From the IMG/VR virus record IMGVR_UViG_3300034073_001392, positions 1 through 26,463 of that record: a stretch of 26,463 nt of DNA; one strand, written 5' to 3'. Position 1 is the first letter of the stretch. The number at the start of each line of letters is the position of its first letter. Made by a program: the position numbers and the translations under genes. The notes beneath the pieces are model-generated. The model made no database searches, had not been told where the DNA came from, and worked only from the letters and a program-made list of their open reading frames with translations. This DNA is from a virus. Positions 1-26,463 of the stretch are shown one piece after another.

Positions 1-169
1 GCGAAGTCATTTGATGAAGGTAAATCTCGGCTTGAAACAAGTCGGCGCTGTAGCGGCAAATCCCCCCGTAACAAGTGCGGTAGTACATTTCACCGCCTCC
101 TGCAGGCTCTAGGACTTCGATATAACTACCGTCGTCAAATTCCGTTTTGCTCAATACGGTCGGTTCCAT
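1..169 (-). CDS. Partial small protein of unknown function (C-terminus off window)
   Basis: An open frame runs off the left edge. It starts at an ATG at 167-169, inside the 3' end of the preceding gene, and gives at least 56 residues beginning MEPTVLSKTEFDDGSYIEV with a cysteine and tyrosine-rich part (YYRTCYGGICRY). A second in-frame ATG near position 89 has a strong AGGAGG Shine-Dalgarno 7 nt upstream, so a shorter start is possible. I do not recognise the family. It is the last visible gene of the leftward early operon and is probably translationally coupled to its neighbour. Confidence 0.5.
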   Translation of the reverse strand, partial: MEPTVLSKTEFDDGSYIEVLEPAGGGEMYYRTCYGGICRYSADLFQAEIYLHQMTS

Positions 170-521
170 CGTTATACAGGTGGCATTGATCTGCGAACTT
201 ACCGTAGGCGCTTTGCTTGGCTTCGGGGAACTCAAATTCGCAGCCGTTACCTCCGTTGTTGACGCGCAATACAGACCAGTGCCTGCAATCCCAGCAGGTT
301 AGGTGGCTACGCGGATCCGGATCAAGCGATTGGTACGTTTGGCCCTTTTTGATGCTTTGGTAAATGTTGTGAGCCCGAACAAAGGCGGTTTTTAGGTGTG
401 TCGTTTGAAGATCAATAACAACCGTTGCGCCGCCTTGTTTGGGTAATTTGACCTTGGCACGCCAATTTTCAACGAGCGTTCGCCGTTCTAAAACAACTCT
501 GCCGTTGAATAAATTGATCAT
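135..521 (-). CDS. Small protein: integrase-arm-like N-terminus plus C-terminal Cys4 module
   Basis: I chose the ATG at 519-521 (MINLFNGRV), directly after the upstream stop; an in-frame TTG at 537-539 would add six residues. The N-terminal half (WRAKVKLPKQGG then a hydrophobic strand and an alpha-helical stretch) resembles the arm-type or AP2-like DNA-binding fold at the N-terminus of tyrosine recombinases, but no catalytic domain follows. The C-terminal part has CxxC (CWDC), then C-x3-FPEA-x7-FADQC-x2-Y, a likely zinc-binding module. The same module ends the protein at 1327-1674. This points to a small DNA-binding or regulatory protein by inference. Function is unknown. Confidence 0.7.
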   Translation of the reverse strand: MINLFNGRVVLERRTLVENWRAKVKLPKQGGATVVIDLQTTHLKTAFVRAHNIYQSIKKGQTYQSLDPDPRSHLTCWDCRHWSVLRVNNGGNGCEFEFPEAKQSAYGKFADQCHLYNDGTDRIEQNGI

Positions 522-522
522 G

Positions 523-756
523 TCATTCGTCTTCGCCAAAGGAAGGCATATGGAAGATGCGCTCTAGCTCGAAGTGATCTGGAGGCATTTCGTCTGGTGC
601 CTGGCCTTCACGGAACGGATCATTGAGATCCCGAATGATGTAGGCGACAGGCGTATGGCGAAGGCGTACCTGAAGTGTGCCAACCCGAGGGCTTTTGGCC
701 AAGACGTTAAAGCACCAATTTTCAAACCAGTTCAGGAAAGGAACTTTGATCTTCAT
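523..756 (-). CDS. Hypothetical protein, 77 aa
   Basis: ATG at 754-756 begins MKIKVPFLNWFENWCFNVLA and the stop abuts the next gene. It has an aromatic/hydrophobic N-terminus and a proline and acid-rich C-terminus (DEMPPDHFELERIF, then GEDE). There is no signal peptide or recognised domain. It lies 3 nt after the upstream gene, consistent with one polycistronic message. Function is unknown. Confidence 0.6.
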   Translation of the reverse strand: MKIKVPFLNWFENWCFNVLAKSPRVGTLQVRLRHTPVAYIIRDLNDPFREGQAPDEMPPDHFELERIFHMPSFGEDE

Positions 757-759
757 GGC

Positions 760-1026
760 TCAAGCCTTGGGTGGCATCAATTGTGCGATCAAAAGGGTGA
801 TAGCAGTATCAGCGTACCGATTAGCCAGCTCGCTGTCAGTACCACCAACAGCACGGATGAGATCAGAACGGAGAACGTTGTAATCAAGGTCACGTAGGTT
901 GCTGGCGACTTCGTGTGAAAACTCATCCCATAGGCCGGTGTAGGTGCTGTCAGTACGGCCTGCGCGGTCATAGATCACGTCCATGAAATCAGCACGGCGT
1001 TGATCCAGTTCAATGGCGGTCAGCAT
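760..1026 (-). CDS. Hypothetical protein, 88 aa
   Basis: The frame is open from 1176, but the upstream part overlaps the better-supported gene at 1010-1207 and has unnatural composition, so I start at the ATG 1024-1026 (MLTAIELDQRRADFMDVIYD). This overlaps the upstream stop by 17 nt. The protein is largely helical and polar and ends in a hydrophobic helix (ADTAITLLIAQLMPPKA). No family is recognised. It is part of the leftward run of small genes. Confidence 0.55.
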   Translation of the reverse strand: MLTAIELDQRRADFMDVIYDRAGRTDSTYTGLWDEFSHEVASNLRDLDYNVLRSDLIRAVGGTDSELANRYADTAITLLIAQLMPPKA

Positions 1027-1207
1027 GGTTTTTAGCGATTGCAAGGGCTTCGGAACGGGTATCGCAGAGCGGGCCGTACCAGACTGAATTGCCATCCCAG
1101 CACCAAGGCTGAAAGGCAGACATGACACCGTAACCAACCCAGTCAGCTCCGTAACAGTGATGTTTGGGGCTGTCATATCGGCTGGCCTCAGCTTTGATCG
1201 GTGCCAT
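1010..1207 (-). CDS. Hypothetical Trp-rich protein, 65 aa
   Basis: ATG at 1205-1207. The protein has several tryptophans and tyrosines (GADWVGYGVMSAFQPWCWDG, then VWYGPL) and ends with a helix (TRSEALAIAKNHADRH). The pattern of a short beta-rich Trp segment followed by an 'EA..IA' helix also appears loosely in the gene at 1658-1855. It overlaps both neighbours by about 20 nt, as expected in a compressed phage operon. Function is unknown. Confidence 0.6.
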   Translation of the reverse strand: MAPIKAEASRYDSPKHHCYGADWVGYGVMSAFQPWCWDGNSVWYGPLCDTRSEALAIAKNHADRH

Positions 1208-1388
1208 TGGCTATCGGGCAGTTTGCCGTTTGATAGCGGATGAATGGCTGCAGCGCAGCGTACATGCGGGCACAGTCGTCAATCGTGTGATTGTTGAACC
1301 GTGGTGCCCAGTACTCAGCCAGGCATTCAAGCAGGATCTGCTGTATTTCTGCTGTAGAAGTCGCAGATGGCGGCAAAGGTTGGTTCAT
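1188..1388 (-). CDS. Hypothetical protein, 66 aa
   Basis: ATG at 1386-1388 has a GAGG Shine-Dalgarno 6 nt upstream, which supports this start although it overlaps the preceding gene by 62 nt. The protein is mostly helical (STAEIQQILLECLAEYWAPRF, then a second helix around DDCARMYAALQPF). No known domain is visible. Its function cannot be inferred beyond membership of the small early gene cluster. Confidence 0.55.
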   Translation of the reverse strand: MNQPLPPSATSTAEIQQILLECLAEYWAPRFNNHTIDDCARMYAALQPFIRYQTANCPIANGTDQS

Positions 1389-1674
1389 CTATGGCCTCTG
1401 GAAAGCCGTAGGAACATTTGCCGTGCTTGAACTCAACGCAGTTTGTGCAGTGGTTGGCGTTTGCGATGTATTCACGCCGTATTGATTCCTTGACGCGTAT
1501 GGGAACGCGTGGGATTTCAGGTGCAATGTCAGTCCATGCTTTGCCATTACGGATGAGAGAAATGGCCTGCCGTGTGACGTTGAACTGAGCAGCAAGGGTG
1601 CTGTTGTTTTCAGTTGATTGAATGATGTAGACCACATCAGCAGGCGTGAGCTTGGTTTTAATTACGCGTGCCAT
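1327..1674 (-). CDS. Helix-turn-helix protein with C-terminal Cys4 module, 115 aa
   Basis: Residues about 8-47 form a helix-turn-helix of the type LTPADVVYII...LAAQFNVTRQAISLIRNGKAW, closely patterned like the C-terminus of the protein at 2653-3000. Residues about 75-110 carry CTNC, then C-x3-FPEA-x5-FAAIC-x2-Y, the same putative zinc module that ends the protein at 135-521. It is probably a DNA-binding regulator (inference). HTH modules of this 'IxxGKxW' kind often accompany phage homing or regulatory proteins, but there is no nuclease motif here. Confidence 0.72.
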   Translation of the reverse strand: MARVIKTKLTPADVVYIIQSTENNSTLAAQFNVTRQAISLIRNGKAWTDIAPEIPRVPIRVKESIRREYIANANHCTNCVEFKHGKCSYGFPEAIDEPTFAAICDFYSRNTADPA

Positions 1675-1855
1675 TCAGGCTGGGAAGTTTTACCTCACTG
1701 TGCTTGTCGGGGGTTAGCCAACGTAAGTCGTTGTAGACCGGCCCCCATGTTTCAAAGGCAATTTGTTTGGCCTCTGTTAAACCACAAGCAATGACCCAAT
1801 CGTAGACATTGACGGATGGGATGGTGAAGTAAAAACGGCGTGGTTGCGGTTGCAT
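1658..1855 (-). CDS. Hypothetical protein, 65 aa
   Basis: ATG at 1853-1855 lies 2 nt after the upstream stop, and the 3' end overlaps the next gene by 17 nt. The protein has an aromatic start (RRFYFTIPSVNVYDWVIACG), a helix (TEAKQIAFETWGPVYNDLRW) and a short polar tail. No domain is recognised. Coupled translation within the leftward operon is likely. Confidence 0.6.
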   Translation of the reverse strand: MQPQPRRFYFTIPSVNVYDWVIACGLTEAKQIAFETWGPVYNDLRWLTPDKHSEVKLPSLNGTRN

Positions 1856-1857
1856 AG

Positions 1858-2157
1858 TCAGCGGGCTTCAATGGGGCGCTTGGATAGGTAGAGCTGGGAG
1901 ATTTGATAGGTGGCGCCGGTAGCAAAGCTCTGAACGAGGTAGGTAGGCCACGAACAGCCCTCTACCTTGCTGATTACCGTGGCTTCAACCTGAGGCCAAC
2001 CACGGACGTAACAGGGCATTCCGGGATGAAAGCGCCACAGGTCACGTTCAACTCTGACGCCACGGGAGTTAGGCGACATTTTGTAGGCCTTTTGGCCGGT
2101 CGGGATGACGGGCGCAACCATGCCGGCGCACTGAGCGCTGAGTACAACGAGGCTCAT
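1858..2157 (-). CDS. Hypothetical protein, 99 aa
   Basis: ATG at 2155-2157 overlaps the stop of the upstream 45-aa gene in an ATGA arrangement, which decides this start over an internal ATG (MSPNSRG). The first 26 residues are moderately hydrophobic. The rest (VRVERDLWRFHPGMPCYV, ending TYQISQLYLSKRPIEAR) looks like a small beta-barrel, SH3- or Tudor-like by pattern of glycines and aromatic strands; this is weak inference. Function is unknown. Confidence 0.6.
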   Translation of the reverse strand: MSLVVLSAQCAGMVAPVIPTGQKAYKMSPNSRGVRVERDLWRFHPGMPCYVRGWPQVEATVISKVEGCSWPTYLVQSFATGATYQISQLYLSKRPIEAR

Positions 2158-2291
2158 TTTTGTGTGGTGTAGATGGCGTGCTGAGTACCGCTGTGGTGGG
2201 CGGTTTTAAGGGTGATGCCGTCGTGGATGATGGCGCCGAAGATGAGAGACGGAATCAGTAATTGCAGGATTCCGTAAATGCGATTTTTCAT
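2154..2291 (-). CDS. 45-aa single-span membrane peptide
   Basis: Read directly: ATG at 2289-2291, TGA at 2154-2156, giving MKNRIYGILQLLIPSLIFGA followed by a polar tail ending IYTTQK. Residues 5-22 form one hydrophobic helix after a positively charged N-terminus. It is the first gene downstream of promoter P4 (-10 at 2360-2365), and its stop overlaps the next start (ATGA). It could be a small inner-membrane protein (exclusion, inhibition or unknown). No obvious Shine-Dalgarno is visible. Confidence 0.6.
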   Translation of the reverse strand: MKNRIYGILQLLIPSLIFGAIIHDGITLKTAHHSGTQHAIYTTQK

Positions 2292-2357
2292 GGTGTGGTG
2301 TGGGATGTCGGTTGGCCGGATCGCTCCGGTTGGGTGAATGGTAGCGACTATTCCGGC

Positions 2358-2388
2358 GGAGTAAACCCCGAAAAGTGGGTTGTTGCAA
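2358..2388 (-). promoter_or_regulatory. Promoter P4 with GGGGTTTACTCC element
   Basis: On the minus strand: -35 TTGCAA (2383-2388), 17-nt spacer ending GGGG, -10 TTTACT (2360-2365), followed by CC. The -10 is weak against the sigma70 consensus (4/6), but the 12-mer GGGGTTTACTCC differs by one base from the same element at 4242 and 6294. It lies upstream of the leftmost operon, starting with the 45-aa membrane peptide. A small hairpin (CCGGA/TCCGG, 2318-2331) lies between promoter and gene. Confidence 0.6.
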
Positions 2389-2440
2389 TTCGTGATCTTG
2401 ACCCCCTGCCTACCGTGAGTGTGATACCGCCCTCATACCA

Positions 2441-2668
2441 ATGGACAAGCAAGCATGGGATTGGATGCTGGTTAAACCAGAGCCGGCTAACGCGTTTCAA
2501 ATTGAAAAAGAGGCCCGACGCCTAGAGAAGACTCCAAACGCCGGACCCATTGCCGCTCAGTTGTATCGCGCCTGGTCTATGCAGCAGACCTTGCTACAGC
2601 AGGCAACCAACCGCATTGCAGCCTTAGAACTACAACTAATAAAAGACAAATATCAAGAAGACAACTGA
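2441..2668 (+). CDS. 75-aa helical protein on the opposite strand of the early arm
   Basis: ATG at 2441 begins MDKQAWDWMLVKPEPANAF. The C-terminal half is a continuous amphipathic helix, likely a coiled coil (QQTLLQQATNRIAALELQL). It is the only convincing plus-strand gene left of 8511; its last 16 nt overlap tail-to-tail with the gene ending at 2653. It must have its own promoter. A poor candidate is TTGACC at 2398 with an extended TGTGATACC near 2420, leaving a very short leader. Function is unknown. The isolated opposite orientation suggests independent expression. Confidence 0.6.
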   Translation: MDKQAWDWMLVKPEPANAFQIEKEARRLEKTPNAGPIAAQLYRAWSMQQTLLQQATNRIAALELQLIKDKYQEDN

Positions 2669-3000
2669 ACGTTCTTCCACGTCTTGCCGTATTTGATCAG
2701 ATTGACGGTTGTGACATGCACGCCGTAATCGTTGGCAATCTTTTGCGCTGATTCACCGCCTGCAGCGAGACGGCGCTTGATATCAGCCACCTTTTCAGCG
2801 TTGAGGGCACCACGCTTGCGCTTGGCCTTGCGACGCTTGCCGGTGATTGCTTGAGGCTGATCGTGCTCGGTTACAGCTTTGGGCTGTACAGCACCACCGG
2901 CCTTGATGACCTGCGCGGATTCAATCAACCGCTGGATCTGGCCAATGCGGTTGTTCAGTTCAACGACCTGAGAATCGGTAAGGATGATCATGGAATCCAT
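2653..3000 (-). CDS. Helix-turn-helix DNA-binding protein, 115 aa
   Basis: The start ATG overlaps the upstream stop (TGATG). The N-terminal about 35 residues form a predicted coiled coil (QVVELNNRIGQIQRLIESAQ), followed by a very basic patch (GKRRKAKRKRG) and a C-terminal helix-turn-helix (IANDYGVHVTTVNLIKYGKTW). The HTH matches the N-terminal domain of the 1327-1674 protein. The architecture of dimerisation helix plus basic region plus HTH suggests a dimeric regulator or nucleoid-type binder (inference). Confidence 0.7.
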   Translation of the reverse strand: MDSMIILTDSQVVELNNRIGQIQRLIESAQVIKAGGAVQPKAVTEHDQPQAITGKRRKAKRKRGALNAEKVADIKRRLAAGGESAQKIANDYGVHVTTVNLIKYGKTWKNVQLSS

Positions 3001-3296
3001 CAGAAAGAAGTTTCGGGTGATTCGGGCTTCAGCGGGCTAAAGGAGCCTTTATTGCCCCACTTGCCGCCCCACAAGGAGAACCCGGTTTGTTCGGTGTATT
3101 CATCCTTGCCGGTGTAGATACGGATGGTCTGGCCTTTGGCTTCCGCCTGTTCAGCCATGCTCATTAAATAGTTGGCCGCAGCCATGGCCTGCTCAGAGGT
3201 GAAATCAACAACAATTTGTTCCTCTGGGGATTTGTCGTTTTTGCGGTTGCGATTTTCCTGAATGCGGAACTTCGCCGTAAAGGCAATGTCAGCCAT
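3000..3296 (-). CDS. Hypothetical protein, 98 aa
   Basis: ATG at 3294-3296. The first about 45 residues look like a beta-alpha unit with charged loops (AFTAKFRIQENRNRKNDKSP, then a helix EQAMAAANYLMSMAEQAEAK). The end is glycine and aromatic-rich (TEQTGFSLWGGKWGNKGSF). It sits in the recombination gene cluster, two genes after the annealing protein, so an accessory role there is possible but unproven. It overlaps both neighbours by a few nt. Confidence 0.6.
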   Translation of the reverse strand: MADIAFTAKFRIQENRNRKNDKSPEEQIVVDFTSEQAMAAANYLMSMAEQAEAKGQTIRIYTGKDEYTEQTGFSLWGGKWGNKGSFSPLKPESPETSF

Positions 3297-3471
3297 TGTT
3301 TGTAAGGAAGCTTGAGATGATGTGGCGCAGCGCCTGATTGATGTTCTGACCTGATTTGGCGCAGTACATCTTCAGTTGCCGGTAGGTATCAGGCGGAAGT
3401 TTGGCCGCAACGATGGTGCGGTTTTTCCTCCGGTTGATTTCCTCTTGTGTTTTGGGCCGTCGCCCTGTCAT
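3289..3471 (-). CDS. Ribbon-helix-helix protein, 60 aa
   Basis: The start ATG overlaps the stop of the annealing-protein gene (ATGA). After a basic lead (MTGRRPKTQEEINRRKNRT) comes a short strand (IVAAKLPPDTY) and two helices separated by SGQNIN, the signature spacing of MetJ/Arc-type ribbon-helix-helix DNA-binding proteins. Proteins of this size and fold are usually dimeric repressors. It is an attractive candidate to bind the repeated GGGGTWTAC element, but that link is only inference. Confidence 0.75.
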   Translation of the reverse strand: MTGRRPKTQEEINRRKNRTIVAAKLPPDTYRQLKMYCAKSGQNINQALRHIISSFLTNNG

Positions 3472-4190
3472 GCGGGATTGTCAGCGATGTACTTAGCGAT
3501 GAACTCCTTGTGTTCAGGGAACTGGATGCGATCAGCAATACGTGGCGCCATGATCTTGAACTGCTTTTTGAAGGCAGTAATCAGGTCGTCACGTTTTTCG
3601 AAGCCCTTCACCCAGCCCTTGATTTCCTCAACTTCGTCATCGGTCAAAAAAACGACCTTTGATTCGGTACTGGCAGCTTTGGGTTCGGCTTTGGGTTTGG
3701 CCTTGGGTTGAGTGTCCCGCACTTGGGACGGTTCCTTGGGAGTGTCCTGCTGCAGTGCTGGCTTAGCGAAGTCTTCGCGGTGCGGGTTTTCTATGGCTTC
3801 CCGCGCCCAGAGCTGCCATGCAAGGCCGAATTGCGCGGCTGCAGCAGTACAGAGGCAACGCCGATGAGCGTCAGTGAGATCACGGGCAGTGACCTTTTCA
3901 AACGCGATGGCGTTATTACGGTTGTCCATGATCGCCTGCGGGAAGGGCGGCGTATCGGATCCGTTGACGTGTTCAAAGCACCCGACCACATAAGCGGTTC
4001 CGTCGGGAGACTTCCAGACATGGCCGGTTTCTGGGTGAGCCTTAAGCGCAAACTGCCAGCCAGGCGCGAAATCATGGAGTAGGTGGGCAACACGGCACCA
4101 GTTGACGTAATCAGCGGCGTAAGAGCCTGTTCCTTTGGTTGATACGTCTTGCTGCGTGATGATGCCCCCGAGATTGGGGTAATCGGTCAT
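3468..4190 (-). CDS. Sak3-type single-strand annealing protein (DUF1071 family)
   Basis: 240 aa. The N-terminal about 140 residues match the DUF1071/Sak3 family pattern: SYAADYVNWCRVAHLLHDFAP (the family's 'Y.sW..a...' motif), then GTAYV, then FPQAIMDNRNNAIAFEKVTA and DLTDAHRRCLCTAAAAQFGL, the best-conserved block. A Pro/Lys/Ala-rich linker (residues about 150-185) joins a charged C-terminal domain. Family members anneal complementary single strands during phage recombination and replication and belong to the RAD52-like SSAPs. It is first in its operon behind promoter P1, with a RecB-like nuclease and RusA nearby, a typical recombination set. Confidence 0.82.
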   Translation of the reverse strand: MTDYPNLGGIITQQDVSTKGTGSYAADYVNWCRVAHLLHDFAPGWQFALKAHPETGHVWKSPDGTAYVVGCFEHVNGSDTPPFPQAIMDNRNNAIAFEKVTARDLTDAHRRCLCTAAAAQFGLAWQLWAREAIENPHREDFAKPALQQDTPKEPSQVRDTQPKAKPKAEPKAASTESKVVFLTDDEVEEIKGWVKGFEKRDDLITAFKKQFKIMAPRIADRIQFPEHKEFIAKYIADNPA

Positions 4191-4241
4191 AGGGGTTTGG
4201 CAGTGTGGTGATCGGTGAGGACAGGGCTCCGGCCCTTACAT

Positions 4242-4272
4242 GGAGTATACCCCTAAATGGGATGGCTGTCTA
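4242..4272 (-). promoter_or_regulatory. Promoter P1 with GGGGTATACTCC element
   Basis: On the minus strand: -35 TAGACA (4267-4272), 17-nt spacer ending TTTAGGGG, -10 TATACT (4244-4249), then CC. Both hexamers are 5/6 matches to sigma70. It overlaps the stop codon of the upstream gene and faces the annealing-protein gene at 4190, leaving a leader of about 45 nt. A small hairpin (AGGGC/GCCCT, 4223-4236) lies at the expected transcript start and may protect the 5' end. Confidence 0.75.
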
Positions 4273-5013
4273 CAGCAGCTCGAACGTGTACCCGTTGGCC
4301 TTGTATCCATGCTTTACAGACCTAGCAATGCACTGCGTGACCACAAACACATCACGCGCTGCAGCGCCCAGGCTTGGGTAGATCTTGCCGGTTTCAATGC
4401 AACGCACTCGATGCTGCCTCCAGTGCTTCTCTGGTCGTTTGGGATATGCACGCAGAATTTCCTTGGCCCAACGTGAGTCTTCCAGCAGCATCTGCAGCCC
4501 AACCTCATTAGTGCCACCAAGCTGAGACGGGTGATTACGCGCAAAATCCTTAAACATCTTTGTCGTCACGTAATTAAACGCCTGCTTTTTGTTATCCCGC
4601 CTGTAAGTCTCAATCGGGTTGTTTTTAAGGCGTTTCCAACGTGCAACTGTGTCTCTGGAAAGTCCAAGCATCTGGCTGAGCTTCATGAAGGTATAAAACT
4701 CAACTGTTGGCCGATTTGAATAGCCAAATGTTCTCAGCTTTTTATCAATCGCATTCTTGCTGCGATCAGGCAATCCATTAACGCGTGCCCACAAATTAAA
4801 CGACCGCGCAAGCCGTGACAGCGGCATCGTATTCACGTGATCAATCAGCCAATCTGTTTCCTCCTGCGTCCACAGACGAACCCGTGTTCGTGGTTTGTTG
4901 GCACAGCTCTGGCTGCAAGTCTTTCGCGTTGACGGCCTGCCATTGCGCATAATTTTGATGTCAAACGCAGTTCCGCAAATCTTGCAGATGCGGACGTACT
5001 TTGATGCGTTCAC
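4270..5013 (-). CDS. Zinc-ribbon/Myb-like/HTH protein with NUMOD-like tail
   Basis: 247 aa with a GTG start (5011-5013) overlapping the RusA stop. Residues about 9-40 form a Cys4 zinc ribbon (CKICG ... CSQSC). Residues about 47-98 look Myb/SANT-like (LWTQEETDWLIDHVNTMPLS, ending KKLRTFGYSN). Residues about 105-128 are a helix-turn-helix (LSQMLGLSRDTVARWKR). The last about 45 (CIETGKIYPSLGAAARDVFV) resemble NUMOD repeats of intron-encoded endonucleases. No HNH or GIY-YIG catalytic motif is visible, so it may be a regulator derived from a homing endonuclease. The exact function is unknown. Confidence 0.65.
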   Translation of the reverse strand: MNASKYVRICKICGTAFDIKIMRNGRPSTRKTCSQSCANKPRTRVRLWTQEETDWLIDHVNTMPLSRLARSFNLWARVNGLPDRSKNAIDKKLRTFGYSNRPTVEFYTFMKLSQMLGLSRDTVARWKRLKNNPIETYRRDNKKQAFNYVTTKMFKDFARNHPSQLGGTNEVGLQMLLEDSRWAKEILRAYPKRPEKHWRQHRVRCIETGKIYPSLGAAARDVFVVTQCIARSVKHGYKANGYTFELL

Positions 5014-5438
5014 AGTTTGTTAATGGTGATCAGGGCTCCTGGTAATTCGCCTTCATTGGCGTACTGTTTTGTAGCTATTAACGTCACAACCTGCGAATCA
5101 TCTTTGATCAACACATTGGTAATACCGTCCAAGGTTGAACGGCACAGCTTGTCAAGATCAGGCTTGGTGAACTTGTAAAACGGCGCCTTGGGCTTGATTT
5201 CACCTTTGCTGGTGTAATGCGCCTTGGGGCGGCTGAACAGAAAGGTAATTAGCACGCTGACAGGTTCATCAATCAACGCCTCGCCGGTTTCAAGGGCAGC
5301 CTGGCTGACGGCAAAACGCCACGGCTTGACCTTCTTTGATGCCTCAATCATGCGGCCATTGCCAACATGACGCTTGCTGCCCTGTGGCGCCGGCTCAATG
5401 CCCTGCACGGCAAACTTCACTTCGTATGCGTTAGACAA
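5010..5438 (-). CDS. rusA: RusA-family Holliday junction resolvase
   Basis: 142 aa, slightly longer than E. coli RusA. It contains the family motif KPDLDKLCRSTLDGIT (residues 92-107, acidic residues D94 and D96) followed by LIKDDSQVVTL (D113/D114), matching the catalytic aspartate arrangement of RusA, which cuts four-way junctions as a dimer. The N-terminal strand-loop (GIEPAPQGSKRH) is also typical. The first codon is TTG (5436-5438); an in-frame stop lies just upstream and the next ATG would delete the first third, so TTG is preferred. In the phage it would resolve recombination intermediates before packaging. Confidence 0.88.
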   Translation of the reverse strand: MSNAYEVKFAVQGIEPAPQGSKRHVGNGRMIEASKKVKPWRFAVSQAALETGEALIDEPVSVLITFLFSRPKAHYTSKGEIKPKAPFYKFTKPDLDKLCRSTLDGITNVLIKDDSQVVTLIATKQYANEGELPGALITINKL

Positions 5439-5554
5439 CGATTCAGGTGTTCAACTGGCGTGCTCAGTGTGATGCCTTGCACGTCGGGGCGCTTTGAAAG
5501 TAACCAGAACAGAACCCGCGTTTGCCAGCTCAGGCCATAAGGGTTGTTAGTCAT
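5417..5554 (-). CDS. 45-aa hypothetical protein upstream of rusA
   Basis: Read between larger frames: ATG at 5552-5554, TGA at 5417-5419, sequence starting MTNNPYGLSWQTRVLFWLLS and ending HLNRCLTHTK. It fills the otherwise empty gap between its neighbours, overlapping the upstream gene by 8 nt and rusA by 22 nt. The central stretch is hydrophobic but too short for a sure membrane span. Translation through it would carry ribosomes to the weak TTG start of rusA, so coupling is likely. Confidence 0.55.
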   Translation of the reverse strand: MTNNPYGLSWQTRVLFWLLSKRPDVQGITLSTPVEHLNRCLTHTK

Positions 5555-5753
5555 CAGATCGCATCAGGCAGTTTTCAAGGTGTTTTTTCTGTGGAATGGA
5601 CTGGTAATACAGGCTTTTGCGTTCGTCTTTTGGATCAACGGTCAGCAGGTACTGCACCAGCTCTGCCACAGCGTCTGTGTATTGCTCTGGATCCCATAGG
5701 TCGTACTTGGCCAAAATGGCATCAATGCGATCGTCTACGGGAGAGCCAGCCAT
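5547..5753 (-). CDS. Hypothetical acidic protein, 68 aa
   Basis: ATG at 5751-5753 overlaps the upstream stop (TGATG). It is a helical, acidic N-terminal half (DDRIDAILAKYDLWDPEQYT) followed by a basic C-terminus. No family is recognised. It sits between a coiled-coil protein and the rusA unit in the P2-driven operon. Function is unknown. Confidence 0.6.
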   Translation of the reverse strand: MAGSPVDDRIDAILAKYDLWDPEQYTDAVAELVQYLLTVDPKDERKSLYYQSIPQKKHLENCLMRSDD

Positions 5754-6061
5754 CAGAACTCTGCCTTTGGCAGCGTCACTCTCCAGTATTCTGTTTCCTT
5801 CTTCTGAGCGACGCCCTCAAACTGCTCTAGCTGCTGGAGTTCCTTGACGGCATTGCTGTACTGCCAACTTGTGCGAGTGCAGCGGGATACCTTGATGCCG
5901 TGAAGGGCAAGATTGCCTTCATCGTCTTTAATGTCGTCTAGGTCGCCTGCGGTGTACATCAGGGCAAGGTCATCCATGAGGCGATCAAGGATTTCCTGAT
6001 GACGTGCGATTTCCTTTTTGGTGCTGGCGATAACGCCAAGGAGGGTGCTGGGGTTGGTCAT
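5753..6061 (-). CDS. Coiled-coil protein, 102 aa
   Basis: ATG at 6059-6061 comes only 4 nt after the T-tract of an intrinsic terminator, so expression requires read-through or another start. Residues about 10-40 form a coiled coil (STKKEIARHQEILDRLMDDL). The C-terminus (ETEYWRVTLPKAEF) is beta-like. Small phage proteins of this kind are common near replication genes, but no specific function can be given. Confidence 0.65.
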   Translation of the reverse strand: MTNPSTLLGVIASTKKEIARHQEILDRLMDDLALMYTAGDLDDIKDDEGNLALHGIKVSRCTRTSWQYSNAVKELQQLEQFEGVAQKKETEYWRVTLPKAEF

Positions 6062-6065
6062 GGTG

Positions 6066-6088
6066 AAGAAAAGGCCCCATGAGGGGCC
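6066..6088 (-). terminator. Intrinsic terminator after the 54-aa membrane protein
   Basis: On the minus strand: GGCCCC-TCAT-GGGGCC followed by TTTTCTT. It lies 6 nt after the stop of the gene at 6095-6259 and just before the ATG at 6061. The stem and tail are nearly identical to the terminator at 10531-10553. It would cap the short transcript from promoter P2 unless antiterminated. Confidence 0.8.
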
Positions 6089-6094
6089 ACAAGA

Positions 6095-6259
6095 TCAGAA
6101 CAGGAGGCCGAGGCAGAAGCTGACGGCTGCAATCCATAAAGCAACGGTGATCTGTTCCTTGGATTCGTTCACCTGTTGTTCAAGGGTTGAGGTGGTGTCG
6201 GCTTGCTGCTGTAGCAGGTCGATCAGTTGTGCCTTGGTGGCACGGTTGAGGTTGATCAT
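6095..6259 (-). CDS. 54-aa tail-anchored membrane protein
   Basis: Read directly: ATG at 6257-6259, TGA at 6095-6097. It begins MINLNRATKAQLIDLLQQQA with a soluble amphipathic helix (likely coiled coil) and ends with one membrane span (ALWIAAVSFCLGLLF). It is the only gene between promoter P2 and the terminator at 6066, so it is made from a dedicated short early transcript. A topology of cytoplasmic helix plus C-terminal anchor is inferred. Function is unknown; superinfection exclusion or replication membrane attachment are possibilities. Confidence 0.65.
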   Translation of the reverse strand: MINLNRATKAQLIDLLQQQADTTSTLEQQVNESKEQITVALWIAAVSFCLGLLF

Positions 6260-6293
6260 GGCGTTTCGTGTCGTGGTGGCATCGCTGCCATAG

Positions 6294-6324
6294 GGAGTAT
6301 ACCCCTAAACGGAGGGTGTGGCAA
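6294..6324 (-). promoter_or_regulatory. Promoter P2 with GGGGTATACTCC element
   Basis: On the minus strand: -35 TTGCCA (6319-6324), 17-nt spacer ending TTTAGGGG, -10 TATACT (6296-6301), then CC. Each hexamer matches sigma70 at 5/6. The stretch TTTAGGGGTATACTCC is identical to promoter P1. It faces the 54-aa membrane-protein gene with a leader of about 30 nt. Confidence 0.78.
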
Positions 6325-6330
6325 CCCGCC

Positions 6331-7011
6331 TCAGAACTCAGGCTGATTCAGCATCAAAAACGCATCACGGGCGCCCTGCCACTCGATCACCGCGTCATCA
6401 ACATCCACCTTCTGCAGCGTCGTACTGCCCGGACGGCTCCACAGCACACCAGCCTTCTGCACATACAGCTTCGGCCAGTGCAGGCTCAGCATCCCTAAAT
6501 ACCCGCCCAACTGCGGGCTCACGTCATACGGGCTGGCATCGGCCTTGCCCTGCGTCTTTAGATCCACCAGCACAAGCTGTTGATGATCATCCTTACGCCG
6601 CAGCAGGCAATCAAAGCTGCCAGCAATATTGCGGTCCAAGTCACAAAGCCGATACTCGCAGGCCACTGCCTCATACGTATTCCAGACGGAATGCTCAAGC
6701 AGCGGCTCAACCCATTCGCTGTACTCCTCCGGATACTCCCCTGGCTCACCAGTCGTCAGAAACGTCTCCAGCGCCAAATGCACCGCCTTCCCACGCGGCT
6801 CCCAAATGTGTTTCGTCTCCATAATCCGCTTCATCGCCCACGCATCCTTCGTGCCCTTGCACACCTGCGTCACTGAATGATTCAGCCACTGACCCGTGGG
6901 TTGCCATTGGTAGCGGTGTGCCTCCTCGTTGAACAGGATCGGCAGGGGTGGGAGCCAGCGCGAAGTCTCTTGGGTCTGTGACTTGGACGCGTTCGGACGG
7001 TGTGGGCTCAT
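6331..7011 (-). CDS. RecB/Cas4-like PD-(D/E)XK exonuclease
   Basis: The core runs from about ILFNEEAHRYQW to the stop. RecB-family motifs are visible in order: GKAVHLALETF (motif with conserved H), IAGSFDCLL (metal-binding D), LVLVDLKTQ (D-x-K) and QLGGYLGML (Q-x3-Y). Such nucleases act with annealing proteins as the phage exonuclease of a recombination pair. The frame's first plausible ATG is 7009-7011, but the residues before ILFNEE look non-natural, while the other frame (6746-7186) looks natural up to about 6975. The true protein may therefore be a fusion joined by a frameshift near 6965-6985. Confidence 0.78.
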   Translation of the reverse strand: MSPHRPNASKSQTQETSRWLPPLPILFNEEAHRYQWQPTGQWLNHSVTQVCKGTKDAWAMKRIMETKHIWEPRGKAVHLALETFLTTGEPGEYPEEYSEWVEPLLEHSVWNTYEAVACEYRLCDLDRNIAGSFDCLLRRKDDHQQLVLVDLKTQGKADASPYDVSPQLGGYLGMLSLHWPKLYVQKAGVLWSRPGSTTLQKVDVDDAVIEWQGARDAFLMLNQPEF

Positions 7012-7186
7012 CTCTGAGGGGATTACGGAAGACAGGCGGTGTAAAGCCGGGAATGCGCTTGGCATCCTCCATTGTGATGACCCAGCCCGGCGATGGCTGA
7101 TCCAAGTCCTCCAGCCGCCAATGGCCAGCAGCAATGCCACGACGCAGCAGCAGGCGTACTTCAGTCAGATCAAAAGCAAGACGCAT
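6746..7186 (-). CDS. N-terminal part of the nuclease gene in another frame, or separate small protein
   Basis: ATG at 7184-7186 overlaps the upstream stop (TGATG); an ATG at 7201 adds five residues. The first about 75 residues look like real protein (MRLAFDLTEVRLLLRRGIAA, then WRLEDLDQPSPGWVITMEDA, then FRNPLRDEPTPSE). After about nt 6970 the frame becomes low-complexity Gly/Asp shadow sequence while the nuclease core continues in the +1 frame. I favour one gene broken by an indel or joined by frameshifting (GCTCCCACCCCTG is near the switch). A free-standing protein with a long antisense-like tail is less likely. Confidence 0.5.
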   Translation of the reverse strand: MRLAFDLTEVRLLLRRGIAAGHWRLEDLDQPSPGWVITMEDAKRIPGFTPPVFRNPLRDEPTPSERVQVTDPRDFALAPTPADPVQRGGTPLPMATHGSVAESFSDAGVQGHEGCVGDEADYGDETHLGAAWEGGAFGAGDVSDDW

Positions 7187-7473
7187 CAGATGTGGCTCCA
7201 CAACCGTTCCTTATCAGCCTTGTCACGCTCCGACGCGGCCATGGGATGCACCACATACCGCGCTGCCAGCGGGCTCTTAGGGTCATCAGCGCCCACGTTC
7301 GGGCAGTAGGTCATGTACAGGCCCTGATCGTCGTACTTGCCCATCGGGTGCCCGTAAGCGGCATCAGGCGGTGCTGTGCGGGTCGTGGTGACGCTGTAGC
7401 TCACTTGCTTGGTCTTGGCATCAGCGGTCTGCCAGACGTACTTGCCCTTGTTTTCTGGTGCGTACAGTTTCAT
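7186..7473 (-). CDS. Hypothetical protein, 95 aa
   Basis: ATG at 7471-7473. It begins MKLYAPENKGKYVWQTADAK, probably a small beta-rich protein, with a conserved-looking block GLYMTYCPNVGADDPKSPLA and a basic helical end. No family is recognised. It lies directly upstream of the nuclease gene, with a TGATG overlap, so a role in recombination is possible by association only. Confidence 0.62.
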   Translation of the reverse strand: MKLYAPENKGKYVWQTADAKTKQVSYSVTTTRTAPPDAAYGHPMGKYDDQGLYMTYCPNVGADDPKSPLAARYVVHPMAASERDKADKERLWSHI

Positions 7474-7491
7474 GGTGAGTCTTAAACGGGA

Positions 7492-7668
7492 TTACCGATC
7501 TCGAAGTTTTGGATTGATCAGCCTGCGCTCTGCTGATGCACGGGGCGAACGGGCTGACCATTGACGATCAGATGCCTCCTGCCTGCGCAGCCATTGAGCT
7601 GTTGTTTGCCCGTCCCTAGGGCCGCTACGTGGTAGCCGCGTGATCTTGGGTTGGTCGTTGGCTTCCAT
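7492..7668 (-). CDS. 58-aa basic protein
   Basis: Read directly: ATG at 7666-7668, TAA at 7492-7494, start 2 nt after the replication-initiator stop. It is strongly basic and polar (for example AQWLRRQEASDRQW and ERRLINPKLRDR at the C-terminus) with no cysteines and no membrane span. The charge suggests nucleic-acid contact. Its position fills an otherwise empty 200-nt gap in a tightly packed operon. No family is recognised. Confidence 0.58.
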   Translation of the reverse strand: MEANDQPKITRLPRSGPRDGQTTAQWLRRQEASDRQWSARSPRASAERRLINPKLRDR

Positions 7669-7670
7669 GA

Positions 7671-8279
7671 TCAGTCGTCGTAAACCCAGCAGCGGTTGCC
7701 CTCATCCCAATACTTCCCGCCGCTCTGACGCTTGTGCTCTTCGAGATACACCTCGTACTTGCCGTCACGAAGCCAGCGAAACAGGTCAGGAAGGCTGCCT
7801 ACGAACTCCCCGGCACCCATCTTGCGCTTCTGCTCGGCAATCGCCCTTCTAGCGGCTTCTAGGAGGGTCTCAGGGCCTTCAAGGGCAACGATGCCCTTCC
7901 ACTCGTCAAATGCCTTCGGCTTGGTCTGGGATGAGACACGATCAGGCGCAGATTGATACAGCTTCCACAGCTCCTCAAACTCCGGCGTGTAATTAGCTTT
8001 TTTGCGCTTTTTGCTAGCGATTGCAACTTCTTCTGGATTTTCGTTAATTTTTTCCGACCGTTCTTTATTATTTAGATTATAAGATTCTTTATTAGTAATA
8101 CTAGAAGAAGAATTAGAGGCTTCGCTCCCTGTCGGTCGCTCCGCCAGCGTAACATCCCTGTCAACCCCTAGCTCCACCAGATAGGCGCAAAAGCCAGACA
8201 GGGACATGGTTCTGGGCTTGTAACGCTCCAAGTCACAAACCAAATCCTCCGGTAATCGAAGAAATACACCTTTTGCCAT
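7671..8279 (-). CDS. Replication-initiator-like protein with RHH N-terminus
   Basis: 202 aa, ATG at 8277-8279. Residues 1-42 fit a ribbon-helix-helix (GVFLRLPEDLVCDLERYK, then SLSGFCAYLVELGV). Residues about 45-95 are a low-complexity Ser/Asn/Lys linker coded by very AT-rich DNA. Residues about 96-185 (FEELWKLYQSAPDRVSSQTK, then KAFDEWKGI, ending FRWLRDGKYEVYLEEH) resemble the C-terminal domain of phage O-like replication proteins, which recruit the helicase. The family assignment is from pattern only. First gene of the leftward arm; the linker region may contain the origin, as in lambda O. Confidence 0.6.
   Translation of the reverse strand: MAKGVFLRLPEDLVCDLERYKPRTMSLSGFCAYLVELGVDRDVTLAERPTGSEASNSSSSITNKESYNLNNKERSEKINENPEEVAIASKKRKKANYTPEFEELWKLYQSAPDRVSSQTKPKAFDEWKGIVALEGPETLLEAARRAIAEQKRKMGAGEFVGSLPDLFRWLRDGKYEVYLEEHKRQSGGKYWDEGNRCWVYDD
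8012..8027. repeat. 16-bp inverted repeat, arm 1 (inside initiator gene)
   Basis: TGCTAGCGATTGCAAC here is the exact reverse complement of 8322-8337 in the leader of the same gene. It falls in the codons for AIASK at the end of the AT-rich linker. Confidence 0.9.
8061..8094. repeat. AT-rich block with 10-bp direct repeat (possible origin element)
   Basis: TTCTTTATTA occurs at 8061-8070 and 8085-8094, a 24-bp period, within a very AT-rich stretch (about 8035-8116) of otherwise GC-richer DNA. It codes the linker of the initiator. AT-rich unwinding regions inside an initiator gene are known from lambda-type origins; here the role is inferred. Confidence 0.5.
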
Positions 8280-8510
8280 TGCTTGCAGTTGATAGCGGAT
8301 AAAGGACAGGTGCTAACGGGTGTTGCAATCGCTAGCAGGGAAACCTTAGCCGGATTTTTGGCGCTGGCAAGCATCCCAAGGCACATTTCCACAATCCCTT
8401 CAAGTCTTATTTGCGTCTACTGCGTCGCACATCAGTCGCATCTGAGTCCCATTCGCCACCATTCTCTCGTTTTCGGTTTATCCTTTTCTTATTGATTTTT
8501 TTCTTCAACG
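8280..8510. other. Divergent intergenic region between early and late arms
   Basis: This 231-bp stretch separates the leftward initiator gene from the rightward terminase genes. It contains one arm of the 16-bp inverted repeat (8322-8337) and a T-rich segment (8465-8505) before the terminase start. I see no copy of the GGGGTWTAC element and no convincing -35/-10 pair; both genes need promoters here, so they may be phage-specific or weak. A 70-codon frame at 8283-8495 looks non-coding. Confidence 0.6.
8322..8337. repeat. 16-bp inverted repeat, arm 2 (leader of initiator gene)
   Basis: GTTGCAATCGCTAGCA, the perfect reverse complement of 8012-8027. It lies about 45-60 nt upstream of the initiator start codon, so the leader and coding parts of the mRNA could pair, or both arms could be protein-binding sites. 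Confidence 0.9.
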
Positions 8511-8828
8511 TTGGCGCGATCAACCGCTGCCGAAGTCAACTTCCGCGTTGACACTATTTACGGTCTTCTGACCGAAGGACAATCGCGTGGTCAGATTGTT
8601 CAATTCGGATCGAAGCAATGGAACATCACTCCACGTCAAGTTGATGAATACATCCAACGTGCTCGCATTCGCCTAGAAGAAGACGCCGCCATGACTCGCC
8701 CCTCGTGGATCGCTGAAGCCTTAGGCCGCGCTCGTACCTACGAACAGTCCGCTTACAAGCGTGGTCAAACGCAGGTCGCCCTCAACGCCATCCAACTCCA
8801 AGCCAAACTGATCGGCCTTGAAATTTGA
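8511..8828 (+). CDS. terS: Terminase small subunit
   Basis: 105 aa with a TTG start (8511) giving (M)ARSTAAEVNFRVDTIYGLLT. The N-terminal HTH-like region (RGQIVQFGSKQWNITPRQVD) and the C-terminal helices (QVALNAIQLQAKLIGLEI) match small terminase subunits that recognise packaging sites and hand DNA to the large subunit. Its stop overlaps the terL start (TTGA). The position directly before terL strengthens the call. Confidence 0.85.
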   Translation: MARSTAAEVNFRVDTIYGLLTEGQSRGQIVQFGSKQWNITPRQVDEYIQRARIRLEEDAAMTRPSWIAEALGRARTYEQSAYKRGQTQVALNAIQLQAKLIGLEI

Positions 8829-10165
8829 GCCTGCTAGCCCACGCCCCTGGCGGCTTCCTGCTTGAACCGCCTTCAAGTCAAACGCCCGGACCCTCAGCAG
8901 AGCAGGCGTTAGAACGCATTCGGCAAACGCTGTTGCCACATCAGCTCGCGTTCTGTGATGACACGGCGCACCGCAAGCTTGCCCTCGTCTGCGGGTTTGG
9001 TGCTGGCAAGACGCACGGCCTAGTGGCAAAAGCTGTGCACATGGCGGCATTAAATATCGGCTACGTGTCAGCCCTGTTTGAACCTGTCGCCCCGATGCTG
9101 CGCGACATTTTGCAGCGCACGATGGATGACCTTTTAGAGGAATGGCAAATACCTTTTGATTTCCGCGTCAGTCCATTACCTGAATACACCCTGCACTTTG
9201 CCGAGGGCAGTCACACGATCCTGCTGCGCACGATGGAAACATGGAACCGCATCCGTGGCCAGAACTTGTGCGCCATTGGTTTTGACGAAGCCGACACAGC
9301 AAACAAACGGGTAGCAGAGCAGGCAACACGAATGGCCCTCGCCCGTCTTCGTGCTGGCAACGTGCAGCAGTTCTATGCCGCCACCACGCCCGAGGGTTAC
9401 GGCTGGGCATTTGACACGTTCGACCGCAACGCCGGTGAGGACACCGCACTGATCCGTGCTCGCACCATGGATAACCCGTACCTGCCCGATGGCTTTATCG
9501 ACAGCCTGATGGCGAACTATCCGCCGCAGTTGATCAAGTCCTACCTAGAAGGGCAATGGGTCAACCTCAACACGGGCCAGGTGTACGACCGCTTTGACCG
9601 TACCAAGCATGTGGTGTCTAGCCTGCCTGATGTAAGCCGTGAGCCGCTGCGTGTTGGGGTGGACTTCAACGTGGGCAACATGTCGGCTGTGATCGGGGTG
9701 CGGATTGGCAACAGTTTGCTGGTGATCGACGAAATCAGCGGAGCGCACGATACGGACGCGCTGGCCAGTGAGATCAAACGGCGCTACCCAGACAGACGTA
9801 TCTATGTGTACCCGGATGCCTCAGGCGGTAATCGCAGCACCAACGCCAGCCGTACGGACATTCAGATCCTTGAAAGCCACGGCTTGAGTAACCAATCGGG
9901 CAAAGCCAACCCGCCTGTTCGTGATCGGGTGCTTGCGGTGCAAAGCTTGCTGGAAAACGCGAAGGGCCAAATACGGCTCAACGTGGCCGATGGCTGCAGG
10001 CGGCTGATCGAATGCCTAGAACTGCAGAGCTACACGGAAAAAGGCGACCCCGATAAGGAGGCCGGCCACGATCACATGGTTGACGCACTGGGGTATCTGG
10101 TGTGGCGTGAATTCAACCCGCTGCATCAGGGTGCTGGCCGCGGCACTGGTGTGCGCCTGTATTGA
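8825..10165 (+). CDS. terL: Terminase large subunit
   Basis: 446 aa, TTG start overlapping the terS stop. Packaging ATPase motifs: Walker A GFGAGKT (residues 57-63), Walker B and catalytic acid IGFDEAD (151-157), coupling motif ATTPEG (186-191). The nuclease domain (RNase H fold) shows GVDFN (D280), YPDASG (D331) and DHMVDAL (D420), the expected acidic metal ligands. It pumps DNA into the prohead and cuts the concatemer. Length and motifs indicate a complete gene. Unusually, the portal gene does not follow directly; a 3.2-kb cassette intervenes. Confidence 0.95.
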   Translation: MSLLAHAPGGFLLEPPSSQTPGPSAEQALERIRQTLLPHQLAFCDDTAHRKLALVCGFGAGKTHGLVAKAVHMAALNIGYVSALFEPVAPMLRDILQRTMDDLLEEWQIPFDFRVSPLPEYTLHFAEGSHTILLRTMETWNRIRGQNLCAIGFDEADTANKRVAEQATRMALARLRAGNVQQFYAATTPEGYGWAFDTFDRNAGEDTALIRARTMDNPYLPDGFIDSLMANYPPQLIKSYLEGQWVNLNTGQVYDRFDRTKHVVSSLPDVSREPLRVGVDFNVGNMSAVIGVRIGNSLLVIDEISGAHDTDALASEIKRRYPDRRIYVYPDASGGNRSTNASRTDIQILESHGLSNQSGKANPPVRDRVLAVQSLLENAKGQIRLNVADGCRRLIECLELQSYTEKGDPDKEAGHDHMVDALGYLVWREFNPLHQGAGRGTGVRLY

Positions 10166-10192
10166 CGATTTGTGAAGTGACCACTGGGGTGC

Positions 10193-10222
10193 TTGTCAGA
10201 AGGCAGGGGTATACCCCATAAT
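10193..10222 (+). promoter_or_regulatory. Promoter P3 with perfect GGGGTATACCCC palindrome
   Basis: -35 TTGTCA (10193-10198), 18-nt spacer, -10 CATAAT (10217-10222), each 5/6 to sigma70. The spacer contains the perfect 12-bp palindrome GGGGTATACCCC (10206-10217), related to the elements in P1, P2 and P4. It faces the accessory cassette, giving a leader of about 45 nt before the ATG at 10274. A second GGGG-GCGA-CCCC hairpin follows at about 10233. Confidence 0.72.
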
Positions 10223-10273
10223 TAAGGGACAGGGGGCGACCCCACCACTCCCGGCACGGCGCCGGCTCTTCAA

Positions 10274-10525
10274 ATGTTGGTTCTCTCCGAAACCGGCACT
10301 CCCTTTACCGAGGCTCAGCTCGATGCGGCCTTCAAAAAGGTTGCTGATCCCGCCGACTGGCGCAACCCCATCAACTACGAGGTGGTTGATCGTGACGAAG
10401 TGCACGTCACTGTCTGCGCGATTCAGTACTACACCGCAGCGCCGGTGCAAGTGAAGGATCTGCAGTGGAACGATGAGTTCATGATTTTCTCTCCCGGTTA
10501 CCGTCTTGGTCCTGCCGGTTGCTGA
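10274..10525 (+). CDS. Hypothetical protein, 83 aa, first gene of accessory cassette
   Basis: ATG at 10274, begins MLVLSETGTPFTEAQLDAAF, then VADPADWRNPINYEVV and a beta-rich end rich in aromatic residues (AIQYYTAAPVQVKDLQWNDE). Not recognised. It is a self-contained unit: its own promoter P3 with the palindromic element and an intrinsic terminator 5 nt after the stop. This is the layout of a moron-like gene expressed independently of the late operon. Confidence 0.72.
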   Translation: MLVLSETGTPFTEAQLDAAFKKVADPADWRNPINYEVVDRDEVHVTVCAIQYYTAAPVQVKDLQWNDEFMIFSPGYRLGPAGC

Positions 10526-10530
10526 TCACC

Positions 10531-10553
10531 GGCCCCTTCGGGGGCCTTTTCTT
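10531..10553 (+). terminator. Intrinsic terminator after the 83-aa gene
   Basis: GGCCCC-TTCG-GGGGCC followed by TTTTCTT. It has a strong UUCG tetraloop stem and is the near-twin of 6066-6088. The next ATG (10554) is the base right after the T-tract. Confidence 0.9.
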
Positions 10554-10892
10554 ATGACACAACAACATCCCATTATTCCGCCGTCAGAAGAACTGGTGGC
10601 ATCAATGATCGAGCAAGCGTTTGGTCCGCTTGGTCCTGCTGGGCTTAGCGACAAAAATAAGCTGACTGCTGCTTTCGCCGATCTTTCTACCCGCGCTGCC
10701 CAATGGGGCGCAGACCAAGAGCTGGAGGCGTGCTGTAAAGCACTTGAAAGTTGGAATCCACGTATTCCGCCTAATCTCCGCGCCGCCCGCCGCCCGCCGC
10801 CCCAAGCCGCCGAGCTTGAAGGAAAAACTGACAGAGGCGCTTTACAACGAAGACATTGGCACAGCTCTCAGACTGGTGAGGCAGCTCGATGA
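10554..10892 (+). pseudogene. Accessory protein frameshifted by a GCCGCCC repeat
   Basis: The ATG at 10554 (MTQQHPIIPPSEELVASMIE) is preferred over an in-frame upstream start within the previous gene. Residues about 45-82 (LSTRAAQWGADQELEACCKA, then PPNLRAARRP) are paralogous to the protein at 11279-11839. At 10782-10802 there are three GCCGCCC units where the paralogue has two. The extra 7 nt shifts the frame, giving a C-terminus unlike the paralogue and a stop at 10890-10892. Removing one unit restores PKPPSLKEKLTEALYNEDIG and a TAA at 10894-10896. It may be phase variable, degenerate or mis-assembled. Confidence 0.7.
10782..10802. repeat. Heptanucleotide tandem repeat (GCCGCCC)x3
   Basis: Three perfect units inside a coding region. 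The paralogous gene carries two units at 11705-11718. Unit length is not a multiple of three, so copy-number change switches the downstream frame. Confidence 0.95.
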
Positions 10893-10963
10893 CTAAATTA
10901 GAAATCGGTCTGCTCGTTGCTGGCGCTTTTCTTTGTAGAGTTTTTATTGGGAGCTTGAGATGA
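10889..10963 (+). CDS. 24-aa membrane peptide
   Basis: ATG at 10889 with GAGG 7 nt upstream, stop TGA at 10961-10963. Sequence starts MTKLEIGLLVAGAFLCRVFI and is one hydrophobic segment. It overlaps the preceding stop (ATGA) and the following start (ATGA), a double coupling that argues for real translation. It could be a membrane-active micropeptide or only a coupling cistron for the gene at 10960. Confidence 0.5.
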   Translation: MTKLEIGLLVAGAFLCRVFIGSLR

Positions 10964-11259
10964 CTGAACACAACCTCTCCGACAAAGACGATGCTCCTTG
11001 GCTTGACTGTATGGATGGGTTCAGAACAGCGTCTAACTACACCAACCCCAATAGGCCAAGTGCAAACAGCGATTTAGTTGAGCGCGTGCGCTGGGTTATC
11101 GGCAGTGCCGAAGTTGTGGATGTAAACACTCCTGACTGGACAGAGGAAGACGTGGCCGCAATTCAGGAAGTGGCAGCGTGGCTCAATGATCACCAGTACT
11201 GGGAAAACGCTGCAGCAGTACTGTACGCCGAACTAGACGACTTCCACAAAGCCCAGTAA
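10960..11259 (+). CDS. Hypothetical acidic protein, 99 aa
   Basis: ATG at 10960 with GGGAG 7 nt upstream. N-terminus polar (MTEHNLSDKDDAPWLDCMDG), then a helical C-terminal region (DLVERVRWVIGSAEVVDVNT and AAIQEVAAWLNDHQYWENAA). No recognised family. Its stop lies in the first copy of the recurring cassette spacer CAGTA(A/G)(C/T)C(A/G)C(C/T)TTC. Confidence 0.65.
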   Translation: MTEHNLSDKDDAPWLDCMDGFRTASNYTNPNRPSANSDLVERVRWVIGSAEVVDVNTPDWTEEDVAAIQEVAAWLNDHQYWENAAAVLYAELDDFHKAQ

Positions 11260-11278
11260 CCGCTTCCATTAATCACCC

Positions 11279-11839
11279 ATGACAAACGAAGACTATTCCA
11301 AGGTGCCGCCGCCGCACCTGCTCAAAAAGTTCTCCGAGCAAGCACGAGAGGACAGTCAAAAGCGCAGTCATCCCGGCTACTGCAAGACTTTTGCCAAGCT
11401 CTGCATCAACTGGGCATTTCAAGAGGCAGCGATGGACGACCTTCGCGTTGCCAGTGCTGAAGTAAGTGGGGCGGCGTCACAGCCCGGATCATCGTCCGAG
11501 ATCGAACGCCGCAGTGACATTGTAGTGTCGCCGGAACTGATAGAGCAGTGGCGCAATGAGTGGATTTATAAAGTACCGCATGGCGTTGATGAACTCGATT
11601 TTCTCGCCCAGCGTGGTGCCCAATGGGGCGCAGATCAGGAGCTGGAGGCGTGTTGTGAGTGGGTCAAAAGCAAGCAGACCTATTGGGCACACGACGAACT
11701 CCGCGCCGCCCGCCGCCCCAAGCCGCCGAGCTTGAAGGAGCAGGCGCTTGAAGCTTTGGATGAAGAGCAGGCTGAGTTAAGCATCCAAAACTACAAGCTC
11801 ATACGCTCTGTACTTGAATCCTTGCCCAATCACGAGTAG
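11279..11839 (+). CDS. Accessory protein with AQWGADQELEACC module, 186 aa
   Basis: ATG at 11279. The N-terminal about 70 residues are helical and unrelated to the shorter paralogue (KVPPPHLLKKFSEQAREDSQ). The middle carries the module LAQRGAQWGADQELEACCEW and DELRAARRPKPPSLKEQALE, shared with 10554-10892, followed by an acidic helical C-terminus. I recall this module as recurring in small phage proteins of picocyanobacterial phages, with no function assigned. The GCCGCCC unit is present twice, keeping the frame open. Confidence 0.7.
   Translation: MTNEDYSKVPPPHLLKKFSEQAREDSQKRSHPGYCKTFAKLCINWAFQEAAMDDLRVASAEVSGAASQPGSSSEIERRSDIVVSPELIEQWRNEWIYKVPHGVDELDFLAQRGAQWGADQELEACCEWVKSKQTYWAHDELRAARRPKPPSLKEQALEALDEEQAELSIQNYKLIRSVLESLPNHE
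11705..11718. repeat. Heptanucleotide tandem repeat (GCCGCCC)x2
   Basis: Two units in the in-frame paralogue, at the position homologous to the three units at 10782-10802. Confidence 0.9.
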
Positions 11840-11853
11840 TCGCTTCCACTTCT

Positions 11854-12099
11854 ATGTCTGAATTTTCACCCGCTGCGCGTTCAGTGTTTGACGCCTACAT
11901 CAGCCACTGGACAGCAGATCCATACGAAATCAGTCCAGAAGCATTGGCCGCCGCGCTGCGATCTGCTGCGGATCAGGTTGCGCCGGAGCCAGACGACATC
12001 GACAAGGGATCGCTGTCACTTGCCGCCATCCGTAATCGATGCAAAGTGCGCGACGAACTCCTCGCCATCGCCGCCGAGCTGGAGGGCAGGGATGGCTGA
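11854..12099 (+). CDS. Small helical protein, tandem paralogue A, 81 aa
   Basis: ATG at 11854 begins MSEFSPAARSVFDAYISHWT. The pattern SPAARSVFDA ... EALAAALRSAADQVAPEP ... RDELLAIAAELEG is repeated in the next gene, so the two arose by duplication. It is all helical, with no membrane span or cysteine motif. The end overlaps the next start. Function is unknown. Confidence 0.68.
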   Translation: MSEFSPAARSVFDAYISHWTADPYEISPEALAAALRSAADQVAPEPDDIDKGSLSLAAIRNRCKVRDELLAIAAELEGRDG

Positions 12100-12319
12100 G
12101 TTGTCACCACAGGCTCAGGCGGTGCTGGATGCCGCCTATCAGCGAATGGACGAAAACCCGCACAACGAGGTAGAAGCAACGCTCGCGGCCGCCCTGCGAG
12201 CTGCTGCGGATCAGGTGGTGCCAGCCCCACATCTTCCGTATGATTCTTGCTGTGATGTAAACGCAGCAGCAATACGCGCCGAACTTTTGGCCATTGCCGT
12301 TGAGCTTGAAGCCCAGTAG
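12092..12319 (+). CDS. Small helical protein, tandem paralogue B, 75 aa
   Basis: I start at the ATG 12092 (MAELSPQAQAVLDAAYQRMD) because it aligns with the start of the preceding paralogue and overlaps its stop by 8 nt; the same frame is open further upstream but is then shadow. It shares SPQAQAVLDA, ATLAAALRAAADQVVPAP and AELLAIAVELEA with paralogue A. The stop is followed by the cassette spacer CAGTAGTCACCTTC. Confidence 0.7.
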   Translation: MAELSPQAQAVLDAAYQRMDENPHNEVEATLAAALRAAADQVVPAPHLPYDSCCDVNAAAIRAELLAIAVELEAQ

Positions 12320-12334
12320 TCACCTTCAACGCCC

Positions 12335-12667
12335 ATGACTGACACAACCCCCCGCGACTTTATCCAGCGACTGGCTAATGCGCTGCACGATGCCGCCGAT
12401 GATGTTGAAGGCTGGGGAAATTATGCCTCCAGTTATTTCCAGGAGAAACATGATCTTCTCGGCAACGTTGCCCGGATTCACGCTATGGCCGACGAAGCTC
12501 GCGCCTACCTTGCCACCACCACTGAGCCTCCGATCAGTAAACAAGAAAACGAACGACGATTCAAGGAATGCCTTCGTATCATTCAAAACACCACTCATGA
12601 AGACCTAGTGGAGCTGATGGGAGAAGAGTTCTTGGAAGAGTTTCGTCGCGCTTCCCAGCGCCAGTAG
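12335..12667 (+). CDS. Hypothetical helical protein, 110 aa
   Basis: ATG at 12335. Sequence block DFIQRLANALHDAADDVEGW and ARIHAMADEARAYLATTTEP looks like the small helical proteins common in cyanobacterial phage accessory regions. The C-terminus is acidic then basic (EFLEEFRRASQRQ). It lacks recognised catalytic motifs. The stop lies within another CAGTAGTCACCTTC spacer. Confidence 0.66.
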   Translation: MTDTTPRDFIQRLANALHDAADDVEGWGNYASSYFQEKHDLLGNVARIHAMADEARAYLATTTEPPISKQENERRFKECLRIIQNTTHEDLVELMGEEFLEEFRRASQRQ

Positions 12668-12727
12668 TCACCTTCGCTACTTGCTCGGCGACTTGCTCGG
12701 TAACTTGCTCGGTGAGCAGTCACCTTC
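12662..12727 (+). repeat. Two spacer copies flanking a 12-bp tandem repeat
   Basis: CAGTAGTCACCTTC (12662-12675) and GAGCAGTCACCTTC (12714-12727) flank three 12-bp units, ACTTGCTCGG followed by CG, TA or TG (12679-12714). Related spacers end the genes at 11254-11267, 11834-11847 and 12314-12327. The two closely spaced copies suggest that a gene between them was lost. Confidence 0.85.
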
Positions 12728-12839
12728 ACTAGGCTACGTAGCGATAGAGCCCAAGCCCCTGTGCGTCCTTGAGGCGTCTCACGCTTGGGCCATCAAACCC
12801 TTCTCTGTTCTGCCTTGGCATCGGGTTGTCCTTTTCCTT

Positions 12840-13256
12840 ATGTCCGCACCCCTCTGGCGCGATCTTGAAGCCGCCTTTGATTCCGTTCAAGACAACGGCT
12901 CATACGACTTCAACGAAGCCTTCACCGTTTGCACCAACGTATTGGCAAAGGGCCTCGGAACGCCAATACTGGCCATGTATTGGCCGAACTGGCAATGCCT
13001 GCCCATGACGCGCACCCCTCTCGCCACCAACCGCATCCACGAAAGCCTCGACGCGGCTCTCGCACGCAAGCGCGTGGTGCTCTGGTACGACGCCAATGGC
13101 GAGTGGGAGACCGAGTTCGAGAGCTATGAGCCTTCCAACGCGGAAAAGCCATGCTCACCACCCTCCAGCAATGGCTTTACGACGAAGGCTTTGACGAAGC
13201 AGGCGATGCCCTTGACGATGAAATCAACCGCGCTGATCAATCCGAATAAACTTTGA
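12840..13256 (+). CDS. Chimeric ORF containing a PglZ-N-terminus-like segment
   Basis: The frame is open from a TTG at 12681 (through the 12-bp repeats, as LLGD/LLGN/LLGE); I start at ATG 12840 (MSAPLWRDLEAAFDSVQDNG). Residues from the internal ATG at 13005 read MTRTPLATNRIHESLDAALA then KRVVLWYDANGEWETEFESY, strongly like the first about 45 residues of BREX-system PglZ proteins, after which similarity stops. The C-terminal about 40 residues (from about 13140) are shadow of the small gene at 13151. It is probably a recombination-made fragment; any function is uncertain. Confidence 0.45.
   Translation: MSAPLWRDLEAAFDSVQDNGSYDFNEAFTVCTNVLAKGLGTPILAMYWPNWQCLPMTRTPLATNRIHESLDAALARKRVVLWYDANGEWETEFESYEPSNAEKPCSPPSSNGFTTKALTKQAMPLTMKSTALINPNKL
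13151..13249 (+). CDS. 32-aa acidic peptide
   Basis: ATG at 13151, TAA at 13247-13249; begins MLTTLQQWLYDEGFDEAGDA and ends INRADQSE. It is acidic and helical with natural composition, in a frame different from the chimeric ORF that overlaps it. It could be the tail end of a truncated gene or a real small gene. It is the last frame before the portal. Confidence 0.42.
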   Translation: MLTTLQQWLYDEGFDEAGDALDDEINRADQSE

Positions 13257-13374
13257 TCCTGCTGGGTCGGTTCAAACCGTAAGGCTGAACGCCGTGTGTG
13301 GCGGTATCGGAGGCCCAGCCATCATTCCCGATTAACCTAGAGCCATAGACTTTGTGCATGGCTAGGCGCAAAAA

Positions 13375-14847
13375 ATGACGTACACCGGTTTCAGGCACTA
13401 TGACCGGAATCTGACGCGCACGGCCACGCAGGTTCAAGATCCCAACGCAGCTTGGGTTGCGCAGGAAGCGCACTGGATCTTGATTGAAGATCTGCTGCAA
13501 GGCACTTATGGAATGCGCCGCAAGCATCGGCGTTACCTCCCCCAAGAACCACGCGAGCAAGACGAAAGTTACGACAACCGCCTAGCCCGCAGCGTTTGCC
13601 CGCCGTATTACCAGCGGCTTGAACGCATGCTGGCCGGCATGTTGACCCGCAAGCCTGTACGCCTTGATGATGTACAAGATGTGATCCGCGAGCAACTGTT
13701 TGACGTTGATCTGGCTGGCAACGATCTCAACATCTTTACGTATGAACTGAGCCGCAAGGTTGTTCGTTACGGCCATGCTGGCGTGTTGGTTGATTTCCCC
13801 AGCCAAGCTGACGACGAAATTCAAAACATCACGGATGTTGCATCGTTGCGTCCGTATTGGGTTACTTACACACCGCGTGACATTCTTGGTTGGCGCTCTG
13901 AACTGGTCAACGGCGCACAACAGTTGGTGCAGCTTCGCTTGATGGAGCGCGTAACCGTTGCCGACGGTGAATACGGCGAAAAACTGGTGGAACAGGTGCG
14001 TGTATTGCGTCCTGGATCATTTGAATTGTTCCGCCAAAACGACCAAACCGGCAACTTTGAAACGGTCGCAGAAGGCACCACCAGCCTTGATTACATCCCC
14101 TTTGCCACCGCTTATTCCAACCGTGTTGGCCTGCTTGAGTCTCGCCCGCCGCTGGAAGATATTGCCGAACTGAACCTAAAGGCGTATCAGATCCAGAGCG
14201 ATCTGGACAACATGTTGCACATTTCTGCAGTGCCGATGCTGGCCTTCTTTGGCTTCCCGTCCAGCGCCGAGGAAGTTAGCGCCGGCCCTGGTGAGGCAAT
14301 CGCATTCCCCGCCGAAGGCCGAGCTGAATACATCGAACCCAGCGGCAATAGCTTCCGTTCGCAGTTTGACCGTCTGCAGCAGCTTGAACGGCAGATCAAC
14401 GAGCTTGGTCTATCCGCTGTGTTGGGTCAAAAGCTGAGCGCTGAAACCGCAGAGGCCAAGCGTATTGATCGCAGCCAAGGCGATTCCACCATGATGGTGA
14501 TTGCCCAGCAGGTGCAGGATCTAATCGACAACTGCCTGCGTTATCACGCTGATTACCTTGGCATTCAGCAGGCTGGCAGCAGCTACGTCAACCGCGATTT
14601 TCTTGGCGCACGCCTTGAACCGCAAGAGATCACCGCACTGCTGCAAACCTACACCGCTGGTGTTATTAGCCAGAAGACGTTGCTCGATCAACTTGCCCAA
14701 GGTGAAGTGCTCGGCGACGATTTCGACGTTGAAGAAGAGCTTGAAGCTACGCAAGCTGGCGGGCTGATTGAAATGGGCGGCTCCGAAAATCTTGGCGCCG
14801 AAGATGTGACTAGCGAAAAAATGCCTAGCGATGAAATGATGCAATGA
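13375..14847 (+). CDS. Portal protein (DUF4055-like)
   Basis: 490 aa, ATG at 13375. Conserved features of DUF4055 portals are visible: RPYWVTYTPRDILGWR in the clip region and YIPFATAYSNRVGLLESRPP followed by LEDIAELNLKAYQIQSDLDN (stem/crown region). The C-terminal about 50 residues are acidic. Portals form the dodecameric DNA channel at one capsid vertex and dock TerL. A six-codon leader ORF (ATGGCTAGGCGCAAAAAATGA) overlaps its start. The stop overlaps the next gene (ATGA). Confidence 0.92.
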   Translation: MTYTGFRHYDRNLTRTATQVQDPNAAWVAQEAHWILIEDLLQGTYGMRRKHRRYLPQEPREQDESYDNRLARSVCPPYYQRLERMLAGMLTRKPVRLDDVQDVIREQLFDVDLAGNDLNIFTYELSRKVVRYGHAGVLVDFPSQADDEIQNITDVASLRPYWVTYTPRDILGWRSELVNGAQQLVQLRLMERVTVADGEYGEKLVEQVRVLRPGSFELFRQNDQTGNFETVAEGTTSLDYIPFATAYSNRVGLLESRPPLEDIAELNLKAYQIQSDLDNMLHISAVPMLAFFGFPSSAEEVSAGPGEAIAFPAEGRAEYIEPSGNSFRSQFDRLQQLERQINELGLSAVLGQKLSAETAEAKRIDRSQGDSTMMVIAQQVQDLIDNCLRYHADYLGIQQAGSSYVNRDFLGARLEPQEITALLQTYTAGVISQKTLLDQLAQGEVLGDDFDVEEELEATQAGGLIEMGGSENLGAEDVTSEKMPSDEMMQ

Positions 14848-16154
14848 CGCAATCCGGCGTAACACCCCGCCTGCTAAACGTTGAGCAGTTTAAGCGGCGC
14901 ATTGATCGCAGGAATCCGGTTGCCAATATCTACCGCAACGCCATTGATCTAAACCGTTTCAGTAATGCGGTCGCTAAGCAGATCGTGCGTGATTACAACG
15001 CCATCATTCTGAGCGCCGTTGACGACCTGAAGCGTATTGATTTTGGTGAGGCTACTGCCGGTGCTGGCATCGTTAGCCCGCAATCAGTGCAAGCTCAGCG
15101 TTTACGCGTCATCCTTGCTCAACTTAAAGAATCGCTAGACGGCTGGGCGGGCAGAAACACGGCGTATGTAGCCACGGAGCTACAGGGTTTAGCTGAGCTG
15201 CAAACTGAATTTGTCACCGAGCAATTGCGGCTTGCGATTGAAGGCGGTCAAGTTGGCGCACGCGGCATTGAACCCAGCGTTGTTGCTCAGCAAGCTGTTC
15301 GCACTGTTGAAGTGTCGCCAAACTTCGCAGCGACTGTCGCCACGGTTGACCCAACTGATCTCAACTTCACGCTGCCTGGCACGGGCGGTTTCAATTTGAC
15401 CGCTGCACAAGGGTCAGCCATCACATTGCCTAATGGTGAAGTCGTATCCAAAGCCTTTCGTGGCCTAGCCGAATCGCAAGCCCAGCGTTTTAACGCCATC
15501 GTTCGCACGGGCCTATTGACTGGTGAACCGACACCACAGATTGCACGCCGCATGGTCGGATCGCTTGACTTTGGCCAGCTCGCAAAAACAGCACGGCAGC
15601 AAGCTTTAGCCGGTGGTGAACTAACCCGCATGGCTGATCATCAGGTGCTCACGATTGTGCGGACCAGTGTGCAGCAGGTGGCCAATGAAGCCAGTCAGCA
15701 GGTGTATCGCTCTAACGAAGATGTAACGCAAAAGTATCAATACCTTGCCACGTTGGACAGCAGAACATCAGCTATCTGCCGTAGTCTTGACGGCAAAACA
15801 TTCAAATACGGTGACGGTCCCACGCCACCTGTTCATTTCAACTGTCGCAGTACAACAATTCCGGTCATTAATTACCGCGCCCTTGGCCTGCGTCCACCAG
15901 AGGAAGTAATTGGCCCAGCAAGACGTGCCGCAGAAGGCGGGCAAGTTTCGGCAGACACAAACTATGGGCAATGGCTGCAACGCCAATCGAAGGAATATCA
16001 AGCCGAAGTACTTGGTAGATCACGGCTGCCATATTTCGAAAAGCTAAGCAAGGATTTTGGCCCGCAGCAGGCTTTGTCCCGCATGGTGCGTGAAGACGGC
16101 AGCGAAGTTACGCTGAAACAGTTGCAAGAGCGTTATGGCAAACCCGCCGCTTAG
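14844..16154 (+). CDS. Minor head protein, Mu gpF/SPP1 gp7-like
   Basis: 436 aa. Residues about 255-345 hold the Phage_Mu_F-type block: TIVRTSVQQVANEASQQVYR, then YLATLDSRTSAICRSLDGKT and PPVHFNCRSTTIPV (conserved Cys and His). The final region (NYGQWLQRQSKEYQAEVLGR) is a frequent C-terminal extension. Such proteins sit in a few copies inside the head near the portal and assist assembly or DNA ejection. It overlaps the portal gene by ATGA. Confidence 0.88.
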   Translation: MTQSGVTPRLLNVEQFKRRIDRRNPVANIYRNAIDLNRFSNAVAKQIVRDYNAIILSAVDDLKRIDFGEATAGAGIVSPQSVQAQRLRVILAQLKESLDGWAGRNTAYVATELQGLAELQTEFVTEQLRLAIEGGQVGARGIEPSVVAQQAVRTVEVSPNFAATVATVDPTDLNFTLPGTGGFNLTAAQGSAITLPNGEVVSKAFRGLAESQAQRFNAIVRTGLLTGEPTPQIARRMVGSLDFGQLAKTARQQALAGGELTRMADHQVLTIVRTSVQQVANEASQQVYRSNEDVTQKYQYLATLDSRTSAICRSLDGKTFKYGDGPTPPVHFNCRSTTIPVINYRALGLRPPEEVIGPARRAAEGGQVSADTNYGQWLQRQSKEYQAEVLGRSRLPYFEKLSKDFGPQQALSRMVREDGSEVTLKQLQERYGKPAA

Positions 16155-16410
16155 GCACTTCAAGGACGGTTACGTTTACAGCGATGCCGTGTGCGCCCTT
16201 GTTGGTGAAACCTGGATCAACGCCATTTACACCAATGAAGGCTGGTTTACGCCCGATCTAGGCACTAAATTGGATGCAGTTGCCGAATGGCGCGATGCCT
16301 CTGAAGAAAGGTCGGAGCAAGAAAGTCATTCAGGAGAACATCAAACGCGAAATCAAGGCGGGCAAGCCTCCAAAACAGGCGGTCGCAATCGCCTACGCAA
16401 AAGCCGGTAA
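16135..16410 (+). CDS. Hypothetical protein, 91 aa, with double-coding 3' end
   Basis: ATG at 16135 overlaps the minor head gene by 20 nt. The first about 55 residues look genuine ([20 protein letters not shown], then [20 protein letters not shown]). The remaining about 37 residues are Gln/Gly/Arg-rich and overlap the gene at 16295-16429 in another frame by 116 nt, so they are probably an unstructured tail. Location between head genes suggests a virion-associated or assembly role, not proven. Confidence 0.6.
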
Positions 16411-16429
16411 ATCACGCAAGAAAAAGTAA
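16295..16429 (+). CDS. 44-aa very basic phage protein (DUF6496-like)
   Basis: ATG at 16295, TAA at 16427-16429 overlapping the next ATG (TAATG). Sequence begins [20 protein letters not shown] and continues [18 protein letters not shown] with a lysine tail. The 'GKPxKQAVAIAxxKAGxS' block is a widespread small phage and prophage protein pattern, similar to the end of DUF6496. Function is unknown; the charge suggests DNA or capsid contact. Confidence 0.75.
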
Positions 16430-16659
16430 TGGCAATCGGCATCGGTTCACGCGTTAGCTGGATTTACCAAGGCACGCGCACTTACGGCACAGTGACGGGC
16501 AGGGCTGGCAATCGCGCCACCATTGAAGGTCCGTCTGGTGGCAGGATCACACGCGTCGGTAGCAGCGACGACCCGATTTTGCGTATCACATCTGAATCCA
16601 CCGGCAACCCAGTTTTGAAAAAGCGATCAGAATTACGTGAAGCGCCTAAACGCAAATGA
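16429..16659 (+). CDS. Hva1/Tudor-like small protein, 76 aa
   Basis: ATG at 16429 within TAATG. The sequence shows the beta-barrel pattern IGSRVSWIYQGTRTYGTVTG then GGRITRVGSSDDPILRIT and GNPVLKKRSEL, which matches the hypervariable-A1-type Tudor-like domain found in small phage and bacterial proteins. Exact role unknown; a small DNA- or protein-binding module. It overlaps the next gene by ATGA. Confidence 0.72.
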   Translation: MAIGIGSRVSWIYQGTRTYGTVTGRAGNRATIEGPSGGRITRVGSSDDPILRITSESTGNPVLKKRSELREAPKRK

Positions 16660-16847
16660 AGGGCAAAATTTGGGAGGGCAGTTGCACCTACCTCAAGTGC
16701 GCTGACGGTCTAATTGAGGGCCGCTTTCTATTCCCCGTGCCAAACACGCCGGAGGGCCTTGGTGCATTGATGGGGCGTCTTGCCGAAGGCGTTGAAGTCA
16801 TTACCTGCACCGAAAATGATGACGATGAGGATGAAGACGATGATTGA
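16656..16847 (+). CDS. Small protein with acidic tail, 63 aa
   Basis: ATG at 16656 overlaps the previous stop. A compact beta-rich N-terminus (KIWEGSCTYLKCADGLIEGR) is followed by a tail of almost only Asp and Glu (ENDDDEDEDDD). Such tails are typical of small structural mimics or assembly factors, but nothing specific can be said. Its stop overlaps the next start region. Confidence 0.65.
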   Translation: MKGKIWEGSCTYLKCADGLIEGRFLFPVPNTPEGLGALMGRLAEGVEVITCTENDDDEDEDDD

Positions 16848-17112
16848 GTATCGCGGGGAAAAATTTGACGGCTACAACAAACCCAAGCGCACACCAAATC
16901 ATCCGACCAAATCCCACGCTGTTCTGGCTAAGGAAGGCGAAAAGGTCAAGCTGATCAGGTTTGGCCAGCAAGGGGTATCAGGCTCACCGCCGCGTGAAGG
17001 CGAATCAGAAGCGGCCAAGGCCAGACGGGCATCCTTCAAAGCCAGGCACGCCAAGAACATTGCCAAGGGCAAAATGTCTGCTGCCTACTGGAGTGACCGC
17101 AGTAAATGGTGA
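16840..17112 (+). CDS. Conserved phage protein of head module, 90 aa
   Basis: I start at ATG 16840 (MIEYRGEKFDGYNKPKRTPN) because the upstream in-frame residues are the shadow of the acidic tail. The blocks GYNKPKRTPNHPTKSHAVLA, KVKLIRFGQQGVSGSPPREG and RHAKNIAKGKMSAAYWSDRS match a conserved protein common in phage head modules. It is strongly basic. Biochemical function is unknown. Its stop abuts that of the convergent gene (TGATCA at 17110-17115). Confidence 0.78.
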   Translation: MIEYRGEKFDGYNKPKRTPNHPTKSHAVLAKEGEKVKLIRFGQQGVSGSPPREGESEAAKARRASFKARHAKNIAKGKMSAAYWSDRSKW

Positions 17113-17307
17113 TCAACGGCCTTCGCGCTGGTGTATCCGATCCTTGAGTTCAGCGACGTACTTACGCAACGCGTTGGCGTTATCCGCGTGCCAGCGGTCG
17201 TGGGTCTTTAGATATTCCCGTGTATGCAGATCAATCGCCTTCAATAGGTGATGAATGATCGGGTTCCATGGTTCCCGCACTGGTGTATCCCATTCACGAC
17301 GGGACAT
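17113..17307 (-). CDS. 64-aa protein, antisense within the late operon
   Basis: ATG at 17305-17307 (MSRREWDTPVREPWNPIIHH); a TTG start at 17316 is possible. The sequence has natural composition and a conserved-looking end (HDRWHADNANALRKYVAELK, then DRIHQREGR). It is the only minus-strand gene right of 8511, convergent with its left neighbour and divergent from the scaffold gene. A weak P-type promoter may lie at 17339-17367, with AGGGTTTACCGCC similar to the P4 element. Function is unknown. Confidence 0.62.
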   Translation of the reverse strand: MSRREWDTPVREPWNPIIHHLLKAIDLHTREYLKTHDRWHADNANALRKYVAELKDRIHQREGR

Positions 17308-17364
17308 GACGTGCAAAAAGCAGCGTTTACTTATACACTTTGGCGGTAAACCCTACGGGTCACA

Positions 17365-18060
17365 ATGTCTGAAGAACAACTGCAGGAAGCTACGCCGACT
17401 GCAAGCCCCGAAGATCTTGACAAGCTAAAGCGCAGCATTGAGGCGCTAGAGCGCAAGAACTTTGAACTGATCGGCAAGCTTAAAGAGCAAAAAGAAAAAA
17501 CCGTTTCGGTTCCTGATGGTGTAGACGTTCAGGAGCTTTTGGACTTCAAGCGCAAAAAAGAACAGGAAGAACTTGAATCCAAGGGTAAGTACGACGAAGC
17601 CCTAAAGCAGTACGCCCAACAGTTTCAAGAACGCGAGGAAGGTTACAAAAAGCGCATCGCTGAACTTGAGTCAAAGCTGACCGTTAATCAGCTAGACAAT
17701 CGCGTTGTTGCCATCCTTGCTGAACAGGGTGCCCATAATCCGCATGATGCGTTGCGCCTTGTCCGTGATCAGCTAAAGCTTGATGAAAACGGCAACCCCG
17801 TAGCAGTGGACGGTTACAACGAAGTGCCCATGGAACAATGGGTTTCACGCCTTAAAGAAGAGCGTGGCTACCTGTTCAAGCCACCCACCATCAAGGGCTC
17901 CGGCGCTCCCGTGATCAGCCGCTCTGGCTCTGGCGAGGTTCCTATCGGCACCAAAAACCCATTCAGCCGTGAGCATTTCAACCTCACCGAACAATCCCGC
18001 CTGTTCAAAACTGACCGCGATCTATACGAACGCTTGAAGGCAGCCGCAAACAATGCTTAA
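17365..18060 (+). CDS. Capsid scaffolding protein
   Basis: 231 aa. Long coiled coil (residues about 17-110: LDKLKRSIEALERKNFELIG, then RKKEQEELESKGKYDEALKQ), charged and without cysteine, then a region with NPFSREHFNLTEQSRLFKTD that is typical of scaffolds ending next to the capsid gene. It assembles the prohead and then leaves. It directly precedes the major capsid gene, as in most siphoviruses. Confidence 0.85.
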   Translation: MSEEQLQEATPTASPEDLDKLKRSIEALERKNFELIGKLKEQKEKTVSVPDGVDVQELLDFKRKKEQEELESKGKYDEALKQYAQQFQEREEGYKKRIAELESKLTVNQLDNRVVAILAEQGAHNPHDALRLVRDQLKLDENGNPVAVDGYNEVPMEQWVSRLKEERGYLFKPPTIKGSGAPVISRSGSGEVPIGTKNPFSREHFNLTEQSRLFKTDRDLYERLKAAANNA

Positions 18061-18143
18061 TATGTAACCGTTAGACGCGAATTGGCTACGCCGTCCGTCA
18101 TTGGGTTACGCCCGCATCGTAAAACCATTCTTGAGGATTAGTC

Positions 18144-19172
18144 ATGGCGACCCTTCGCTCTGACATCATCATCCCCGAGGTATTTACGCCTTACGTCATT
18201 GAGCAAACCACTCAGCGTGATGCCTTCTTGGCTTCCGGTGTGGTGCAGCCCATGGCGGAGCTGAATGCCACCGAGGGCGGTGATTTCATCAACGTTCCCT
18301 TCTGGAAAGCAAACCTTTCCGGCGACTTTGAGGTGCTGACTGATAGCTCCTCGCTGACCCCTGGCAAGATCCAAGCTGATAAGCAAATCGGCGTGATCCT
18401 GCACCGTGGCCGTGCCTTTGAGGCCCGTGATCTGGCTGCTCTTGCTGCTGGTTCTGACCCCATGGCTGCCATCGGCGCCAAGATCGCTGATTATGTTGCC
18501 AACCAGCGTCAAAAGGATCTGCTGTCCTGCCTGCAGGGTGTGTTCGGTTCGCTGAACGCCAACACCAGCAGCTCTGCCTTCTTCGATCTCTGCATCGACT
18601 CGGCTTCTGCTGATACCCCTACCACTCTGAGCCCCCGCCACGTTGCTGAGGCCCGCGCCATCCTTGGCGATCAGGGTGACAAGCTGGCTGCTGTGGCCAT
18701 GCACTCCAAGGTGTATTACGACCTTGTTGAGCGTCGCGCCATTGATTACGTCAGCACTGACGAAGCTCGCGGCACCTCCACCACCCAATCCGGTGGTTCC
18801 ATGGCTGCTGCCTACGGCGGCGAAGTGCGCGTGCCGACCTACATGGGTCTGCGTGTGATCGTGTCCGACGACGTGCCTACTGCTGGTTCCGGTAGCACCA
18901 CTGAGTACGGCACTTATTTCTTCACCTCTGGTGCAGTGGCTTCGGGCGAACAGCTCGCCATGCAGACTGAAACCGACCGTGACATCCTCGCCAAGAGTGA
19001 TGCAATGTCGATTGACCTGCACTACTGCTATCACCCCGTGGGTGCTAAGTGGGGCGTCACCACTGTTAACCCGACTCGCGCACAGCTTGAAACCGTGGCC
19101 AACTGGTCCAAGGTGTATGAGCTGAAGAACATTGGCATTGTGCGTGCCACCAACGTCTCCAACATGGACTGA
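18144..19172 (+). CDS. Major capsid protein
   Basis: 342 aa, ATG at 18144 with GAGG 7 nt upstream. The N-terminus (SDIIIPEVFTPYVIEQTTQR) and the blocks GGDFINVPFWKANLSGDFEV and GVILHRGRAFEARDLAALAA are typical of one branch of HK97-fold capsid proteins; the fold is inferred. Codon use is the most biased in the window, as for a highly expressed gene. The 83-nt leader (18061-18143) contains GTAACC/GGTTAC inverted segments, perhaps affecting mRNA stability. Confidence 0.93.
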   Translation: MATLRSDIIIPEVFTPYVIEQTTQRDAFLASGVVQPMAELNATEGGDFINVPFWKANLSGDFEVLTDSSSLTPGKIQADKQIGVILHRGRAFEARDLAALAAGSDPMAAIGAKIADYVANQRQKDLLSCLQGVFGSLNANTSSSAFFDLCIDSASADTPTTLSPRHVAEARAILGDQGDKLAAVAMHSKVYYDLVERRAIDYVSTDEARGTSTTQSGGSMAAAYGGEVRVPTYMGLRVIVSDDVPTAGSGSTTEYGTYFFTSGAVASGEQLAMQTETDRDILAKSDAMSIDLHYCYHPVGAKWGVTTVNPTRAQLETVANWSKVYELKNIGIVRATNVSNMD

Positions 19173-19186
19173 GGAGGACACTAACA

Positions 19187-19555
19187 ATGGCATCCGTATT
19201 TGAAGCTGTAGCCGGTAACGCAATCGGCTATCCCGCTGGACTCGGTGGCGCTGTCACCCAGGAAACCAGCAAGGCCACCGGTGTAACCCTTAACAAGGTT
19301 GCTGGCGCCATCACTACCGATGACGCTGAACTGGCCGGTGGCGCTGAAGTGTCCTTCGTGGTCACTAACAGCTTTGTGGCCGCAACTGATGTGCCCGTCG
19401 TGGCCGTCAAGTCTGGCGCTAGCACTGGCACCTATGTCGCCAGCGTGAGTGCTGTGGCTGCTGGCTCTTTCACTGTCACCTTGTCCAACCTTGGTACTAC
19501 TGCAAGCGAGGCACTTGTGCTGAACTTCGCGGTGATCAAAGCTGCTGCAAGCTGA
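19187..19555 (+). CDS. Head decoration protein
   Basis: 122 aa, with AGGAGG upstream. Sequence GLGGAVTQETSKATGVTLNK followed by alternating Ala/Val/Thr beta strands (SFVVTNSFVAATDVPVVAVK, then EALVLNFAVIKAAAS) is the familiar pattern of small decoration or head-fibre base proteins after the major capsid gene. It probably trims or stabilises the capsid surface. It is likely abundant, given gene position and biased codons. Confidence 0.75.
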   Translation: MASVFEAVAGNAIGYPAGLGGAVTQETSKATGVTLNKVAGAITTDDAELAGGAEVSFVVTNSFVAATDVPVVAVKSGASTGTYVASVSAVAAGSFTVTLSNLGTTASEALVLNFAVIKAAAS

Positions 19556-19557
19556 TT

Positions 19558-19758
19558 TTGGGCCTGTTCGCTTTCCGGCGACTGCGTGAACTGGAGGCTC
19601 TGGCTTCGGCTGGGGCCTCTTTTTCTGATGCAGAGCCCACCCCTAAACTTGAAGTAACAGAAACGGCGCCCGCCGATGGCAATAACAATCGACGCAACAG
19701 TGGGCGGCGCAAACGCCAACAGCTACCTGACGCTGGCAGCAGCACAAGCGCTGGTTGA
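19558..19758 (+). CDS. Possible 66-aa protein overlapping a terminator-like hairpin
   Basis: TTG start at 19558, 2 nt after the decoration gene, giving (M)GLFAFRRLRELEALASAG and an acidic/proline middle, then an Arg/Asn-rich end that overlaps the next gene for 83 nt. The first 40 residues look natural and fill an otherwise empty 120-nt gap; the overlapping end may be shadow. The hairpin at 19594-19624 lies inside this frame, so either translation or termination is the main role. Confidence 0.4.
   Translation: MGLFAFRRLRELEALASAGASFSDAEPTPKLEVTETAPADGNNNRRNSGRRKRQQLPDAGSSTSAG
19594..19624 (+). terminator. Intrinsic terminator-like hairpin after capsid/decoration genes
   Basis: An 11-bp stem GAGGCTCTGGC/GCTGGGGCCTC with three G-T pairs and a TTCG loop, followed by TTTTTCTG. 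It would partly stop transcription after the two most abundant head proteins, giving them more mRNA than the connector and tail genes. Confidence 0.7.
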
Positions 19759-20242
19759 TGGCTTTGTAGAAGATGATGATGTGGTTGCTTGGGCAACTGC
19801 CACTACTGATCAGAAGAACCGCGCGTTGGCATCGGCTACACAGCGCCTAGACCGTGAGCGCTTTCTTGGTGCCCGTGCCACTGATACTCAAGCCCTGCAG
19901 TGGCCGCGTACCGGCGTACGAAAGCCTGACACGTACATCAATACGTACACCGTTGGCTTCCCGTTCCGCATCACAACGGACTATTTCACCGACACCGAAA
20001 TCCCAACGCAGGTGCAATACGCCCAGTGTGTGCTGGCGGTTTACCTGAACAACAACAAGGATGGCCTTGGCCTGTCTGGCGTTGAAGATTACAAGCGTGT
20101 TCAGATCGGCAGCTTGACCGTTGAGACTGCAGGTGCCAGCAGCGTGGCCACAGGTGCAGATCGTGTGCCGCCAATTTTTGAACGATATTTAACTGGGCTT
20201 AGAATTAGCGGACCAGGCAACTTTGCTATCCGCCGGAGCTGA
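19676..20242 (+). CDS. Head-tail connector (DnaT-like ssDNA-binding annotated family)
   Basis: 188 aa. The N-terminus MAITIDATVGGANANSYLTL and the block RALASATQRLDRERFLGARA then ALQWPRTGV are characteristic of the phage family often labelled 'DnaT-like', which by position acts as the head-tail adaptor. The C-terminus (LRISGPGNFAIRRS) is also typical. It follows the capsid and decoration genes as expected. Confidence 0.8.
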   Translation: MAITIDATVGGANANSYLTLAAAQALVDGFVEDDDVVAWATATTDQKNRALASATQRLDRERFLGARATDTQALQWPRTGVRKPDTYINTYTVGFPFRITTDYFTDTEIPTQVQYAQCVLAVYLNNNKDGLGLSGVEDYKRVQIGSLTVETAGASSVATGADRVPPIFERYLTGLRISGPGNFAIRRS

Positions 20243-20244
20243 TC

Positions 20245-20472
20245 ATGGGTTACGCGTATCCGGGTGCTGAATACATCAGCGACACTGCTGCTCACACTGG
20301 CCGCTTCGGCAAAATTTGCGCCCTTGAGGATACGGTGATCGCAACGCTGGCGGCTGAGGATTACACCGGCAACGCGCTGACTGCTGTGGTGCTCAATTCC
20401 ACCGCTGAGTTGTACGGCGTGTTTACCAGCATCACGTTGACTAGCGGTTCTGTCGTCGCCTATCGCCTCTGA
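20245..20472 (+). CDS. Small structural protein, 75 aa
   Basis: ATG at 20245 with GGAG 6 nt upstream. It is beta-rich (KICALEDTVIATLAAEDYTG, then LYGVFTSITLTSGSVVAYRL) and resembles small virion proteins located between connector and fibre genes. It overlaps the next start (TGATG). A specific function cannot be assigned; a decoration or fibre accessory role is likely. Confidence 0.65.
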   Translation: MGYAYPGAEYISDTAAHTGRFGKICALEDTVIATLAAEDYTGNALTAVVLNSTAELYGVFTSITLTSGSVVAYRL

Positions 20473-20813
20473 TGTCCGTACAGCCTGGGCAGCACAACAT
20501 TACGGTTCAACGTCGCGCCGATTACGACCTGCAACTGCAGTTCAAAAATTCTGCTGGCGTTGGTATTGACTTGACTGGCTGGACTGCCTATGCGCAGGTT
20601 TGGAATCAAGGCCGCACGACAAAATACGCCGATTTCGCTGTCACCTATATCGACCGTGCGACTGGGCAAATCAAGATCGCGCTGACCGATGTGCAGACGG
20701 CTGACTTTCCGAATGAAGCTTTTTACGACGTGCTGCTAGAGGATACGGCGGGGCTTCGGAATTATTACCTTGAAGGCATTGTTTACGTTTCGGAAGGATA
20801 TACCGCACCATGA
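20472..20813 (+). CDS. BppU-N-like tail/fibre assembly domain protein, 113 aa
   Basis: Beta-sandwich pattern: GQHNITVQRRADYDLQLQFK, then GIDLTGWTAYAQVWNQG, ATGQIKIALTDVQTADFP, YDVLLEDTAGLRNYYLEGIV. This matches the N-terminal domain of baseplate upper proteins and related stand-alone domains that anchor fibres to the virion. It lies just upstream of the fibre-like gene, with ATGA overlap, so the two probably form one appendage. Confidence 0.68.
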   Translation: MSVQPGQHNITVQRRADYDLQLQFKNSAGVGIDLTGWTAYAQVWNQGRTTKYADFAVTYIDRATGQIKIALTDVQTADFPNEAFYDVLLEDTAGLRNYYLEGIVYVSEGYTAP

Positions 20814-21664
20814 CGATTGTCACTGTTACTCAAACGCAAGCAACAGTTGCAGTCACTAAGAACGGTGCAACCACCATTGTCCCGACTGTTAGCGCAACTG
20901 GCGTAGAAGTTAATCAAGCTGGTGTACCGCCGGGCGGCAACCCCAAGGATGTGCTGGTTAAATCCAGTGGCACGGATTATCACAGCGAATGGACGGGAAC
21001 ACCTGAGGTTGATGCCCTTCAGTTTGACCTAACCGCTGGTCTCAGCGCTGCCAATGGTCAGATGGTGTGGAATGCCGATGAAGGCACAGTTGAGCTTGGC
21101 AAGGGTGGCATTAGCAATTACATCGGGCAGGAAACGATGGTCTTGTGCCGTAACAACAGCAATGTCACGCCAATCCCCAAAGGTACTGCAGTGATGTTTG
21201 CGGGCACACTCGGCGCTAGCGGGCGCTTGAAGGTTGCTCCCATGGTCGCTGATGGCACGTACCCCGGATACGTCTTTTTTGGCGTCACTGATCAAGAAAT
21301 TGCTGGCGCCAGCGATGGCTACGTGACCACGTTTGGCAAGATTCGCGGTATCAACACCACGGCATATTTAGAAGGTGACATTCTTTGGTGCAATCCTGCC
21401 GCGCCTGGTGGGTTCACTAAAACCGAACCATTAGCGCCCAACCTCAAACTTGCCGTGGCGGCAGTCATCAGCTCGGCAAACAACGGCACCATTTTTGTCC
21501 GTTCCACTGCTGGCGCACGCCTCAAAGATTTGCACGACGTGGAGGCCAACGGCAATAAATCTGACGGCGACGTATTGAACTGGGACGCCACCGATCAACG
21601 TTGGGAGCCAAGCAATAGGCTTACGCTATTGGAAGCGCGAGTTACCGCACTGGAGAACGCCTGA
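20810..21664 (+). CDS. Fibre-like virion protein (head or tail appendage)
   Basis: 284 aa. An N-terminal Val/Thr-rich strand region (VTVTQTQATVAVTKNGATTI), then NPKDVLVKSSGTDYHSEW (a motif common in phage fibres), the central beta domain (ISNYIGQETMVLCRNNSNVT, then GDILWCNPAAPGGFTKTEPL) and a C-terminal coiled coil (LTLLEARVTALENA) that would trimerise. Likely a receptor-contacting or decorative fibre. Location between connector and neck genes, not after the tape measure, suggests a head/neck fibre. Confidence 0.7.
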   Translation: MTIVTVTQTQATVAVTKNGATTIVPTVSATGVEVNQAGVPPGGNPKDVLVKSSGTDYHSEWTGTPEVDALQFDLTAGLSAANGQMVWNADEGTVELGKGGISNYIGQETMVLCRNNSNVTPIPKGTAVMFAGTLGASGRLKVAPMVADGTYPGYVFFGVTDQEIAGASDGYVTTFGKIRGINTTAYLEGDILWCNPAAPGGFTKTEPLAPNLKLAVAAVISSANNGTIFVRSTAGARLKDLHDVEANGNKSDGDVLNWDATDQRWEPSNRLTLLEARVTALENA

Positions 21665-22020
21665 TGGCCCTAGCAGGTTCGTTACGTAAGACTGCCTCAA
21701 AGCTGATGGCCAAATTCGGCGGCGAGGTGACAATACGCAAAAACGTGACCGGCGTTTACAACCCAACGACAGGTACGGCAAGCGTTACCGTTTCAACCTT
21801 TACGATTCGCGGCGTGCTTGAAGCCGTTACCGAACGTGAGCTGAATGATCTAATCAAGAGCACGGATAAAAAGCTGACGATTGCTGCTGCCGATTTGAGC
21901 TTTGAACCTGCCGTATCTGATCAGGTGACTGTGGCAGGCCGCATCATGCAGACCATTCAGGTCAACAAGATCGAACAGGACAACCAGCCGATTGTGTTTG
22001 AGTTGCTTTTGAGAGAGTGA
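21664..22020 (+). CDS. Head closure (neck) protein
   Basis: 118 aa. Helical start (LAGSLRKTASKLMAKFGGEV) followed by beta strands (TIRKNVTGVYNPTTGTASVT, then FTIRGVLEAVTERELNDLIK, then AADLSFEPAVSDQVTVAGRI) typical of head-tail joining or stopper proteins that close the portal channel after packaging. It is in the usual neck order before the gp10-like and tail terminator genes. Confidence 0.75.
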   Translation: MALAGSLRKTASKLMAKFGGEVTIRKNVTGVYNPTTGTASVTVSTFTIRGVLEAVTERELNDLIKSTDKKLTIAAADLSFEPAVSDQVTVAGRIMQTIQVNKIEQDNQPIVFELLLRE

Positions 22021-22021
22021 T

Positions 22022-22432
22022 ATGGCACGGCAGATCAGGATTGGCGAGATTGGTCAGTATGCCAACGGGCAGTTCAACAAGCTGATCACTGCTGCCGTGT
22101 TGGAATCGGATCGACGGTTGAAATTGCAAAGCCCAGTTGATACCGGTCGCTTTCGTGCAAGCTGGGCGATTGGCCAAAACGCAGCACCTTTTGAAGGGCA
22201 GCCTGAGGGCCAGTATCAGTCAAGCCCGCCGCCTGAGGCCGTTAATTATCAGCTTGGCAATGAGCAGGCTGGCAACATCTACAGCATTCACAACAACTTG
22301 ATTTATGCCGAACCCTTAGCCATTAACGGCAGCCGTAAATCTGGCGTGCCCGGCGGCTGGGTTGATTCCATTGCTAAAGACGTTCAAACTTACGTCAACG
22401 CTGAAGCGGACCGAATTGGTCGTAACTCATGA
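22022..22432 (+). CDS. HK97 gp10-like neck/tail completion protein
   Basis: 136 aa. The family signature SPVDTGRFRASWAIGQN and the block YSIHNNLIYAEPLAING followed by GGWVDSIAKDV are visible. Members sit at the head-tail interface and are needed to attach the tail. It starts 1 nt after the previous stop and overlaps the next gene by ATGA. Confidence 0.83.
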   Translation: MARQIRIGEIGQYANGQFNKLITAAVLESDRRLKLQSPVDTGRFRASWAIGQNAAPFEGQPEGQYQSSPPPEAVNYQLGNEQAGNIYSIHNNLIYAEPLAINGSRKSGVPGGWVDSIAKDVQTYVNAEADRIGRNS

Positions 22433-22860
22433 GCCTTAACACCGTCCGCTCCTACATTGAAGGTCGCATTGCAACTGAGTTTGCTGCGTCACCGGCTATT
22501 CAGGTTGCCTACCAAAACGTTCCATTTACACCGCCCAACAACGCAAGCTGGGTTCAGGCCAACATCATCTGGGGTGATTCGGCTTACATGACGATCCTTA
22601 CAACCTCAACCCGTGGCACTGGCGCTGGGTTTGATCGTCGCAATGGCACGCTTGTGTTTAACGTCTTTGCTCCGCGTGGTGCAGGGCCAGGCGCAGGGCT
22701 GACTATCGCTCAGCGTTGCATTGATCTGTTTTCACGTTTACAGCTCGAAAATATAAAGTTTGACCCTGCAAATGGTCCGCGCACCATCGAACCCTCTGTG
22801 CCGGAAGGGTTTTCGCAAACACAAGTGACCATAAGTTTTGAGGCATATGAGCAAAGCTAG
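22429..22860 (+). CDS. Tail terminator protein (lambda gpU-like/DUF4128-like)
   Basis: 143 aa. SLNTVRSYIEGRIATEFAAS, then PFTPPNNASWVQANIIWGDS and RRNGTLVFNVFAPRGAGPGA fit the tail terminator family, which forms the ring that stops tube growth and joins the tail to the neck. It is placed directly before the tail tube gene as expected. Confidence 0.78.
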   Translation: MSLNTVRSYIEGRIATEFAASPAIQVAYQNVPFTPPNNASWVQANIIWGDSAYMTILTTSTRGTGAGFDRRNGTLVFNVFAPRGAGPGAGLTIAQRCIDLFSRLQLENIKFDPANGPRTIEPSVPEGFSQTQVTISFEAYEQS

Positions 22861-22888
22861 AATCTGATCAGCCACTACCGTTCACAAC

Positions 22889-23647
22889 ATGGCTGTTACT
22901 GTTTTGTCCGGTACGTCCGGCGCTCTTTATTACAAGCCTGCTGGCACCACCGGTACATTCGGTGAATCTAATGTCACTGCGGGAAGCGATGAGATCGTGG
23001 TTCAGCCGTATCTGAACCTGAAGGTTGGAGATCCCGTTGAATTCAGTGTGGTCAACAGCCAAACCGGCGGCTCTGGCACCGGCACCCTCCCTGCTGGTTT
23101 AACTGCTGGCACCACTTACTACGTGATTACCTACACCGCCTCTACTGGTGTGCTGAAGGTTTCGGCTACTGCCGGTGGTGCTTCTGTTGATATTACCGAC
23201 GACGGCACCGCTGTAACACCTAACGAATTTCAGGTTGCTTACGCCGACTATGCCGCTGTTGGCCAAGTGCAGTCCTGGAGCTTCGAAATTAGTCGCGCTG
23301 AAATCGACGTAACCACCATCGGGCAAACCGCTGGTCAGTACGCGCCTTTCCGTGCCTACATCCCCGGCTTTGCTGATGGCAGCGGTACTGCAACCGTCTA
23401 CGTCACCAACGAGGACGCCGCCTTGTCTAACCGCATGGTGGAAGACGTGCTGCAGCGCCAGCAAGTTGGTTGCGCCTTCAAGCTGTACACCGACAAGCAG
23501 GGCACTGAAGCCCTGAGCCGCTCCATCGCTATGGATGCCGTGCTGATCAGCGCCAGCCTGAACATCAACCCTGACGATGCCCAGCAGGTTGAGATCGCAT
23601 TCCGTCCGACCGGCGTGCCGACCTTCGACTTCAGCACCTCTGCCTGA
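22889..23647 (+). CDS. Major tail tube protein with N-terminal insert
   Basis: 252 aa. The tube core is recognisable from SWSFEISRAEIDVTTIGQTA and FADGSGTATVYVTNEDAALS to ISASLNINPDDAQQVEIAFR. An inserted Ig-like domain (residues about 45-115: TLPAGLTAGTTYYVITYTAS then KVSATAGGASVDITDDGT) probably projects from the tube surface. The gene is followed by a strong terminator, in keeping with high expression. Confidence 0.85.
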   Translation: MAVTVLSGTSGALYYKPAGTTGTFGESNVTAGSDEIVVQPYLNLKVGDPVEFSVVNSQTGGSGTGTLPAGLTAGTTYYVITYTASTGVLKVSATAGGASVDITDDGTAVTPNEFQVAYADYAAVGQVQSWSFEISRAEIDVTTIGQTAGQYAPFRAYIPGFADGSGTATVYVTNEDAALSNRMVEDVLQRQQVGCAFKLYTDKQGTEALSRSIAMDAVLISASLNINPDDAQQVEIAFRPTGVPTFDFSTSA

Positions 23648-23666
23648 TCTCGGCAACAGAATTAAT

Positions 23667-23694
23667 GCCCCTGGCTTGCGCTGGGGGCTTTTTT
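23667..23694 (+). terminator. Intrinsic terminator after tail tube gene
   Basis: Stem GCCCCTGGC/GCTGGGGGC (two G-T pairs), loop TTGC, then six T. It is immediately followed by ATG of an eight-codon mini-ORF (ATGCCTAAAGTAATAACC then AAAGACTAA) before the chaperone gene. It lowers tail chaperone expression relative to the tube. Confidence 0.88.
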
Positions 23695-23726
23695 ATGCCT
23701 AAAGTAATAACCAAAGACTAATTTTT

Positions 23727-24071
23727 ATGCCTTCTCAGCCCATGCGTGCGCTTGACCGCCTGAAAAAGGCCGCAAACCTTGTACCCGTCAAAAAAACTGT
23801 TGAATTACACGATGGCAGCACGCTTGAGTTTTGGCGGACGCCTTTGACGATGGCGGAACGTGAGCGGGCACAAAAAGGCACGGGTGATGACGTGAACGCG
23901 TTTGCCCTTCAGTTGCTTGTGCAAAAGGCAATGGATGAAAACGGTCAGCGCTTGTTTGCTGCCGGTGAGATTGCGGAACTGAAAAACGAAGTACGTGATT
24001 CTGATCTTCAAGCCCTGATGCTGTCCGTGATCAGTGAAGATATTGAAGAAGAGGTTGACCCAAAAAACTAA
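23727..24071 (+). CDS. Tail assembly chaperone G
   Basis: 114 aa, ATG at 23727. Helical and acidic at the end (ALMLSVISEDIEEEVDPKN). Starts RALDRLKKAANLVPVKKTVE with the beta block VELHDGSTLEFWRTPLTMAE that is typical of lambda gpG equivalents. It coats the tape measure protein during tail assembly. Its last codons contain the slippery AAAAAAC heptamer that also produces the longer GT product. Confidence 0.85.
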   Translation: MPSQPMRALDRLKKAANLVPVKKTVELHDGSTLEFWRTPLTMAERERAQKGTGDDVNAFALQLLVQKAMDENGQRLFAAGEIAELKNEVRDSDLQALMLSVISEDIEEEVDPKN

Positions 24072-24253
24072 AAGCGGAGCTTCAGAAGGACAATCTTCTT
24101 AGGCTCCAAATGGGTGTCGCCAAAGAGTTAGGTCATACGTTGTCTGACTTGTTGGCGTCAATGACGATGGAGGAAATCATGCTGTGGTCTGCGTATTTTG
24201 CTCTTCAAAACGAGGAGCAGGAAGCAGCTATGAAAAAGATGAAGCGTCGGTAG
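23727..24253 (+). CDS. Tail assembly chaperone GT (-1 frameshift product)
   Basis: A -1 shift at AAAAAAC (24062-24068) moves ribosomes into a second frame that starts with CTA at 24068 and runs 61 codons to TAG at 24251-24253, reading LKAELQKDNLLRLQMGVAKE and ending with WSAYFALQNEEQEAAMKKMK. This is the classical T extension of lambda-type GT proteins, which bridges the tape measure and tube proteins. The extension lacks a good start of its own, supporting frameshift expression. Total about 175 aa. Confidence 0.88.
24062..24107 (+). promoter_or_regulatory. Programmed -1 ribosomal frameshift signal
   Basis: A slippery A-AAA-AAC in frame (24062-24068), the zero-frame TAA right after, a 7-nt spacer, then a hairpin: outer stem GGAGC (24076-24080) with GCTCC (24103-24107) and inner stem AGAAG with CTTCT. 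This is the standard layout for tail chaperone frameshifting. Confidence 0.88.
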
Positions 24254-24278
24254 ACTGGTTTTACCGGAGGGCTAAGCC

Positions 24279-26463
24279 GTGTCTGTTGTCGCCAACGTTG
24301 CCATCAATGTTGATAGCAGGGATGCGACGCAAAAACTGCGGGCAATACAGGGGCAGGCGCAGCAGACTGAAAAGGCATTTGGCGGGCTGGCTGGTGCTGC
24401 TGGAAAACTGGCTGCTGCTTTTAGTGCTATCCAAGCTGCGCAGTTTATTTTTGCTAAAACAGCTGAGCTTGAAAGTCAAACCCGAAGCCTTCAAGTTTTA
24501 ACGGGTAGCGCACAAAAGGCAACCCAGGTCATTCGTGAACTTCAGCAACTTGGTGCGGTCACGCCATTTACCAGCACTGAGCTGATTGATTCGGCTAAAC
24601 GCTTGCAAGCATTTGGCATATCAACAGAAAAAGTTGTTGAAACAACCAGACGCCTTGCCGATGTTTCCGGAGCTACGGGCGCTGAGTTGCAAGGTCTTGT
24701 TACTGCTTACGGGCAAGTTCAAGCCAAAGGCAGGTTGCAAGGTGAAGAGCTACTGCAATTCCAAGAGCGTGGTGTTGCCCTTCAGCAAGTTCTGCGCGAG
24801 GAATACAAGCTAAGCGGCGAGGAATTCCAAGACGCATTAAGCAAAGGTCGCATTAGCGCTGAAGCGGTTGAATTTGCACTGCAAAAGTTGACTGATGCCG
24901 GAGGTAAATACGCCAATGGCGCGGTCGCTCAAAGTGACACACTGACAGGTCGTTTAAGCACTCTTCAAGATACAGTGCAAAATTTGGCATCACGCCTTGG
25001 CACGATTCTTGCGCCAGCGATGCAAAGCATTCTTGGTTTAGCGATTGATATTGCAAATCAAGTCAACAATGTATTTGAAACGATATTGCTACAGCGTCAA
25101 CTGGGCGCGAATTTATCGCCTCAACAGCGTGATCGTTTGTTCAAACAGGCAGGGCAAGAGGCAGAACAAATCGCAAGGATGCGTGGTGGCGGACGAATTG
25201 ATTCGGGGCAATTTACGCAATTACGCGAAGAGCGTTTCCGCGATTTAATGCGGACATATGGTTATCAACAAGGTGTTTTGACACCGCCGACTGCTGCCGC
25301 GCCAACGGCTAGAGCAAGCCTGCCTGCCTTGATGGCTGCAACAGGTAAAGGTAAGGGTGGTAAATCAGACGCGGAAAAGGCTGCAGAAAAAGCGGCGCGT
25401 GAAGCCGAAAAGCTTGCGCAAGAATTGCAGCGCTCACTGGAATTAGGCGATCAACTCGGCACGCAATTTGGCCGTCAAGCAACATTGCTCTTTGAAGCAT
25501 CAGAAATTGAACGCAAACGTTTGCAGATCCAATTTGATTACGAAGACCGCGCCAAGCAGATTTCTGAACTTAAGAATGCTGAGCAGCGAACAAACCTCAA
25601 TCAACTCAATACAGAGATACAACGCCTTGAATTAATTGATTTGCAAACTGAAGCACTCAAAAAACAAGCTGAAGAAGCTGACAAGCTATTCAAAAAAGCA
25701 ATGGAAGGCGCCGAGTTTGGCGTTGCAGGTGAAGGTACGGTTGCATCCGGCTTGTCTGATGCGATTTCAAAACTCAAAGAGGAACTAGATCCGGTCAAGC
25801 TAAAAGTTGACATGATCGTCAACGGCGCCACAGCAATTAGCCAAGCCTTTACCACTGCCTTTGGCGAAGTAATCACCGGCGCAAAATCTGTGCAGCAAGC
25901 CTTAAGCGATTCGTTCAAAAAGATTGGTGAAGCATTTATCAATATGGCGCTTGAAATTATTGCCAAGCAAATGACACTAATTATTCTGCAGACAATTTTT
26001 AACGCTTTGAGTGGAGCCGGTAGCACACTTGGGGCTGCCAACAAGAACCTAACTGGCGCTGGCGCTCTCAAAACTCCCATTCCAGGATTGAAGGTTGGTG
26101 GCTACGCGGAGGGCGGCTTTGTTACTGGACCTACTTTGGCGATGGTTGGCGAAGGTTCCGAACCCGAGTACGTCATCCCGCAGTCCAAGATGTCCGCCGC
26201 AATGTCCCGCTATTCGCGTGGCGCCCGTGGCGAATCCGTCATCCCCGGCAACGGCACTAGCACTGAAGACGGCGGCGCAGCAACTGCAACGATGGAGCCG
26301 ATCGACGTACGCTACAGCGTGGAACGCATCAATAATGTGGACTACGTTACGGCTGATCAGTTCCAACGCGGTATGGCTCAAGCCGCCCAACAAGGCGCCA
26401 TCCAAGGTGAACGCCGAGCCATGCGTAGTCTTAAGAACAGCGCTGCTACGCGCAAAGGACTGG
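24279..26463 (+). CDS. Tail tape measure protein (partial, runs off right edge)
   Basis: GTG start at 24279 with GGAGG 8 nt upstream; 728 codons open to the window end. The N-terminal about 230 residues match the tape-measure domain: VAINVDSRDATQKLRAIQGQ, QVLTGSAQKATQVIRELQQL, PFTSTELIDSAKRLQAFGIS and GEELLQFQERGVALQQVLRE. A Gly/Lys hinge (ATGKGKGGKSDAEKAAEKAA) starts a long coiled coil. Near the end come GGYAEGGFVTGPTLAMVGEG and a basic stretch (ERRAMRSLKNSAATRKGL) typical of the last residues, so little is missing. At about 0.15 nm per residue the tail would be about 110 nm. Confidence 0.9.
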   Translation, partial: MSVVANVAINVDSRDATQKLRAIQGQAQQTEKAFGGLAGAAGKLAAAFSAIQAAQFIFAKTAELESQTRSLQVLTGSAQKATQVIRELQQLGAVTPFTSTELIDSAKRLQAFGISTEKVVETTRRLADVSGATGAELQGLVTAYGQVQAKGRLQGEELLQFQERGVALQQVLREEYKLSGEEFQDALSKGRISAEAVEFALQKLTDAGGKYANGAVAQSDTLTGRLSTLQDTVQNLASRLGTILAPAMQSILGLAIDIANQVNNVFETILLQRQLGANLSPQQRDRLFKQAGQEAEQIARMRGGGRIDSGQFTQLREERFRDLMRTYGYQQGVLTPPTAAAPTARASLPALMAATGKGKGGKSDAEKAAEKAAREAEKLAQELQRSLELGDQLGTQFGRQATLLFEASEIERKRLQIQFDYEDRAKQISELKNAEQRTNLNQLNTEIQRLELIDLQTEALKKQAEEADKLFKKAMEGAEFGVAGEGTVASGLSDAISKLKEELDPVKLKVDMIVNGATAISQAFTTAFGEVITGAKSVQQALSDSFKKIGEAFINMALEIIAKQMTLIILQTIFNALSGAGSTLGAANKNLTGAGALKTPIPGLKVGGYAEGGFVTGPTLAMVGEGSEPEYVIPQSKMSAAMSRYSRGARGESVIPGNGTSTEDGGAATATMEPIDVRYSVERINNVDYVTADQFQRGMAQAAQQGAIQGERRAMRSLKNSAATRKGL

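Follow-up and report, generated by a model that had tools for sequence, protein, structure and literature searches.

A fragment of a picocyanobacterial type I BREX locus within a small gene ahead of the portal gene of a viral contig

An interrupted gene ahead of the portal gene

The window, which is the whole stretch of DNA analysed here, is a virus record of 26,463 bp from IMG/VR that clearly encodes terminase, portal, head morphogenesis and major head proteins. The nearest named phages were the Synechococcus phages KBS-S-2A, S-H1 and S-CBS2, which were alike over small parts only. The phage also has genes for a Sak-type single-strand annealing protein (PF06378, 1.2e-5), a PD-(D/E)XK exonuclease and a RusA resolvase. 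The list of open reading frames contained a fusion frame of 138 codons on the plus strand (12840..13256), made up of a phage N-terminus, insert read-through, residues 1–48 of PglZ and a frameshifted tail.

The frame opens with the 5′ part of a 62-codon phage gene (12840..12920, plus strand, 27 codons), which reads MSAPLWRDLEAAFDSVQDNGSYDFNEA and then breaks, with 91–97% nucleotide identity to the empty-site gene of close relatives. A host-derived insert of 226 bp follows (12921..13146) in place of 5 bp (GCCTC); here the flanking homology to about 40 phages breaks, and the interior matches picocyanobacterial BREX loci. The displaced 3′ part of the phage gene (13147..13249, plus strand) encodes MLTTLQQWLYDEGFDEAGDALDDEINRADQSE, the same peptide that is found in frame with the 5′ part in relatives L012–L054. 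The phage gene is put out of frame by a net change of +221, and the MLTTLQQWLYDEGFDEAGDALDDEINRADQSE part remains open from its own ATG at 13151.

A protein search using the residues coded by 12840–13004 gave 45 phage loci, in which the 62-codon gene was intact except in L055 and L056, where it was cut by the contig end. The consensus of this empty-site gene was MSAPLWRDLEAAFDSVQDNGSYDFNEA-ASA-MLTTLQQWLYDEGFDEAGDALDDEINRADQSE, and in many relatives it was followed by a readable portal gene start. The intact 62-codon gene ahead of the portal gene, and with it the empty site, was carried by about 40 IMG/VR relatives. Wherever both sides align, the nucleotide homology of the relatives to the window breaks at 12918–12920 and returns at 13147/13148, the relatives reading GAAGCC-GCCTC-AGCCATG and the window GAAGCC-[226 bp]-AGCCATG. 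The initial annotation had placed the piece in a phage accessory cassette; it in fact lies within this conserved 62-codon gene immediately before the portal gene.

At the junctions, donor and recipient share little or no homology. Alignment of the window, empty-site and host sequences gave microhomologies of 3 nt, GCC being common to the insert and its left flank and AGC to the insert and its right flank, a length that is often expected by chance. There was no target-site duplication; AGCC flanks the insert, but both copies are already present in the empty site AGCCGCCTCAGCC. No terminal inverted repeats were seen by eye. A transposed element such as an IS or a MITE is rejected on the absence of a target-site duplication.

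Upstream of the interrupted gene (12741–12794) there is a hairpin, GATAGAGCYCAAGCCCCTGT-(inner stem-loop)-TCACGCTTGRGCCATC, common to the phage relatives L019 and L034, phage S-CBS2 and two picocyanobacterial genomes (81%). The stems carry changes on either side that look compensatory, and the folding beats most shuffles (z −2.3). The hairpin matched no Rfam family, and Rfam and tRNA scans gave no result. In the stretch that separates the small gene from the portal gene (13250–13370, GGGTCGGTTC...GCTGAACGCCGTGTGTGGCGGTATCGGAGGCCC) the sequence is well conserved in relatives but the reading frame is not, and this stretch is possibly a structured leader.

The insert and the picocyanobacterial BREX locus

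From the ATG at 13005 the frame reads MTRTPLATNRIHESLDAALARKRVVLWYDANGEWETEFESYEPSNAEK, after which the likeness to PglZ ends. By profile and nucleotide homology, 13005..13148 (plus strand) comprises codons 1–48 of pglZ from a picocyanobacterial type I BREX system. The pglZ start codon is retained intact, in the same frame as the phage gene; the best amino acid identity was 79%. In a PADLOC profile search two PglZ models came top, PDLC02547 with E 6.8e-5 (profile positions 3–42 of 855) and another with E 3.4e-4 (from position 9). NCBIfam TIGR02687 (BREX-1 system phosphatase PglZ type A) was matched with E 9.6e-4 at positions 2–40 of 844, and the matches from both collections fall at the correct, N-terminal end of the family. 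Searches of Pfam and PHROGs gave no match, as expected because the fragment falls outside PF08665. This catalytic domain occupies residues 448–630 of the host PglZ and is absent from the fragment, since the frame departs from pglZ after codon 48. The window frame carries N-terminal sequence of the family and not a PglZ of about 850 residues; a complete phage-borne pglZ is rejected. No other brx or pgl genes were found beside the fragment, the searched neighbours being terminase, portal, head and small unknown genes.

A scan of 84,980 prokaryote species revealed ten loci in which the same stretch starts pglZ, all of them cyanobacterial. The pglZ starts of the Cyanobium/Synechococcus type had 64–79% identity to the fragment over 41–48 residues, with 79% over residues 1–48. 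The GC content of 13005–13140 was 64%, compared to 54–56% in the flanks. The initial annotation had read the internal ATG at 13005 as the N-terminus of PglZ in a piece richer in GC than its surroundings, and both statements agree with these profiles, pglZ starts and values; the protein search against PglZ families that it proposed matched PglZ profiles at their first ~40 positions. Its bounds of 13005–13140 were too narrow, the foreign piece actually spanning 12921–13146. Another frame does take over, as it had described; the change comes after residue 48, and that frame is the displaced 3′ half of the phage gene.

Nucleotide homology to host loci was gap-free at 82% identity between window 12939–13132 and L006, and reached 83% between 12939–13121 and L005. 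Among 400 genomes of the family G032 came closest, with 86% identity over 184 bases. The G032 locus (L089) has the order pglX, two dynamin-like proteins, an AAA ATPase gene on the minus strand, pglZ on the plus strand and brxL, and this order identifies the donor type as a type I BREX locus. PADLOC assigned the dynamin-like proteins to LeoBC/LeoA and the pglZ to PDLC02547 (9e-218). The search of picocyanobacterial genomes for the donor, proposed in the initial annotation, gave the type of donor locus but not the donor strain, which was not found in the 400 genomes. Since the best match reaches 86%, the donor would be an unsampled species of the same group; in a tree the window was placed among the hosts, weakly supported and without a close donor.

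The two dynamin-like proteins (LeoBC and LeoA, L089 5401–9466) lie between pglX and pglZ of this picocyanobacterial type I BREX locus, and a survey of BREX diversity contained no mention of dynamin-like or cyanobacterial BREX. The product of the host AAA ATPase gene (AAA_16; L089 9529–10812 and L005 1119–2399) gave a weak BrxC/BrxD match, and its C-terminal end appears winged-helix-like by eye.

In the hosts pglZ diverges from the AAA ATPase gene, and the GTATTGGC/GCCAATAC repeats that lie between them are near-invariant across 11 host loci. The corresponding intergenic region of the insert (12937..13004), operator- or promoter-like with its repeated GTATTGGC and GCCAATAC motifs, has 77–87% identity to these 11 loci, nearly all of the matches being immediately upstream of the ATPase gene. 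In most aligned loci the other side of the element is not a nearby pglZ start, and because that side varies the element belongs with the ATPase gene. The window contains the whole element, with all four of the TTGGC-type motif positions and one changed base in the last. The sole sigma-70-like promoter match in the region (12942–12970; one found against 0.2 expected by shuffling) points toward the 3′ half-gene and the portal gene. The host ATPase and the TTGGC-type element may represent a BREX-associated regulator, not yet described, and its operator. The captured non-coding part could be neutral, a promoter donor or a binder of a host regulator.

The first 16 bases of the insert (12921..12936), TTCACCGTTTGCACCA, were assigned by host-locus matching and a shuffled control to the minus strand as an antisense scrap of the Walker-A codons of the divergent AAA ATPase gene. 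In the host loci TTCACCGTTTGCACCA occurs only at the ATPase Walker-A antisense, with at most 2 mismatches and in all host loci matched; in the control, one of 200 shuffled 16-mers matched within one mismatch. The spacing from this scrap to GTATTGGC is always exactly 213 nt in the host loci and 2 nt in the window, so about 211 bp of host sequence is missing. The missing part is the 5′ end of the ATPase gene, and the window is shorter here than every host examined; its loss could have accompanied or followed capture, or the donor itself could have lacked it. With the scrap included, all 226 bp of the insert are explained by host DNA.

Origin of the insert

The donor locus type, the empty site, the boundaries, the internal deletion and the frameshift are demonstrated, and a donor locus together with a matching empty site is what capture of host DNA leaves behind. 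The best explanation is probably a scar of illegitimate recombination with host BREX DNA. A siphovirus-like phage lineage of Synechococcus/Cyanobium would have taken up a type I BREX fragment from a picocyanobacterium, consisting of the operator-like intergenic region and pglZ codons 1–48, joined to the 16-nt ATPase scrap after the loss of about 211 bp, and the 62-codon gene that precedes the portal gene would have received this fragment. We infer the manner of joining, since the donor itself was not found: it may have taken place at the 3-nt microhomologies during phage DNA replication or repair among fragments of host DNA, perhaps helped by the Sak-type annealing protein and the PD-(D/E)XK exonuclease of the phage. 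In the pglZ part, 4 of 144 bases were absent from all compared hosts and the mean pN/pS against the hosts was 0.26 (host range 0.11–0.40), with no obvious decay over 48 codons; because of this lack of decay the capture was likely recent. The piece would have no selected function, and the interrupted gene would be dispensable. A recombination scar from a host defence island had been among the readings in the initial annotation, and it gains from the donor locus, the exact empty site in about 40 phages, the short microhomologies and the disrupted gene. Against it count the intact operator-like region, the predicted promoter and the in-frame pglZ start, which are tidier than a random fragment need be, and the fact that the insert is known from one contig only.

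Neither junction had a second copy in other IMG/VR records, no close relative of the cyanobacterial PglZ fragment was found in IMG/VR, an operator scan of IMG/VR gave no result, and a 57-residue query had no match in 50,697 phage records. The viral PglZs that were found in IMG/VR were full length (827–861 residues) and more distant from the fragment. A recurrent viral gene family is rejected on the absence of a close IMG/VR relative, the full length of the distant viral PglZs and the silence of the phage records. The single contig and the missing second junction also suit an artefact, in which whole-genome amplification or library preparation joined the piece to phage DNA and the insert does not occur in living phages; three junctions with 0–3 nt of shared sequence are in the style of amplification chimeras. 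This is unlikely, as correct phage sequence on both sides of the 226-bp insert needs two chimeric joins at one place and an internal deletion in the consensus. Assembly software joins sequences through long shared words, of which the junctions have none, and a computational chimera is improbable because the phage sequence is picked up again correctly past the 226 bp and no more than 3 nt are shared at the junctions. Chance resemblance to PglZ has a negligible probability: the profile E-values are by themselves modest (1e-3 to 7e-5), but nucleotide identity of 82–86% runs across 183–194 bases of a specific BREX locus. Chance is ruled out because this homology covers the coding part and continues into about 66 nt of non-coding host DNA upstream.

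The PglZ unit crystallised with BrxB consists of residues 1–98, and the BrxB interface residues reported for the Salmonella protein are K58, E62 and D88 (PMC12205998, PMC13326643). When an STM4492-type PglZ (L093, numbered as in the paper minus one) was aligned with the cyanobacterial proteins, these residues mapped past residue 48. A modest structure model of host residues 1–100 (mean pLDDT 75.5 from 9 sequences, the other four models being much poorer) gave the elements H5-21, E24-28, H35-40, E46-50, H55-64, E70-75 and H84-91, and best matched the solved PglZ N-terminal chains 9zn5, 9zll and 9nv3. The predicted domain runs to about residue 91, and the insert ends inside its second strand; the fragment does not hold the complete N-terminal domain with its BrxB-contact residues.

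These results bear on a protein decoy, in which PglZ 1–48, alone or with 27 phage residues, would attach to BREX subunits and poison the assembly of the system. The intact start codon and frame, in frame with the phage gene, and the role of the N-terminal domain as the BrxB-binding unit would suit it, but the fragment is half a domain (H5-21, E24-28, H35-40) lacking the later helices and strands with K58, E62 and D88, which makes a decoy very improbable. By the model, a stable BrxB-binding product of the insert is unlikely. The PglZ genes of other viral contigs are full length, no other virus was found with the fragment, and the insert also contains non-coding DNA and an antisense scrap; the captured decoy suggested in the initial annotation is accordingly not upheld. 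A second proposal is that the operator-like region was the useful part, supplying a host promoter to the 3′ half-gene and the portal gene or titrating a factor of the BREX operator. The TTGGC-type motifs are all present and highly conserved in 11 host loci, the only promoter-like match of the region sits in them, and the divergent host gene encodes an AAA ATPase with the winged-helix-like end. Binding of any factor to the motifs is putative, however, a single copy per phage genome would titrate little before replication, and the insert is a singleton among many relatives; this proposal has a low probability. Much the same low likelihood is given to the retention of both operator and pglZ start to weaken host BREX, by factor binding or a truncated PglZ N-terminus, which would make a defence-locus fragment serve as counter-defence.

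Comparison with known systems, and a neighbouring cassette

Capture from a BREX locus is new as an instance and known as a kind. Mosaics between phages and the prophage remnants of their hosts are generated by Rad52-like phage recombinases (De Paepe et al., 2014, PMC3945230), and here too chromosomal DNA has entered a phage, one with a Sak-type annealing protein and an exonuclease. That mosaicism is driven by homology to prophage remnants, whereas here about 3 nt are shared at the junctions and a defence locus was the donor. Phage PhiTE-F hijacked ToxI from a toxIN plasmid, restoring a complete antitoxin RNA that gives escape (Blower et al., 2012, PMC3475682). In both phages recombination brought in part of a defence locus from the host, but in the window this part is half a domain. 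The insert encodes the first 48 residues of the PglZ N-terminal domain seen bound to BrxB (PDB 9nv3 and 9zll; PMC12205998, PMC13326643), and differs in that the interface residues are not in the captured part. The phage BREX inhibitors Ocr (PMC7261183) and OrbA (PMC11580459) are likewise phage genes facing BREX; unlike the insert they encode whole proteins that stand alone, one of them mimicking DNA and the other acting via BrxC, and are not fragments of BREX genes.

The scar would be a recent-looking record that this phage lineage came into direct contact with a picocyanobacterium carrying BREX, and such a trace therefore predicts the host group and the defence system that the phage has met. 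It shows that phages can acquire the regulatory DNA and gene starts of defence loci, raw material for possible decoys, and it is a caution that a short match to a defence gene in a viral contig may be a scar and not a counter-defence gene.

A cassette of small open reading frames (10506–12320) contains the repeated modules QWGADQELEACC, RAARRP and ALRAAADQV...RAELLAIA.ELE. Four of its proteins were searched; three had no PHROG match, and that of 11279–11836 matched phrog_32006, of unknown function. By its repeats the cassette looks like the product of tandem duplication and divergence.
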